Shown here piece after piece: positions 1 to 64,000 of a stretch of DNA of 64,000 bases. Within the stretch, counting starts at the first letter, position 1. The number at the start of each line of letters is the position of its first letter. Source of the DNA: an uncultured Pseudomonadales bacterium (GTDB lineage Bacteria; Pseudomonadota; Gammaproteobacteria; Pseudomonadales; Azotimanducaceae); NCBI GenBank assembly GCA_951813515.1, contig OX638346.1:2783617-2847616 (forward strand), given 5' to 3'. Below the pieces are notes generated by a model, which was not told the DNA's origin, did not search any database, and saw only the letters and a list, made by a program, of their open reading frames with translations. The position numbers were made by a program, and so were the translations under genes.

Positions 1-2
1 CC

Positions 3-803
3 TATGTCGATCCGGACGACCGGGGTATCGTCCCGCCCGAGGCGGTGGCCGACGCCATTGACGCGGATACCGCAATCGTCTCGATCATGCATGCGAACAA
101 CGAGATCGGCGTGGTCAACGACATCCGCGCCATCGGCGCGATCTGCCGCGAGCGGGGCGTGCCGTTCCACACCGACGCGGCCCAGAGCGTCGGCAAGATC
201 GACATCGACGTCCAGCTCGACAACATCGATCTCATGAGCGTTTCCGGCCACAAGATTTATGGGCCGAAGGGTATCGGCGTGCTGTTCGTGCGACGCCATC
301 CGTTCCTGCCCCTCGCTCCGCAGATACACGGCGGCGGTCACGAGCGCGGGATGCGCTCCGGAACGCTTGCCACCCACCAGATCGTCGGCCTCGGCGAGGC
401 GTGCGTCATCTGCCGCGAAGAACTCGACCGGGACAACGCCGAGAACAGGCGCATCCGCTCGTTGCGCGACCGCCTCTGGTCGCACCTGCGGCAGATGCCG
501 AAGACTCGGTTGAACGGCGATGAGGACCGGCGCCTGCCGGGCAACCTGAACGTGTCGTTCGGCGACGTCGACGGCGACACGCTGTTGACAGCGCTCGACG
601 ACCTGGCGGTTTCCACCGGCTCCGCCTGCACCTCGGCCACCGTGGAGCCGTCGTACGTCCTGAAAGCTCTTGGCGTTCCCGACGATCTGGCCCATGCGTC
701 GATCCGGTTCACCGTGGGCCGCTATACCACCAGCGAGGACGTGGACTACGCTGCGCGCCGCGTCGCCACCACCGTGGAGAAGCTGCGCGCCGCCCGCGTA
801 TAA
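3..803 (+). CDS. iscS: Cysteine desulfurase IscS, 5' truncated by the window edge
   Basis: PLP enzyme that takes sulfur from L-cysteine for Fe-S cluster assembly and tRNA thiolation in the cytoplasm. About 266 C-terminal residues are visible. The PLP-lysine motif [10 protein letters not shown] is near visible residue 84, and the mobile active-site loop SGSACTSA has its sulfur-accepting cysteine near visible residue 209, followed by [11 protein letters not shown], which is characteristic of the IscS branch. The protein stops soon after the fold ends and appears to lack the long C-terminal tail of E. coli IscS. The next gene is ndk; no iscU, iscA, hscBA or fdx follows. The start lies outside the window. 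Confidence 0.95.
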
Positions 804-804
804 T
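799..804 (+). promoter_or_regulatory. Possible -10 box for ndk-rlmN operon
   Basis: A perfect TATAAT overlaps the iscS stop codon, 58 bases before the ndk start. No convincing -35 hexamer lies 16-18 bases upstream, so this is a weak promoter candidate only. Confidence 0.25.
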
Positions 805-861
805 GCAGCGGGCATCTCCGGCCGCCCTCATGCGCCCCAAGTTCATTTCCAGGAGAGGCCA

Positions 862-1290
862 ATGCCAGTAGAGCGCACGCTGTCCATTGTCAAACCCGAT
901 GCCGTGGCCCGCAATGTCATCGGCGAGATCATCAGCCGATTCGAAACGGCCGGATTGCGTGTCGTCGCCGCGAAGATGACGCGGCTGTCCGCCGCTGACG
1001 CCGCCGGCTTCTACGCCGAGCACAAGGGCAAGCCCTTTTACGAGAAGCTGCTCGACTACATGAGTTCGGGGCCGGTCGTGCTCCAGGTGCTGGAAGGCGA
1101 GGACGCCATCGCGCTGAACCGCCGCCTGATGGGCGCGACCGATCCGGCCAAGGCGGATCCCGGCACGATTCGCGCGGACTTCGCCGATTCGCTCGACGCC
1201 AACGCCGTACACGGTTCGGACTCTCCGACGAGCGCGGCGCGTGAAATCGCGTACTTCTTCGATGGCGCGGAAATCTGTGCGCGGACATGA
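862..1290 (+). CDS. ndk: Nucleoside diphosphate kinase
   Basis: Transfers the gamma-phosphate of ATP to NDPs through a phosphohistidine, balancing NTP and dNTP pools. 142 residues, the normal bacterial length. The N-terminus [12 protein letters not shown] and the active-site segment NAVHGSDS are canonical; the phosphorylated histidine is His117. The ATG is preceded by AGGAGAGG at 851-858, which fixes the start. The stop overlaps the rlmN start in an ATGA, so the two are probably translationally coupled. Confidence 0.98.
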
Positions 1291-2417
1291 ACGTCCCCCG
1301 CGTCAATCTGTTGGGGTTTGATCGCGCCGGGCTTGAGCAGTATCTGGCCGGGTTCGGCGAAAAGCCCTTCCGCGCACGCATATTGCTGCGCTGGATCCAC
1401 AAACGCGGCGAGACCCGCTTCGAGGACATGACGGACCTGTCGAAGTCCTTGCGCGCGCGCCTCGCCGACGAGGCGGAGATTCGCCCGCCGGAGGTGGTCG
1501 AGCGCCGCGATGCGGGCGACGGCGTCAGCAAGTGGTCCGTGGCCGTCGCCGGCGGCAACGCCGTGGAGACGGTCCTGATTCCAGACCGCGGCCGGAATAC
1601 GCTGTGCATCTCGTCGCAGGCGGGCTGCGCCCTCGACTGCGCGTTCTGCGCCACTGGCAAGCAGGGGTTCGACGGCAACCTGACGCCGGCCGAGATCGCC
1701 GGGCAGGTGTGGCTCGCGGTGCGCGAGCTGGAGCGCCGCGGCGACGAACGCGGCCTCACCAACGTCGTATTCATGGGCATGGGCGAGCCGCTCCTCAATT
1801 TTGACGCCAGCGTCGCGGTGGCCAATCTGCTCATGGACGACCTTGCCTACGGCCTGTCCAAGCGGCGCGTGACCATCAGCACGGCGGGCGTTGTGCCGAA
1901 AATCCGGTCGCTCACCGATCACACGGACTGCGCCCTGGCCGTCAGCCTGCACGCGGCGGACGACGCCTTGCGCGACTGGCTTGTTCCTCTCAACCGGCGC
2001 TATCCGCTGGCGGAGTTGATAGACGCCTGCCGGGCATACCTGTCCCACGTCGGTGAGCGCCGGTCGGTGACCTTTGAATACGCGCTGATGAAAGGCGTCA
2101 ACGACAGCCTGTCCCACGCGGCGGCGCTGGCCGGGCTCTTGCGCAACCTCCGCTGCAAGATCAACCTGATACCGTTCAACCCGTTTCCCGACGCGGATTT
2201 CGAACGGCCCGACGCGAGCGCGATCACGGCGTTCCAGACCTGCCTGCTGAACGCGGGCTACACGGCCACGCTGCGGGCGACCCGGGGCGACGAGATAGCC
2301 GCGGCGTGCGGCCAGCTTACCGGTGCGGTGCGAGACCGGACCAACAGGCGGGCGCGATATATCGCCCGCCTTCGCCAACCACCGGTTTCTGCCCCCGCGG
2401 AATTGCCCGCCCGATGA
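1287..2417 (+). CDS. rlmN: 23S rRNA/tRNA adenine-C2 methyltransferase RlmN (radical SAM)
   Basis: Radical-SAM enzyme that methylates C2 of A2503 in 23S rRNA and A37 in some tRNAs. The 4Fe-4S ligands are in CALDCAFC (Cys114, Cys118, Cys121). The late cysteine in AACGQL (Cys341) fits the catalytic mCys partner. MGMGEPLLN is the family glycine-rich motif. 376 residues is full length. It overlaps ndk by ATGA at the 5' end and the RodZ-like gene by ATGA at the 3' end. The ndk-rlmN-rodZ order matches gammaproteobacteria, but pilW/pilF, often found between rlmN and rodZ, is absent. Confidence 0.97.
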
Positions 2418-3499
2418 GCGAATCGGATTTACCGGGCGCCGCACTGCGCACAGCGCGGGAGGAGCAGGGTCTTGGAGTGCGCGAGGTTGCAAGCGCCCTG
2501 AAAGTGCCCGCGATCGTCGTGACGAACATCGAAGACGAGAAGTTCGACGAGTTGCCGGCGAGGGTGTTTGCGCGCGCGTACCTGCGCAGGTATGCCGAGC
2601 TTGTGGGGCTGGAGCCCCAGAGAGTGCTTTGGGCGTACGACCAGAAGACGGACCCCGATCGGACAGAGGAAGCCGAGACGCAACGGTTGCGCGGAGTTTC
2701 CGATTCGATGGCGACATTCGTGAGGGAAATGAAGGCGCGGCATTGGCAGTCGTGGGTGTTTGGCGGCACGGTGGTTCTCTTCTCCGCGCTGGCGGGCCTG
2801 TTCCTCTGGTTCGCCTGGCCATCCGACGCGCCGATGGCCACCGCGCCGGCCGGGGAGCCAACCGAGGTTGCAGTTGGCGATACCGCGCAGCCAGCTTCTT
2901 CCGCGGACGATGCGGTTCCTGACGAAGCGTCGGAGCCGGTTTCCGACGAAACAATCGGACCACGGGCGGACGAATCCCTGGCCCAGGGCGAGCCGCCTGT
3001 CGCCGACAGTGCGTCGGCCCCTGTTCTGGATCGATCGCCGACCGGTGCGCCGGATAGCTCTCTGGACGCCCAGACAGCCGTGCCGCCGGACAGATCTCCA
3101 GACACCCAGCCAGCCGTCCCGCCGGACGCCTCGCCTGACAGATCTCCAGCCGCCGCACCGAACGGCTCTCCCGACGGACGGTCGGACTCCCCGTCGAACG
3201 CTCCCGAGGAGGAACCCGTCGCCTTGTCGAACCCGCTTACCTATGTGCCTGGCGATGAACACATGCTCGCCTTTCAGTTCGCCCAGGACTCCTGGGTGGA
3301 GGTGATTGACGCCTCGGGTGCCCGTCTGCACCAGGACCTGGAACGCGCCGACGACCGGTTGGAAGTGCGCGGGGTGGCGCCGTTCACCATCACGCTCGGT
3401 TATGCGCCGGGCGTGCAGCTCGAGTACAACGGCGAGCCGGTAATCCTCGCGCAGCACACGAACGACAACAACGTCGCAAAGCTGGTGCTTGGCCTGTGA
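2414..3499 (+). CDS. rodZ: RodZ-like cytoskeletal/HTH membrane protein
   Basis: Single-pass inner-membrane protein of the RodZ family, which links the MreB cytoskeleton to the envelope. 361 residues: an N-terminal HTH_25-type helix-turn-helix (about 8-70), a transmembrane helix (about 111-135), a long Pro/Asp/Ser-rich periplasmic linker (about 140-270) with a degenerate repeated PPDxSPD pattern, and a C-terminal beta domain of the DUF4115 type (about 275-361). The ATG overlapping the rlmN stop is preferred over an in-frame ATG inside rlmN. The low-complexity linker is unrelated to the GGGACACCCATC repeat family. In E. coli ispG lies between rodZ and hisS; here it is missing. Confidence 0.88.
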   Translation: MSESDLPGAALRTAREEQGLGVREVASALKVPAIVVTNIEDEKFDELPARVFARAYLRRYAELVGLEPQRVLWAYDQKTDPDRTEEAETQRLRGVSDSMATFVREMKARHWQSWVFGGTVVLFSALAGLFLWFAWPSDAPMATAPAGEPTEVAVGDTAQPASSADDAVPDEASEPVSDETIGPRADESLAQGEPPVADSASAPVLDRSPTGAPDSSLDAQTAVPPDRSPDTQPAVPPDASPDRSPAAAPNGSPDGRSDSPSNAPEEEPVALSNPLTYVPGDEHMLAFQFAQDSWVEVIDASGARLHQDLERADDRLEVRGVAPFTITLGYAPGVQLEYNGEPVILAQHTNDNNVAKLVLGL

Positions 3500-4779
3500 G
3501 CGGGCGATACCAGGCCGTTCGTGGCATGCGCGATCTCGCCGCAGCGGACGCGGCGGAACTGCGGCAGGTGGAGGATCAATGCATGGCCGTGGCGCGCGCC
3601 TTCGGGTTCGAGGAGATCCGCCTGCCCCTGGTGGAGTCCGAAGAACTCTTCAGCCGTGGGATTGGTGTAGGGACCGATATCGTGTCCAAGGAGATGTATG
3701 CCTTCGACGACCGCAGGGGCAAGCGCCTGGCGCTGCGTCCGGAGGGAACCGCCGGTTGCGCGCGCGCCTGCATCGAGCGCGGCCTGCTGCACAATCAGAC
3801 CCAGCGTCTCTGGTATTCCGGTCCGATGTTCCGCTACGAGCGCCCGCAACAGGGCCGCTACCGCCAGCACGACCAGTTCGGGGCGGAAATCTTTGGCGTT
3901 GCCGGAGCGGAGGCGGACGCGGAGCTGATTCAGATGACGGCGGCAATCTGGGAAGCCCTCGGCATCGGTCATGCAGTGCGGCTGGAGATCAACGCCATCG
4001 GATCCGGCGCCTCGCGAGCCGCGTATCTCGAAGCGCTGGTCGCCTACCTCTCACCGTACGAGAGTGAACTCGACGGCGACAGCCGCGCGCGCCTTCGTAT
4101 GAACCCGTTGCGCATCCTGGACAGCAAGGTGGCGTCCACGCAGCGTATCCTTGAGGAGGCCCCGAACCTGGCGGACTACCTCGATGCCACCGAGCGAGAG
4201 CAGTTCCATTCGCTGCGGGAACTGCTCGACGCGCTGGGACTGTCCTACCGCGTGAATCCCCGGTTGGTGCGGGGCTTCGACTACTACACGCATACGGTGG
4301 TCGAGTGGACAACGGAGGGAATCGGCGCCCAGGACGCGGTGGGCGGTGGTGGCCGCTACGACGGACTGATCGAGCTTCTCGGCGGGAGACCCACACCGGC
4401 AGCCGGATTCGCCATGGGAATGGACCGCGTTGCGCTGTTGCGCCAGGCGGTCACCGAAGGTTCGCCGTATCGCTCGACGGACGTGTACGTCGTCATGCAG
4501 GACGGCAAGCACGTGCCGGAAGCAATGGCGGCTGCGCAGGCTCTGCGCGTTCGCGTGCCGGGGTTGCGGGTTCGTCTGCACGCGGGAGGGGGCGGTCTGT
4601 CGGCCCAGTTCCGGCGCGCCGACCGCAGTGGCGCGGATTGGGCAATGATTGTCGGCGAGGCTGAAATAGCCGAGAATCGCGTCTCCCTGAAATGGCTGCG
4701 CGAGGATCGCCCGCAGGCGTTCGCTTCGATAGAGGAAGCGGCGGCGATGATTCGCGACGCGCAAACGGACGGACGTTGA
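3496..4779 (+). CDS. hisS: Histidine--tRNA ligase
   Basis: Class II aminoacyl-tRNA synthetase charging tRNA-His. 427 residues, normal length. Motif 2 (MFRYERPQQGRYRQH), the histidine-A peptides LVRGFDYYT and GGGRYDGL, and motif 3 (AAGFAMGMDRV) are all present, followed by the anticodon-binding domain. The start is GTG, in a GTGA overlap with rodZ; the peptide begins MSGRYQAVRGMRD, the conserved N-terminal motif, which supports it. Confidence 0.97.
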   Translation: MSGRYQAVRGMRDLAAADAAELRQVEDQCMAVARAFGFEEIRLPLVESEELFSRGIGVGTDIVSKEMYAFDDRRGKRLALRPEGTAGCARACIERGLLHNQTQRLWYSGPMFRYERPQQGRYRQHDQFGAEIFGVAGAEADAELIQMTAAIWEALGIGHAVRLEINAIGSGASRAAYLEALVAYLSPYESELDGDSRARLRMNPLRILDSKVASTQRILEEAPNLADYLDATEREQFHSLRELLDALGLSYRVNPRLVRGFDYYTHTVVEWTTEGIGAQDAVGGGGRYDGLIELLGGRPTPAAGFAMGMDRVALLRQAVTEGSPYRSTDVYVVMQDGKHVPEAMAAAQALRVRVPGLRVRLHAGGGGLSAQFRRADRSGADWAMIVGEAEIAENRVSLKWLREDRPQAFASIEEAAAMIRDAQTDGR

Positions 4780-4783
4780 TCGC

Positions 4784-5497
4784 GTGTCTGAGTTTCGTAC
4801 TGACGAGGAATGGGTCGATTGGATCCGGAACTGGTGGTCGCGCCACGGCCTTGCCCTGATCGCCGGCATCGTGCTGGCGGTGGGCGGCGTGATTGGCTGG
4901 CGCTGGTACCAGGACTACCGGCAGGGCCAGGCCGAAGGGGCTTCCCTCGAGTACAGCGCGTACCTGACCGCACGCGCCCTGGGCGGCGACGCGTCCGAAG
5001 ATGCCGCCAATCTCGCACAGGCGCGCGAAGGCACGGCGTATCACGTCTTCGCCCTCATGCATGAGGCGAGCGACGCGGTCGGTAGCGAGGACTTCGAGCG
5101 CGCGGCCGCGTTGTTGTCGGCGAGCATGGACTACGCCCAGGACGACATCCTCCGCGACCTGGTCGCGGTCCGACTTGCGAAAGTCCAGAGACAGCTCGGC
5201 GAAATCGACGAAGCGCTAGAGATCCTGGCGGGCGTGCTGAGTCCGGGGTTTGCCGCGCAGGTCGCGGAACTCACGGGCGATATTCTGTTGCAGAAAGGCG
5301 ATGACCTGGGTGCGCGCCAGGCGTATCAATCCGCCCTCGAACACGAATCGACGACTGGCACCGGCGATATGCTGCTGGAGTTGAAACTGGCCACCGTGGC
5401 GGCTGCGGAACCCGCCGCGCCTGTGGAAGCTGCGGAACCGGCCGCGCCTGCGGAACCGGCCGCGTCCGGCCTCGAAAAGGAAGATCCCTCGGAATGA
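4784..5497 (+). CDS. YfgM-like membrane TPR protein (ancillary SecYEG/BamB partner)
   Basis: Membrane-anchored tetratricopeptide protein of the YfgM family, which in E. coli associates with SecYEG and periplasmic chaperones. 237 residues: cytoplasmic N-terminus with WVDWIRNWW, a transmembrane helix (about 22-42), and a periplasmic alpha-helical TPR region up to about 200. The Ala/Pro/Glu-rich tail has repeated AAEPAAP units and is longer than in E. coli. The GTG start lies 5 bases after hisS. The stop overlaps bamB (ATGA). Position between hisS and bamB is the main support for the call. Confidence 0.88.
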   Translation: MSEFRTDEEWVDWIRNWWSRHGLALIAGIVLAVGGVIGWRWYQDYRQGQAEGASLEYSAYLTARALGGDASEDAANLAQAREGTAYHVFALMHEASDAVGSEDFERAAALLSASMDYAQDDILRDLVAVRLAKVQRQLGEIDEALEILAGVLSPGFAAQVAELTGDILLQKGDDLGARQAYQSALEHESTTGTGDMLLELKLATVAAAEPAAPVEAAEPAAPAEPAASGLEKEDPSE

Positions 5498-6720
5498 AGT
5501 GTGTTTTTCGGATCGGCGCGGTCCTTGCGCTGCTGTCGGTGGTCGGATGCAGCTGGTTCGACTGGGTGCCGGGGGTTGGTGGCGGAAAGAAAGAGGATCC
5601 CGCCAAACCGGTTCCGCTGGTCGAGTTTGCCGAGGAAGCCGACGTGGTGCGGTTGTGGCAGGCGTCCGTTGGCAAGGGTCTCGGCCGCAAGTACCTGCGG
5701 CTGACGCCGGCCATCCTCGCCGACCGTGTCTACGCGGCGGACGCCTACGGCGCAGTCGCGGCATTCGATCGTTTCACTGGAAGGAACGCCTGGCGCACCA
5801 GTATCGGCAAGCCGGACGGCGGGGCGGGTTTCAAGTTCTGGGACCGGCGCGACCCGTCCTTCGTAACGGGCGGCGTCGGCGCGGCCAGCGGACGGGTGCT
5901 GGTCGGGACCACGCGGGGCGAAATCGTCGCGCTGGACGCGGCGGACGGGTCCCCCTTGTGGCGGGCCGAAGCCAGCAGCGAAGTATTGTCGCCCCCGGTC
6001 GGCGCCGAAGACCTGGTGGTCGTGCAGACCTCAGACGGTCGGATCGCCGCGCTCAACAGTGCCGACGGCTCGCCGCGCTGGAGCTTCGACACCCAGCCGC
6101 CGATATTGACGCTGCGCGGCACCGCGGAGCCCTCGCTGCGCGGCGGGCTGGTTTATGCGGGATTCGCCACCGGCAAGGTCGCGGCGTTCCGCGCCGAGAA
6201 CGGGGACCTCATCTGGGAGCAGCGCGTCATGCTGCCCGAAGGTCGTTCCGAACTGGGTCGGATGGTGGACATCGACGGATCACCCCTGTTCCTGCGCGGC
6301 GTCCTCTACGCGGTCAGCTTCCAGGGGCGTCTGAAAGCGTTCAGGGGAACCGACGGCGCTCCGATGTGGGAAATGGAGATGTCTTCATTTCTCGACCTCG
6401 CCGAAGGCTACGGCCAGCTCTACGTCGTGTCGGACGAAGGCGTCGTCAGCGCTGTCGAGCAGACTGATTCGACGTTGGTGTGGCAGCAGGAGGGTCTGCG
6501 CAATCGGGAACTGACCAGTCCCGTGGCGTTCAGCAACTACGTCGTGGTGGGTGACGCCGAAGGATACCTGCACGTGCTTGCCCAGAGCGACGGCCGTTTC
6601 GTCGCCCGGCGCAAGGTTGGCGACGGCCTCCGCTCCGGCATGACGGTCGCGGACAACGTCGTCTACGTACTCACCAACGATGGCCGGTTGAACGCGCTGG
6701 AGATCAGGCGCAGGACATGA
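5494..6720 (+). CDS. bamB: Outer membrane assembly lipoprotein BamB
   Basis: Eight-bladed beta-propeller lipoprotein of the BAM complex, which inserts beta-barrel proteins into the outer membrane. 408 residues. The lipoprotein signal peptide ends LSVVGC with the lipidated Cys19. PQQ-like blade motifs recur (VYAADAYGAVAAFD, IVALDAADGSPLW, IAALNSADGSPRW, LKAFRGTDGAPMW). Overlaps both neighbours by ATGA in the yfgM-bamB-der order usual for gammaproteobacteria. Confidence 0.96.
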   Translation: MKCVFRIGAVLALLSVVGCSWFDWVPGVGGGKKEDPAKPVPLVEFAEEADVVRLWQASVGKGLGRKYLRLTPAILADRVYAADAYGAVAAFDRFTGRNAWRTSIGKPDGGAGFKFWDRRDPSFVTGGVGAASGRVLVGTTRGEIVALDAADGSPLWRAEASSEVLSPPVGAEDLVVVQTSDGRIAALNSADGSPRWSFDTQPPILTLRGTAEPSLRGGLVYAGFATGKVAAFRAENGDLIWEQRVMLPEGRSELGRMVDIDGSPLFLRGVLYAVSFQGRLKAFRGTDGAPMWEMEMSSFLDLAEGYGQLYVVSDEGVVSAVEQTDSTLVWQQEGLRNRELTSPVAFSNYVVVGDAEGYLHVLAQSDGRFVARRKVGDGLRSGMTVADNVVYVLTNDGRLNALEIRRRT

Positions 6721-8414
6721 CCGTCGTCGCCCTCGTGGGCCGGCCGAACGTTGGGAAATCCACCCTGTTCAACCGGCTGACGGCGGCCCGCGACGCGCTG
6801 GTCGCGAATCGGCCCGGACTCACCCGCGACCGCCAGTACGGCATTGCCGACCTCGACGGGCGCACCGTGGTCCTAATCGACACGGGCGGCCTCGCCAACG
6901 ATGTCGACGACCCCTCAATGGCATCGCTGGTGGCCGAGCAGGCGAACGTCGCTATCGACGAGTCCGACTGGGTGGTGTTCCTGGTCAACGCCCGCGAAGG
7001 CCTCAATGCAGCGGACGAAGAGATCGCGGACGGTCTCCGCCGTCGCGGCGCTCGCCCGCTGCTCGTCGCGAACAAGATCGACGGCGTTCCGCCCGAGACC
7101 GCGCTTGCCGACTTCTCCCGCCTCGGCTTCGGTGCCCCCCTGCTCATATCCGCAGCCCACGGCCGCGGCATCGCCGCCTTCCGCGAGAGTCTGGCGGAGT
7201 GCATCGACTCTGGCGCCGGGGATGCCGTTGGTGCCGTTGGGGATGGTGCTGTTGGGGACACCCATCCCGATCCTGGCGCCGAGGACACCCATCCTGGGGA
7301 GGACACCCATCCTGGTGGTGCTGTTGGGGATGGTGCTGTTGGGGACACCGGTGCTGTTGGGGACACCCATCCCGATCCTGGCGCCGAGGACACCCATCTT
7401 TGGGAGGACACCCATCCCAGTAAGGACACCCATCCTGGGGAGGACACCCATACCGGGAAGGACACCCATCCTACTGCCACCTGGGACACCCATCTGGGGG
7501 ACACCCATCCCGAAGCGGACAGGTGGGATGCAGGGAACTCCTCCGGGATGCCGAAGGTGGCGGTGGTCGGGCGTCCGAATGTCGGCAAGTCGACGCTCGT
7601 CAACCGGCTCCTTGGCGATACCCGCCAGATCGTCTCCGAGACGCCGGGGACGACGCGCGATGCGGTGTACGTGCCTTTCCGGCGCGGTGACTCGGACTAT
7701 CTGCTGATCGATACGGCCGGTGTGCGCCGCCGGGGCCGCGTTCACGACATGGTCGAGAAGTTCTCTGTGGCCAAGACGCTCGAAGCGCTGAGCCGAGCGG
7801 ATGTCGCGCTCGTCCTGATCGATGCCCGCGAAGGGTTGGTGGATCAGGATCTGAACATTCTGCGGTACGCTGCTGACGCGGGAACGGGCCTGATCCTGGC
7901 GGTGAACAAGTGGGACGGGGTCTCGCCGGAGGAGCGGGCGGGGGTTCGCAAGGGCATGGATCGCCGGATGCGGTTCGCGCCCTGGGTTCCGGCCAGATTC
8001 ATCTCCGCCTTACGCGGCACGGGCGTCGCCGGGCTTATGCGCCTAGTTGACGAAATCCATATGGCTGCGGGACGGGACGCGTCGCCCGCCCAGTTGACCC
8101 GCATCCTCAACCAGGCGACGGAGGACCACCCACCGCCCGCCGTGAGCGGCCGACCGATCAAGCTCCGCTTTGCCCACAGGGTAGGTTCGCGTCCGCTGGT
8201 CATCGCCGTGCACGGAAACCGCACCGGCGTCCTGCCTGCATCCTACGTGCGCTATCTGGAAAACACCTATCGCGACGCGCTGTCGCTCGCGGGCGTGCCC
8301 GTCAAGATCGTGTTGCAATCGGGTAACAACCCCTTCTCGGGCAGGCGCAACGAACTCACCCGCAGGCAGCGAATCCGACGCCAGCGCGTCATTCGCCGCG
8401 ACCGGCGTCGCTGA
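6717..8414 (+). CDS. der: Ribosome assembly GTPase Der with a repeat-encoded linker between its G domains
   Basis: Tandem-GTPase factor essential for 50S subunit maturation. Both P-loops are intact (GRPNVGKS near residues 8-15 and 283-290), with NKID and NKWD G4 motifs and a C-terminal KH domain ending in an Arg-rich tail. The protein is 565 residues against about 450-490 usual. The extra length is a stretch at about 166-277 rich in DTHP units, encoded by 11 in-frame copies of GGACACCCAT. The reading frame is uninterrupted and both domains look normal, so I infer a functional enzyme with an expanded linker. Follows bamB with an ATGA overlap. Confidence 0.96.
   Translation: MTVVALVGRPNVGKSTLFNRLTAARDALVANRPGLTRDRQYGIADLDGRTVVLIDTGGLANDVDDPSMASLVAEQANVAIDESDWVVFLVNAREGLNAADEEIADGLRRRGARPLLVANKIDGVPPETALADFSRLGFGAPLLISAAHGRGIAAFRESLAECIDSGAGDAVGAVGDGAVGDTHPDPGAEDTHPGEDTHPGGAVGDGAVGDTGAVGDTHPDPGAEDTHLWEDTHPSKDTHPGEDTHTGKDTHPTATWDTHLGDTHPEADRWDAGNSSGMPKVAVVGRPNVGKSTLVNRLLGDTRQIVSETPGTTRDAVYVPFRRGDSDYLLIDTAGVRRRGRVHDMVEKFSVAKTLEALSRADVALVLIDAREGLVDQDLNILRYAADAGTGLILAVNKWDGVSPEERAGVRKGMDRRMRFAPWVPARFISALRGTGVAGLMRLVDEIHMAAGRDASPAQLTRILNQATEDHPPPAVSGRPIKLRFAHRVGSRPLVIAVHGNRTGVLPASYVRYLENTYRDALSLAGVPVKIVLQSGNNPFSGRRNELTRRQRIRRQRVIRRDRRR
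7255..7510 (+). repeat. Repeat array A (inside der)
   Basis: Eleven copies of GGACACCCAT on the + strand with spacers of about 5-40 bases, all read in the frame GAC-ACC-CAT (Asp-Thr-His). A larger block is partly duplicated: the string GGGACACCCATCCCGATC followed by CTGGCGCCGAGGACACCC occurs twice, about 115 bases apart, implying local duplication after insertion. Confidence 0.9.
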
Positions 8415-8586
8415 CCGTCCCGAATCGAGGCCTGAACACCAGTTCAGGCTGCTTCCTTTCAGCCCCAAAGCCGGACTCGCCCAAAGTGGGATAGGCACCT
8501 CCCGACCCCATCGCCGCGAGAGACAGCCATTGGCGTAAAGGACTGGCGTAGAGGTCGGCCATCTCCCATGGCCCAGCACCGGTGTA

Positions 8587-8887
8587 GGGGACACCCATTT
8601 TCGAGGGGACAGCCATCTTCCCGTCCGAGGACACCCATCCCGGGGAGGACGCCCATCTTCCCGTCGTCCACATCTTCTAAGGGACAGCCGTCTTTCCGTC
8701 GGCGTTAAGGACAGCCATCTCCAGTCGTCGATCTCAGTCGGCCGCCATCTCCCGCTAAGGACAGCCACCTCCACGTCAAGGACGGCTATCCTCCGCTTCG
8801 AGGACAGCCATCTCCCGAGGACAGCCATCGCCCGGCGTCAGGCACCAGCCATCTCCCGAGGACAGCCATCGCCCGGCGTCAGGCACC
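8587..8887 (+). repeat. Repeat array B (der / M23 peptidase intergenic)
   Basis: About seven good copies of GGACACCCAT or GGACAGCCAT plus several degenerate ones (for example GGACGCCCAT, GGACAGCCGT). The last part contains a nearly exact duplicate of a 37-39 base block ending GCCCGGCGTCAGGCACC. The array fills most of the 520-base gap 8415-8934 between the convergent der and M23 genes; I see no gene or clear terminator in the remainder. Confidence 0.85.
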
Positions 8888-8934
8888 TGCGATGCAGTAG
8901 TCGCGTTGATTTGAGAGGGCGCTTGAAGCCCGCG

Positions 8935-9720
8935 CTATTCGATGCGCTCGATTTCGCCCAGGACCTGTATGAGTGCGAGAGGGTCTACCTTTGCCCCGTG
9001 CATGCTCACGGTCCAATGCAGGTGTGGCCCGGTGGCGCGCCCGGTAGCGCCGACGGAGCCGAATGTCTCGCCGCGGACCAGCGAGTCGCCTTCCTCGACG
9101 TGAACTTCATGCAGGTGGCAGTACATGGTCACCAGGCCCGATCCATGGTCGATCATCACGGTGTTGCCATTGAAAAAGAAGTTCCCGGTGACCACCACAG
9201 TCCCTGCCGCAGGCGCGATCATCTGCGTCCCCGTATTCGCGGCGATATCGAGTCCCTGGTGGGGACTGCGAGGTTGTCCGTTAAGGATCCGCTTGCGTCC
9301 GAATGGGCTCGACATCTCCCCGTCCACGGGTAGCAGGAACGGGTGCAAGTCTCCCCCGGCCGGGCTCGCCAATGCGTAGGCGGCCCGCATTCTTGCCGTT
9401 TCCTTGCCGATGCGGACCAGGTCCTCCGATCTCGGATTGACCATGCGGTCGTTTGCGATGGTCAGGCGCTGGACGGGAAATTCTTTCGGCTCCACGTTGA
9501 AGGAGACCTTGACATCGCCCGTTCGCGTGCCGATGTCGACGCTGTACTCCCCGGGCGACGTTTCCAGGGGCAGTCCTATCAGCGCATGGTCGCGATGGAC
9601 CACGGCCGGGCGGCCTTCGAAATGCGCGCCGACGGCGTGTTCGGGCAACGGCACGGCCACGACGCCTCCCGGAACGCCGGAACCGACAACTGCGGCGAGC
9701 AACGGCAGCAGGAGGTTCAC
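8935..9720 (-). CDS. Periplasmic M23 (LytM) metallopeptidase
   Basis: Exported peptidase of the M23 family, which cleaves peptidoglycan cross-bridges or, when degenerate, activates amidases. 261 residues: a short signal peptide (about 1-22), a beta-rich linker domain, then the LytM domain from about 130. Zinc and catalytic residues are all present: His154 and Asp158 in HQGLD, His202 in CHLHE, and His233/His235 in PHLHW, so it should be active. The GTG start overlaps the xseA stop (GTGA), so the two form a leftward operon. Confidence 0.9.
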   Translation of the reverse strand: MNLLLPLLAAVVGSGVPGGVVAVPLPEHAVGAHFEGRPAVVHRDHALIGLPLETSPGEYSVDIGTRTGDVKVSFNVEPKEFPVQRLTIANDRMVNPRSEDLVRIGKETARMRAAYALASPAGGDLHPFLLPVDGEMSSPFGRKRILNGQPRSPHQGLDIAANTGTQMIAPAAGTVVVTGNFFFNGNTVMIDHGSGLVTMYCHLHEVHVEEGDSLVRGETFGSVGATGRATGPHLHWTVSMHGAKVDPLALIQVLGEIERIE

Positions 9721-11090
9721 GGGTCATCCGCGGGTCGCGGTCCCGCGGTCACCGTCGCGTCGATGGTCCCCGACGCCAGGTGGGCCTGAATGGTCTCGCC
9801 CGCCCGAGCCTGCCCTGCGTCGGTGATCACGGCACCCCAGCGCGTGCCGTTCGGACGCGAGACGATCGCGTATCCGCGGTCCAGCGTATCCAGCGGGCTG
9901 ACGGCGCGAAGGGCGCGTCCCAGGCCCACGACGGCCGCTTGTGAAACGCCCAGCCTGCGTTGCGTTGCCGCGTCCAGTTCTTCCCGAACGCGAGCAACGC
10001 GGTCAGCCGCCCGTTCGATCAGAACATCGGGATTGGCGCGCGCCAGCAACCGGCGGGCAGCATCGAGGCGCGCGCCCGAGACGACAGTGCGACGTTCGAT
10101 CGTGCGTACGAGGCGCGCACGCAACTCGTCTGCCCTCTGCATTCGCTGCTCCAGCGACCGGGCCGGATGGACCAGCCTGCGGCGGGTCGCCGCAAGCACG
10201 CGCCGTTCCGATTGAAACCGATCCAGCGCCCGCCCGGCTAGCGTGCCGGCACGGCGGCGGACGCGAAGGAGGAGTTCCGCGCGATCGGGCGTCACCATTT
10301 CCGCCGCTGCGGAGGGGGTGGGCGCCCGCTGGTCCGCGACGAAATCGGCGATGGTGACGTCGGTCTCGTGCCCCACTGCGGAGACGATCGGAATCGGACA
10401 CTGCGCCATGCGTCGCGCGAGCGCTGCCGAGTTGAATGCCATTAGATCTTCGAGCGAACCTCCGCCCCGAGTCAGCAGCAGGACATCCGGACGCGGCTTC
10501 GAAGCTTCGGCACGATGGATGGCACCAATGATCTCGGGGACGGCCTCTGCACCCTGCACGGCAGCCGCGTAACAGGTTGCCCGAAGACACGGAAACCTCC
10601 GCCGGAGCACCGCCAGGACATCCTGCAGCGCCGCTGCGGAAAGCGAACTGACGATGCCAATGTGCCTCGGGAATCGGGGCAAAGCCCGCTTGCGATCGGC
10701 GGCGAACAGTCCTTCGCGCTCGAGTTCGATCTTCAATCGCTCGAACGCGGCCCTCAATTCGCCCTCGCCGGCTGGTTCGATAGCATCGACGATGGCCTGA
10801 AAGTCGCCGCGGGCCTCGTACAGGGACAGCCGGCAACGCACGACGACGAGGGCGCCGTCCCGCAAGGGCCTGCGCACAAAACGGTTCCGGTTAGCGAACA
10901 TCGCGCACCGGATCTGCGCCTGTCCATCCTTCAGGGTGAAGTACCAGTGGCCCGCGCGGCCGGGACTGCGGAAGTTGGACACTTCGCCCTCGACCAGGAT
11001 CGGGGGGAAACCCTGCTCGATCAGGCGTCGGACCGCGGACGTCAGTTCGCTGACCGAAAAGACGTGCCGCGCCGGTGCGAGTTCGTACAT
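9717..11090 (-). CDS. xseA: Exodeoxyribonuclease VII large subunit
   Basis: Large catalytic subunit of ExoVII, which degrades single-stranded DNA from either end in mismatch repair and damage processing. 457 residues, full length. The N-terminal OB fold (VEGEVSNFRSPGRAGHWYFTLKD) is followed by the nuclease core with TRGGGSLEDL and SAVGHETD. A Leu/Arg-rich coiled coil binds XseB in other species. No xseB is in the window. First gene of the leftward pair with the M23 peptidase. Confidence 0.96.
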   Translation of the reverse strand: MYELAPARHVFSVSELTSAVRRLIEQGFPPILVEGEVSNFRSPGRAGHWYFTLKDGQAQIRCAMFANRNRFVRRPLRDGALVVVRCRLSLYEARGDFQAIVDAIEPAGEGELRAAFERLKIELEREGLFAADRKRALPRFPRHIGIVSSLSAAALQDVLAVLRRRFPCLRATCYAAAVQGAEAVPEIIGAIHRAEASKPRPDVLLLTRGGGSLEDLMAFNSAALARRMAQCPIPIVSAVGHETDVTIADFVADQRAPTPSAAAEMVTPDRAELLLRVRRRAGTLAGRALDRFQSERRVLAATRRRLVHPARSLEQRMQRADELRARLVRTIERRTVVSGARLDAARRLLARANPDVLIERAADRVARVREELDAATQRRLGVSQAAVVGLGRALRAVSPLDTLDRGYAIVSRPNGTRWGAVITDAGQARAGETIQAHLASGTIDATVTAGPRPADDP

Positions 11091-11227
11091 GCGTCGTCTT
11101 TTAGCACACGCGCCGTGTGATTTGGAAGGCTGCCGCGGGATGCTTGCCGGACGCGATCACCCGGCGAACGGGGCATCGATCTTTGTAGCCTGGGGTCGCC
11201 CGAGCGCGACATGCAAACACCTCTGGC

Positions 11228-11243
11228 TCTCCCCAAAGTTGGG
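11228..11243. repeat. 16-base perfect palindrome upstream of the LuxR-type remnant
   Basis: TCCCCAAAGTTGGGGA is a perfect inverted repeat 85 bases before the presumed start of the broken LuxR-type gene. It could be a relic operator or only a small hairpin. The rest of 11091-11327 shows no gene. Confidence 0.3.
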
Positions 11244-11327
11244 GATGTGGAGGAGCGCCGGACTTCGCATCCTCCCCAACTATGGCGTATTCGGAGGGGG
11301 GTGAAGCCTACCGGTGAAGGCACGGTC

Positions 11328-12133
11328 ATGAGCGAAAGGGACGCGTTTGAGAGCATCCTCGCCGCGCTGCACGAAGTGGCGCTGGATCGGTCGCAATGGT
11401 CCAGGGCAGCCGCGCTGATCCACGAGACGGTTGGAACCTGCGGCAGCAGCATGATGTTTGGCGAGGGCGCCGACCAGGAGGATGTCCGGATTCACTTTGC
11501 GTGGACCTTCTACGGAGGAGAAAGGCACCGAGAATTGGAGCGTCTTTACTTCGACAACTACTATCTCCTGGACGAACGGGTTCCCGCGTACGAAATCTCC
11601 CCGACGGACATCTGTTCCACAACACTGACCTCTACACCGAAAAAGAAACGAAGACCTCGGCGGCCTACAACGCGCTTCGGACGTTTCGGGCGTGTGGGAA
11701 ACGCCCTCAATGTCCGCCTGGACGGACCTAGAGGTTCACGCCGTTCGGCGCCCTGGGCGCTGGCGGCTCGATGATGGTGAGATGATCGGGCGCGCTGCCG
11801 CTGCTGGTGCTTCATGTCAACGCGTTGGGCTCGAGCGAGGCCGATTCCCGAATGTGGCCTGTGGCAGCGCTGGTGCTGGCCGTCGACCCGGCAGGCGGCC
11901 TCAGAGTCGATCCTGATGCGGTTGCTGCCTCGCTCGGCCTCACGCGCATGGAGAGCCGGGTGGTGGTGCTGCTGGCCGGAGGCATGAAGGTGCGCGAGAT
12001 CGCGGCGGCGGCATGCCGTCGGGAAATCACTATCCGCTCGCACGTGAAGCACATCTTTGCCAAGCACGGACTCACGCGGCAGACAGACCTGGTTCGGCTG
12101 GTGCGTTCCCTGGTCGGCGCGGGGGAGACTTGA
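11328..12133 (+). pseudogene. Broken LuxR-type transcriptional regulator
   Basis: The N-terminal part begins MSERDAFESILAALHEVALD and reads about 95 residues. A frameshift near 11610-11640 moves the homologous reading (LYTEKETKTSAAYNALR) to another frame. The frame returns for GNALNVRLDGPRGSR, and the C-terminal part (ALGLT-type helix, MESRVVVLLAGGMKVREIA, IRSHVKHIFAKHGLTRQ), a LuxR/GerE helix-turn-helix, lies in a third segment ending at 12133. About 100 residues of the expected middle seem lost. At least three lesions make a simple sequencing error unlikely, so I call it a decayed gene. Confidence 0.75.
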
Positions 12134-12247
12134 CCGCGCGCGTGGGACAGGGTGTGTGTTCTCCCTCTAATTGCCTGATATTACAAGGAAAAATCCTGCC
12201 GAATCTCCCGAATGTTGGGGACGCGCGAACGCGCGCGATCAAACTTC

Positions 12248-12350
12248 GGGACACCCGATCCGATCGAACTTCGGGACACCTCGTCGGATGACGAGTGGGC
12301 GCTCGGGAAGTGGGCGCTCGGGACACCAGTGGGCGCTCGGGACACCCATT
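12248..12350 (+). repeat. Repeat array C (downstream side of the transposase)
   Basis: Degenerate short array: CGGGACACCCGA, CGGGACACCTCG, CGGGACACCAGT and one full GGGACACCCATT, separated by GTGGGCGCTCGG-like spacers. Lies in the 531-base gap 12134-12664, which otherwise holds no recognisable gene. Confidence 0.65.
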
Positions 12351-12664
12351 GAATCAGTTCGGGATGCTCGTCCCTGAACGCTTAAGCCAACCTTTCGGGG
12401 CGAACCGCTCGATTGTCGATGGGGAGTGGGTTCCGGAGAATCTGGATTCGGCGTGAGGCGGGAAACGGGAGTTTCGCGACTTGGCAACTATGATTTCTGG
12501 GACGGCTACGTTGGAGGTTTGGTGGAATACGGACGAGAACACGTCCCCAGTGTGGGATCAGCTCAGCAAGGCGGTTGCTGGCGGCTTAGACGCTCTGGCA
12601 GGCGGTGAGAAACGCGCGCGCCGTGTGCGGGCGCGCGTCCTGTTAGTGCTGATCGGTCGCGAAC

Positions 12665-13573
12665 TCAGACGATGGCCGCGAGCCAGGCGGGAGTTTCTCT
12701 CCTACGTTGGGTCCGCCGACGCTGCGCGGCAAACGTCGTTAACCAGGTGCGTCGACTTCGCCAGCATAGGGGAGGGTCGGTCCCCACGCCCTCACCGCGG
12801 CACCGCGCCGCAGTCCACTCCGCCTGAGAGAGATATTCTTCCAAGGTTGTTGCCAGTGCCGATTCTCCGGCGGACAGCACACGTCCCGAGCCGTGCTCTA
12901 AGCGCAGCGGCCTTAGCGGTTCTTGCATGCGCTTCGGCGCAGTTTCTGCTTCCTCTAACCTCCGTCGCAACGATGTTTGTTGTGGCGCGTCTATTTGCGC
13001 CACCATGCCTGCCCTTAGCGGGTTCAGGTCGTTGTACACCATGCACGCGTGCGCTGCCTCTGCGTCGGGCAAAGGGCGAGAGTCGAATCGTCCATCCCAG
13101 AAGCGGCCCGTGCGGTCGTCTTCCTTGTTTGCACGGCGTGCGATGTGCTCATTGAGGCACCTCATGTACCAGGACAGGTCGCCCAAGTGTTGCCTGATCT
13201 CGGTGAGTCGCTTCTGGTCCGCCAATAGAGCCGCTTCTTGACCGGCGCGTTCTTGTGGATTTCTAGGTCGTGGCCCGAACACGCAAAGCCAGCGCCGCGC
13301 GATTTCGGTGTCAGACCAAGCTTGGACGCGGGCCGGGCAATAGTTGACAACCATGTGGTAGTGATTCGACATGACGGCGTAGGCGTACACGTCTACAGGG
13401 AAGACCTCGGTCAAGGTGAGCAGTCGTTGTTCGATCCATCCGCGGCGGTGGTCGAAGTTCTCGCCTGTGTATGGGTCTTCACCGCAGAGCCAGGCTTGGC
13501 GTACGCAGCGATTAAAGAGGTGGTAGAAGCCACCGTTCTCCCGGTCAACCAGTTCGCTTCTGGGTCGAGTCAT
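12665..13573 (-). mobile_element. REP-associated tyrosine transposase (RAYT, Y1_Tnp family)
   Basis: Single-strand transposase of the IS200/IS605-related RAYT group, which in other bacteria processes REP palindromes. 302 residues from the ATG at 13573 (MTRPRSELVDREN). The HUH metal-binding motif is SNHYHMVV (His71, His73). A candidate nucleophile is Tyr136 in LSWYMRCLNEHIARRANK, and GRFWDGRFDSRPL is a conserved family motif. The open frame continues upstream through repeats to 14080, but that part is array-derived. No IS ends or target duplications are evident. It is flanked by copies of the window's repeat family in inverted orientation (array C versus arrays D and E), as expected for a domesticated RAYT and its repeats. 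Appears intact. Confidence 0.88.
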
Positions 13574-13772
13574 GGGGCCATTGTGGTCGATTCCCATCAA
13601 TGCGGGTATCCGTGTACTGCGGCGAAATACGAGTGATAACGACGCCCCGACATGTGGCCAATCGCCCCGGCCTAATGTGAGTCGATGACCAAGCGAGAAC
13701 CTAGTGCTTATGCCCTGCGGACGGTGATCGGACGGGGACGAGTGACCACAAGGACATGATGTCTGCAAGCTC

Positions 13773-13857
13773 CAGAGATGGGTGTCCTGAGAAGATCCTA
13801 AGAAGATCCCCGGGATGGGTGTCCTGAGAAGATCCCCGAGATGGGTGTCCTGAGAAG
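13773..13857 (-). repeat. Repeat array D (upstream side of the transposase)
   Basis: Three copies of GATGGGTGTCCTGAGAAGAT (reverse complement of the family core) within 85 bases, about 200 bases upstream of the RAYT start. The stretch 13574-14358 otherwise holds only array E and a doubtful small reading frame. Confidence 0.85.
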
Positions 13858-14058
13858 ATCTACCACCGGACCTACCGGACCTACGCCCGCATACTGCGCC
13901 CGCCATGTCCGTGGTGTTCGACGTCCCGCCGCGCTCGGCCTCCCGCCTCAACCGCGCAGTCGACTCGTTCGACAGCGAAGTGCAGCGGCTGTGGGAGGGG
14001 CGCCAGCTCGCCGCCTGATATGCAACCCAACTGTTAACATCAGCTCCGCTCAAGGAAT

Positions 14059-14292
14059 CTAGAGATGGCTGTCCTGGCATGCCACAAGATGGGTGTCCTT
14101 GGAATATTCCTTGGAATACTCGGTGTCTTGTGAGACGTTCTGAGAACGCTCTTGAGCCGTGTTTTCGTGGGATTGCGCGTCTCGCGCGTCCGTCGCTGCG
14201 TTCGTGAGGTCCCGCATGGCTGGCGCCATGACATTGATGCGAGGATCGCCATGCAGCGCATCGCGACCGTTGACTATCGGTTCTGCGATCAA
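14059..14292 (-). CDS. Doubtful small ORF running into repeats
   Basis: A 77-codon frame beginning MIAEPIVNGRDALHGD and ending KDTHLVACQDSHL. Its last dozen residues are encoded by array E. No ribosome-binding site or family is recognised. The first 45 residues have plausible composition, so this may be a small gene whose 3' end was replaced by repeats, or chance. Confidence 0.2.
   Translation of the reverse strand: MIAEPIVNGRDALHGDPRINVMAPAMRDLTNAATDARDAQSHENTAQERSQNVSQDTEYSKEYSKDTHLVACQDSHL
14063..14099 (-). repeat. Repeat pair E
   Basis: Two reverse-orientation copies, AGATGGCTGTCCTGG and AGATGGGTGTCCTTGG, 13 bases apart. One is the G variant and one the C variant of the core, showing that both types co-occur within a single array. 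Confidence 0.75.
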
Positions 14293-14358
14293 TGCCGGCG
14301 ACGGGCGAGAAGTACGTTATGGTCGGGATTCAGGCCGAACCGCAATCCGACCTCCGAC

Positions 14359-16260
<1,902 letters not shown>

Positions 16261-16362
16261 CTGAATGCGTGCACCGGTCGTGTCAGGGAGGGCTCGATGG
16301 CATGGGCGGATTGTTCGCCAAAGGTCGGGACGTTGCAAGAATGGCAATGATGGCAACAGCGC

Positions 16363-16555
16363 AGGACACCCATACATCATCCTGGACGGGACACCCATCC
16401 GGGACGGGACACCCATCCGGGACGGGACACCCATCATCAAAGCGGGGACGGGGACAGCCATCGTCTAGCCGGGACGGGCCCACCATCAGCACAGGACAGC
16501 CATCATCAACTGGACGAACAGCACGGGGCGGCCATTCTTCAGCCGGGACACCCAT
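16363..16555 (+). repeat. Repeat array F (divergent promoter region)
   Basis: Seven copies: five GGACACCCAT and two GGACAGCCAT. Three tandem units GGGACACCCATCC with a short spacer sit around 16385-16430. The array occupies most of the 376-base region between the divergent acetoacetyl-CoA synthetase and hydrolase genes. Confidence 0.9.
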
Positions 16556-16624
16556 AAGGCGGAAGAGCCTGCATCCGCGCGCGCCGCGCTTGCCCTCGGA
16601 GCTTTGTGTGAGCAATGTGCCCGC

Positions 16625-16630
16625 TATAAT
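16625..16630 (+). promoter_or_regulatory. -10 box possibly giving a leaderless hydrolase mRNA
   Basis: A perfect TATAAT ends 6 bases before the ATG at 16637. Transcription normally starts about 7 bases after a -10 box, which would put the start at the A of the start codon. No good -35 hexamer is seen. Confidence 0.35.
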
Positions 16631-16636
16631 CGACTC

Positions 16637-17596
16637 ATGATCGAAAGCGGCCCAACATCGCACATCTACTTTTCGCAGCGCCTGCGGCTGCATTACGTTG
16701 ACTGGGGCAACGAAGAGGCGCCTCCGATGCTGCTCGTGCACGGCGGCCGGGACCATTGCCGGAACTGGGACTGGGTCGCCCGGGACCTGAGCAGGAACTA
16801 CCACGTCATCGCACCCGATTTACGCGGCCACGGCGATTCGCAGTGGATGATCGGCGGCAGCTACAACACCGTCGACTATGTCTATGACATCGCACAGCTT
16901 CTGCATCAGAAGCACATGACGCCGGCGACGATCATCAGCCACTCGCTCGGCGCGTCCGTGTCCCTGCTGTACACCGGGTTGTATCCGGAGACGGTCAAGG
17001 CGCTGATCGCGATCGAGGGGATGGGACTGTCGTCGGCCGCCGCCAGGACCGCCGAGAGCGCGAAAAGCGGCGACAGCAGGGCAACGGGGCGCATGCTGGA
17101 CAATTGGGTGCGCGATACCCGCAGGATTGCGGGCCGGCTGCCGCGCCGGTATCCGACGCTGGAAGAAGCCTTCCATCGCATGCAGACGGAGAATCCCCAC
17201 CTGTCGGAAGCGCAGGCGCGCCATCTCACGATCCATGGCAGCAATCAGAACGAGGACGGCACGTATAGCTGGAAATTCGACAACTACGTCCGGGCGACGG
17301 CGCCAGTCGGGCTGACGGCGGAACAAATCCAACATCTGTATGGGCGCATCTCCTGTCCGACCCTGCTGGTCTACGGCTCCGAATCGTGGGTGCCCAGTCC
17401 GGCTAACGACGCGCGCGCGAGTTACCTATCGAAGATGCGCCTGGCGGTGATCGAGGACGCAGGCCACTGGGTCCACCATGACCAGTTGACCCAGTTCTTG
17501 TCCATCGCCCGTGGGTTCTTGGCGGGACTCGAATGCGGAGCCGCGTTAGACAACCCCGCGAGGGGGGACTCCTCGCAAGAGAACAGCCTTGGCTGA
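16637..17596 (+). CDS. Alpha/beta hydrolase
   Basis: Esterase/lipase-fold enzyme of unknown substrate. 319 residues from the ATG at 16637. Oxyanion-hole loop HGGRDH (about 36-40), nucleophile elbow SHSLGAS with Ser103, the acid likely in the YGSESWV region, and the catalytic histidine in DAGHWVHHD. No signal peptide. The last 15 residues (NPARGDSSQENSLG) are encoded by a hairpin element also found at the right end of the window, so the C-terminus may be element-derived. Its stop overlaps the next gene's TTG start by 8 bases. Confidence 0.88.
   Translation: MIESGPTSHIYFSQRLRLHYVDWGNEEAPPMLLVHGGRDHCRNWDWVARDLSRNYHVIAPDLRGHGDSQWMIGGSYNTVDYVYDIAQLLHQKHMTPATIISHSLGASVSLLYTGLYPETVKALIAIEGMGLSSAAARTAESAKSGDSRATGRMLDNWVRDTRRIAGRLPRRYPTLEEAFHRMQTENPHLSEAQARHLTIHGSNQNEDGTYSWKFDNYVRATAPVGLTAEQIQHLYGRISCPTLLVYGSESWVPSPANDARASYLSKMRLAVIEDAGHWVHHDQLTQFLSIARGFLAGLECGAALDNPARGDSSQENSLG
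17558..17576. repeat. GC-rich hairpin, copy 1
   Basis: GCGAGGGG-GGA-CTCCTCGC forms an 8-base stem with one G-U pair and a 3-base loop, followed by AAGAGAA. The same hairpin and AAGA tail recur at 63975-63993. It lies inside the 3' end of the hydrolase gene. Confidence 0.6.
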
Positions 17597-18743
17597 GGGT
17601 GGGACGACGACCGACATCGTCAAGAAGCTCCATGATCGACCCAATCGGGGCGTCATCTACGTGACGGGCGGCGGCTCGCTTGTGCTGTCCGACCTCCTGC
17701 AGGTCCCGGGTGCTTCGGCGACGCTGCTCGAAGCGCGCATTCCCTACGCCCAGGCGTCGCTCGCCTCGTTGCTGGGCGCGCCGCCGGAGCACGCTTGCAG
17801 TCCCGAAACTGCGCGGGATCTCGCGATGTGCGCTTTCCTGCGCGCGCAACAGCTCGCCCCAAAGCCGAAAGAACCAAGGAAGGCGGGAAACGCGGACGAC
17901 GCCGAGACGTTCGGCTTCGCGATCACGGCCAGCCTCAGTTCGACCCGCCCCAAGCGCGGTCAACATCGTGCCTATTGCGCTCTGCAGACATCCGCGCGGA
18001 CACACACCACCTCGCTTCGCCTGGCTAAGGGGAGTCGCACTCGCGAAGGCGAGGAGCGCTTGGTCGCCGATATCGCCCTGGCGGCGATGGCGGAAGCCCT
18101 CGGCATGGCTCGCCCTCACGTCGAGCTAACAGCGGGAGACGCGCTCAAAGCGCAAATCGCCGAAGGCGACGGCGACCTGCCGGCGCTCCTGTCCGGCGCG
18201 CGTTCGGCCATCGGCCCCGGCGACGGCACACCAGAGGCGATTCTTCCCGGGGCCTTCAATCCGTTGCACCAGGGCCACCGGCGGATGGCGGCCGCCGCGG
18301 CGAAGAAGTTGGGCAGACCCGTCGCGTACGAACTCTGCATACGCAACGTCGACAAGCCGCCGCTCAACTTCCACGACATGCGCGCCCGCATGGAACAGTT
18401 CGGTGCCTCGGAGGATGTCTGGTTGACGAATGCCTCCACATTCGTCGAGAAGGCGCACTTCTTCGGCGCAGTGACGTTTATCGTCGGCGCCGACACGATG
18501 CGCCGCGTCGCCGATGCCAGGTACTACGAGGACGGTGACGTGACCGCGGCGGTCTCCGAACTTGCCCGGTTCGGATGCCGATTCTTGGTCTTCGGCCGCG
18601 CGGAAGGCGCCCGCTTCGTCACTCTGGACGACCTTGATTTACCGAAAGAGTTGCGCGACCTGTGTAACGGCCTCGGTGAGGCGGAGTTCCGCAGCGACAT
18701 TTCGTCGACGGCACTGCGGGCTCGCGGAGACAACGACGACTAG
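17589..18743 (+). CDS. CinA-like domain fused to a nucleotidylyltransferase (NMN/NaMN-type)
   Basis: Two-domain protein of 384 residues. Residues about 8-165 resemble the CinA C-terminal (NMN amidase/competence-damage) fold: VTGGGSLVLSDLLQVPGAS, SPETARDLAMCAFLRA. Residues about 215-380 are a nucleotidylyltransferase with the (H/T)xGH-type motif GAFNPLHQGHRRM near residue 220 and the C-terminal signature ISSTALR. Together these suggest a role in pyridine nucleotide recycling: deamidation plus adenylylation of NMN would fit. The start is TTG, overlapping the hydrolase stop; no ATG or GTG is close, so the start is uncertain by a few codons. Confidence 0.75.
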   Translation: MAEGGTTTDIVKKLHDRPNRGVIYVTGGGSLVLSDLLQVPGASATLLEARIPYAQASLASLLGAPPEHACSPETARDLAMCAFLRAQQLAPKPKEPRKAGNADDAETFGFAITASLSSTRPKRGQHRAYCALQTSARTHTTSLRLAKGSRTREGEERLVADIALAAMAEALGMARPHVELTAGDALKAQIAEGDGDLPALLSGARSAIGPGDGTPEAILPGAFNPLHQGHRRMAAAAAKKLGRPVAYELCIRNVDKPPLNFHDMRARMEQFGASEDVWLTNASTFVEKAHFFGAVTFIVGADTMRRVADARYYEDGDVTAAVSELARFGCRFLVFGRAEGARFVTLDDLDLPKELRDLCNGLGEAEFRSDISSTALRARGDNDD

Positions 18744-18748
18744 CTGAA

Positions 18749-18772
18749 GGGCATTTTCTCGCGGGAATGCCC
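18749..18772 (+). terminator. Weak hairpin after the CinA-like gene
   Basis: GGGCATT pairs with AATGCCC around a 10-base loop immediately after the stop codon. There is no U-tract, so a rho-independent terminator is doubtful. Confidence 0.25.
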
Positions 18773-18909
18773 CTACCGCTGGATTCGGCGCTGACCCAGC
18801 CCTAAGCGGGGGATTGCCTCTCGCGCTACTCGTTTGAGAGCTTTTTCTCGCAATGCGTCTCCGGCTCGCTCCCAATGGATGTCCCCCGCCCGCCAATTGG
18901 GTGTCCCCT

Positions 18910-19466
18910 CGGGATGGCTGTCCCTGGGATGTGGTCCCTGGGATGTGTCATAGGGATGGCTGTCCCCGAGAGGTGTCTCCCCGAGAGGTGTCGTCTCCGG
19001 GAGGTGCCCGGTCACTGGGTGTTCCAGATGACGGTGTGCCCGAGGGGTGAGTGTCGCGAAAGCGAATCTTGGGTGTCCCAAAGAGATGGGTGTCCCGAAC
19101 GAATCATGTCCCGAACGAATCATGGGATGGGTGTCCCCCGCTAGGCTGAGATGGGTGTCCCGAACGGGGGATGGGATGTTGGATGGGTGTCCCTGGATGG
19201 GTGTCTTGGTGGGTGTCCCTGGGGATGGGTGTCTCTCGGGGATGGCGGGATGGGTTCCCTCGGGATCGGTGTCCTCTCGGGATGCTCGGGATGATGGGGA
19301 TGGGTGTCCAAGGGAGATGGGTGTCCCGAACGGAACGTCGGGATGGGTGTCCAAGGGAGATGGGTGTCCCGAACGGAACGTCGTCCGGGATGGGTGTCCA
19401 AGGGAGATGGGTGTCCCGAACGGAACGTCCCGAACGGAACGCGGGGATGGGTGTCCCGAACGGAAC
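18910..19466 (-). repeat. Repeat array G (upstream of gspE)
   Basis: About 13 copies of ATGG[G/C]TGTCC plus degenerate ones. From 19298 a composite unit of 43-46 bases, two cores plus the spacers AAGGGAG and CGAACGGAACGTC, is repeated about three times. The array fills most of the 827-base gap before gspE. No gene is seen, although all frames remain open through it, so gene callers would extend gspE leftwards to 19304. Confidence 0.9.
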
Positions 19467-19570
19467 GCGCTGGCGCTTCACGGAGGCGTTTTTTGTGCGG
19501 GAGTCTGGTACCGTTGCCCGCTAACGCGATTCGGGTGCACGAGAAAGAGAGGTCGAAGACGCCTTTGGCC

Positions 19571-21304
19571 GTGTCAGAGCTAGAGCAGGTGGAACCAGGG
19601 CAGGGCCAGCCGAGGCGGCTGGGAGAGATGCTGGTCGAGCGGAATGCCGTGCAGCAGGCCGACATCGACAGGGCGCTGCAGATTCAGCGCACGGTGGGCG
19701 GGCGGCTCGGCTCGCTCCTGGTCCGCACGGGTGCCATTTCCGAAGAGGCGATGTTGCGCACGTTGGCGGAGCAGATCGGCGCGCTCTATCTCGCCGACGC
19801 CGAGGACCTGCCGGACAAGATGGACATGTACCGCTTCATGTCGGAGTCGTCCATCAAGCTGGAGTGGTTCCTCGACAACGCCGTCCTGATGTGGCGGCAG
19901 GGCGAAGACGTTTTCTGTCTCGCCCGCGACATACCCGATCCGAGCGTGACCCAGACGCTGGAGTACTTCTACCAGGCGTCCGACCAGTCATCCGGCGCCG
20001 CACCCCCCATCCGCTTCTGCCTCACCGCGAACCACCACCTCGACCGCGCCCTCGACAACGTCCGAAAGGAGCGGGCGATGGAGAACCTGTTCGCCAGCAA
20101 CGTGCAACAACTGCGCGACCTGGCCGAGCAGGCGCCGGTGATCGAACTGGTGAACAACCTCCTGTCGCAGGCCGTGGACTTGGGAGCCTCGGATATTCAC
20201 GTCGAGCCGACCGAAGAGTCGTTCGCCGTGCGCATGCGCCTCGATGGCGTGCTGCACACGCGGCTGACGCAGTCGAAGGACCGCTTCGCCGCCGTGGCGT
20301 CGCGCATCAAGCTGATCTCGGGCCTCGACATCGCCGAGCGCCGGCTGCCCCAGGACGGCCGTATCACGGAGCGCATTTCCGGGCGCGAGATGGACATCCG
20401 GGTGTCCACGGTGCCGTGCGCGTTCGGCGAGTCCCTTGTCCTGCGACTGCTCGCCAAGGAGCGCGACGACCTGGTTTTCGGCAACCTCGGCATGGAGCCC
20501 GACCACCTCGAGATGTTTCGGGGCTGGCTCGGCACCACCAACGGCATCGTCCTCGTAACGGGCCCGACGGGTTCCGGCAAGTCCACCACGCTCGCCGCCG
20601 CCCTGGAGGAGATCGACGACGGCGTCAAGAAGATCATCACCGTGGAAGATCCGGTGGAATACCAGATGCCGACCATCACCCAGATGCAGGTGCACTCGGA
20701 GATCGGCTTCACGTTCGCCCGCGCGCTGCGCGCCATATTGCGGCAGGATCCCGACGTCATCATGATCGGCGAGATCCGCGATCTCGAGACGGCGGAAATC
20801 GCCATCCGCTCGGCGCTGACCGGCCACGTCGTCCTGTCAACCGTGCACACCAACGACGCCATATCGAGCTTCACGCGCCTGGTCGACATGGGCGTCGAGC
20901 CGTTCCTGGTGGCGGCGCCCGTCCGCGGCGTGCAGGCACAGCGCCTCGTGCGCAGGTCCTGCCCCAACTGCTCCGTATCGATCTCGCGGCCCGCACTGGC
21001 CGACGGCTATCTCGACGCGCTCCCCGAAAGCATGCTCGGCAACCACTGGGTCGCCGTCGAAGGCTGCGACCACTGCCGCCACACCGGATATCGCGGCCGC
21101 ACCGGCATCTACGAACTGGTGCCGATGTCGGAGGGCCTGCAGGACATGATCGTTTCGGGCGCGCACCTGAACGATCTGAAACGCCTGGCGCGGGAACACG
21201 GCTGCCGCACGCTGGTCGAGGATGGCCTCATCAAGGCTTCGCGCGGCGACACCACGGTCGAGGAGTTGATGCGGGCCATGGTGATAGACGGCGAGGCAGG
21301 CTAG
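19571..21304 (+). CDS. gspE: Type II secretion ATPase GspE
   Basis: Cytoplasmic hexameric ATPase that powers pseudopilus assembly. N-terminal T2SSE_N domain (about 15-150), then the RecA-like core with Walker A GPTGSGKST near residue 330, Asp box, Walker B DPDVIMIGEIRD, and a four-cysteine zinc site (CPNC...CDHC, about 462-502) present in most GspE. The GTG at 19571 (VSELEQVEPG) is my choice. TTG 19565 and GTG 19535 are alternatives; AGAGAGG at 19545-19551 suits TTG 19565 better. The upstream part of the frame is only repeat array. First gene of the E-M run. Confidence 0.93.
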   Translation: MSELEQVEPGQGQPRRLGEMLVERNAVQQADIDRALQIQRTVGGRLGSLLVRTGAISEEAMLRTLAEQIGALYLADAEDLPDKMDMYRFMSESSIKLEWFLDNAVLMWRQGEDVFCLARDIPDPSVTQTLEYFYQASDQSSGAAPPIRFCLTANHHLDRALDNVRKERAMENLFASNVQQLRDLAEQAPVIELVNNLLSQAVDLGASDIHVEPTEESFAVRMRLDGVLHTRLTQSKDRFAAVASRIKLISGLDIAERRLPQDGRITERISGREMDIRVSTVPCAFGESLVLRLLAKERDDLVFGNLGMEPDHLEMFRGWLGTTNGIVLVTGPTGSGKSTTLAAALEEIDDGVKKIITVEDPVEYQMPTITQMQVHSEIGFTFARALRAILRQDPDVIMIGEIRDLETAEIAIRSALTGHVVLSTVHTNDAISSFTRLVDMGVEPFLVAAPVRGVQAQRLVRRSCPNCSVSISRPALADGYLDALPESMLGNHWVAVEGCDHCRHTGYRGRTGIYELVPMSEGLQDMIVSGAHLNDLKRLAREHGCRTLVEDGLIKASRGDTTVEELMRAMVIDGEAG

Positions 21305-21331
21305 GTCCTGCCGATCGCGCCGGGCCGAACG

Positions 21332-22528
21332 ATGCCGGAATACGACTACGAGATCGTCGACAGCAACGGCCAGGCGAGCGAGGGCCGCGTCGAGGCCGCG
21401 TCCCGCGCGGATGTCGTGCGCCAGCTCTCCCGCGACGGCCAGACGGTCGTCGCCGTCAGCGAATACCGCGCGCCGGCGCTGGGCGGACTGCGCCGGGGGT
21501 TGAAGGCCCAGGACGTCACCGTGGCCTTCAACGAACTCGCCACCCTGCTCGAATCCGGCGTGGCCCTTGGCGACGCGGTGACCGCCCAGGGCCGGGGCAC
21601 GCACCATCCCCGACTCGCGGCGGCGTTCGACGGCATGTCGCGCGACCTCATGCGTGGACAAAGCTACCTGGAGGTGCTGCGCGCGAGCGACCTGCCCCTT
21701 CCCGACTACGTCTACCAACTGGTCGAGGCCGGCGAACGCAGCGGTCGCCTGGCCGAGGCGCTGCGCGGGGCGGTGCAGCAGATGGAATACGACCTGCGGA
21801 TCGCCTCGGACATCCGCGGGGCGCTCGCGTATCCCGCGGTATTGATCGTCGCGGGCATCGCTGCGGTGCTCATCGTCTTCACCTTCGTCGTGCCGCAGTT
21901 CACCAACCTGCTCGAGTCCGCCGAGGACCTCCCGCTCCTGGCATCGGCGGTCCTCAACACCGGCGCCTGGTTCAACGCCAACGGCTGGTTGCTGGCGGCT
22001 ATCGTCGCGGCCGTGGCCGCAGTTGGCGTGGTGCTCATGCGGCGCGAGGGATTCCGCCGCAGGCTGACCGACACCGTCGCCACGCTGCCCCTGGTGCGCG
22101 GATGGTTTTCGGAGGTCGACACCGCCAAGTGGGCCTCTGTCATGGGTGCGATGCTCGCGAGCCGCGTGGAACTGATGGACGCCCTGGGGCTCGCATCCCG
22201 CGGCGTGCGCATCAGCCGCCGCAAGGAACTGCTGGATCGGGCCGCGGACGACGTAAGAAGCGGCGTGACGCTTTCGGCGGCGCTCGAGAAACAGGACGCG
22301 CTGACGCCGACGGGCTACAATCTGATCCGCGTCGGCGAACAGTCCGGACGGATGGCGGAAATGATGCGGGCGCTGGCGAAGTTGTATGAGGAGAATAGTG
22401 CGCGGCGGATGCGGCGCGTCCTCACATTCATCGAGCCGGCGGCCGTCCTGCTGATCGGAGGGTTCCTTGGAACCATCATGATCGGCATGATATTGGCGAT
22501 AACGAGTGTCAATGAGATTGTGCTGTAA
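21332..22528 (+). CDS. gspF: Type II secretion inner-membrane platform protein GspF
   Basis: Polytopic platform protein that couples GspE to pseudopilus growth. 398 residues with two T2SSF domains (about 70-190 and 270-390). Three hydrophobic segments are seen: about 167-190, 213-235 and 370-395. The N-terminus MPEYDYEIVDSNG and the motif GERSGRLAEAL are family-typical. Lies 27 bases after gspE. Confidence 0.95.
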   Translation: MPEYDYEIVDSNGQASEGRVEAASRADVVRQLSRDGQTVVAVSEYRAPALGGLRRGLKAQDVTVAFNELATLLESGVALGDAVTAQGRGTHHPRLAAAFDGMSRDLMRGQSYLEVLRASDLPLPDYVYQLVEAGERSGRLAEALRGAVQQMEYDLRIASDIRGALAYPAVLIVAGIAAVLIVFTFVVPQFTNLLESAEDLPLLASAVLNTGAWFNANGWLLAAIVAAVAAVGVVLMRREGFRRRLTDTVATLPLVRGWFSEVDTAKWASVMGAMLASRVELMDALGLASRGVRISRRKELLDRAADDVRSGVTLSAALEKQDALTPTGYNLIRVGEQSGRMAEMMRALAKLYEENSARRMRRVLTFIEPAAVLLIGGFLGTIMIGMILAITSVNEIVL

Positions 22529-22574
22529 GCGCCCCGTGAGCGAGCGTTCCATGCGCGAGCGAGCCCTGCGTGCC

Positions 22575-23006
22575 ATGAATATTCCGGTCAGGGGTTTCTC
22601 CCTGATCGAACTGATGATCGTGCTGGCCATCATCGGCCTGCTCGCCGGCCTGGTCGGCCCGCAGCTCCTGAACCGGCTCGAGGCTTCGAAAATCGACGTC
22701 GCCGAGACGCAGATCAAGATGCTGCGCGGCGCCCTGCAGACCTACCGCATCGATGTGGGCACCTATCCGACCACCGCCCAGGGGCTGACGGCCCTGATGT
22801 CTGCGCCGGACGAAGTTGCCGAGTTCTGGCGCGGTCCCTATCTGCAGGATGAATTGCCGGCCGACCCGTGGCGGAACCCCTACCAATACGAAGCGCCGGT
22901 GGACAATCTCCAGGGCTTTGCCCTTTACTCCTTCGGCGCGGACTCCGCCAGGGACGGGGAAGGCGACAATGCGGATATCGGATTCATGCCGGAAGGAAGC
23001 TCGTAG
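22575..23006 (+). CDS. gspG: Major pseudopilin GspG
   Basis: Main pseudopilus subunit. The ATG at 22575 gives a 7-residue leader MNIPVRG cleaved before FSLIELMIVLAIIGLL, with Glu5 of the mature protein present. The globular domain has the GspG signature YPTTAQGLTALM and DPWRNPYQYE, and the calcium-site loop near GADSARDGEGDNADIG. 143 residues. In-frame starts further upstream (22506, 22536) would give long leaders. Confidence 0.95.
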   Translation: MNIPVRGFSLIELMIVLAIIGLLAGLVGPQLLNRLEASKIDVAETQIKMLRGALQTYRIDVGTYPTTAQGLTALMSAPDEVAEFWRGPYLQDELPADPWRNPYQYEAPVDNLQGFALYSFGADSARDGEGDNADIGFMPEGSS

Positions 23007-23117
23007 CCTGGATGTTGCATCAGGGGCCGTGATGATCGCGCAGGATTTTGCCCGCGTGGGCGTGCTCGCGAGCGCAAGCATAGCCATGCCTTCATGGTGT
23101 AGCGAGTACGTGCGCGC

Positions 23118-23146
23118 ACGCGGGGACACGCGGGGACACGCGGGGA
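23118..23146 (+). repeat. Triple 10-base tandem repeat between gspG and gspH
   Basis: ACGCGGGGAC is repeated nearly three times, and GGGG-AAAAGTG-CCCC follows as a small hairpin. The 290-base gap 23007-23296 shows no gene. The GGGGACAC string resembles the first half of the dispersed repeat core, but the copies are not full cores. Confidence 0.5.
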
Positions 23147-23310
23147 AAAGTGCCCCACAGTCGGCGCCGCCCGTGGCCCGGTCCCACCGTGCGAGGGCGC
23201 GGCCAGCGCTGCTTGTTTCCAGCAGAATTCTCGAAGTATGGGATTAACCTATTGATACCGAGGGGCTTTTAGTTAATCGACTAGCGGCCTGGTGCAATGT
23301 CCGGGCGAGC

Positions 23311-23730
23311 CTGCGAGGCGGCTTTACCCTGCTGGAGCTGCTGGTGGTGCTGGCCCTGCTCGGCCTGGCGACCGCGATCGCGATGCCGAACCTCGAGCGC
23401 CTGTACGCCGCCGCGACGCGAGCCAGCGAGCAGGACTACGTGCTGGACCAGATCGCAGCCCTCGGTCGCGAGGCCGCGCTGAACGGCCGTGCCTACGTGG
23501 TCTACGGCAACGCGGCGGCGCCGGACCCCGCCGAAGCGGCCCGCTATGCAGACTACGAAACCTACGTGGTGGATGTTCCGGAAGGCTGGCGGCTGGCCCT
23601 CGACAACCCCCTCGTGGTGCTCGCGAACGGCGTCTGCCTGGGCGGGGCGCTGACGCTGTCCCACGCGGACGCCGCTACCGTACGCGTCGAACTCGCGGCT
23701 CCGTACTGCCGCGTTGACGCGGACGTCTGA
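23311..23730 (+). CDS. gspH: Minor pseudopilin GspH, start codon missing in frame
   Basis: Type IV pilin-like N-terminus GGFTLLELLVVLALLGL followed by a globular domain of about 120 residues, between gspG and gspI, where gspH belongs. No ATG, GTG or TTG exists in this frame between the upstream stop at 23245 and the prepilin motif. I use CTG at 23311 as a placeholder. An ATG at 23297 in another frame (MSGRA...) would give a normal leader if one base were gained or lost before 23320, so a frameshift, real or from assembly, is likely. Confidence 0.75.
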   Translation: MRGGFTLLELLVVLALLGLATAIAMPNLERLYAAATRASEQDYVLDQIAALGREAALNGRAYVVYGNAAAPDPAEAARYADYETYVVDVPEGWRLALDNPLVVLANGVCLGGALTLSHADAATVRVELAAPYCRVDADV

Positions 23731-23750
23731 GCGGCAGGAGGGGCATACGG

Positions 23751-24254
23751 ATGGCATTTCGGTTTCGCCAGTCAATGTTCCTGAAGATGCGCGACGGTGC
23801 TGGGCCGGAAAACACCCGCCCGCGCCGCAAACGCATCCTGCACATCGCCGGCTTCACCCTGCTCGAAGCCATCGTCGCCATGGCGATCTTCTCTGCCGGG
23901 GGCATGGCCCTCTACGGCCTCTTCAACACCAATCTGATCGGGCTCGGAAAGGCTGCGGATATCACGCGGCGCGAGCCGGCCGTGCGCGGCGCCATCGAGC
24001 ACCTGTCCTCGATCAACATCCGCGAGCAACCCACCGGCCGGTTCGAAATCGGCGGTTTCGACGTCGCGTGGTCTTCGAACCTGGTCGAACCGGTGCGACA
24101 GGGGCAATCCAACGCAGGATATGTGGGCAGTTTCGAAATCGGCCTTTACGACGTGGACATTGTGCTCAGCCGCAACGGTCTACTGGAAGGTAACTACCGC
24201 CTGCGCCTTGCGGGCTATCACCAGGTGCGCCAGTCCCAGAGCTTCGATGAGTAG
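23751..24254 (+). CDS. gspI: Minor pseudopilin GspI
   Basis: Pseudopilus tip subunit. The prepilin motif is AGFTLLEAIVAMAIFSAGG, with the conserved Glu5. The leader is unusually long (about 34 residues, Arg/Lys-rich), but the ATG at 23751 has a strong Shine-Dalgarno AGGAGGGG at 23737-23744. 167 residues. Its stop overlaps the start of gspJ. Confidence 0.85.
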   Translation: MAFRFRQSMFLKMRDGAGPENTRPRRKRILHIAGFTLLEAIVAMAIFSAGGMALYGLFNTNLIGLGKAADITRREPAVRGAIEHLSSINIREQPTGRFEIGGFDVAWSSNLVEPVRQGQSNAGYVGSFEIGLYDVDIVLSRNGLLEGNYRLRLAGYHQVRQSQSFDE

Positions 24255-25008
24255 CGGGACGATGAGAAGAGTAGGGAGCGCCCGTTTGCCCCGAGTCCCC
24301 GCGCGCGGCGCAGCGAGCGGTTTGACGCTACTCGAGATGCTGGTTGTGTTCGTGCTCACCTCGCTGGTGGGAACGCTCCTGATCCAGGGTTCCGGCTTCT
24401 TCCTCGGCCAGTACGACACCGTGAAACGCATCGGTCGCGAGGCGTCCTCCGACGCGCTGCAACAACGCTGGTTCGCATCCACCGTGCGCGGCATGGTGCC
24501 CTACCTGGCCGAGGACAGGCGCTTTGTCGGAGACTTCGAGTCCTTTCAAGGCGTCACGACCCAGTCGCTGCGGGCGCCATCAGGCATCCCCGTTGCCGCC
24601 CGCTGGTCCATCATCCGAGGCGAGGGAGGCACCGCCGTCGTCTATGCCGAGCAGCCGTCCCCGTGCCCGTCGGACATGCGAGACGCGAACGAAACCGCGC
24701 CGCAAGCGCCCCGAGGCGCCGGAACGGACAGGTTCTCCGGGAATGCCGCGCCAGGTCTGAGCGACATCGCCTGCGCCGGAGTGGCACCCCTCGAGGCCGC
24801 CGTCTGGACGATACTCGAATCCGACGAGACACTGCTCTTCCTTTACGCGGGTAACGATGGTGCCTGGCACTCGGACTGGCCCGTCGACGGCGCGCGGGAG
24901 TGGATTCCCCGGCAAGTCAGGCTCGTCACGTCCGACAGCCGAACCGTGTGGATCGGGAGCTTCGGGCTGCACTCGGTACCCGTCCACAACCCGAGGGACT
25001 TCCGGTGA
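24247..25008 (+). CDS. gspJ: Minor pseudopilin GspJ
   Basis: Pseudopilus tip protein, 253 residues. The prepilin motif SGLTLLEMLVVFVLTSLVG carries Leu instead of the usual Phe at position 1 of the mature protein. The ATG overlaps the end of gspI (ATGAGTAG); a second ATG at 24262 is possible. The 3' end runs straight into repeat array H: the stop codon is the TGA in CGGTGACCCGC, a string copied twice more inside the array. Confidence 0.82.
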   Translation: MSSGTMRRVGSARLPRVPARGAASGLTLLEMLVVFVLTSLVGTLLIQGSGFFLGQYDTVKRIGREASSDALQQRWFASTVRGMVPYLAEDRRFVGDFESFQGVTTQSLRAPSGIPVAARWSIIRGEGGTAVVYAEQPSPCPSDMRDANETAPQAPRGAGTDRFSGNAAPGLSDIACAGVAPLEAAVWTILESDETLLFLYAGNDGAWHSDWPVDGAREWIPRQVRLVTSDSRTVWIGSFGLHSVPVHNPRDFR

Positions 25009-25017
25009 CCCGCTTTT

Positions 25018-25648
25018 TTTGGGACACCCATCTTGTTCGGTGACCCGCTTTTTTTGGGACACCCATCGTTCGGGACACCCATCGCCTGGGACACCCATCT
25101 TGTTCGGGACACCCATCGCATCGCCTGGGGACACCCATCTTGTTCGGTGACCCGCTTTTTTTGGGACACCCATCGTTCGGGACACCCATCGCCTGGGACA
25201 CCCATCTTGTTCGGGACACCCATCGCATCGCCTGGGGACACCCATCTTGTTCGGGACACCCATCGCCTTCGGGACAGCCATCTTGTTCGGGACAGCCATC
25301 GTGATCGGGACAGCCATCGTCATCGCTCTCGGGATACCCATCGTTCGGGACACTCATCGCCTGGGGACAGCCATCTTGTTCGGGACAGCCATCGTGATCG
25401 GGACAGCCATCGTCATCGCTTGGGGACACCCATCGCGCTGGGGACACATCGCCTTCGGGACAGCCATCTTGTTCGGGACAGCCATCTTGTTCGGGACACC
25501 CAACGCGCTAGGGACACCCAACGCGCTAGGGACACATCGCCTTCGGGACACCCATCGGGTTCGGGACAGCCATCGTGATCGGTAGCCACCCCGTTCGGGA
25601 CAGCCATCGCCTTCGGGACAGCCATCGCGTCAGGGACACCCACCCCTC
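25018..25648 (+). repeat. Repeat array H, the largest (between and into gspJ/gspK)
   Basis: About 25 copies of GGACA[C/G]CCAT plus variants (GGATACCCAT, GGACACTCAT, GGACACCCAACG). Two identical 107-base blocks lie at 25038-25144 and 25145-25251; each begins with CGGTGACCCGC followed by a run of seven T, copied from the gspJ end. C-type cores dominate the left half and G-type cores the right half. The right end encodes the first residues of GspK. Confidence 0.95.
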
Positions 25649-26780
25649 GAGTCGAGGCTTCGTGCTCATCGCGACGCTCTGGACGCTGGCGGCGATGGCT
25701 GTCCTCGCGGCATACATCGATGGCGTCGCATCCGCCGACATCGAGCGCGCCGCGGCAGCGAGGTCCGCCCTCGAGCGGGAACTCGCGCAGCGCAGCACGG
25801 AGGCCACGCTGGCCTACCTGCTGTCGACGGGCCGCATGAACCATCGCAGCCTGATGCTGGAGACGGAGCAGTCCTTCACCGACGTGGAGGGCAACCGCGG
25901 CCCGGATCGAAGCGTGGGCGTGATCGGACTGACCGGTGAAACCTATGCCGGCCCGGGCGGCGCGCGCTTTTCGATCCAGGACGAGAACGGCCTTGTGTCG
26001 GTCAATTTCCCCCATAGCACCAACTTCGCGAGTGTGCTGTCGTACGTGGGCGTTTCGTCCTCCGACATCGCCCGCATCGCCCCCAGGGTGGAGGACTACG
26101 TCGACATGGACGACAACCTCTCCCTGGGTGGGGCGGAGCACTTCGACTACGACCGGCTCACCGCGCCCGTCCCCGTCCCCGCCGGTCGCGCCGTGCCGCC
26201 TTCCCAGGCCGGCGTGCCTCCCACCGATCAGGACCGATCCGCTGCCGTCCCGGCGGGCACAGTTGCCGGCGCTGCCTCCGACCTCGGGCTTCCCGGTCCA
26301 TCGAACTGGATCATGGCCACGCCCCTGGAGCTGCGGCGTGTCCTCGGCGTGGGAGACTTCATTACCCCCGACCAGTGGCGCCGCCTCCTGCCCATGCTTT
26401 CCGTGCGCCAGACGAGCGGAGTCAACTTCAACACCATGCGGCCGGACGTCCTCGCTGCGGTCCTCAAGCTGGACCAGGGCGCGATCGACAACATCGTCGC
26501 CGAGCGCGCCGAACGCACCGTGTCGAGCCTGAGCCGCGTCGCCATGCTGACGGGCACCCACGTGGACATCGATCCCATGGGCGTGAAGGGGCTGCCGTCC
26601 AACTTCCTGCGAATCTCCATCTGGCATAATGCCAGCGGTTCGCGGTCCGTCGTCGGCATGGCGCTGACCCCCTTCGGGGACACCCCCTGGCGTATCGATT
26701 ACCGCTACACGGAGCCCGTGATTGAAAACGAGTCGAGCGATGCCGGCGTTTTCCAGGCTGCGACGCCGCTTCTCCAATAA
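25575..26780 (+). CDS. gspK: Minor pseudopilin GspK with a repeat-encoded leader
   Basis: Large tip pseudopilin. The prepilin-like segment SSRGFVLIATLWTLAAMAV is at about residues 25-43, followed by the large alpha-helical GspK domain (calcium-site region DYVDMDDNLSLGGAE). 401 residues. The only conventional in-frame start is GTG 25575, inside array H. The leader therefore reads as repeat-derived units (VRDSHR, LRDSHR, VRDTHP) directly before SSRG. The arginines keep it positively charged, so it may work as a prepilin leader. A GspK lacking Glu5 is normal for this family. Confidence 0.85.
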   Translation: MIGSHPVRDSHRLRDSHRVRDTHPSSRGFVLIATLWTLAAMAVLAAYIDGVASADIERAAAARSALERELAQRSTEATLAYLLSTGRMNHRSLMLETEQSFTDVEGNRGPDRSVGVIGLTGETYAGPGGARFSIQDENGLVSVNFPHSTNFASVLSYVGVSSSDIARIAPRVEDYVDMDDNLSLGGAEHFDYDRLTAPVPVPAGRAVPPSQAGVPPTDQDRSAAVPAGTVAGAASDLGLPGPSNWIMATPLELRRVLGVGDFITPDQWRRLLPMLSVRQTSGVNFNTMRPDVLAAVLKLDQGAIDNIVAERAERTVSSLSRVAMLTGTHVDIDPMGVKGLPSNFLRISIWHNASGSRSVVGMALTPFGDTPWRIDYRYTEPVIENESSDAGVFQAATPLLQ

Positions 26781-27831
26781 GCCCAACGTCATTCAGACGC
26801 GGCAGGGCACGGAGCGCGTGCCCTTCAAGTCCTTCCATCCGCACTGGATTGTCGGCCGCGGCCTCTGCATGTATCGCTCGGAGGACTTCACCAACGTGCC
26901 CCGCAACAAGCGGCGCGCCGCGCTGGACCTCAAGTTGCCGCTCTGGAGCCCGTTTGCCGACACCGGCCATCATTGCGTCTGGGAGGGCGGCAGGGCCATG
27001 GTCTGGTTCTGGGACGCGGACGCCGTGCAGGCGGATCCCGAAATCCCGGACGCGTCCGCGAAAACGACGCCCCGCATCTGCCCGGAGACAGTCTTCCTTC
27101 CCCGCATGTCCGACGGCGTGGTCCTGCAGGCGTGCCGCGAAGGCTTCGAACTGCAGCACTGGGCCGACCGCGTGCTGGAACACTCCTACTGGTTCCGGCA
27201 GCGTCCGGACCAGGCGCGCGCAGAGAGCGTCCTGGCCCAATGGGGCGCCGACGTCCAGGCTCAGCAGCTCGACCCAGCCGACCCCGTGCTCGAAGGGTCA
27301 GCGGCGCAAGGACAGTCGCTCGTGCAGTCCCTGGTTTCCCAGCCGTGGTCCAGTTCGCCAACGCCCCGGGAGTGGCTGGAAGACAACGAACGCCCGCTTG
27401 CGACCGCCGTGCTTCTCGTCCTCGTCCTGACCGCGACCTGGCATGAGGCGCGCTACTGGCAGGCCCGCTATCTCCAGCAGGCGGCCGAGGAAGAGCTCGC
27501 CGGGCTGCAACAGGACCTCGACCCCATCCTCTCGGCGCGCAACGAACTGTTGACGTTGCGGGGCCGCAATGTCGCCCTCGCGGAGATCCTGCGCGAGCCG
27601 TCCCAGGCGTATCTCATGGGCTTGGTCGACAGCGCCATCCCCGGCCCCGACGCGCGCTTCCGCCAGTGGTCCTACCAGCAGCGCGAACTCTCGGTGCTGA
27701 TCGAAGACGAAAGCGCGGACCCCATCGCCTACGTCCGCTCCCTCGAGGCCCAGCCCATGTTCCGGGAGGTCTCGGCGGAACAGGGCCGCAAGAAAAACGA
27801 GATCCGAATGCGGCTGACGGTGAGCCCATGA
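26740..27831 (+). CDS. gspL: Probable GspL (divergent type II secretion protein)
   Basis: Position after gspK and before a GspM-like gene, plus topology (cytoplasmic domain of about 215 residues, one transmembrane helix at about 219-237, a periplasmic ferredoxin-like domain of about 120 residues), matches GspL, which recruits GspE to the membrane. Sequence similarity is not obvious to me, so the name rests on context. 363 residues from the ATG at 26740, which overlaps gspK by 41 bases; a TTG at 26722 is the longer alternative. Confidence 0.6.
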   Translation: MPAFSRLRRRFSNKPNVIQTRQGTERVPFKSFHPHWIVGRGLCMYRSEDFTNVPRNKRRAALDLKLPLWSPFADTGHHCVWEGGRAMVWFWDADAVQADPEIPDASAKTTPRICPETVFLPRMSDGVVLQACREGFELQHWADRVLEHSYWFRQRPDQARAESVLAQWGADVQAQQLDPADPVLEGSAAQGQSLVQSLVSQPWSSSPTPREWLEDNERPLATAVLLVLVLTATWHEARYWQARYLQQAAEEELAGLQQDLDPILSARNELLTLRGRNVALAEILREPSQAYLMGLVDSAIPGPDARFRQWSYQQRELSVLIEDESADPIAYVRSLEAQPMFREVSAEQGRKKNEIRMRLTVSP

Positions 27832-28412
27832 TGCCGCGCGTGCAAAGTGCCCTGGCTTCGCTGGGCGAGGAATTCACAACCAACGCAAGGGTGCGCCTTG
27901 GCGTCTGGTGCGTTCTCGCGATTGTCCTCCTCTACTGGATACTCGTCCGCTCGGACCACCTGGAGGCGGCCCGTGCCGAATACGCCGGGGAGATCGTCCG
28001 GCTCGAGCGCGCGCAGGATGCCGGCGCCTACGAAGAATGGCCCGATCTGCTGGAGCTTGAGCGCCGCACCGCAACGGAACTCACGACCAGTTTCTGGCAG
28101 GCGGAGACCGAGGGCGTCGCCCAGGCCCGCCTGCTGAGCGCCCTTACCGAGCTTGCCGGCGAGATCGAACTCAGGCAGGCGCGCATTACCCCTGGCGTGA
28201 CGCAAACCGTCGACAACGCGCCTGGTGTCTGGCGCGTGCAGGCGCGTCTCACCGCCCGCCACCGCAACGGCGCCGAACTGCGGCTGATCCACGCCCTCGC
28301 GACCCACCCCAAGAAGCTCGTGGTGGATCTCCTCGAGATCAGCCAGTCACGGTCCCGCGTCAACATCCTCGTCTCCGCGTACTTCGTGGGGATCGCGCCG
28401 GAGTCCACGTAG
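27828..28412 (+). CDS. gspM: Probable GspM (type II secretion)
   Basis: Small bitopic protein of 194 residues: short cytoplasmic N-terminus, transmembrane helix at about 24-42, coiled segment, then a ferredoxin-like periplasmic domain. This is the GspM plan, and the gene follows the GspL-like gene with an ATGATG overlap. Assigned by context and topology rather than strong sequence motifs. Last gene of the E-M run; it converges on the MATE gene with 65 bases between them. Confidence 0.6.
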   Translation: MMPRVQSALASLGEEFTTNARVRLGVWCVLAIVLLYWILVRSDHLEAARAEYAGEIVRLERAQDAGAYEEWPDLLELERRTATELTTSFWQAETEGVAQARLLSALTELAGEIELRQARITPGVTQTVDNAPGVWRVQARLTARHRNGAELRLIHALATHPKKLVVDLLEISQSRSRVNILVSAYFVGIAPEST

Positions 28413-28477
28413 CGCACGCGCGTCAGGGCCGGCAGCTACATTAGCTTCGAACAGCAGGCCGACAGGAGGCCCTCCGA

Positions 28478-29863
28478 TCAGCGCAGCCTGAACTGGGCGA
28501 CCCGCACCGGATCGCCGGAGATTCGGGCGAGCCGAGCGAACAGCGCTGTCGCCACGACAGCAAGCCCGACCACGAGCCCCCACCACATGCCGTGCACGCC
28601 GATTCCCGGTAGGCCCAGGAACCCGAAGCACAGGATCGCGCCCGCAGGCAGCCCGAACAGCCAATAGGCGACGAGCGCGATCAGCATCGGCGCGCGGGTG
28701 TCCTTGTAGCCGCGCAGGGTGCCCATCACGGTCGCCTGGGGGCCGTCGAAGACCTGGAACAGGGCGCCGAGCAGGAGCAGTGCCGCGGCGAGTTGAACGA
28801 CATCCGTTTCGTTCGTATACAGGCCCACAAGGTCGTACCGCCAGATCAGAAGCGCGACGGCGAGGCCGACGCCCCACACGACCGCCGCGGAGGTCGCTAC
28901 CCAGGCCGACCTGCTGGCGCCGGCCAGGTCGTTCGCACCGACGTTGAACCCGACCCGGATGGTCGCCGCCATGCCGAGCGCCAGCGGCACCATGAACGAG
29001 ACTCCCACGATGTTGAACGCGATCTGGTGCGCGGCCACGGTCTCGACCCCGAGTCGCCCGATCAGCAGCGTTGCCGCGGAAAAGAACGCAACCTCCACGA
29101 ACAGCGCCAGGCCGATCGGAACTCCGAGCCGCAGGAGACGTCCGATCGCCGCCGCTTCGGGCCGCGAGAACGCCGCGAAGACGCCCGATGCCCGCACCCG
29201 CGAGACCGACACGACGATGAGCATGACGATCAGCGAACACGCCATCACGATCGCCGTCGACCAGCCGCAGCCGACGCCGCCCATGGCGGGAATGCCCAGC
29301 GCCGGCTGGCCGTAAATGAAGAGCCAGTTGAGCGGCACCTTGATGGCCAGCATGGAGAGCCCGATGAACATCGCCGGCCGCGTCCAGGATATGCCTTCGC
29401 ACAGGCAGCGCAGGGCCACGTAGGCCAGCATCATCGGCAGGCCGAGGCTCGCGGCGCGCAGATAGCCAGCCGCCACCGGAATCGCGCGCTCGTCCACGCC
29501 GAGCAGGCGATACACGGGTTCGATGTTCTGCAGCAGCACGGCGATCAACGCGCCGCCGCACACCGCGATCCACAGCGCCTGGCGCACGACGGCGCCGGCG
29601 TCCGCGAGGCGTCCGGCGCCGTGCAGTTGCGAGACGGAGGGCGTCACGGCCATCACGATCCCGGACATCAGCAGCATCAGCGGCCAGTACAGGTTGCCGC
29701 CAAGGGCGATGCCGGCAAGGTCGGTCGCGCTTACCCGTCCCGCCATGATGGCGTCGGCCACGCCCATGCCCATCTGCGCGAGCTGCGTGATGATGATGGG
29801 CACGGCGAGCACGCCGAGCGAGCGGAATTCCGCCAGCACTGGCCAGCGAGTCATCGGATGCAT
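28478..29863 (-). CDS. MATE-family multidrug/Na+ (H+) antiporter
   Basis: Inner-membrane exporter with about 12 hydrophobic segments over 461 residues. Two internally similar MatE halves begin near FRSLGVLAVPIIITQLAQMG and EAAIGRLLRLGVPIGL. Family features include GMGVADAIMAGRVS and TLLIGRLGVETVAAHQIAFN. Substrates cannot be told from sequence. It interrupts the type II secretion locus in the opposite direction and is probably unrelated to it. Confidence 0.92.
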   Translation of the reverse strand: MHPMTRWPVLAEFRSLGVLAVPIIITQLAQMGMGVADAIMAGRVSATDLAGIALGGNLYWPLMLLMSGIVMAVTPSVSQLHGAGRLADAGAVVRQALWIAVCGGALIAVLLQNIEPVYRLLGVDERAIPVAAGYLRAASLGLPMMLAYVALRCLCEGISWTRPAMFIGLSMLAIKVPLNWLFIYGQPALGIPAMGGVGCGWSTAIVMACSLIVMLIVVSVSRVRASGVFAAFSRPEAAAIGRLLRLGVPIGLALFVEVAFFSAATLLIGRLGVETVAAHQIAFNIVGVSFMVPLALGMAATIRVGFNVGANDLAGASRSAWVATSAAVVWGVGLAVALLIWRYDLVGLYTNETDVVQLAAALLLLGALFQVFDGPQATVMGTLRGYKDTRAPMLIALVAYWLFGLPAGAILCFGFLGLPGIGVHGMWWGLVVGLAVVATALFARLARISGDPVRVAQFRLR

Positions 29864-30071
29864 CGGGTCTTGAGCGAGAGGCGGCGCATACTACAACCTC
29901 GGCGCGGACGGATGAAGGTGGGGATGAGCGCTCTCGCGAGGGATTTGGACCATGAAGGCGTCATTTGTAGAATCCTCGACATGCCGTCGAACAAGAACGC
30001 AGATCATGTGCGCGGGCAGTGGTGGGTGGGCGCGGTCATCCGCGTGCATTCGCTGATAAGCGCTACCCGCA

Positions 30072-32396
30072 GTGACTGAGTCGCAACCCGCCCCATCGCG
30101 TTGGACATCCATCCCTGGGTGGTCGCGCCATCCGGTCACAGCCGGGTTCGCCCTGTGCGCCATGGTCGCGGTCAGCTACTACCCGGCGCTCTTCGGCGGG
30201 TTTGTCATCGATGACCACCTCTTCGCCGAATCACCCGCGGTTCGCGCCTGGTCCGGCCTCTGGAACATCTGGTTCTCACCGGCCGACGTCGAGGGGGAAG
30301 GGCACTACTGGCCGATCCTCTACACGACGTTCTGGCTGGAGCACAAGATCTGGGGTCTCGATCCGTTCGGCTGTCACCTAGTGAATGTGCTGCTGTACAT
30401 GGTCAATGTCCTGTTGCTCTGGCGTCTCCTACGACTTCTCGCCATGCCGGGCGCGTGGGCCATTGCCGCGGTATTCGCGGTCCATCCAATGCATGTCGAT
30501 TCGGTGGCCTGGGTCATCGGACGCAAGGATCTGCTTTCCGCCCTTTTCTGTATGGCATCGGCGTTGTGCTGGATCCGTTCCATGGACAGCGTTGGCGATA
30601 GCCAGCCGGATTCCTGCAACGCCGTTTCGCGATCTCCCTGGTGGCGTTGGCTGCTTGACGCGCTCCGCGTGCTGCGCCCGGGCCTTTACATGGCCGCGTT
30701 GGGACTGTTCGCCGCCGCCATGCTGTCGAAGTCGGTGGCGGTCACCCTGCCGGTCGCTTTCGCGATCCTGATCTGGTGGAAACAGGGGCGAGTGACGTGG
30801 ACGGACGGGTGCAGATTGGTGCCTTTCTTCCTGCTCGCCTTGTGCATTGTCCTCGCGGACCTGCACTACTACACGTCCGGGCCGCGGGAACTCGACTTCG
30901 ACTACGGGTTTGCCGAGCGCTTGCTGATCGCCGCCCGAGCCCTTTGCTACTACGCCGGCACGCTGGCATGGCCTGCCGACCTGGCGCTCGTCGGGCCGTT
31001 GTGGGACATCAACACCGGGGATTTGCTCCCATGGGTATACCTGATCGCCGCCGTCGCAGTTGCGGCGCTGCTCTGGTTTGCCCGTCATCGGCTGGGGAGA
31101 GGGCCTCTCGCGGGTGCCGTGTTCTTCGTGGTGACACTGTCGCCCGTCCTGGGTTTCGTGGACTACGGCCACATGCAGACTTCTTTTACAGCCGACCGCT
31201 ACGCGTATTTCTCCGGCATCGGTGCCATCTCGGTCGTCGTCGGTGGCGCCGCCTACTGTCTGGGCAAGCTTTCGAGTGTTGTCAGGATCGGCGCGGCAGG
31301 TGTGCTCGTCGCCGTTCTCGCGGTCTTCGGAAGGCTGACGTGGGAACAAACGGGCATCTATCAAGACAACCTGTCGTTCTTCGGCCACATCAATTCTCTC
31401 AATCCGGAGGCACAATTCGCGCATTGGGGTCTGTTCGATGCCCTGATCGATGCGGGGCGTACAGCGGAGGCGCTTGCGGTTGGCCGCATTGCGACGGAAC
31501 GGTTTCCCGAGTCCGTTGTGGCCCATCACGTGCACGGCGTTGCGCTCATGGAGTTGAATCGCCTGGAAGAAGCCGCCGAGAGTTTCCGACGTGCTGTTGA
31601 ACTGGGCCCCGGCCACAAGAACTCCCGCCAGAACCTGGGCTCGGTACTGAGGCGACAGGGAAACTTCGCGGAGTCGATTGAGTGGTACCGTGCGGTGCTG
31701 GACATCGATCCGGATTTCACGCTGGCACATGTTGGAGTAGGGGCAGCGCTGTTCAGCCTGGGGCAGTACGAACAGGCAGAGGAGTCGCTGGCGCGAGCGG
31801 TTTCCCTGGGATCGAACGTGGTGCCGATCAGTGCAATTTCTCTACTCGGCGATTCGCTACGGAAACTAGACTGCTACGAGGAAGCCATCGATACGTATCG
31901 CGGCATCCTGGAGACCGATCCCGACTACGCCCCCGCCCATGCCGGGATCGGCTACGCGTTGCTTGGCCGGAAGAGATACGAAGAAGCGGTCGAATCGCTG
32001 GCGCGTGCCGTTTCGCTTCAGCCGGAGCCTGCCACAAACGCGGATCTTCATGTCGCGATGGGAGAGGCCTCCCGGGAACTGGGTCGAACGGAAACGGCCG
32101 CGGAACACTATGCGCGTGCGGTGGAGATCGACCCGGGGAATGCGAAAGCGCTCGACGCCCTTGCGTTGTTGCGATTCCGACAGCAGCGCTACGAGGAGGC
32201 GCTCCGCTTGTTTGAGGCCTTTATCGGTATCGACGAGGCCAACGCCCAGGCCCATGTCAACATGAGTGCGACGCTGTACTCCCTGGGCAGGCACGACGAG
32301 GCGCAAGAGAGCCTTGATCGCGCTTTCTCCCTGGACCCCACCCTCCGAACGCGCTTTGAAGCGATGCGCAATCCACAGGGTCAGGGACAACGATAG
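30072..32396 (+). CDS. TMTC-like multi-pass membrane protein with C-terminal TPRs
   Basis: 774 residues. The N-terminal half has about 9-10 hydrophobic segments and the motif HPMHVDSVAWVIGRKDLLS, which resembles the conserved HP-H-E-VA-GR-LLS motif of TMTC-type O-mannosyltransferases. FDYGFAERLL and FTADRYAYF also fit. The C-terminal half (about 430-770) has roughly nine TPR units such as YEEAIDTYRGILETDPDYAP and YEEAVESLARAVSLQPEP. This suggests a lipid-linked-sugar-dependent glycosyltransferase acting in the periplasm. The GTG start fits the spacing. It lies upstream of the gspC-like gene on the same strand. Confidence 0.7.
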   Translation: MTESQPAPSRWTSIPGWSRHPVTAGFALCAMVAVSYYPALFGGFVIDDHLFAESPAVRAWSGLWNIWFSPADVEGEGHYWPILYTTFWLEHKIWGLDPFGCHLVNVLLYMVNVLLLWRLLRLLAMPGAWAIAAVFAVHPMHVDSVAWVIGRKDLLSALFCMASALCWIRSMDSVGDSQPDSCNAVSRSPWWRWLLDALRVLRPGLYMAALGLFAAAMLSKSVAVTLPVAFAILIWWKQGRVTWTDGCRLVPFFLLALCIVLADLHYYTSGPRELDFDYGFAERLLIAARALCYYAGTLAWPADLALVGPLWDINTGDLLPWVYLIAAVAVAALLWFARHRLGRGPLAGAVFFVVTLSPVLGFVDYGHMQTSFTADRYAYFSGIGAISVVVGGAAYCLGKLSSVVRIGAAGVLVAVLAVFGRLTWEQTGIYQDNLSFFGHINSLNPEAQFAHWGLFDALIDAGRTAEALAVGRIATERFPESVVAHHVHGVALMELNRLEEAAESFRRAVELGPGHKNSRQNLGSVLRRQGNFAESIEWYRAVLDIDPDFTLAHVGVGAALFSLGQYEQAEESLARAVSLGSNVVPISAISLLGDSLRKLDCYEEAIDTYRGILETDPDYAPAHAGIGYALLGRKRYEEAVESLARAVSLQPEPATNADLHVAMGEASRELGRTETAAEHYARAVEIDPGNAKALDALALLRFRQQRYEEALRLFEAFIGIDEANAQAHVNMSATLYSLGRHDEAQESLDRAFSLDPTLRTRFEAMRNPQGQGQR

Positions 32397-32580
32397 GCGC
32401 GTACCGACAGCCTAAGAACGACACCAAACCCCTTTTCGCGAGCGATAACTTTCTGCTGCTTGACACCTCGCGGATGGCGGCGGACGATTCGCCGATGGAC
32501 AACGCCGCGCACTCGCACCATGGCATGACGCCCACGACATCGACGCATCGCATGATGCCCGGCAGGATTCCGACCACCTG

Positions 32581-33165
32581 ATGAACATCCCCGACCTCCG
32601 CACCCCCAGGGGCACGGCCATCGCGGTCTCGGCGGCCATCCTCGCGACGGTGCTGGCCGCCTTCTCCATTCCCCCCGGCGTTTCGGGCGGCGATGCGACA
32701 ACGGACGGTCCCGGCGGTCTCGCGGATAGTCTTCCCGCCGCGTTGCCGGAAGATCTCGCCGGTTTCATTGCCAGCGATCGCTGGGGCATCTCCCTGGAGG
32801 ACGTGATGGACGAGATCGCGGGGGAAAACCTTGCGCGGCGCGGACTGAACCCCGTCCTCAGGCGGATGGGTTTCCTGGGGCTCATCGAAGCCGGAGACGC
32901 CATCGCCGTGCTTCTCGCCGACCCTGAACTCGACGGCGGCGGGATCATCCAGTTGGCGCCGGGCGATACCCTGCCGGACGGACGCGTCCTGGCGGCGGTG
33001 ACCGACAACAGCATCACCCTGGCGAGCCTTCCCGAAGGCGATCCCGGTTCTGCCGACCCGGCCGGTAGCGGCGGCACGGTCACCGGTACCGAAGGCATGC
33101 ACCAGGAAGTGCTGCTACTCTTTCCACGCGGCGCGCCGGACCCGGCAACCGGGCCGGGCAGGTAG
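32581..33165 (+). CDS. Putative GspC-like inner-membrane protein
   Basis: 194 residues: transmembrane helix at about 13-30, an Asp/Gly-rich linker, and a C-terminal segment GIIQLAPGDTLPDGRVLAAV that resembles the HR domain of GspC, which touches the N0 domain of the secretin. It lies 143 bases before gspD, where gspC usually sits. No PDZ domain is present, as in short GspC proteins. The helix before the HR-like part is unusually Leu/Asp-rich. A moderately supported, context-based call. Confidence 0.5.
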   Translation: MNIPDLRTPRGTAIAVSAAILATVLAAFSIPPGVSGGDATTDGPGGLADSLPAALPEDLAGFIASDRWGISLEDVMDEIAGENLARRGLNPVLRRMGFLGLIEAGDAIAVLLADPELDGGGIIQLAPGDTLPDGRVLAAVTDNSITLASLPEGDPGSADPAGSGGTVTGTEGMHQEVLLLFPRGAPDPATGPGR

Positions 33166-33308
33166 GCTACCTCGGGATTCGGGAGCGAGTGCGTCGTAGA
33201 AACATCGCGCGTCCGCACGGCCCAAAACGCCAAATACGGGTCGAAAAGCGCTTACGATATGCATACATTGGGGTTTGAACAGCACTTGAAGCAACAAGGG
33301 CAACCAGA

Positions 33309-35462
33309 TTGACCACTCGATGGATCTCATTAAGACGCGCCGCTGAGCGATCACGGCGGCAGGGCGGTTACGTCGCTGCCGGGAAGGAACATCCCCGGAC
33401 AGCGACCGCCTTCGGCTTGGTCCTGGCGGCGGCAGCCCTCGCCACCGCCTGTAGCACCCTCACCGTCGATCCCTTCCCCGAACCCATACGCCCGCCCAAG
33501 GACGACCCCGAAACCTCGGCAGCGACCGATGACGCGACAACAGGGGAGGAGGAACCAGAGCGCGGCCTGACGATTTCGAAGATCCCCGGCGTCGTCATCC
33601 AGCGCACCGTCGCCGAGGGCATCGTCGAACAGTTCGGCCAGGACCTCACCGGCGACGCCGTCAAGGTGAGCTTTCACGAGATGCCCCTGGTGGCCTTCAT
33701 CGACGCCGTCTTCGGCGAACAACTCAACATGTCCTTCGTCGTCTCCCCCGGTCTGCAGGACAAGAGTGACCTCGTCACGCTTCGCCTGACCGAACCGCTC
33801 CCGCCCGCCGAACTCTTCCTCTGGGCGCGCCGCGCCCTGAGCACCTACGGCGTCGACACGCGCGAGGAGAGCGGCGTCCTCACCTTCTTCGAGAGCGACG
33901 AGGTGGCGTCCCCGGACATTCCCCTGTTCGTGACCGGCCGGGCATTGCCGGAAGTGCCGGACACGCACCGCGTGATCTTCCAGTTGGTGCCCCTGCACAT
34001 CGCCGGTCCCGATTTTGTGGTGGCCTGGCTCGAGCAGGCGTTCAAGGGCCAGGACCTCAATATCATCGAGGAACCCGATCGCAACAGCCTTCTGCTGCAG
34101 GGGCGCGCCGACGTTCTCGTCCGCGCCATCGACATGCTGGAAGTCCTGGACCAGCCGATGCTCCACGGTCAGCACGGCTACATCATCGAGCCGGACTTCC
34201 TCCCCGCGCGCGCGTTGGTGGACGAGTTGACCACGGTGCTCATCGCCGAGGGATACATGATTACCGTCGGCCGCGCGGGCGGCGCCGTGTCGATGCTGCC
34301 CCTCGAAGCCTCCAACAAGATCGTCGTCTTCGCCAACGACCCGGCCGTGTTGGACCATGTCGAGGTGTGGGCCAGGATCCTCGACGCCGAGCACCGCGAC
34401 ACGGTCGAAGAAGCCCTCTTCACCTACGAGGTGAAGAACACCCAGGCCGAGGAAATGACCACGACCCTGAACGCCATGCTCGGCGGCATCGGAGCGACAC
34501 CGCCCTCGGCGTTTCAGCAGACGCAACCCGGCGGCGCGGCGCCAGGTCAGCAGTTCACCCAAAGCGCAGCGGCCGCCGGCAGGATCGTCGTAGACAAGAA
34601 CCGCAACATGATCCTGTTCCGCGGCTCCGGCAAGGAGTGGGCCGACATCCTCGAAGTGATAGAAAAGCTCGACAAACCGGTGCCCTCCGTGCTGATCGAG
34701 GTGCTGATCGCCGAGATCACCCTCACCGACATGGAGAAGTCGGGCATCGAGTTCCTGTTCAGGAGCGGCATCGATGGCTACGGTGTGCAGGGCGGCACGC
34801 TCAAGGCGCTGGGCGTCGGCGCCGGCGCCCTGTCCATGGCCCTCGACAGTTCCGGCCAGACCCGCGCGGTCCTGAACCTCTTCTACCAGGACGACCGCGT
34901 GGCGATCCGCTCGAGCCCCAAGCTCTTCGTCAAGAGCGGCGGCACCGCGACGCTGGAGGTGGGCAACGAGATCCCCGTCATCACGCAGATTTCGGACGAG
35001 GCGCGCCAGGTGGCTGGCTCCACCAACATCCTGCAGGACGTCTCCTACCGCAAGACCGGCGTCTCTCTCGAGATCAGCCCTATAGTGCAGGCCAACGGCC
35101 TCGTGGACCTCGAGATCTCCCAGGAACTCTCCGAGGCGCAGCCCGCTGCCAACACCAGCATCGCAGGGTCCCCGACGATACTCAGCCGCCAGATCAGCAC
35201 CAGCCTGACGCTGAAGGACGGCGGCTCCCTCGTCATGGGCGGTTTGATCGCAAATAATCGCAGCGCGGGGCAGACCGGCGTGCCCGTTTTAGGACAGATT
35301 CCGGGCCTCGGCAGGCTGTTTCGCAGCGACTCCCTGCAGGAGGATCGCACCGAGCTTCTGATCATGGTTATCCCCTATGTGGTGGCCAGCCACGAGGAGG
35401 GTTCGGCCCTGACCGAGGAACTCAAACAACAGCTTGACTTGCACGGCGAATTTCTGCGTTAA
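33309..35462 (+). CDS. gspD: Type II secretion secretin GspD
   Basis: Outer-membrane multimeric channel of the type II system. 717 residues. A signal segment ends LATACS (Cys48), a possible though imperfect lipobox. N0 (about 90-170) and the N1-N3 ring domains follow to about 430, then the secretin core with SVLIEVLIAEITL, the gate-region motif VGNEIPVITQ and VPVLGQIPGLGRLF. The start is TTG at 33309, with no better in-frame choice, so the n-region is long. Separated from gspE-M by about 4.9 kb. Confidence 0.93.
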   Translation: MTTRWISLRRAAERSRRQGGYVAAGKEHPRTATAFGLVLAAAALATACSTLTVDPFPEPIRPPKDDPETSAATDDATTGEEEPERGLTISKIPGVVIQRTVAEGIVEQFGQDLTGDAVKVSFHEMPLVAFIDAVFGEQLNMSFVVSPGLQDKSDLVTLRLTEPLPPAELFLWARRALSTYGVDTREESGVLTFFESDEVASPDIPLFVTGRALPEVPDTHRVIFQLVPLHIAGPDFVVAWLEQAFKGQDLNIIEEPDRNSLLLQGRADVLVRAIDMLEVLDQPMLHGQHGYIIEPDFLPARALVDELTTVLIAEGYMITVGRAGGAVSMLPLEASNKIVVFANDPAVLDHVEVWARILDAEHRDTVEEALFTYEVKNTQAEEMTTTLNAMLGGIGATPPSAFQQTQPGGAAPGQQFTQSAAAAGRIVVDKNRNMILFRGSGKEWADILEVIEKLDKPVPSVLIEVLIAEITLTDMEKSGIEFLFRSGIDGYGVQGGTLKALGVGAGALSMALDSSGQTRAVLNLFYQDDRVAIRSSPKLFVKSGGTATLEVGNEIPVITQISDEARQVAGSTNILQDVSYRKTGVSLEISPIVQANGLVDLEISQELSEAQPAANTSIAGSPTILSRQISTSLTLKDGGSLVMGGLIANNRSAGQTGVPVLGQIPGLGRLFRSDSLQEDRTELLIMVIPYVVASHEEGSALTEELKQQLDLHGEFLR

Positions 35463-35593
35463 TTCCCCTTGGGCGCCGATCCGGGCGTGGCGCAAATCAT
35501 CGAGGTCCGAAAGCAATACCAACCGACGCGGAAAATCCACGCAAAACGGGGGGATGTTCTCCGCCGTGGGCTCAAAAAATCCGCAGAAAAGGC

Positions 35594-35621
35594 TTGCGAT
35601 GCTGGATGAAAACGCTATGAT
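35594..35621 (+). promoter_or_regulatory. Sigma-70-like promoter for the exported protein gene
   Basis: TTGCGA (35594-35599), 16-base spacer, TATGAT (35616-35621). The predicted start near 35628 gives a leader of about 60 bases. The surrounding 35463-35689 region is visibly more AT-rich than the flanking genes. Confidence 0.5.
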
Positions 35622-35689
35622 TTCCCACGCCTTCATAGGCAGCCTTCGTCGATTGAGACGGGAACGAAATGACTAATTGGAGAATTTCA

Positions 35690-37414
35690 ATGGCTAAAAA
35701 TACCAACAGAGTGGCGAGCGCAATTGCCTATGTAGCTGCTCTCGGGTTGGCATTCGGGGCTTCCGCAGCCCATTGGGAGTTGAGCACTGACAACGACCCG
35801 ACTTTCGCCTCAGAAGCCCTGGGCGACGGCAGCGCGGAGCTCGATCTGATCGCTGATGACGCCACGACTGCGGACATGAACGAGGGGACGCATGTCAGTC
35901 TCGCGCTCGTGGCACCGGACGGCGTGGGCGCGAACTCGGAGGTCACTATTACCTTTACGCTGAATGGTGCCGTCTTCGGCAACACGGTGCAGATTAGCGA
36001 CTTCAAGTCCAATGACGACGACCTCGATGTTGTCAACGGCACAAAGGAGGGCGGACGTTCTGGTGAGGACAATACGGTGTCCGTTCGATTCAAGGCGGGT
36101 GCCGATATTACTGGGGCCAAAGTCGGTGTTAATCCGATTGCAGCTGGCTCGGACCCCCGACCCGCAATCACACTGAACATACCGGCCATCGAAGAAGCTA
36201 CCGGACTGACCGTGCCGAAGTCGTCGGTGACGGTATCGGCAGAAGTGGAACTTCACGGGACTACCGACTCGACAGCCACTGCTGGCGATTTCCCGATAGG
36301 AAACGCCACGCCTCCTGGAGAGAGAGACGACCCCAACACAGCCACCGTCATGGAGCACTTGGACGACGACGGAGACTTCAAGTTCAAGGCCGCTGACAAC
36401 AAGATCGCCTCCTCGGTGTTGGGTGTGGAATACTCTGCGTCCAACGGTGACGAAGGCCAGATCATGATCGATGATCGCACGAAGCTGGTCGGTGGCAGCA
36501 TTGCCTTGGGATCCTTCGATTCCACGCCGAACATGATGGCGCTTGACGCTGACAGCGAGTCCTTTGTGTCGGGTTCGGGATCCGAAGCCAACATCAACAT
36601 CACCGTAGAGGGCGGCAATATCGGTTCAGGCGATACCATTCACTTCGAAACGGACGGTGAGGAAGGTGTCGGCGAAAAAGAAAAGCTCAGCATTAATGGC
36701 AGTGTGGCCACGGGAAGCTTCAGGCTGAACCATGGCTCGTTGCCGAGCATGGTCCATTACGCGCCAGCTGAAGACAACGAGTTGGGACGTGGCACCTTCA
36801 CCACGACTTTCCGGGTCGTCTATGACTCCGCCGGCACCAAGGATCCTGGCGAAGAAATGGCCATGGCATCGCTTGAGTATTCCGGCGTGGATATGAAGGC
36901 GCGTGCATACGCCATTCCCAATATGGACAACATGGATACGGGCAACGTCCGCATCAAGTGCGAAGAAGGTGGCATGTTGACATGCACGACCTTCCTTGAG
37001 TGTGACACGCAGGCAGGCGGGGATCCCCTCTTCGGTGAGGTGGGCGAAATCGATGCCGGTGCCACCATGCATCTGCAGGCCGACGACATCATGGACCTCC
37101 TTGGCGAAGATTGGACGGGGCGTCTCTCCTGCGACGTGCTGGCTGACCGTAACGTCTCGGTCCAGGTGCTTGTACGATCCGACAATTCTCTGATCAACAA
37201 CACCTATATTGACGACATGAGTTCGATGAATGATCTCGCTGACGCGGTCAGCGGCGTCATGTCGGCAGTCACCGGTGTCGAAGGTGATGTTGACACAGTC
37301 GGCGGCAAGGTTGACTCGGCCATCATGGCAGCGTGCGCGGGTACAGGTAATACTCCTGTTGATCGGACCGGCCTTGACACAGACCATCCGTGCTACGTAG
37401 CGCCAGCTAATTAG
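35690..37414 (+). CDS. Large acidic exported protein of unknown function beside the secretin
   Basis: 574 residues. A clear Sec signal peptide, MAKNTNRVASAIAYVAALGL and on to GASA, is cleaved before AHWELSTDN. The mature protein is acidic, Ser/Thr/Asp/Gly-rich and predicted all-beta, with several cysteines clustered at the C-terminus (CEEGGMLTC, ECDTQ, LSCDV, MAACAG, HPCYV) that could form disulfides. I recognise no domain. The ATG at 35690 is preferred over 35669 because GGAG at 35679 precedes it and it gives the better signal peptide. GC content is clearly lower than in neighbours. It has its own promoter and terminator. A surface or type II-secreted protein is my inference from location. 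Confidence 0.85.
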   Translation: MAKNTNRVASAIAYVAALGLAFGASAAHWELSTDNDPTFASEALGDGSAELDLIADDATTADMNEGTHVSLALVAPDGVGANSEVTITFTLNGAVFGNTVQISDFKSNDDDLDVVNGTKEGGRSGEDNTVSVRFKAGADITGAKVGVNPIAAGSDPRPAITLNIPAIEEATGLTVPKSSVTVSAEVELHGTTDSTATAGDFPIGNATPPGERDDPNTATVMEHLDDDGDFKFKAADNKIASSVLGVEYSASNGDEGQIMIDDRTKLVGGSIALGSFDSTPNMMALDADSESFVSGSGSEANINITVEGGNIGSGDTIHFETDGEEGVGEKEKLSINGSVATGSFRLNHGSLPSMVHYAPAEDNELGRGTFTTTFRVVYDSAGTKDPGEEMAMASLEYSGVDMKARAYAIPNMDNMDTGNVRIKCEEGGMLTCTTFLECDTQAGGDPLFGEVGEIDAGATMHLQADDIMDLLGEDWTGRLSCDVLADRNVSVQVLVRSDNSLINNTYIDDMSSMNDLADAVSGVMSAVTGVEGDVDTVGGKVDSAIMAACAGTGNTPVDRTGLDTDHPCYVAPAN

Positions 37415-37466
37415 GAAAGGGTAGTCATCGCCTGAAGAAGGCGGCCTTTTCCCGGCTCAATACTTC

Positions 37467-37505
37467 CCCCTTCCCTTCGGTTTCGAAGGGAAGGGGTTTT
37501 CTTTT
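37467..37505 (+). terminator. Strong rho-independent terminator
   Basis: A perfect 13-base-pair stem (CCCCTTCCCTTCG with CGAAGGGAAGGGG), 4-base loop GTTT, followed by TTTTCTTTT. It lies 53 bases after the exported protein gene and is the clearest intrinsic terminator in the window. Confidence 0.93.
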
Positions 37506-37892
37506 GTCTGCGTTTCGCGCCGGATAGCACTTTCTCAACCCCCGCGCGCGCCCCTTCACTCGCTCGCTGTGAGCACGTCTTTGTTGGACAACCAGCGCTT
37601 TCATCGCCCATCGTTGTCCGACTTGGTCTCGTCCCACGCCTGTAGTCCTGTGCGACGGTTTGCCTGGATTCGCTGAATCGTCTTGTTGATCCGCGAAAGG
37701 TCGCGCTAGGTACGTTGTAAGACGTGTGACTGCCCGAAGACTCCGCTGTTTGACGGGTATCTGTCGCGGGGCATAATCCCGTGATGAATGAGGGCGGAGT
37801 CGCCCGATAGCAAAACCGGTGATGTTCCAGCCAGCCACATGGCTAGAGCCTCGCCGAAACGTTCCGATGTTCGCCACCTGAACAGGACCTGA
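37506..37892. other. Gene-poor stretch before the PPTase
   Basis: No convincing gene, RNA or repeat is seen. A 64-codon frame on the minus strand (37706-37900, with GDSALIHHGIMPRDRYPSNS) looks protein-like but has no start signal or family I can name; it may be a gene fragment. Confidence 0.4.
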
Positions 37893-38006
37893 CCAGCCAT
37901 AGCCGTCTTCGACGCGGATCTCGCAACGGATATTCTGTCGGACTCCCGTCTTGCGGCGCTCCCCGCCGAGATCGGTGTTGCCCAGGTAGGGGACTACCGC
38001 CGTGAC

Positions 38007-38579
38007 TTGTTCCCCGAAGAAACGGCGTACGCCGCGTCCGTGGTCCACACCCGCGCGCTGGAGTTCTCCACGGGCCGCATGGCCGCCCGCGCTGCACTCG
38101 AACGTATTGGAGTCCCCCGCTGCGAAATTCCCCGCCGCGGCCGCCTGCCGGTCTGGCCCCCCTCCGCGATTGGCAGCATCGCCCACACCAGGACACTTGC
38201 GGCAGCCATCGTCGGCCCGGCCACCGGCCACGACGGTCTAGGCATCGACATCGAAGCCCGAACCGCAGTCTCTCCCCAGGTCGCCGAGCGCGTCCTGACC
38301 CGCACCGAGCGTCACTGGCTCCCCGCTTCCGAATGGCGCACCATGCTCTTTTCCGCCAAGGAAGCCATCTACAAGGCTATCAACCCCATGACAGGCGAAT
38401 TCCTCGGTTTCAATGATGTCGAACTCGACATCGATCCCACCGCCGGCGAATACCGCGCCCGCTGTCGCCGCAACCTCCGATCAGCCGTCCCCGTAGCCGC
38501 CGGCCGCGGCTACTGGGCCGTCTACCGCGCCCACTGGCTGGTCGTCTTCCTCATCCCCCCCGCCCCGGACACGGCCTGA
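38007..38579 (+). CDS. 4'-phosphopantetheinyl transferase (Sfp/EntD type)
   Basis: Moves phosphopantetheine from CoA to carrier-protein serines. The two signature motifs are GIDIEART (Asp81, Glu83, magnesium site) and FSAKEAIYKAI (Lys118, Glu119). 190 residues from the TTG at 38007. The frame is open back to 37893, and the upstream codons (DYRRDLFPEE and before) match what such enzymes carry, so the true N-terminus is probably about 35 residues longer. That stretch has no ATG, GTG or TTG, which points to a rare start or a lost base. No carrier protein or synthase genes are nearby. Confidence 0.85.
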   Translation: MFPEETAYAASVVHTRALEFSTGRMAARAALERIGVPRCEIPRRGRLPVWPPSAIGSIAHTRTLAAAIVGPATGHDGLGIDIEARTAVSPQVAERVLTRTERHWLPASEWRTMLFSAKEAIYKAINPMTGEFLGFNDVELDIDPTAGEYRARCRRNLRSAVPVAAGRGYWAVYRAHWLVVFLIPPAPDTA

Positions 38580-38629
38580 AGCGTCAACACCACCAGGTGA
38601 GATAGCTCGACTGAGGGGGAACCGAAACC

Positions 38630-38850
38630 ATGAAGCAACAAGGCGATCTTGAACTTATGGAGGGCAGCGATAGTGTTTTTCGCGACCTTGGCGATCCGGA
38701 CGCGGACCTCAAACATGCCAAGGCGGTGCTGGCGGCGCACATCATTGAGGCAAATTGGGAAATGAGAACTCAGCGTTCGGAAGGCCGCTGAACTGACCGG
38801 TTTCGCATCCGCTGCATTTCCGACAGTCGTCGCACCTGCTAGAGCCATGA
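38630..38850 (+). pseudogene. Remnant of an XRE-family antitoxin-like gene
   Basis: The intact first part is a 53-codon frame (38630-38791) starting MKQQGDLELMEGSDSVFRDL, with a good Shine-Dalgarno AGGGGGA at 38614. The expected continuation, the helix-turn-helix ELSVRKAAELTGFASA, follows at once but in another frame, and later homology breaks up again. The family usually pairs with a RelE/HigB-type toxin; none is present. Lies just after the PPTase gene. Confidence 0.65.
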
Positions 38851-38946
38851 AACCCGTCTGCCCTCTGGGCACGCTGTGTTTCACCCCCGCCCAGAGCCGA
38901 ACGACCAACCTGCTCAGGCAGGCCAGGCAAGGCAAGATGTCTGGCA

Positions 38947-40650
38947 CTAATTCTCGGATCGCTCGGCGCGTAGCTGCTCGATCGCCTCTTCCCGAAGCTG
39001 GCGTTTGAAGATCTTCTCCGACGCGGTCCTGGGCAGGCGCTCATCGCGCAGCCAGATGTGCTCGGGAATCTTGAATTGCGCCAGGTGTTCGCCCGCGTAA
39101 CGTTTCAGCGCTTCCACGCGGAGACCGGCGCCGGAGCGCGGCATGACGACGGCAGCCACCGCTTCGCCGAGGCGCTTGTCGGGAACGCCGAAGACGGCGC
39201 ACTCGGCCACGCCGGAATGCTGGTACAGGACCGCCTCGACTTCCTGGCAGCCGATGTTCTCGCCGCCCCGGAGGATCATGTCCTTCGCCCGGTCCGTGAT
39301 GAAGACGAAGTCTTCCTCGTCCATGTGTCCGATGTCGCCGGTGCGCACCCATCCGTCCACCAGCGTCTGCGCCGTCTCCTCGGGCCTGTTCCAGTAGCGT
39401 TTGAAGTTCATCGCGCCCCAGATGCACAACTCGCCGGATTCGCCCCGCGGGACCTCGTCGCCGTCATCGTCGATGACCTTGACCTTGACGAGGGGCACCG
39501 CGGCGCGGCCGCAGCTGCTGGGGCGTTGGACCAGGGCGGATCCGCCGATGGTCGTCGCGAGCCCCTGGGTTTCGGTCATGCCCCAGCCCGTGCCGGCGGC
39601 TCCGGAGCTGATCTTCTCGTTGATGTGTCTCGTTTGTTCGGGCGGCATGGGCGCGCCGCCGCCTCCGGCGCTCTGCAGGCTCGACAGGTCGAAGCTGGCG
39701 TAGTTCGGCGATTGCACGAGCTCCCACGCCATGATGGGAACGCCGTTGAAGCTCGTGATACGTTCGGCCTCGATGATGGAGAGCGCTTCTTCCGGGTCCC
39801 ACCGGTACATGGCGACCACCTTGCGTCCGGGGCGAAAGGACTGCAGTAGCTGGACCACGAGGCCGCTGACGTGAAACAGCGGAACCGCCAGGATGATCGC
39901 GGGGGAATACGGCATCTCGGCCTGCTTTCGGGCGAATTCGGGCCACAGGTGCCGGGCGATGGCGCCGTTAGCCTCCCAGCCGAGCAGCGCCTGGATGATG
40001 GAACGATGGATGGACAGGACACCCTTCGGATGCGCCGTCGAGCCAGACGTGTAGAGGATCATCGCGTCGTCGTCGCCGTCGAGTGCCACCTCGGGCATCG
40101 TCCGCGAAGCGCCGGCAATGAACGTTTCCCAAGTGCGCCAACCCTCTCCCTCGCAGCGGACGGTGACGAGGTCGATGCCGAGCCGTTCGGCGTCCTCGCC
40201 GATCCGCTCGAGCCGCTCCCGGTCGACGAACAGCACCGACAGGCTGCTGTCCTCAATTCCGTAGACCATCTCGTCGGTGGTCCACCAGGCATTCATCGCG
40301 ACGGCGATCGCGCCGATGGATGTGATCCCCATGTAGGCGAACGCCCATTCCGGATAGTTCCTGAGGGCGATGCCCACGCGATCCCCGGGACGGATCCCCT
40401 CCGCCAGCAGTCGGTTGGCGCACTTGGCGGCGAGGTCCCACGATTCCTGGAAGGTGTAACGTTCCTGCTGGTAGACGAGGAAGTCCCTGTCGGCGTGCGC
40501 AAGGCCTTCTGCGTAGAGGTCCCTCAAGTGTTCCGGCGCGTTGACGAACGTCGTGTAGTCGACGCCGTTGACGCGCCGCATGGAGGTCTCGAACGGTTGA
40601 CCGGGCGCTGTTAACGCATGCACCGCTGCGTCGAGTGCAGCCTTATTCAT
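38947..40650 (-). CDS. AMP-dependent acyl-CoA synthetase/ligase
   Basis: ANL-superfamily acid-CoA ligase. 567 residues. ATP loop MILYTSGSTAHPKGV, AMP motif GTGWGMTETQG, hinge region DGWVRTGDIG and RAKDMILRGGENI. The C-terminal lysine motif reads LPRTASEKIFKRQL, where most family members have TGK; the lysine is kept but the glycine is replaced by Glu. The substrate is probably a medium- or long-chain or aromatic acid and cannot be fixed. It diverges from the sulfotransferase-like gene, and the window's only PPTase is close by. Confidence 0.9.
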   Translation of the reverse strand: MNKAALDAAVHALTAPGQPFETSMRRVNGVDYTTFVNAPEHLRDLYAEGLAHADRDFLVYQQERYTFQESWDLAAKCANRLLAEGIRPGDRVGIALRNYPEWAFAYMGITSIGAIAVAMNAWWTTDEMVYGIEDSSLSVLFVDRERLERIGEDAERLGIDLVTVRCEGEGWRTWETFIAGASRTMPEVALDGDDDAMILYTSGSTAHPKGVLSIHRSIIQALLGWEANGAIARHLWPEFARKQAEMPYSPAIILAVPLFHVSGLVVQLLQSFRPGRKVVAMYRWDPEEALSIIEAERITSFNGVPIMAWELVQSPNYASFDLSSLQSAGGGGAPMPPEQTRHINEKISSGAAGTGWGMTETQGLATTIGGSALVQRPSSCGRAAVPLVKVKVIDDDGDEVPRGESGELCIWGAMNFKRYWNRPEETAQTLVDGWVRTGDIGHMDEEDFVFITDRAKDMILRGGENIGCQEVEAVLYQHSGVAECAVFGVPDKRLGEAVAAVVMPRSGAGLRVEALKRYAGEHLAQFKIPEHIWLRDERLPRTASEKIFKRQLREEAIEQLRAERSEN

Positions 40651-40794
40651 CCAGTATCACCCGTTGCGCCTCTCGTTCGTTGCGGTGCGTGCGCGCCGCC
40701 GACAAGGGCGCGAAGCGGGAAATTCTGGCAGAGAAGGCGCGGTGCTACAATTTTGCGCTCTTGTTTGGGGGCGGTCCGGATTGCCGGAGAGGGT

Positions 40795-41382
40795 TTGCAG
40801 ACCGAGAAGCCAAAGGTCTTTTGCGTCGGCTTCCACAAGACCGGAACGAAGTCCCTTGCCCGCGCACTCGAGGTCCTGGGATACCGCGTGACCGGGCCGA
40901 ACGGCGCCCGCGACCGCCGCATAGCCGAGCGCGCCTTGCCGATGGCGCTGGAAATCGCTCCGCGTTTCGATGCGTTCAACGACAATCCCTGGTCCATCCT
41001 TTACAGGGAGATGGACGCAGCTTTTCCGGGCAGTGGGTTCATCCTGACCGTGCGTCCCCCCGATAGCTGGATCGCCAGCGTCGTTCGTCACTTCGGCAAC
41101 GAGGTCACACCCATGCGCGAGTGGATCTACGGTACGGGAAGGGGAGCGCCGCAGGGCAACGAGCGCGCCTATCTCGACCGCTATCGCCGACACAACGCGG
41201 ATGTCGTCTCGCACTTCGCCGGGCGTGCCTGTCTTCTCACCATGGACATCACCGTCGGCGACGGCTGGGAGAAGCTCTGCGACTTCCTTGCGCTGCCCGT
41301 TCCCGACCGGCCCTTCCCCCACGTTAATGCCGCTGGCGCTGTCCAGGGCCGAGTAGTTCCTCATCGGCACGATCCCGACTGA
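40795..41382 (+). CDS. Sulfotransferase-family protein
   Basis: Begins with the PAPS-binding 5'-phosphosulfate loop VFCVGFHKTGTKSLARAL, followed by a RPPDSWIASV segment typical of the second PAPS-contacting region. About 195 residues, short but complete-looking for the single-domain bacterial P-loop group. The start is uncertain: the TTG at 40795 sits 2 bases after GGAGAGGG, and TTG 40753 is the alternative. A TACAAT at 40746 could be the -10 box. The acceptor is unknown. Confidence 0.72.
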   Translation: MQTEKPKVFCVGFHKTGTKSLARALEVLGYRVTGPNGARDRRIAERALPMALEIAPRFDAFNDNPWSILYREMDAAFPGSGFILTVRPPDSWIASVVRHFGNEVTPMREWIYGTGRGAPQGNERAYLDRYRRHNADVVSHFAGRACLLTMDITVGDGWEKLCDFLALPVPDRPFPHVNAAGAVQGRVVPHRHDPD

Positions 41383-41544
41383 CCGTGAGATGGCCGCCCG
41401 CAAGTGTTGCGCGGTTCAAAGTCCGCAGACTGGCCCTGCTGCGCGAGAATCTCGACGGCGCCAGGATGGAGGGTTCGGCGGGTTAGTGGCTGATCGAATG
41501 CGTCGTCAGGTGTGTCGTCGATGAGGCCAGCATAGATGTCGGGG

Positions 41545-41590
41545 CTTCGATTGAGGACAGCCATCGGCTTCGATTGAGGACAGCCATCTG
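41545..41590 (+). repeat. Repeat pair I
   Basis: Two tandem 23-base units, CTTCGATTGAGGACAGCCAT plus CNG, both of the G-variant core. They lie in the 363-base gap 41383-41745, where I see no gene. Confidence 0.8.
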
Positions 41591-41745
41591 GGCCCGTCAG
41601 GAACACCCGTTACCCAGTCTGATCCCTCTATGGCTGTGCCGAATGCGGGAAGAGGAAGGCGCTCTGACGAACAGCGCCTGTATGCCGAGGGTCAGTTGGT
41701 GCCGTCGTTGTGATGCCGGCGATGACGCGCGATATTCGAACAAGG

Positions 41746-44166
41746 TCAGAACTTCCATGCGATGGTGGCCTGAAAGTGACGCGGCAACTCAGGCAGAACG
41801 ACGACCCCACCGAACAGGTTGGGGAAGTTCGCCCGAAAGTAACGCGCGTCCGTCAGGTTCTTGCCCGAGACGGTGACGGACCACCGGCGTCCGTCGAATT
41901 GAAGTCCGGCGTTGACCAGGGTGTACGCCGGCAATCGTACTCTGCGGGAGAACCCCGAATACACGCTTGCTACGTCCGCAACGCTGACGAAGACGCGCCA
42001 GTAGCCCCTCTCGTGCAGGGAGGTGACGGCGGCCACGCGCTTGGGGACGCCCGCCCTTGTCGCGTCGGGGTTCGACGCGAGGGTGACGAAACCGCCTACG
42101 GTTCCACCATAGAAGGTCGTCGGGTCGGTATGCGGCAAGTCCCCGGCGCCAAGAAAGCTGAACCGGCCGCCGTTCTCCAGGGTATTGAGGTTGACGACCT
42201 CGAGGTTGGTGTAGGCCGCGACCAGGGATGTCCGCTCGGTCGCCCGCCAGCGCAGCTCCAGCTCGAAACCCTGGGAGCGGGACGCTTGATTCGTCACGAT
42301 GGCCTGGGCGCTGAAATCGGTGCGTTCCTGTTCGAAGTACACTGCCTGGCCGAATAGCCGGCCGCCCAGGAACGCGCCCTTGACGCCGAACTCGACCAGT
42401 TCCGAAGTAGCGACGGCGCGGCCCTGGGCCACGTTCGACGGGAGTATCTCGGCGCCCTGGCCGACGATGATGGTGGTTTGCTCGGACATGGTGACGTACG
42501 GCATCGGGCCGGCAGGCATCCGGTAGGAAAGGCTGGCCGTCCAGGAGAGGATGTCCTGGGTATCCGACGCTTCGATGGCCTCGCCGGAGCGGGTGCGTCC
42601 CGCGGGCTGGCGACTGTCGAGATGGATGCGTTCCTGGCGGATGCCGAAGATCGCGTTCAGGCCATTGTTCCAATCGATGTCCGCGAGCGCGGCGAGGCCA
42701 AGCGTGGTGTAGGAACCCTTCGAGTAGTCCGAGTAGTCCGTGTCGATCCGCGTGGCGAGCAGGCGCCGGTCCAGGGCAGTGGACGGGCCGGTGAGGTCGC
42801 GGCGATCGAAATGCTCGTTCGCGAAGTCGTTGGCGTGCTCGAAATCGGTGCGGCGGATGGAAGGAGACGCGAGGAGGCGCAGGCGTCCCCACTCCGCGTT
42901 CGGGGAGAACGTGACGATGAACTGGTCCTCAAATACGCGCGAGTCGGCGAACTCCGCGAAGCCGTATGCGACTTCCGAGAGATGGTCGTATCCCTCGACG
43001 AACAGCTTGTTCGTCGCTTGCCAACGGGGTCCGGTCCTGAAGTGTAGGTCCGCATAGAAAACGAAGTCCCTGGTCCTGAGCACGTCGTCCTCGGCGACGA
43101 GGACATGGGATCCGTCGAGTGTCGCTGTTCCGACGGTCTGGGGGGCCAGGGCGAAGTCGTCTCCTGGACGGATTGGAACCGTCACGCTCGCGGGATCCTC
43201 GACGAACGCGAAGAGTCCGGCACCGTCGTTGGCCCCGTCGTATTCCGCGTGGGAGATAGAGCCGTCGCCGTCGGCATCGAGCGGTCTGGCGCGTCCCGTC
43301 ACGTAGGTTCCGTGATCGATCAGTTCCTGGGTAAGCCGGTTCCAGCCACCGACCTCGTTGCCGTCGTAGTCGTGGTACATGCCGCCCCAGAGGAGTCGTA
43401 TCCGGTCGCTCACGTCCACGTTGAAGGTCGCCTGCAAGACGACGTTTCCCGTCGCCGTATCCCGGTAATAGCTGCCGGAGTCTTCCCACTCCCCGAACAG
43501 GTAGTAGCCGAATGGCTGTTCCCCAAGATTGCCCGGGCCGCCGACTTCCGCTGCCACGACTGCCTTGTCCCAGCTTCCGGTGGTCAGGGAGAACTCTCCC
43601 GTGGGGCGGCGCAGGAACTGTCCGGTATCGGCGCGGGCGGACTTCGGAACGAAGTTCATGTAACCGCCGATCTTGCTCGGGCCGTAGATCACCGACGCGG
43701 GGCCGCGAACGATGAGCACGCGGTCGGCCGCTCCGATGGGCGTTGCATAGTTGCCCGGGTTGTCGAGGCGGCGAACGCCGTTGAAGTAGTTCTCACCCGA
43801 TGTGCCACGCAGGTCCAGAGACCCTGAAACGCCGAAGAACGATTGTGTGAAGCTTGCGGGAGAGAGCATGACAAGGTCGTCGATGTCGGTCATGCCGAGG
43901 CTGTCCATGGTCTCGATGGACACCGTGGTGGCTGACCGGGGCGTTTCGAACAGGGACTTGTCGAGGCCGAACACCGCATCCACCGGCTCGGACGGCACGA
44001 TGGTGATCGAGTCTGCCGAGTCCCCATGTACCGTGATCGTCTCGTCGGCATCCGGATCTTCGGGATGCTCCGTCCCGGCGACGGGACATGCGGCGAGCAG
44101 CGCGGCTGCAAGCACAGGGCCGGCCAGCCTTCGCGCGGTCAGGTGAGTGCTCGTGACGGGGTTCAC
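41746..44166 (-). CDS. TonB-dependent outer membrane receptor
   Basis: 22-stranded barrel receptor for energised uptake, probably of a siderophore or similar chelate. 806 residues from a GTG start. Signal peptide about 1-32. Plug domain (about 65-185) with ETPRSATTVSIETMDSLG, LRGTSGENYFNGVRR and RVLIVRGPASVIYGPSKIGG. The barrel ends in the typical terminal phenylalanine (ATIAWKF). A YNLTDARYFRAN-like motif (GKNLTDARYF) is near the C-terminus. An extracellular-loop segment with DADGDGSISHAEYDG resembles an EF-hand calcium loop, which is unusual for this family. No fur box or transport genes are adjacent. Confidence 0.92.
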   Translation of the reverse strand: MNPVTSTHLTARRLAGPVLAAALLAACPVAGTEHPEDPDADETITVHGDSADSITIVPSEPVDAVFGLDKSLFETPRSATTVSIETMDSLGMTDIDDLVMLSPASFTQSFFGVSGSLDLRGTSGENYFNGVRRLDNPGNYATPIGAADRVLIVRGPASVIYGPSKIGGYMNFVPKSARADTGQFLRRPTGEFSLTTGSWDKAVVAAEVGGPGNLGEQPFGYYLFGEWEDSGSYYRDTATGNVVLQATFNVDVSDRIRLLWGGMYHDYDGNEVGGWNRLTQELIDHGTYVTGRARPLDADGDGSISHAEYDGANDGAGLFAFVEDPASVTVPIRPGDDFALAPQTVGTATLDGSHVLVAEDDVLRTRDFVFYADLHFRTGPRWQATNKLFVEGYDHLSEVAYGFAEFADSRVFEDQFIVTFSPNAEWGRLRLLASPSIRRTDFEHANDFANEHFDRRDLTGPSTALDRRLLATRIDTDYSDYSKGSYTTLGLAALADIDWNNGLNAIFGIRQERIHLDSRQPAGRTRSGEAIEASDTQDILSWTASLSYRMPAGPMPYVTMSEQTTIIVGQGAEILPSNVAQGRAVATSELVEFGVKGAFLGGRLFGQAVYFEQERTDFSAQAIVTNQASRSQGFELELRWRATERTSLVAAYTNLEVVNLNTLENGGRFSFLGAGDLPHTDPTTFYGGTVGGFVTLASNPDATRAGVPKRVAAVTSLHERGYWRVFVSVADVASVYSGFSRRVRLPAYTLVNAGLQFDGRRWSVTVSGKNLTDARYFRANFPNLFGGVVVLPELPRHFQATIAWKF

Positions 44167-44307
44167 GCCGGGGTCTGTGTGCCGGAACCTGGGGAGTGTC
44201 TAGCTTAGCTTAGCGTTTCCGGTCGATCCCAGATCAATCCCGGCGCGCCAACAGGCTGTTGGGCCGGACGTTCGACCTTCCTGGACAAGAAAAGGCGGCT
44301 TCGATCT

Positions 44308-44556
44308 CTAGCCGAACACGTCCTCAAGGGTGTCCGCATCGAGCAGGTTTTCGGCCCAGGCCTCCAGGTCGGCCGCAGACGCTTGGTCGAGCCGTTGGGC
44401 GGTTTCGGGCGAGAGTATGCCGAATCGCCGATGCAGCAACCTTTCAAGGACTGCGCGTTCTCCCTCGACGCGACCCTGCTGCATTCCTCGCTGCATCCCC
44501 TGCTGCATCCCCTGCTGCATGCCCTCGACGCGGGCCCTCTCGATAACTCCTGCCAT
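44308..44556 (-). pseudogene. Duplicated C-terminal module of the Rpn-type nuclease gene
   Basis: An 82-residue frame beginning MAGVIERARVEGMQQGMQQG, almost identical to the last 80 or so residues of the gene immediately to its right. It has four GM-Q-G units where the parent has three. It starts 2 bases after the parent's stop. Derived by tandem duplication of about 250 bases. It could still be translated as a free DUF4351-like tail, since its frame is intact. Confidence 0.75.
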
Positions 44557-44804
44557 GGCTAGGATGTTGAGCCGAACACGTCATCGAGGGTGTCGGCATC
44601 GAGCAGGTTCTCGGCCCAAGCCTCCAGGTTGGCCGCAGACGCTTGGTCGAGTCGTTGGGCGATTTCGGGCGAGAGTATGCCGAATCGCCGATGCAGCAAC
44701 CTTTCAAGGACTGTGCGCTCTCCCTCGACGCGGCCCTGCTGCATCCCCTGCTGCATCCCTTGCTGTATTCCCTCGTCGCGGGCCCTCTCAATAACTCCTG
44801 CCAT
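44309..44804. repeat. Tandem duplication of about 250 bases
   Basis: The 3' part of the Rpn-type gene (44557-44804) is repeated at 44309-44556. The offset is 248 bases at one end and 260 at the other because of one extra 12-base Gly-Met-Gln-Gln codon unit. Copies differ at scattered positions, so the event is not very recent. Confidence 0.85.
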
Positions 44805-45485
44805 GGTGTTGCCTTCTTCGGGATATTGCCGTTGATAGCGCCGGAACTCATTGTCCGTGAGGCCAGCGTAGATGTCGATGAATTTGAGGTATTTTGCCCG
44901 CTTGTTCCCGTCCGGCTCGAGCGCCAGCAGGCCACGGATCGCGGACGCGTAGATCTCGATCTTGCGTTGATCGGGACTGCGCATGTTCGGCAAGTTGACT
45001 CTGGCTACCAGGTTGTCGCTTTCCTGCCAGCGCTCCCAGGGTATCTCCTTGAGTTTGCATGCCAGGCAATTGAACGTCAGGTAGGGCTGGCGCTCGGTAC
45101 CCAGGGTAAGCATCGTCGGCACCGCGTCGGCGTCGCGCAAGAAGATCACTACCGGCACCACGCGGTCGGTCTTAAACAGTTCGGTGAGGTCGAGGCAGTA
45201 GTGCGCCAACCGGCGCAATGAGAATCGTCGCCAGTCGGACTCTTCTTCCAGCACGAACAGGATTGCTTCGCGACGACCGTCCTCCCACTCGACCAGCAGC
45301 GGCGTATCGAGCTCGCGGTAGTGCTCGCCCAGGCGCTCCTGAAGCTGTTCCTGTCGAACCGGGATGATGTTGAGGTCGTCTTCCGGCAGCGGTGCTTCTT
45401 CCGGGGCGAAGAACGCCAGCGCGTCGCGCGGATAGTCAACGATCAGGTTCTTGAAGTTCTGGTCGTGACTGACGGCGTTCGCCAT
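44559..45485 (-). CDS. Rpn-family PD-(D/E)XK nuclease / transposase-like protein with DUF4351 tail
   Basis: 308 residues. The N-terminal domain (about 10-200) fits the RpnA/YhgA nuclease-like fold: LLVEWEDGRREAILFVLEEE carries the acidic residues and DLTELFKTDRVVPVVIFL follows. The tail has GIQQGMQQGMQQG repeats and the DUF4351-type helix pair LLHRRFGILSPEIAQRL. These proteins promote RecA-independent recombination in E. coli and sit in mobile DNA. The ATG at 45485 gives MANAVSHDQNF. Beside repeat array J. Confidence 0.8.
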   Translation of the reverse strand: MANAVSHDQNFKNLIVDYPRDALAFFAPEEAPLPEDDLNIIPVRQEQLQERLGEHYRELDTPLLVEWEDGRREAILFVLEEESDWRRFSLRRLAHYCLDLTELFKTDRVVPVVIFLRDADAVPTMLTLGTERQPYLTFNCLACKLKEIPWERWQESDNLVARVNLPNMRSPDQRKIEIYASAIRGLLALEPDGNKRAKYLKFIDIYAGLTDNEFRRYQRQYPEEGNTMAGVIERARDEGIQQGMQQGMQQGRVEGERTVLERLLHRRFGILSPEIAQRLDQASAANLEAWAENLLDADTLDDVFGSTS

Positions 45486-45609
45486 GCGCGGGGCCCCGGG
45501 ATTTGTTCTATCTCAGAATCGGGCAAGTGCCGGCTTACGCGCCACCGGCAATCGCTGAAAATCTCGTAAGCCTTCGGCTAGGTCGTTCGCCAGATTCCTG
45601 TCCCCGGGA

Positions 45610-45823
45610 GATGGGTGTCCCCAAGAGATGGGTGTCCCCAGGAGATGGGTGTCCCCGGGGGATGGGTGTCCCCGGGGGATGGGTGTCCTCGGGGGATGGG
45701 TGTCCCTGTCCCCAGGAGATGGGTGTCCCCGGCGATCGGAGATGGCTGTCCCCGAGAGATGGGTGTCCCCGAGAGATGGGTGTCCCCGGGGGATGGGTGT
45801 CCCCGGGGGATGGGTGTCCTCGG
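45610..45823 (-). repeat. Repeat array J (upstream of the FAN1-type gene)
   Basis: Twelve reverse-orientation copies (eleven ATGGGTGTCC, one ATGGCTGTCC). Many units are exactly 17 bases apart (ATGGGTGTCCCCGGGGG), so consecutive units fall in rotating frames. The junctions CCCCGGGG are self-complementary. The 421-base gap 45486-45906 holds this array, a promoter-like box and nothing else I can see. Confidence 0.92.
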
Positions 45824-45867
45824 CGATTGGGGAGTGGACGCGTCCTGTATGCCTATACATAAGTCGT

Positions 45868-45873
45868 TATAAT
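45868..45873 (+). promoter_or_regulatory. -10 box for the FAN1-helicase pair
   Basis: A perfect TATAAT 34 bases before the TTG start, in an AT-rich patch between array J and the gene. The -35 region is weak. Confidence 0.4.
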
Positions 45874-45906
45874 TCGGATTCCTTTCTTTCGAGGTGCGCG
45901 ACGCCA

Positions 45907-47607
45907 TTGCCTGAGCTCAACGCTGGTCAGCCGCCCCCGGATCACTACTACGCCGATAATCTGATCGCGTTGATCGAGGGGGTGCGGCGGCAGTACGGGG
46001 ACATGCTGACGACCGAGGAGTCGGAGTTTGGCGAGGGTGTCATCGGGTTGCCGGCGGGGGCGCAACGCTTGCTGGCCCGCCTGATTTCGCGCAAGGGACC
46101 GCTCGTGCGGGTCGACTCCCTGGAGTTTCGGGAAGTCGCCGACACGCCGGCTGCGTTGGAGCGCCTGATCGAGGGCGGGTTCGTGTCCTGGTGTCCGGAA
46201 GCGCCGGCGGGGGACCTGGCCCGGCTGCTCACCCGCGCGGAGTTGGCGCAGTGCTTCGCCGACGCCCGGATTGCCGGGGGCAGTTTGTCCGCCGCCTCGA
46301 CAGTCAATGGAGCAAGTTCGGAAGTCCCGGGCGCCGATTCCGGGTCCCGCGCCGATGCGCCGCCGAGGCCGGCGACCGCCCGCAAGCGCGATTACCTTGA
46401 ATGGATCGAAGGCAGCCTCGCCGACGGCGAGGTGCATCAACGCATCGAGCCGTGCTGCCCTTGGGTCGCCCTCGATATCGGCGAACGGCTCGAACTGTAC
46501 CGCCTGCTCTTTTTCGGGGACCGGAGGCGCGACCTGTCGACCTTCGTCCTGCGCGACCTCGGCCTCGCCCGCTACCCGGAATACGAACTCGGCCGGGAAC
46601 GGCGCCTGTTCGCCGATCGGGCAGCCCTGGACGCCTATGTCGCACTGCTTGGTCTCGGTGACTACGTCCACGAACTCGGCCCGAGGCCTGCCGGCGATAC
46701 CGCGATGCCCGTACTTGAGGCGCTGTGGCGGCCCTTTGAGAACCGCCTCTTCGAGCGCCGCCGCAGCCGCATACTCAACCGGCTCGGCCGGGGGCTCGAA
46801 CGCGCGGGTGAGTTCGACACGGCGCTCGGCTGCTATGCACGGTCCAGCATGGCGCCGGCGCGGGAGCGCAGGACGCGCATCCTGAAGCGCCTCGGGGACG
46901 TCGATGGCGTCGAGCGTCTGCGACGACGGATGCGCGAACGCCCGTTCTGCCCGCAAGAGGCGGATTTTGCCAAGCGCTTCGGAACGCGGCGGCGCCTGGC
47001 GTGGCCCGAAGAGACCGTCGTGCTCGACGTGACGGACATCAACGAAGTCGAGCGGGCTGCGGCCGCGGTTCTCACCGCCGACGAAGGCCGTGCGTGGCAC
47101 CTGGAGAACGCGCTGCCCATGGGGCTCTTCGGTCTCGCCTACTGGGACTGGGTGTTCGCGCCGGTCGAGGGCATGTTCGTCAACGCATTCCAGACCGCCC
47201 CCATCGACCTCTTCTGGCCCGACTTCCTCGAAGCCCGGCGCGACCTGTGCCCGGACCCGCTCGCGGCGGATGACGCGACCCTGCGCGCCGCCATGCTCGA
47301 TGCGTGCCGCACGCATCGGGGAGTGGCGAATCGCCTGGTGGACTGGCGATTCTTCGACCCGGACACGCTCAACGCACTGCTTGAGGGTCTGGGGATGACC
47401 ACGGTGCGGAAACTCATCGCTTTCGTGGCGGCGGATCTCGACAACGCGCGGCGGGGATTTCCGGACCTGACCGTGGTCTACGGTCCCGGGCGTTTCGAAT
47501 TCGTCGAGGTGAAGGGTCCGAACGACCGGCTCCGGGACGATCAGTACCTGTGGATCGGCCGGCTGCGCGCGGCGGGTCTGCCGGTGCGGGTTGCGCGATG
47601 CCGGTGA
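45907..47607 (+). CDS. FAN1-type structure-specific nuclease (VRR-NUC domain)
   Basis: 566 residues. The C-terminal VRR-NUC domain has the PD-(D/E)XK residues in RGFPDLTVVYGPG (about 517) and FEFVEVKGPND (about 533-535), then the Gln/Trp motif DDQYLWIGRL. The N-terminal part resembles bacterial FAN1 proteins (SAP-like and TPR-like helices). Such enzymes cut 5' flaps and process interstrand cross-links. The start is TTG at 45907 (PELNAGQPPPDHYYADN); the longer open frame upstream is array J. It overlaps the next gene by 10 bases, so the two are made together. Confidence 0.9.
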   Translation: MPELNAGQPPPDHYYADNLIALIEGVRRQYGDMLTTEESEFGEGVIGLPAGAQRLLARLISRKGPLVRVDSLEFREVADTPAALERLIEGGFVSWCPEAPAGDLARLLTRAELAQCFADARIAGGSLSAASTVNGASSEVPGADSGSRADAPPRPATARKRDYLEWIEGSLADGEVHQRIEPCCPWVALDIGERLELYRLLFFGDRRRDLSTFVLRDLGLARYPEYELGRERRLFADRAALDAYVALLGLGDYVHELGPRPAGDTAMPVLEALWRPFENRLFERRRSRILNRLGRGLERAGEFDTALGCYARSSMAPARERRTRILKRLGDVDGVERLRRRMRERPFCPQEADFAKRFGTRRRLAWPEETVVLDVTDINEVERAAAAVLTADEGRAWHLENALPMGLFGLAYWDWVFAPVEGMFVNAFQTAPIDLFWPDFLEARRDLCPDPLAADDATLRAAMLDACRTHRGVANRLVDWRFFDPDTLNALLEGLGMTTVRKLIAFVAADLDNARRGFPDLTVVYGPGRFEFVEVKGPNDRLRDDQYLWIGRLRAAGLPVRVARCR

Positions 47608-50021
47608 GCCGCGCTCTCGAGCCGTCGCCCGAAGCGACAAAGGAATGTGCCCGGAACGCACATCCGGCATCCGTCACGGTCGCCGTGCGGGACCTTGCGG
47701 CCTTCGTGCACCGTCGGGGCGACATCCACTACCGCTACACGGGCAGCGCTACCGCCATGGAGGGCATCGGCGCGCAACGGCGCGCGCAACCGGAGCGCGA
47801 GGGATATCGGCGCGAGGTGCCGGTCGAGGCGACGTTCGAGGCGAACGGCGTCAGCCTCCGCATCCGGGGCCGAATTGACGGCATCGACGATGACGCGGGT
47901 CTTGTCGAGGAGTACAAGACGACGCGATCCGACGTCCAAGGCCTCCACGCCCACATCGGCCACCTGCACATGGCCCAGCTCAAGCTGTATGCGGCCCTCG
48001 TGGACACCATGGACGAGCCGCCGGCCCGCCGCCGAGACGCGTGGCGCCTGCGCCTGGTCTACCTGCATCCGGACGATGGCACCGCCATACCTTTCGAAGA
48101 GACGCTCGAATCGGTGGCGCTGGCGGAGTTTCTCGCGCAGACGGTCGCGGACTACACCGGGTGGCTCGCCGAAACAGCGGCGCGGATCAGGCGGCGCGAT
48201 GCGTGTCTCAGCCGGCTGCCGTTCCCGTTCGCCGAGTTTCGGGAAGGTCAGCGGCGCCTCGCTCGCGGCGTCTACAGGACATTTCGGGATCGCGAACAGT
48301 TGCTCGTCGAAGCGCCGACGGGCAGCGGCAAGACGGCGGCCACGGTGTTTTCGGCGTTGCGCTGCATCGGTGATGGCGCGCTCGACCGCATCGTCTACCT
48401 GACGGCGCGCACCACCGGCAAGCAGTCGCCGACCGAGGCCGTGGGACAGTGCGGCGTGGCCGAGCGGGCGTCGATGGTGGTCCTCACGGCGAAACGGGAC
48501 ACCTGCTTCAATCCCGACGTGCCCTGCGACCCGGCATGCTGCCGCTATGCCAGGGGCTACTACGACCGCATGCGGCCGGCGCGCGATGCGCTGCTCGAAG
48601 TGGGCCTGGCGACGCGCGACGCCGTCGAGCGCACCGCCTCGCAACACACCGTCTGTCCGTTCGAACTCAGTCTCGACGCCGCGGCCTGGGCGGACGTCGT
48701 CGTATGCGACTACAACTACGTCTTCGATCCCATCGTCCGGCTCGAGCGCCTGGCCGTGCCGCCGTTTTCGCGCGTCGGTCTGCTGGTGGACGAGGCGCAC
48801 CAGTTGGGTGACCGCGTGCGCGGCATGCTGAGCACGTCCCTCAAGCGATCCGCGGGCAAGCGTGCCCTCGCGGAAAAGCCACCGCCGCGGCTTGTCCGAG
48901 GGCTTCGCGCCATCGACCGCGCGCTCCTGAAGCTCCGGCGCGAGGCAAGCGGTGCTGCGACTCAGAACGACGCCGAGAAGGCGGAATACCGGATCGAAGA
49001 GCCGAGCGCGCTTCTGCGCGCGGTGGATCGGTTGCTTGCGGAGTCCGCAGAGGCCGATCTCGACGCGTACCCGGCGACCCGCGACTTCCTGTTCGACTGT
49101 TTCCGGTTCCAGCAGGGTGCCGCGTGGCGCGACGAGGAGAACTACTGCCACATGCTCGCGACGGAGCGCCGGGACATCGAAGCGCGGATGGTCTGCCTGT
49201 CTCCCGCAGAGCACATCGACACGGTGCTGCGTCGCTACGACGGCGCGGTGCGGTTTTCCGGCACCGTATCGCCGTTGCCGCTGTTCCAGGTCATCCACGG
49301 GCAGGACGCGTCGGGCCGCGCCGGGCGGGTCCGCCTCGACTGGGGCGACAACCTGGGCGTATTCGTGGTCTCCGACGTCTCGACCTACTACCGGGACCGT
49401 ACCGCCTCGCGGGACGCCCTGGCGGGGGTCATCGAAGCGGTGACCGGCGCGGCGCCGGGCAACTACCTTGTCGCTTTCCCGTCGTTCGCCTACCTCGACC
49501 TCGTGGTTCCCCAACTTCGCTGCGTGGCCGAAGTCGTCGCGCAGCGGCCCGGCATGTCAGATGAGGAGAAACGGGCTTTCATTGATCGGCTCTCGAGCAG
49601 GAACGGGACGCCGACCGGTTCCGATGCTCCGGCTTCGTCCGGGTCTCTCATCGGTGCAGCGGTCATGGGCGGCATGTTCGCCGAATCCGTCGACTTCGAC
49701 GGCGGCGCCCTCAGGGGCGTGATCGTCGTCGGCGTCGGACTCGTGCCGCGATCGCTCGAACGCGATCTCATCGGCGAAAGGTTCGGCGCGGACGGCTTCG
49801 ACGTGGCGTATCGTCAGCCGGGCATGACGCGCGTCGCGCAGGCGGCGGGCCGCGCCGTGCGCGGCGCCGAGGATCGGGGGGTCGTGGTGCTTGTCGACCC
49901 GCGTTTTCCGCGCGCTGACTGGGGAGCGTTCTTCCCGCAATACTGGCGCCCGGTCCAAGTCGACAGCGACTCGATCGGCGCCGCCGTCGCTTCCTTCTGG
50001 CACAGCCGGGAACAGCCCTGA
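47598..50021 (+). CDS. DinG/XPD-like ATP-dependent helicase with N-terminal nuclease domain
   Basis: 807 residues. The N-terminal PD-(D/E)XK (RecB-like) domain has RGRIDGIDDDAGLVEEYKTT (about 91-112). The superfamily 2 helicase has Walker A APTGSGKT near 238, DEAH near 397 and four cysteines (CFNPDVPCDPACC and later CPFE) that would hold the Fe-S cluster of the XPD/DinG group. The C-terminal motif GMTRVAQAAGRAVRG is motif VI. Overlap with the FAN1-type gene and shared promoter suggest a joint role in DNA cross-link or flap repair. Confidence 0.9.
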   Translation: MPVSRALEPSPEATKECARNAHPASVTVAVRDLAAFVHRRGDIHYRYTGSATAMEGIGAQRRAQPEREGYRREVPVEATFEANGVSLRIRGRIDGIDDDAGLVEEYKTTRSDVQGLHAHIGHLHMAQLKLYAALVDTMDEPPARRRDAWRLRLVYLHPDDGTAIPFEETLESVALAEFLAQTVADYTGWLAETAARIRRRDACLSRLPFPFAEFREGQRRLARGVYRTFRDREQLLVEAPTGSGKTAATVFSALRCIGDGALDRIVYLTARTTGKQSPTEAVGQCGVAERASMVVLTAKRDTCFNPDVPCDPACCRYARGYYDRMRPARDALLEVGLATRDAVERTASQHTVCPFELSLDAAAWADVVVCDYNYVFDPIVRLERLAVPPFSRVGLLVDEAHQLGDRVRGMLSTSLKRSAGKRALAEKPPPRLVRGLRAIDRALLKLRREASGAATQNDAEKAEYRIEEPSALLRAVDRLLAESAEADLDAYPATRDFLFDCFRFQQGAAWRDEENYCHMLATERRDIEARMVCLSPAEHIDTVLRRYDGAVRFSGTVSPLPLFQVIHGQDASGRAGRVRLDWGDNLGVFVVSDVSTYYRDRTASRDALAGVIEAVTGAAPGNYLVAFPSFAYLDLVVPQLRCVAEVVAQRPGMSDEEKRAFIDRLSSRNGTPTGSDAPASSGSLIGAAVMGGMFAESVDFDGGALRGVIVVGVGLVPRSLERDLIGERFGADGFDVAYRQPGMTRVAQAAGRAVRGAEDRGVVVLVDPRFPRADWGAFFPQYWRPVQVDSDSIGAAVASFWHSREQP

Positions 50022-50041
50022 TATCTGGTAACCTCACCGCC

Positions 50042-51463
50042 ATGCGCAGGCGCACCAAGATCATCTGCACGGTCGGTCCGGCCACCGCGGACTATTCGAT
50101 GCTCGAACGCATGTATGCGGCGGGCATGGATGTCGTGCGGCTGAACATGTCGCATTCGAACCATGAAGAAGCGCTCCGGGTGATCACCTGGATCAAGACC
50201 CTGAACCGGAAGGTCAGGTACCCGGTGCCCCTGCTGCTCGACACGATGGGACCCGAAATCCGGACCGGCGAACTCGATGCGCCGATGCGTCTCGAACCGG
50301 GCAACGAGGTCTACCTGACCGTGGGACCCGCGTCGGAGGAGTATGAGGGCGGTTCGGGTCGGCCGGCGAATGAGATCCATGTCAACTATCCCGAACTGCC
50401 GGAGGCGGTTGGGGTAGGCAATTCGGTGACGCTCGACAACGGCCTCATCAATCTCGAGGTGTTGCAGAAGTCGCCGAGGGGGATTCGCTGCCGCGTGGTG
50501 GATGGCGGCTCCCTCGGCAGTCGCCGTCACATCAACCTGCCGGGGGTGCACGTCAACCTGCCGGCGATCGCAGGCAAGGATCGGGAAGACATCCTGTTCG
50601 GCATGGAACAGGACCTCGACTTCCTGGCGTTGTCGTTCGTGCGGTCCGCCGACGACATAGCGGCGGCGCGGGAACTCCTGGGCAAGAAGACGCTCAAGGT
50701 GATCGCGAAGATCGAGGACCGGGAAGGCCTCGCGAACGTGGAGGAGATTGCTCGCGCCGCCGACGGCGTGATGGTCGCCCGGGGCGACCTCGGCATCGAG
50801 GTCGACATTGCGGTCATGCCCAACATACAGCGCACCCTGGTGCGGACCTGCGCACGGCTGGGCAAACGCTGCGTTGTCGCCACCCACCTGCTGGAGTCCA
50901 TGATCGAGAACCCGATTCCGACCCGCGCCGAAGTGACCGACGTCGCCAATGCCATCTACGAGGGCGTGGACGCGATCATGCTCTCCGGGGAAACCAGCGT
51001 CGGCCGACATCCAGTCCGCTGCGTTGAGCAACTGTCGCGTATCGCCGCCGCCAGCGAACAGCTTCCGGGCCTCGGCTTCGCCGCCGACTTCATCGCCGAT
51101 ACGGACAAGCATCACGTCGCCAAGGCCGCGGCCGGATTGGCCGAGGCGATCGGTGCCGCCGGCATCGTCGTCATTACCCGGCGCGGCGTGATGGTCGACC
51201 TGGTCACGAGTTGCCAGCCGCCGACCGTGCCCATATTCGCGTTCTCGAACAATAGCCAGACGCGCCGGAGGCTGATGCTGAACCGGGGCGTGTTTTCGCA
51301 CCGCACCGCCTTCTCGACCGTGCCCGAGAAGACGATCCAGACGGCGCTCAACGTATTGCAGGAGCGGGAGAGTATTCCGCCGGAGGAGCGCGTCGTGGTG
51401 ATATCCGACGTGCTCGCCCAGGCGCGGGTCGATGCGATCCAGATTCGCGCCGTGGGTGGTTAG
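50042..51463 (+). CDS. pyk: Pyruvate kinase
   Basis: Last glycolytic step, phosphoenolpyruvate plus ADP to pyruvate plus ATP. 473 residues with the N-terminus TKIICTVGPAT, the active-site motif KVIAKIEDREGLAN (catalytic Lys), MVARGDLGIEV, and the C-terminal domain. The ATG at 50042 follows the helicase by 20 bases. Product length and motifs are normal. Confidence 0.96.
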   Translation: MRRRTKIICTVGPATADYSMLERMYAAGMDVVRLNMSHSNHEEALRVITWIKTLNRKVRYPVPLLLDTMGPEIRTGELDAPMRLEPGNEVYLTVGPASEEYEGGSGRPANEIHVNYPELPEAVGVGNSVTLDNGLINLEVLQKSPRGIRCRVVDGGSLGSRRHINLPGVHVNLPAIAGKDREDILFGMEQDLDFLALSFVRSADDIAAARELLGKKTLKVIAKIEDREGLANVEEIARAADGVMVARGDLGIEVDIAVMPNIQRTLVRTCARLGKRCVVATHLLESMIENPIPTRAEVTDVANAIYEGVDAIMLSGETSVGRHPVRCVEQLSRIAAASEQLPGLGFAADFIADTDKHHVAKAAAGLAEAIGAAGIVVITRRGVMVDLVTSCQPPTVPIFAFSNNSQTRRRLMLNRGVFSHRTAFSTVPEKTIQTALNVLQERESIPPEERVVVISDVLAQARVDAIQIRAVGG

Positions 51464-51584
51464 CACGCCGGCCGAACCTCGGGTAAGCTGGCAGCGCACC
51501 GAACGGCGATTGATGGCCATGCGCAGACTTCGCCTTCTTGCAGGAAAACGCCCGCCGCGTTCGCTTCGCGGGAAGCGCCGCGCA

Positions 51585-52481
51585 ATGTCTCTTCGCGCCC
51601 TGTTGTGGACCGCGCCCCTCCTGCTGGCCACCGTCGCCGATGCCGCCGTGCGGCGCATTGAACTGTCGAACGGGGACGTCTACGAAGGCGAAGTGGTGAA
51701 CGGCGTCCGATCGGGGTTCGGGACCTACATCACTGCCGCTGGCCACCGCTACTCGGGGTATTTCGAGAACAACAGGATGCACGGCGAGGGCGCCTTCTAC
51801 TGGCCCGACGAGCGGGTTTTCGAGGGCACCTTCGTCAACGGCCTGCGCAATGGCCAGGGCACCCTCGCCTGGCCTGATGGTCGCGTTTTCGAGGGCGCCT
51901 TCGTCAATGACCGGCGCCACGGACAGGGCCGGCTGACGTGGCCGAACGGCAACGTCTACACCGGCGAGTTCCGCAACAATGCGATCACCGGGCGCGGCAC
52001 GCTCGTCTGGGAAAACCAGGATGTCTACGCAGGCCAGTTTGTCGCCGGGGAGCGAACCGGCTGGGGCGATCAGAGGTGGCATAACGGCAACCGCTACATT
52101 GGCGAGTTCGAGGCGAACCGGCGCCACGGCCGCGGCGCGTATTACTGGCGCGACGGGACCGTGTATCGCGGGCAGTTCGTGGACAACCGGATGCAGGGCT
52201 TCGGCGTCAAGCTCACGCCCGACGGCGAGCGCTACTTCCAGAGCTGGCGCGACGGCGAACTGGTGAACGAGGCGCCCATCGCGGCGAACCCGCGCTGCGA
52301 ACTGATGCTGGATGGCGTGCCCTGGATGTTCGCGAGCAACGACTGCATCAACGGTCGCGCCCACGGCACCGGCATCGCCGTGCGCGTGGACGGCCAGGCG
52401 TACGTGGACAACGGGCGTTTCGTCCTCGGCCACATGGTCGCCGGCGAAGTGCACGTGCTGCTGGCGCAGGACGACGGCTAG
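51585..52481 (+). CDS. Exported MORN-repeat protein
   Basis: 298 residues with a signal peptide (MSLRALLWTAPLLLATVADA). At least eight MORN units of the YxGxFxxxxxxGxGxxxW type follow, for example YEGEVVNGVRSGFGTY and YTGEFRNNAITGRGTLVW. The final segment is a small C-terminal domain with two cysteines. MORN repeats usually serve as scaffolds or lipid contacts. The ATG at 51585 is chosen for the signal peptide; longer in-frame starts exist (51513, 51432). Three bases separate it from the kinase gene, suggesting co-expression. Confidence 0.85.
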   Translation: MSLRALLWTAPLLLATVADAAVRRIELSNGDVYEGEVVNGVRSGFGTYITAAGHRYSGYFENNRMHGEGAFYWPDERVFEGTFVNGLRNGQGTLAWPDGRVFEGAFVNDRRHGQGRLTWPNGNVYTGEFRNNAITGRGTLVWENQDVYAGQFVAGERTGWGDQRWHNGNRYIGEFEANRRHGRGAYYWRDGTVYRGQFVDNRMQGFGVKLTPDGERYFQSWRDGELVNEAPIAANPRCELMLDGVPWMFASNDCINGRAHGTGIAVRVDGQAYVDNGRFVLGHMVAGEVHVLLAQDDG

Positions 52482-52487
52482 ATTTTG

Positions 52488-54707
52488 GTGGAGATTGACG
52501 GCTTCAGGATTCAGCGGGAGGTCGGTCGCGGGGCGGCTTCAATCGTCTACCTCGCCACCTGGGGAGCGATCGGCCGCGAAGTCGCGCTGAAAGTCGCGGC
52601 GGGCGACGCGGCGCACGACCCGGATACCAGGCGGCGCTTCTCGCGGGAATACGATCTCGCCTCCCGGGTCGACGATCCCAACGTCGTCAAGGTATACGAA
52701 GCCGGTACGGGCATCTTGCCGTACATAGCAATGGAGTACCTCGATGGTGGAGACCTGATCGCGCGCCTGGGCCGGGGCATGTCCGCAGGCGATGCCGTGC
52801 GCATCGTGAAACAGGTCGCCCTGGCGCTCGATGCCCTGCGCGGTCATGGCATCGTGCATCGCGACGTAAAACCGGAGCACATCCTGTTTCGGGGTCGGGA
52901 CGAAGCGGTGCTGACGGATTTCGGTATCGCGTCAGAGGCGGGGGCAGCGGCGTCCGCTTCGACGATTGCCGGCACCTCCCGCTACATGAGTCCTGAACAG
53001 GCGGCGGGCCGAGCCGTGGACAGCCGGTCGGACCTGTACAGCCTCGGCGTCGTCTTCCACCTCATGTTGACCGGCGAGGTTCCCGGCGCGTCAGGCGACG
53101 GCGACCTCGCCGCGGGAACCCCGGTCGCACGTTTGCCGGCGCCGGTGTCCGCGTATCAGGACGTGGTGGACCGGTGGCTTTCGAAGGACCCGGACGCGCG
53201 GTTTCAGACCGGCGCGGACGTGGTCCTTGCGCTCGATGCCGTCGCGGTGCCGGATTCGACGCCGATTCCCCCGGCGCGGGTTGACCCCGTGTCCACCGTG
53301 GAGGTTCGCTCCGTGGCGGGGTCGGCGTTCGCGACGCCGGCGATTCGGGTGGAGAGAGAGCGCGCGCCGCGCCGTCGGGCCGCTTCCGCCGCTTTCGCGT
53401 CGATGATCGTGCTCGCCATCGGGCTGGCGGGGTATTTCGGTGTCGCCGAGCGGGCCGCGATCGCGGATTTCCTGGCGCGCACGGGGTTGACGGAGGATGT
53501 CTCGGCGACGGCGGCATGGAAGCGGGCCGAGGCATTGCGTAGTGATCCGAACCAATCCCTCGCTTCCGTTGTGGCCGCTTACCGGCGGGTGCTCGACAGC
53601 GACCCGGAGCACGCCGGCGCGCTGGAAATCCTGTCGACCGTTGCCGCCGCCTGGAAGACCGATATCGACCTTGCGCTCCAGTCTGACGACCTCGCGCTGG
53701 CGGAGGCCAAGCTGAACGAGTCCCTCGGCGTGTTTCCGGAGGACCAGGAACTCACGGTGATGTTCGAGCGGTTGTCCGATAGGAGCCGGGCAGATTCGAT
53801 CATGCAGAGCACCAACGCGTTGCTCGCAAGCCAGGGCATGTCGCACGAACCGTCGGCGTCTTCCGCCATACAGGCCTACCACGAGGTGCTGCAGCGCCTG
53901 CCGGAGTATGCCGAGGCGCAGGCGCGCCTGAACGAAATCGCGGGGCACTACTCGGGGTTGGCGGAACGCGCGGTGCTGGAAGGCGATGTCCCGGGCGCCA
54001 TGGACAAGCTCGGGCGCGCCGTCGCCGCCAACCCGGTCCATCCCGCGCTGGAAAGCGTGCGTGCCCAGATCGCCCAGGCCGCCACGCTGCAAGCGGAAAT
54101 CGACGAACTCCTGAACAGGGCCAGCGCATACCGGGCGGCCTCGGCGCTGGTCGAGCCGCCGGAAGCGAACGCGGCGGAGATCTATCACCGCGTTCTGGCC
54201 ACGGATCGGGACAATGCCGTTGCCCAGCAGGGCTTGCTCGAGATCGCCGCCAGCGTGCTCGCGCAGTTCGGGGAATTCCTCGACGCGGGCAATTTCGAGG
54301 GCGCCAAGCGCCTCGCCGACCGGGCCTCCGTCGTGGGGCTCGGGGAGGTGCCGGTGAGCGAGATGCGCTCGCGCTACGATGCCGAAATCGAGCGTCGAGA
54401 GACCGTCGCGCAACTCCTGGCCGAGGCCCACGCACTGTTCGCGGACGGTTGGCTCACGCTGCCCGCCGACGGTGGCGTCGTCCCCAAGCTGCGGGAAGTG
54501 CTCCGGCTTGATCCGGGCAACATCGCGGCGACGCAGTTGCTGACGCGCACCGCCGAGGCTCTCGCGGATGCCGCGAAGGACGCGCATGAGTTCGGCTTCG
54601 CCGACGATGCCCGGCTGTACCTGGACCTGGCGTTGACGGTCACCCCCGATGTGGACGAGTGGCGCGACCTGCGGGAGGCCTGGGCCACCTCCGCCGATGC
54701 CGGCTGA
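52488..54707 (+). CDS. Membrane Ser/Thr protein kinase with periplasmic helical repeats
   Basis: 739 residues. Kinase domain about 5-260: glycine loop VGRGAASIVYLAT, VALKV lysine, catalytic loop HRDVKPEHI (Asp126), DFGIAS and the MSPEQAAG activation-segment end. A transmembrane helix is near 303-325. The rest is alpha-helical TPR-like repeats (AAYRRVLDSDPEHAGA, YHRVLATDRDNAVA), presumably periplasmic, so it may sense envelope signals. GTG at 52488 is preferred; a TTG one codon earlier also reads. Pairs with the MORN gene. Confidence 0.92.
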   Translation: MEIDGFRIQREVGRGAASIVYLATWGAIGREVALKVAAGDAAHDPDTRRRFSREYDLASRVDDPNVVKVYEAGTGILPYIAMEYLDGGDLIARLGRGMSAGDAVRIVKQVALALDALRGHGIVHRDVKPEHILFRGRDEAVLTDFGIASEAGAAASASTIAGTSRYMSPEQAAGRAVDSRSDLYSLGVVFHLMLTGEVPGASGDGDLAAGTPVARLPAPVSAYQDVVDRWLSKDPDARFQTGADVVLALDAVAVPDSTPIPPARVDPVSTVEVRSVAGSAFATPAIRVERERAPRRRAASAAFASMIVLAIGLAGYFGVAERAAIADFLARTGLTEDVSATAAWKRAEALRSDPNQSLASVVAAYRRVLDSDPEHAGALEILSTVAAAWKTDIDLALQSDDLALAEAKLNESLGVFPEDQELTVMFERLSDRSRADSIMQSTNALLASQGMSHEPSASSAIQAYHEVLQRLPEYAEAQARLNEIAGHYSGLAERAVLEGDVPGAMDKLGRAVAANPVHPALESVRAQIAQAATLQAEIDELLNRASAYRAASALVEPPEANAAEIYHRVLATDRDNAVAQQGLLEIAASVLAQFGEFLDAGNFEGAKRLADRASVVGLGEVPVSEMRSRYDAEIERRETVAQLLAEAHALFADGWLTLPADGGVVPKLREVLRLDPGNIAATQLLTRTAEALADAAKDAHEFGFADDARLYLDLALTVTPDVDEWRDLREAWATSADAG

Positions 54708-54796
54708 CCTTCGGGCTGTCGTGGCGCGAAGCCTGGACGAGCCGGAGCGGGTTGGCGTAACGTGCCTGTCCTTGGCCGGGAACGAATGGGGGCCGC

Positions 54797-54985
54797 ATGG
54801 CTCAATTGGACATCGCCGAGTGCATAGACCAGACCTGTCCCTGGTCCGGGGAGCCCGTGCAGCCAGACTCGCTGACCGAGTATGGCGGCCATTTGGTCGG
54901 GTTCTGCAACACCGGTTGCCGTGAGCAGTTCGAGACTGCCATCGGGCGCTTCGAGGAGGCCAAGGCGTCGAAGGGCCTCCGGTAA
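54797..54985 (+). CDS. Small four-cysteine metal-binding protein (YHS-like)
   Basis: 62 residues with Cys9, Cys14 (in CPWSG), Cys37 and Cys41 (FCNTGC). The spacing resembles YHS/TRASH-type treble-clef metal sites. The role is unknown; similar small proteins occur singly in proteobacteria. The ATG is the only sensible start. Lies between the kinase and DUF2891 genes. Confidence 0.7.
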   Translation: MAQLDIAECIDQTCPWSGEPVQPDSLTEYGGHLVGFCNTGCREQFETAIGRFEEAKASKGLR

Positions 54986-55015
54986 CAACCGCTCGAAGAC
55001 GAGGTCCGTAAGGCC

Positions 55016-56041
55016 GTGGCATTGCCCGGGATGATCCTGACGGGGACCGCGAGTTCCGCTGCGCTTCGGCGGCGCCTCGTCGGCCTGGCTCTTGGCTGTG
55101 TGCGCCGGGAGTACCCGAACCGTATCGGCCACCTCCTCAGATCCGACGCGGATGTCCTCCCGCCGCGCCGCCTTACGCCCGCTTTCTTCGGCTGTTTCGA
55201 CTGGCACAGCGCGGTCCACGCCCACTGGCTGCTCGCGCGCCTGTGCAGAATGGAGCAGGACGCGGACTATGCGCCGAAGGCCAGGGCCGCGCTGGCGCTG
55301 GCGCTCACGCAGCGGAACATGACCGCCGAGTTGAACTACGTGGCGGCGCGGCCCGCGTTCGAACGTCCCTACGGCATGGCGTGGCTGCTGCAGCTTGCCG
55401 CCGAACTGCACGAGTGGGATGACCCGGACGCGCGGAACTGGCTTGAGGCGCTGCGACCGCTCGAGGAACATGCCGCGGCGGTATTCGAGGACTGGCTGCC
55501 CAAGCTCCCGTACCCCGTGCGCAGCGGGACCCACGACCAGACGGCGTTCTCCCTGGGCCTGGTGCACGACTGGGCGCGGATCACGGGAGCGTCGGGGCTG
55601 CGGGATCTGGTCGAACGCCGCAGCGTGGCGTTCTATGCCGGAGACCGCGACGCCCCCCTGCGGTACGAACCGTCCGGCCACGATTTCCTGTCGCCGAGCC
55701 TCGCGGAGGCGGACCTGATGCGTCGGATTCTGCCTCCCGATGCCTGCCGCGATTGGCTTGCCGGCTTCCTCGGAACCTTCGAACTCGACCCGGTGGCCGT
55801 CCAGGATCCGCACGACGGACACTTGGTGCATCTCGCGGGACTCAACCTGAGTCGCGCCTGGATGCTTGAAGGCATCACCTCGGTGGCGCCATCCGAGAAG
55901 CTCGCCGCAATGGCCGCCCGCCACCGCGATGCGGGTCTCGGTGCGCTGGACGGGCTTACGTATGCGGGCACCCACTGGCTGGGCACCTTCGCCGCCTACC
56001 TCGAAACCCGTCGCGGCCTGGGATCAACTGATCCAGCCTAG
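55016..56041 (+). CDS. DUF2891 family protein
   Basis: 341 residues from a GTG start. Matches the DUF2891 family of (alpha/alpha)-type helical proteins: FFGCFDWHSAVHAHWLLARL, YGMAWLLQLAAELHEW, GTHDQTAFSLGL, SGHDFLSPSLAEADLM. Conserved His/Asp pairs suggest a sugar-active or other hydrolytic fold, but no activity is known to me. No signal peptide. Confidence 0.82.
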   Translation: MALPGMILTGTASSAALRRRLVGLALGCVRREYPNRIGHLLRSDADVLPPRRLTPAFFGCFDWHSAVHAHWLLARLCRMEQDADYAPKARAALALALTQRNMTAELNYVAARPAFERPYGMAWLLQLAAELHEWDDPDARNWLEALRPLEEHAAAVFEDWLPKLPYPVRSGTHDQTAFSLGLVHDWARITGASGLRDLVERRSVAFYAGDRDAPLRYEPSGHDFLSPSLAEADLMRRILPPDACRDWLAGFLGTFELDPVAVQDPHDGHLVHLAGLNLSRAWMLEGITSVAPSEKLAAMAARHRDAGLGALDGLTYAGTHWLGTFAAYLETRRGLGSTDPA

Positions 56042-56078
56042 AATGTAGGGGACTACCCGCCAACCAGGGAGAGATCCG

Positions 56079-56912
56079 TTGGGATACGACCCGGCAATCC
56101 CGCAGGCGCACTATGATCGCCTGGCGGACGACGAGTGGACGCGGCTGACGCGCAGCCGTCGCGGCGAACTCAACTTCCTCGTGCACATGGACGTGCTCAA
56201 GCGGCACATCGCCGCCGACATGGATGTGCTGGAGATCGGCGCGGGCGGCGGCATCTACACCAAGGAACTGGTGCACATGACGCGGCGGCTGGTGGTCTCG
56301 GACATCTCACAGGTGCAACTCGCGCTGAACCGCGACCACATGCGGGACCTGGGTGTTCTCGATCGGGTGGACGAATACCGCGTCCTCGACATGGTGGACC
56401 TGGGTGCGCTAGAGGCGGAGTCGTTCGACGCCGTCGTGTGCGTGGGCGGCCCCTTGAGTTACCTGCTCGACAGGGAATCCGCCGGTGTGCGGCAGATGCT
56501 CCGCGTGGTCAGGCCAGGCGGCATTGTTGTGCTGGGGGTGATGTCGCTGATCAATACGCTGGTGCTATTCATGGGCATGGTGCCGGAAGAGACCGAGAAG
56601 ATCGGCATCGACAACATGCGCTGGCTGCTCGAGACGGGCTACCAGGACCGCGAGCATCACCCAGCCACCGAGCACTACTGCCACATGATGACGAGCGCGG
56701 ATGTCGACGCGCTTCTCGCGCGAGAGGCTGTCGACGTCGTGGAGAAGCGCGCCGCGGGCGTGCTGGGCATGGCGGGAGAGGAAGCGCTGAACGCGGTGAG
56801 GCAGGACGACGCCCTGTGGGCGCTGATTGTCGAGAGGGAACTCGCCTGGTCGAAGTTGCCGGGTACGCTGGATGTTGGGGACAACATCGTCTACGTGATC
56901 CGCAAGCGTTAA
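56079..56912 (+). CDS. SAM-dependent methyltransferase (class I)
   Basis: 277 residues. SAM-binding motif DVLEIGAGGGIYT, motif II-like SDISQVQL, and DAVVCVGGPLSYLLD preceding a VRPGGIVVLGV strand. The TTG start has a good Shine-Dalgarno AGGGAG at 56065-56070. The target is unknown; the C-terminal part (LFMGMVPEETEKIG) does not match a named subfamily I know. Confidence 0.85.
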   Translation: MGYDPAIPQAHYDRLADDEWTRLTRSRRGELNFLVHMDVLKRHIAADMDVLEIGAGGGIYTKELVHMTRRLVVSDISQVQLALNRDHMRDLGVLDRVDEYRVLDMVDLGALEAESFDAVVCVGGPLSYLLDRESAGVRQMLRVVRPGGIVVLGVMSLINTLVLFMGMVPEETEKIGIDNMRWLLETGYQDREHHPATEHYCHMMTSADVDALLAREAVDVVEKRAAGVLGMAGEEALNAVRQDDALWALIVERELAWSKLPGTLDVGDNIVYVIRKR

Positions 56913-56962
56913 TCGGGCGCGAAGTCGGCAGCGGCCGGTGCCGACGATGCGAGCGTCCCGAG

Positions 56963-57742
56963 CTATTGCGCTTCGAGGGTGTCGCGAAGGCGACTGGCGA
57001 GGGCGAGGGCAGGCGCAAACGTCGGGTCCGCCGAGAGCGCCGCTTCGATGTGCCGCATCTCGTCGCCCTGGTTCTGCATGTATCCGAGGTATCCGAGGTA
57101 GTAGTGCGCGTAGGGATTATCGTCGCTGATCGCAAGGGACCGCTCCGCGTAGCCGCGTGCCGCCTCGTAGTCGCCCGCGTCGCCGCTTGTGCGCGCCCGC
57201 AGGAACATCTCGTAGGCGCGGCGATCGATCGAGGGCCCGGCGGACACCTCGGCGTCGCCGAGTAGCAGCTTTTCCGCGATGGCGTCGGCGATGGCATCGC
57301 GAAGGGTAAAGATCTCGTCCATCGATCCGCGCGCGTTATCCCGCCAGGCCACGTCGAGATCCGCCAGGTCGGTCAGGCGAGCCGACACCGCGAGCCGGTC
57401 GCCGTCGCGTTCGACGCTGCCTTCCACCACGTAGGTCGCACCCAGCGTATCGGCGAGTTGCCGCAGCCGTGTTTCCCCGCTCCGGTACTCGGAGGTCTCG
57501 CGCGGGTCGAGCACGCCGAAGTCGGAGACGGTGGCGAGGCCGGACCCGATCTCGGCCGCCAGGCCGTGCGCGAGGTGTGCGTCGCCCGCAGACCCCTTGT
57601 CGGTGAACGGCAACACGGCGATGGCGATGCGTTTCGGTGCCATCTCCGGCAACACCATCCACCACCCAATCCCCGTTCCCGCGACGACCACAATCATCGC
57701 CGCGATGGCGAAAGCGAGACCGTTGAATCCTGGTGAGTGCAT
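56963..57742 (-). CDS. TolB-N-like membrane protein with TPR
   Basis: 259 residues: N-terminal transmembrane helix (about 8-30), a periplasmic domain like the TolB N-terminal/FlgO fold (IAIAVLPFTDKGSAGDAHLAHGLAAEI, YVVEGSVERDGDRLAVSARL), then two TPR-like units (ARGYAERSLAISDDNPYAHY). In CadC-like regulators this module sits after a DNA-binding domain or cyclase; here that part is absent, so it could be a truncated or stand-alone version. Confidence 0.72.
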   Translation of the reverse strand: MHSPGFNGLAFAIAAMIVVVAGTGIGWWMVLPEMAPKRIAIAVLPFTDKGSAGDAHLAHGLAAEIGSGLATVSDFGVLDPRETSEYRSGETRLRQLADTLGATYVVEGSVERDGDRLAVSARLTDLADLDVAWRDNARGSMDEIFTLRDAIADAIAEKLLLGDAEVSAGPSIDRRAYEMFLRARTSGDAGDYEAARGYAERSLAISDDNPYAHYYLGYLGYMQNQGDEMRHIEAALSADPTFAPALALASRLRDTLEAQ

Positions 57743-57820
57743 TGGCGAGAGGGAGTGCGCGGACCGTCTATCCGATCTCCGGGCAATGTGGGATTGGCGA
57801 GGCGGTGTCGCTTGTCAGCT

Positions 57821-58009
57821 TCAGCGCTTCGGCACCTGGAGTTCGGTGATCATCGCTTCGAGACGCAGGGTCTGCTCGTTCAGCGCGGTAACGACGCGCC
57901 GAAGGTCGTTCGCCATCACGATGGCCGCTGCTGCCTCGATCGCCGTCTTCTCGTCCGCGAGGGCAGCGGTCAGAACCTGTCGCGCCGTGCGGTATTCACT
58001 ATCATCCAT
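57821..58009 (-). CDS. Small hypothetical protein
   Basis: 62 residues from the ATG at 58009 (MDDSEYRTARQVLTAALADE), preceded by GGAGGG with 9-base spacing. Almost entirely alpha-helical; no known family. The longer in-frame start at 58183 has no ribosome-binding site and lies in a low-complexity Arg/Pro region. It precedes the TolB-N-like gene on the same strand. Confidence 0.6.
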   Translation of the reverse strand: MDDSEYRTARQVLTAALADEKTAIEAAAAIVMANDLRRVVTALNEQTLRLEAMITELQVPKR

Positions 58010-58266
58010 TTCGGGGATCCCTCCATCGTTGGGAGTCAGCCACGTTGACGAACGGGAGCGCAACGTCGGCCGACCGTTTGGTCTTGTTGGTCGAAGTCCG
58101 CGAACTGATCCGCAGACTCCGAATCCCGAAGCGGGTTCGGGCGAACGATTATAGTTAGATCGTCGATTTCCTGTCGCGGGCATCCGCAGGCCGGGTGGGG
58201 CATCCGGGTTGACGCCATCACGACATGTGCTGATAGTGGGAAGGAATATTCAGCGAGTCGCTCACG

Positions 58267-58863
58267 GTGGCTGAACACGCGCACACCTACCTAGTTTCGG
58301 ACCAGACGCGAAAAGAAGTTTGGGACAACGCCCGCAGTGCGGAATACGCCGAGCGGCACTATGGGTTACTGGGCAACGAAAACCGGAAGCGCGACCGTTT
58401 GTGCAGTTTGCTCGCGATAGGGTCGTGCGGCGGTCTCGTGGTTCTATCCATCGCGATGTTGTCAGGCGCTGTCATTCCCTGGATGGCGATCGCATTGTCT
58501 CTTTCCTCGTTTTTGCTGGCTGGCGTCTTGATCGCTCGTGGGGGCTTCGCTCGAAAGGCGTTGGTGTGGACGTTTGCAGCCAAGACGTACGGGCAGGCTG
58601 GCCGGAAGTTCAGAAACTTGCTCGATGTCATCGACCGCAACGAGATCGAAGACGAGGAGGTGAGGGTCAGACTGATGAGACTGACAATGAGCACGAAAGC
58701 CGCAATAGAGCGGAGTGTGAAGTCCGCGCGCAACTGGAAAGGCTCCGTGCCGGATGACCTAAGGAGACACCAGAGTCCGCCCCTCCCCGGACCGGCGACG
58801 CCGCCACCAAGGCCGGCACCTCCACCTTCTCCCCCGGAACCAACGCTTGCCGCGATCAGATAG
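58267..58863 (+). CDS. Two-transmembrane protein, SLATT-like topology, Pro-rich tail
   Basis: 198 residues: N-terminal helical part with WDNARSAEYAERHYGLL, two adjacent transmembrane helices (about 46-66 and 70-90), a cytoplasmic helical stretch, and a tail of PPP/PPS repeats (about 168-198). This plan resembles SLATT-domain membrane proteins linked to nucleotide-second-messenger defence systems, but no cyclase, SLOG or other partner is adjacent, so the link is weak. GTG start. Confidence 0.6.
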   Translation: MAEHAHTYLVSDQTRKEVWDNARSAEYAERHYGLLGNENRKRDRLCSLLAIGSCGGLVVLSIAMLSGAVIPWMAIALSLSSFLLAGVLIARGGFARKALVWTFAAKTYGQAGRKFRNLLDVIDRNEIEDEEVRVRLMRLTMSTKAAIERSVKSARNWKGSVPDDLRRHQSPPLPGPATPPPRPAPPPSPPEPTLAAIR

Positions 58864-58990
58864 CTCTCGGCGTGGCAGTAGTTGATCGCTGCTCGCCCAG
58901 GTTCTTTCAGATGATCGCAGGTGCCCGGTCGCACACGAACAGGTCCGCGACATCGGCTCACGATTTCGCGCAAGCGCTTTCCGGGAACTG

Positions 58991-59398
58991 TCATCGTGAT
59001 CCAACAAGGTGCCTGACCAGGTCTTGACCAGTAAGCGTCTCTCCATCGGAGAGTGCCGCGATGGCCCAGGAGTACTTGCCATCTCCTTGCGTCTTGTTCC
59101 TGAGGTGCACGAACAAGACTTCGATATCGTGACCCGTAGTGTTCCTCACCTTGAGCACGTAGGTCTTGTCTTTCGCGTCCAGCAACATGGGTATGGGGAA
59201 ATCTCCGGTCTCGGGGCGCCATTCGTAAGTCTCGTCGATCATTCCGACGAACTCCTCGACTGTTAATTCAGCAATGCCAGATTCGTCCCCTGTGGGCGAC
59301 GTGACTTTCGACTGCAGAAAATCCGGTGGCGGCTCGATGTCACCGCAACCGACAAGAGTCAGACCCATTGTCGCGCCGATAAGGAATCCTCGGATCAT
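58991..59398 (-). CDS. Small lipoprotein of unknown function
   Basis: 135 residues with a lipoprotein signal ending LTLVGC (Cys18). The mature part is acidic, then a beta-rich domain (VLKVRNTTGHDIEVLFVHL). The ATG at 59398 follows AGGGAGGTCAG, a near-ideal Shine-Dalgarno, which is why the upstream in-frame ATG at 59422 is not used. No homologous family recognised. Confidence 0.78.
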   Translation of the reverse strand: MIRGFLIGATMGLTLVGCGDIEPPPDFLQSKVTSPTGDESGIAELTVEEFVGMIDETYEWRPETGDFPIPMLLDAKDKTYVLKVRNTTGHDIEVLFVHLRNKTQGDGKYSWAIAALSDGETLTGQDLVRHLVGSR

Positions 59399-59492
59399 CT
59401 GACCTCCCTTCGATGACGGCACCCGACATCAGGGCATGCTTTGCTTGTGTGCCGACAGGACTGGTGAGACCACTTCGTTCCGAGTGGATGAA

Positions 59493-59569
59493 TGGTCGGA
59501 GTGCGCGGATTTGAACCGCGGGCCCCCGCCTCCCGAAGGCGGTGCTCTACCAGGCTGAGCTACACTCCG
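59493..59569 (-). tRNA. tRNA-Pro(CGG)
   Basis: 77-base cloverleaf on the minus strand with CCA encoded (59493-59495). Acceptor stem CGGAGTG/CACTCCG with discriminator A. Anticodon stem CCGCC/GGCGG with loop TTCGGGA gives anticodon CGG. The D-loop AGCCTGGTAGAGC and T-arm GCGGTTCAAATCCGC are canonical. Confidence 0.97.
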
Positions 59570-59679
59570 ACGATCTCGCGCGGCATGGGCCGGCGGGCGG
59601 CGTATTGTAATGCGGGCGGCATGGCACACGCCAACCCGACGTCAATATTCCAACCAGGTACCTCGGTTGCGACTTGCGC

Positions 59680-60693
59680 CTAGCGCATGCGGGCGACGGC
59701 GAAGCTGGTGAGGGCCTCGAGCGCTTCGCGGTAGATGTTCGCGGGCAGGTGCGTGAGGGAGTCGGCGGCGCAGGCGGCGAATTCGACGGCGCGGTCGCGG
59801 GTGTAGTCGAGGGCGCCGGAGCGTCGGACGGCGGTCCGGACGGCGGTCAGCGCGTCGGCGCAGCGGGTATCGAGCGCGTCGCGCACCAGCGCCGCGTCTT
59901 CGGGGCTGCCGTACTTCATGGTGCGAATGAGGGGCAGCGTCGCCTTGCCTTCGGCGAGGTCGTCGCCGATATTCTTGCCCATGACTTCGCTGTCGCCCTC
60001 GTAGTCGAGCCAGTCGTCGACGAGCTGGTACGCCAGGCCGAAGTCCCTGCCGTAGGCGCGCGTCGCCTGGATCACGTCCGGGTCCCTGGTGGCGAGCACG
60101 GCGGCGGTGTGGGCGGCCGCCTGGAACAGCAGGGCGGACTTGCGCAGGATCACTTCCATGTAGTCCGCTTCGTCGTAGGCGGCGTTGCCGATGTTGTCGA
60201 GTTGCAGGACCTCGCCCTCGGCGATGATGTTGGTCGCGTCCGCGACGATGGCCATGACGTCCATGTTGTCGAGGTCCACCATGAGTTGGAACGCGCGTGA
60301 GTACAGGAAGTCGCCGACGAGGACGCTGGGAGAGTTGCCCCAGGTGACGTTCGCGGTTGCGCGGCCGCGCCGCAGGTTGGAACGGTCCACGACGTCGTCG
60401 TGCAGCAGCGTGGCGGTGTGGAGGAATTCGATGATCGCCGCGAGTCGGATGTGATCCGATGCGTCGTAGCCACAGCAGCGCGCGGTCAGCAGCACGATCA
60501 GTGGACGCAGGCGCTTGCCGCCGCTGTTGACGATATAGGCGCCTATCTGCTCGACCAGGGCGACGTCGGACGCCAGTTGGGTCGGGATAAGCGCGTTGAC
60601 TTGGGCGAAGTCGCTGGCGGCGAGCCGGTAGATGGACGCGAGGTCGGTTGCGTCGAGGCGCGGCGCGCGGGCGACTGCCGGGTTTGACGCCAT
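59680..60693 (-). CDS. ispB: Octaprenyl diphosphate synthase (IspB)
   Basis: Trans-isoprenyl diphosphate synthase making the side chain of ubiquinone. 337 residues. First aspartate-rich motif LLHDDVVDRSNLRRG (Asp99, Asp100, Asp103), second QLVDDWLDYEG (Asp226, Asp227, Asp230), and GGKRLRPL. The ATG at 60693 (MASNPAV) is my start; the open frame continues upstream to 61089 but has no match. Divergent from rplU, as in E. coli. Confidence 0.92.
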   Translation of the reverse strand: MASNPAVARAPRLDATDLASIYRLAASDFAQVNALIPTQLASDVALVEQIGAYIVNSGGKRLRPLIVLLTARCCGYDASDHIRLAAIIEFLHTATLLHDDVVDRSNLRRGRATANVTWGNSPSVLVGDFLYSRAFQLMVDLDNMDVMAIVADATNIIAEGEVLQLDNIGNAAYDEADYMEVILRKSALLFQAAAHTAAVLATRDPDVIQATRAYGRDFGLAYQLVDDWLDYEGDSEVMGKNIGDDLAEGKATLPLIRTMKYGSPEDAALVRDALDTRCADALTAVRTAVRRSGALDYTRDRAVEFAACAADSLTHLPANIYREALEALTSFAVARMR

Positions 60694-60750
60694 CTTGCCG
60701 AAGCTCCATTTCGCGGTGTCGCGGCCATCGCCTGCCTTGAGAGCCGCGCG

Positions 60751-60779
60751 TTGTAAAGACTGTCTCCGGTCCGTAGAAT
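60751..60779 (+). promoter_or_regulatory. Sigma-70 promoter for rplU-rpmA-obg-proB
   Basis: TTGTAA (60751-60756), 17-base spacer, TAGAAT (60774-60779). The predicted start near 60786 leaves a leader of about 150 bases before rplU. Good match and position for a ribosomal protein operon. Confidence 0.6.
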
Positions 60780-60835
60780 TACGCGCCTTTACCGGGTCGC
60801 GACGCGTATGGCCTGATAGCGGGTCGCGGCCTTTT

Positions 60836-60883
60836 GCGTTGAATCGGGCGTTGAATCGTGTGTTGAATCGCGCGTCGAATCTA
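60836..60883 (+). repeat. Four tandem 12-base units in the rplU leader
   Basis: GCGTTGAATCGG, GCGTTGAATCGT, GTGTTGAATCGC, GCGTCGAATCTA. Regular period 12 within the probable 5' leader of the rplU operon. Unrelated in sequence to GGGACACCCATC. Could be slippage or a binding-site array. Confidence 0.7.
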
Positions 60884-60937
60884 CGGTGAGCCGGTTTTGC
60901 CGGCATTGTAGTACAGAAGGTTTTCTCGGGTGTCGTC

Positions 60938-61249
60938 ATGTTTGCGGTTTTTGAAAGCGGCGGTAAGCAGCATCGCGTGTCTGAAGGGGATGTGATCCGA
61001 CTCGAGCGCCTGTCGGGAGAACCCGGCGAGAGCGTCGAGTTCGACCGCGTTCTGCTCGTCTCGGAGGGCGATGGCGTCACCGTGGGCATGCCCTATGTCG
61101 AGGGCGGCAAGGTCACCGCCGAAGTCTTGGGACAGGGACGCGGCGCCAAGATCCGGGTCATCAAGTTCAAGCGGCGCAAAAATTACCTGCGTCGGATTGG
61201 CCATCGGCAGGATTACACCGAAGTCCGGATCACCGGTATCAATGCTTGA
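60938..61249 (+). CDS. rplU: 50S ribosomal protein L21
   Basis: 103 residues, the usual length. Starts [20 protein letters not shown] and contains [17 protein letters not shown], the rRNA-contacting motif. First gene of the rplU-rpmA-obg-proB run. Confidence 0.98.
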
Positions 61250-61323
61250 GCCGGTCCGGGCTTCGTGGTGCGTTACAATGTGCCGCGACGCCTGATCCGG
61301 CGTCCACTGGAGGATAGTGCATC

Positions 61324-61626
61324 ATGGCGCACAAGAAGGCTGGCGGCAGCACCCGCAACGGGCGCGACTCGCAATCCAAGCGTCTCGGCATCAAGAAGTA
61401 CAGCGGACAGTTCGTTCGTTCCGGCAACATCCTGGTGCGCCAGCGGGGGACGAAGTTCAACGCCGGCGAGAATGTCGGTTGTGGCCGTGACTACACGCTC
61501 TTCGCCAAGGCCGATGGCTATGTGAGCTTCTCGGTCAAGGGACCCCGCGGCAAAAAGTACCTTGCTGTCACGCCTCACATCGGCGAGCCTGCCGCGCCGG
61601 AAGTTCGCCCGACGACCTCGGAGTAG
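61324..61626 (+). CDS. rpmA: 50S ribosomal protein L27
   Basis: 100 residues. [20 protein letters not shown] is the conserved N-terminus that reaches the peptidyl transferase centre, with no N-terminal cleavage extension. The last 15 residues are longer and more acidic than usual. ATG preceded by GGAGG at 61311. Confidence 0.98.
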
Positions 61627-61639
61627 CGCGGGCAGTTAG

Positions 61640-63954
<2,315 letters not shown>

Positions 63955-63974
63955 CCTGGGCGGGTCCGGGGAGC

Positions 63975-63993
63975 GCGAGGGGGTACCCCTCGC
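63975..63993. repeat. GC-rich hairpin, copy 2
   Basis: GCGAGGGG-GTA-CCCCTCGC, a perfect 8-base stem with 3-base loop, followed by AAGAAGA. Same design and flank as the element at 17558. It lies 20 bases after proB; no U-tract, so it is not a typical terminator. Confidence 0.6.
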
Positions 63994-64000
63994 AAGAAGA

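Follow-up and report, generated by a model that had tools for sequence, protein, structure and literature searches.

Der is a ribosome-assembly GTPase, and its gene is essential in E. coli. In the genome of an uncultured Pseudomonadales bacterium of the family Azotimanducaceae (G000), this gene carries an array of short tandem repeats between its two G domains, which raises the questions of where the repeat came from and how an essential gene accommodates it. We analyzed a window of 64,000 nucleotides that contains der (contig OX638346.1, positions 2,783,617 to 2,847,616 of the forward strand), together with the rest of the 4.3-Mb genome and its relatives. The features of the window are collected in Table 1.

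Table 1. Repeat arrays and associated genes in the 64,000-nucleotide window (positions count from its first letter)
Feature	Position	Strand	Remarks
der (EngA)	6717-8414	+	565 aa; TIGR03594, PF01926 in two stretches, PF14714
der G domain 1	about 6717-7211	+
der linker	about 7212-7547	+	disordered 167-276 in AlphaFold model
105-bp higher-order duplication	7245-7456	+	35 codons; carries DTHP and AVGDG units; Tandem Repeats Finder
GGACACCCAT array in der	7256-7508	+	11 copies read as DTH (8 DTHP); exact match list; ten spacings, all multiples of 3
der G domain 2 and KH-like domain	from about 7548	+
Extragenic array downstream of der	8589-8870	+	10 copies, up to one mismatch; spacings mixed modulo 3, not frame-preserving
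Motif copy downstream of transposase gene	12340-12349	+	opposite strand to the gene, in degenerate array; L051 position 1173
REP-type HUH/Y1 tyrosine transposase, TIRYT-like	12665-13573	-	302 aa; NF047646, HUH and Y---NP motifs
Motif copies upstream of transposase gene	13778-14098	-	5 copies on the strand of the gene, two groups (L051)
Array near start of acs-like gene	16364-16556	+	7 copies; outside likely coding part
Array upstream of gspE-like gene	18913-19456	-	17 copies, two groups
Array at gspJ-gspK junction, into gspK leader	25022-25704	+	31 copies, up to one mismatch; largest in window
Array between two genes	45610-45819	-	12 copies, period mostly 17

The der array is read in frame between two intact G domains

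The der open reading frame contains no internal stop, and its product scores 489.8 bits against the Der model TIGR03594 (cut-off 306.7). The architecture of Der is present, with two G domains and, C-terminal to them, a KH-like domain. A preliminary description of this DNA, made from the letters alone, had reported 11 in-frame repeat copies within der and two intact P-loops, and both observations hold. Exact copies of GGACACCCAT within 7213-7547 begin at 7256, 7283, 7301, 7361, 7388, 7406, 7424, 7442, 7460, 7484, and 7499; all 11 encode DTH, and the remainder of the segment consists of an AVGDG-type unit. The longer duplication detected by Tandem Repeats Finder comprises 2.0 copies with 74% matches. 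A search of the genome returned no second intact der, and its other matches were partial and weak.

As a result of the array, which makes up most of it, the linker of G000 Der measures roughly 110 residues, compared with about 10-25 in relatives. Its P-loops lie 277 residues apart, as against about 170-185 in most relatives, so the earlier estimate of about 100 additional residues is correct. The linker holds 11 histidines and 26 acidic residues. In an AlphaFold model built on a shallow alignment of seven sequences, residues 167-276 have pLDDT values mostly of about 25-33 and are flanked by ordered domains, which predicts that the linker is unstructured.

Arrays occupy the same der site in two sister species

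Comparison of linker lengths in relatives, a check that the preliminary description had proposed, was carried out on eight same-genus neighbors of G000 (G001-G008). We found arrays in G003 and G005 at the same der site as the GGACACCCAT array of G000. Their repeat is GGACAGCCAT, read as DSH, with 7 linker copies in G003 (P-loops 254 residues apart) and 6 in G005 (229 residues). Copies are uniform within each species, with the codon ACC in G000 and AGC in G003 and G005; a GGACTCCCATC variant that we had guessed for the sisters from their DSH peptides proved wrong. Der of G004, G006, G007, and G008 has no array, and its P-loops are 174-178 residues apart. No der was recovered from the incomplete genome of G001, and that of G002 failed a simple two-P-loop script, although its two matched parts are close together. 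In other relatives the linker is short and, in most cases, acidic. Cut in the same way, it nevertheless reaches 41 and 65 residues in two that lack the motif (L010, L021), and the der linker site therefore tolerates length.

The core of the repeat is also frequent elsewhere: GGACASCCATC occurs 119 times in the G000 genome, and the same letters backwards occur 4 times. Because of this excess and of the comparable same-site arrays in separate assemblies of two sister species, chance is excluded. The presence of the array in G000, G003, and G005, but not in the other congeners examined, indicates that it most likely entered der in the ancestor of these three. Repeated entry at a permissive site is a possible alternative to one ancestral entry, and the two look alike here because the arrays cannot be reliably aligned.

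The composition of the linker could also suggest that an acidic, histidine-rich segment has been kept for what it does to Der, for instance by binding metal or tuning contacts with the ribosome. The 11 histidines and 26 acidic residues in G000 and the retention of a linker repeat in three species are in keeping with such a selected function. However, histidine and aspartate follow from the DNA motif itself, related Der proteins do without the array, and copy number, unit, and net charge (-23, -13, and -6 across the three array-bearing sisters) differ widely in a segment predicted to be unstructured. We therefore consider a selected function improbable. Metal binding, which had been raised in the preliminary description, finds no backing here, as the histidines are dictated by the DNA motif and there is no sign of metal-site selection.

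Spacing of the copies preserves the reading frame

Selection for an open frame predicts that copies within der should be separated by multiples of three bases. This is exactly what we found for the three der arrays, in which 21 of 21 spacings (15, 18, 24, 27, 39, or 60 bases) are multiples of 3. By comparison, 88 of 257 spacings keep this rule in noncoding arrays outside der and gspK (Fisher p = 8e-10, a value that serves as a guide only, since spacings within an array are not independent). The arrays assigned to the GspK leader behave like those of der (16 of 16 spacings, with the start of the region set by hand). The motif unit is free of stops in all six frames, encoding GHPS, DTHP, and TPI on one strand and GWVS, DGCP, and MGV on the other. 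The difference between der and the outside arrays argues that the frame of the der array is under selection and that the array is very likely translated.

Assembly errors are common in repeat arrays, and an array within an essential gene could also mark a gene in decay. Yet three separate assemblies carry in-frame arrays with different units at the same site, every spacing in der keeps the frame, and no other der was found. We therefore reject an artefact or pseudogene on the basis of the sister arrays and of frame preservation, and regard this explanation as extremely improbable. The same evidence extends beyond one genome the earlier proposal that the insertion is tolerated. Intact domains and a preserved frame suggest that Der with its array is a functional, expressed protein and that the effect of the insert is probably near neutral.

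The repeat is paired with a REP-type transposase gene

The preliminary description missed where the element likely comes from: about 4.3 kb downstream of der lies a gene for a REP-type tyrosine transposase, with the same motif in its flanks. The encoded protein matches the NCBIfam model NF047646 (REP_Tyr_transpos) with an E value of 1.2e-8 and 35 bits, below the cut-off of 80. Its HUH (NHYH) and Y---NP (YNDLNP) motifs are kept in orthologues. Because the Pfam Y1_Tnp profile misses this product, we used the transposase's own sequence as a search probe. Relatives were found in G005 (75% identity, sharing a contig with der), G003 (74%), G001 (56%), and G011 (52% over its match).

In G000, G005, and G011, the motif lies upstream of the transposase gene on the strand of the gene and downstream on the other strand; G001 has a looser motif with the same polarity. 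We extended this comparison to 55 transposase-homologue loci drawn from the genus, the family, and the order. At these loci, GGACA[CG]CCA occurred 43 times upstream in sense and 22 times downstream in antisense orientation, and never upstream in antisense or downstream in sense orientation, while letter-scrambled control motifs gave at most 2 per class. Beside some homologues, related motifs such as GGACACACA and GGACAGGCA show this polarity too. That gene and motif go together across homologous loci is strong evidence that transposase and motif are partners, and the enzyme presumably cleaves the motif. Other transposase homologues in G000 (L065, L073, L076) adjoin GGACACAC-type motifs rather than GGACACCCAT, as if each transposase gene had its own motif.

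Copies of the motif also crowd around the transposase gene. A region of 220 kb around it holds 104 of the 119 exact GGACASCCATC copies in the genome, and 93 of the 115 exact GGACA[CG]CCAT copies of that region lie within 25 kb of the gene. Crowding recurs in G008, which has a transposase homologue about 50% identical. There, GGACAGGCAC occurs 84 times, compared with 9 for the backward control; 49 copies lie within 25 kb of the homologue and none between 25 and 100 kb in the stretch examined. G002 has 80 copies of GGACAGGCAC, with 11 for the control. At G008:C1:428407-456054 (L149-L151), GGACAGGCAC stands beside the related transposase gene with the same upstream and downstream polarity. A candidate in-frame coding array near this transposase gene, at 431965, had no convincing gene and was set aside. 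Judged from coordinates, several arrays of our window seem to match arrays on the G005 contig in both order and orientation, so that the positions of the arrays appear long established and their contents subject to turnover. A distant cluster in G000 (G000:C1:1005873-1006530, L093) comprises 23 motif-like copies at regular spacings of 13, 28, 45, or 51 bases and holds both GGACACCCATC and GGACAGGCAC.

These distributions bear on a simpler account, in which the array is a plain coding minisatellite that grew by slippage of motif-like linker sequence with no involvement of a transposase. The copies are indeed tandem, include a 105-bp higher-order duplication, and are uniform within each species, as tandem growth predicts. 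This account is nonetheless unlikely, given that the same ten bases form many arrays outside der, that copies are concentrated near the transposase gene and border its homologues in fixed polarity, and that a chance origin of the same core within the linker is itself unlikely.

The repeat also lies in secretion genes

GspK is a type II secretion pseudopilin, and in G003 and G005 its prepilin leader is lengthened by in-frame DTH/DSH repeats (L134, L135). After the ATG, EWDTH/ERDSH-type repeats run up to SSGG before FVLIATLW, in the same motif reading frame as in der. GspJ of both species contains one or two WDTH copies each, and that of G000 has none. These genes agree with the earlier claim that the element is able to sit and expand in coding sequence.

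The gspJ-gspK array of G000 is longer than in the sisters, and its frame is not kept throughout. GTG at 25575, the sole usual in-frame gspK start in the stretch examined, lies inside the array, and GspK of G000 may therefore owe its start to the repeat. Separately, gspK of G003 (L100, G003:C59) has a second, unrelated tandem peptide repeat, GTSIQP, with five units in a variable region.

Relation to known repeat systems

In a TIRtron, inverted repeats flank a Y1 transposase gene, and several of these repeats have the sequence GGGGWSAS in common (PMC3733652, Di Nocera et al. 2013). Most TIRYTs fall in TnpAY1 subclass 2.1, for which no REP-like sequences were reported and which has a reported C-terminal helix-turn-helix domain (PMC6006769). 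The system described here resembles them in its REP-type Y1/HUH transposase gene, its inverted non-REP flanks, and its clustered repeat family. The GGGGACA[CG] form of the motif is compatible with the GGGGWSAS consensus, in full at the 21 of 84 GGACA[CG]CCAT copies of the window that follow a GG and in part at the others. The system differs in that a short core repeated in tandem makes up the flanks, sense on one side and antisense on the other, and in that copies are concentrated near the gene and are translated in frame with der. The transposase-repeat system is likely a TIRYT, with a membership that is not complete because a Pfam scan of the product detected no helix-turn-helix domain, although such a scan could miss a divergent one.

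REPs of the GTAG and CGTC types occur inside open reading frames without breaking them, encode up to 43-82 residues, and are thought to be tolerated in linkers or loops (PMC3733652). Our repeat is likewise transposase-linked and leaves the frame unbroken, but those elements are tagged palindromes, and the target here is der, with arrays of its own in sister species. Six repeat units or arrays folded no better than shuffled sequences (z from -1.3 to 0.6), so the repeat has no hairpin beyond chance and is not a REP. No constant GTAG or CGTC tag accompanies the core in aligned copies. Rickettsia palindromic elements are selfish repeats that sit in frame within unrelated housekeeping genes (PMC10969869). 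They share in-frame reading inside genes with the present repeat, but are palindromes of about 100-150 bp inserted as units, whereas here a ten-base core has expanded in tandem as short direct repeats without a hairpin, near a transposase gene.

Coding minisatellites consist of in-frame tandem copies whose number differs between relatives. The der arrays share these properties; unlike minisatellites, they are built from a unit that also forms a dispersed family linked to a transposase gene. Searching open-licence papers for the exact motif turned up only work on other topics. Within that literature, we found no description of a tandem array that stays in frame within an essential GTPase across three species, of a non-palindromic TIR-type repeat as the source, or of crowding around a transposase gene with two motif variants. 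The process is of a known kind, with der as a clear example in an essential gene.

Origin and meaning of the der array

Together, these results make it probable that a transposase-linked repeat entered the der linker in an ancestor and then expanded there in tandem and in frame. The non-palindromic repeat, with the core GGACA[CG]CCAT, would belong to the TIRYT-like HUH tyrosine transposase and would have entered the inter-domain linker in a common ancestor of at least three species of the genus, likely through single-strand cleavage and joining by the transposase. Insertion of copies by this enzyme is what their distribution suggests; neither an insertion event nor an empty site at base resolution was seen. 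Within der, the copy would have multiplied by tandem duplication, through slippage or unequal exchange, and each species would then have gone its own way in the divergence of its array. Since the cell needs Der, only in-frame lengths would be kept. The linker is an unstructured tether, variable and in most cases acidic. Read as DTH/DSH, the repeat would add acidic, unstructured sequence, and the insert is therefore probably nearly neutral. Also counting against this explanation, the transposase protein scores below the family-model cut-off, and the expansion step does not require transposase-driven insertion, as slippage by itself could account for all the growth that followed entry.

In more general terms, and tentatively, a TIRYT-type transposase may spread a short non-palindromic repeat of its own, for the most part no farther than about 25 kb from its gene, and the stop-free, acidic coding potential of that repeat may let it settle in neighboring genes, essential ones included. 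Host proteins would thereby be rewritten by a selfish repeat without loss of function; this is a suggestion that we hold with somewhat less than even confidence.

For this genus, the finding would mean that a repeat family tied to a transposase gene has occupied the interior of an essential gene from a time before three species split, its frame held by selection. The der arrays offer a natural series of linker lengths for studying how much tether Der tolerates. With the polar layout of the motif and its crowding around two transposase alleles in one genus, the spread of REP-type repeats becomes directly testable.
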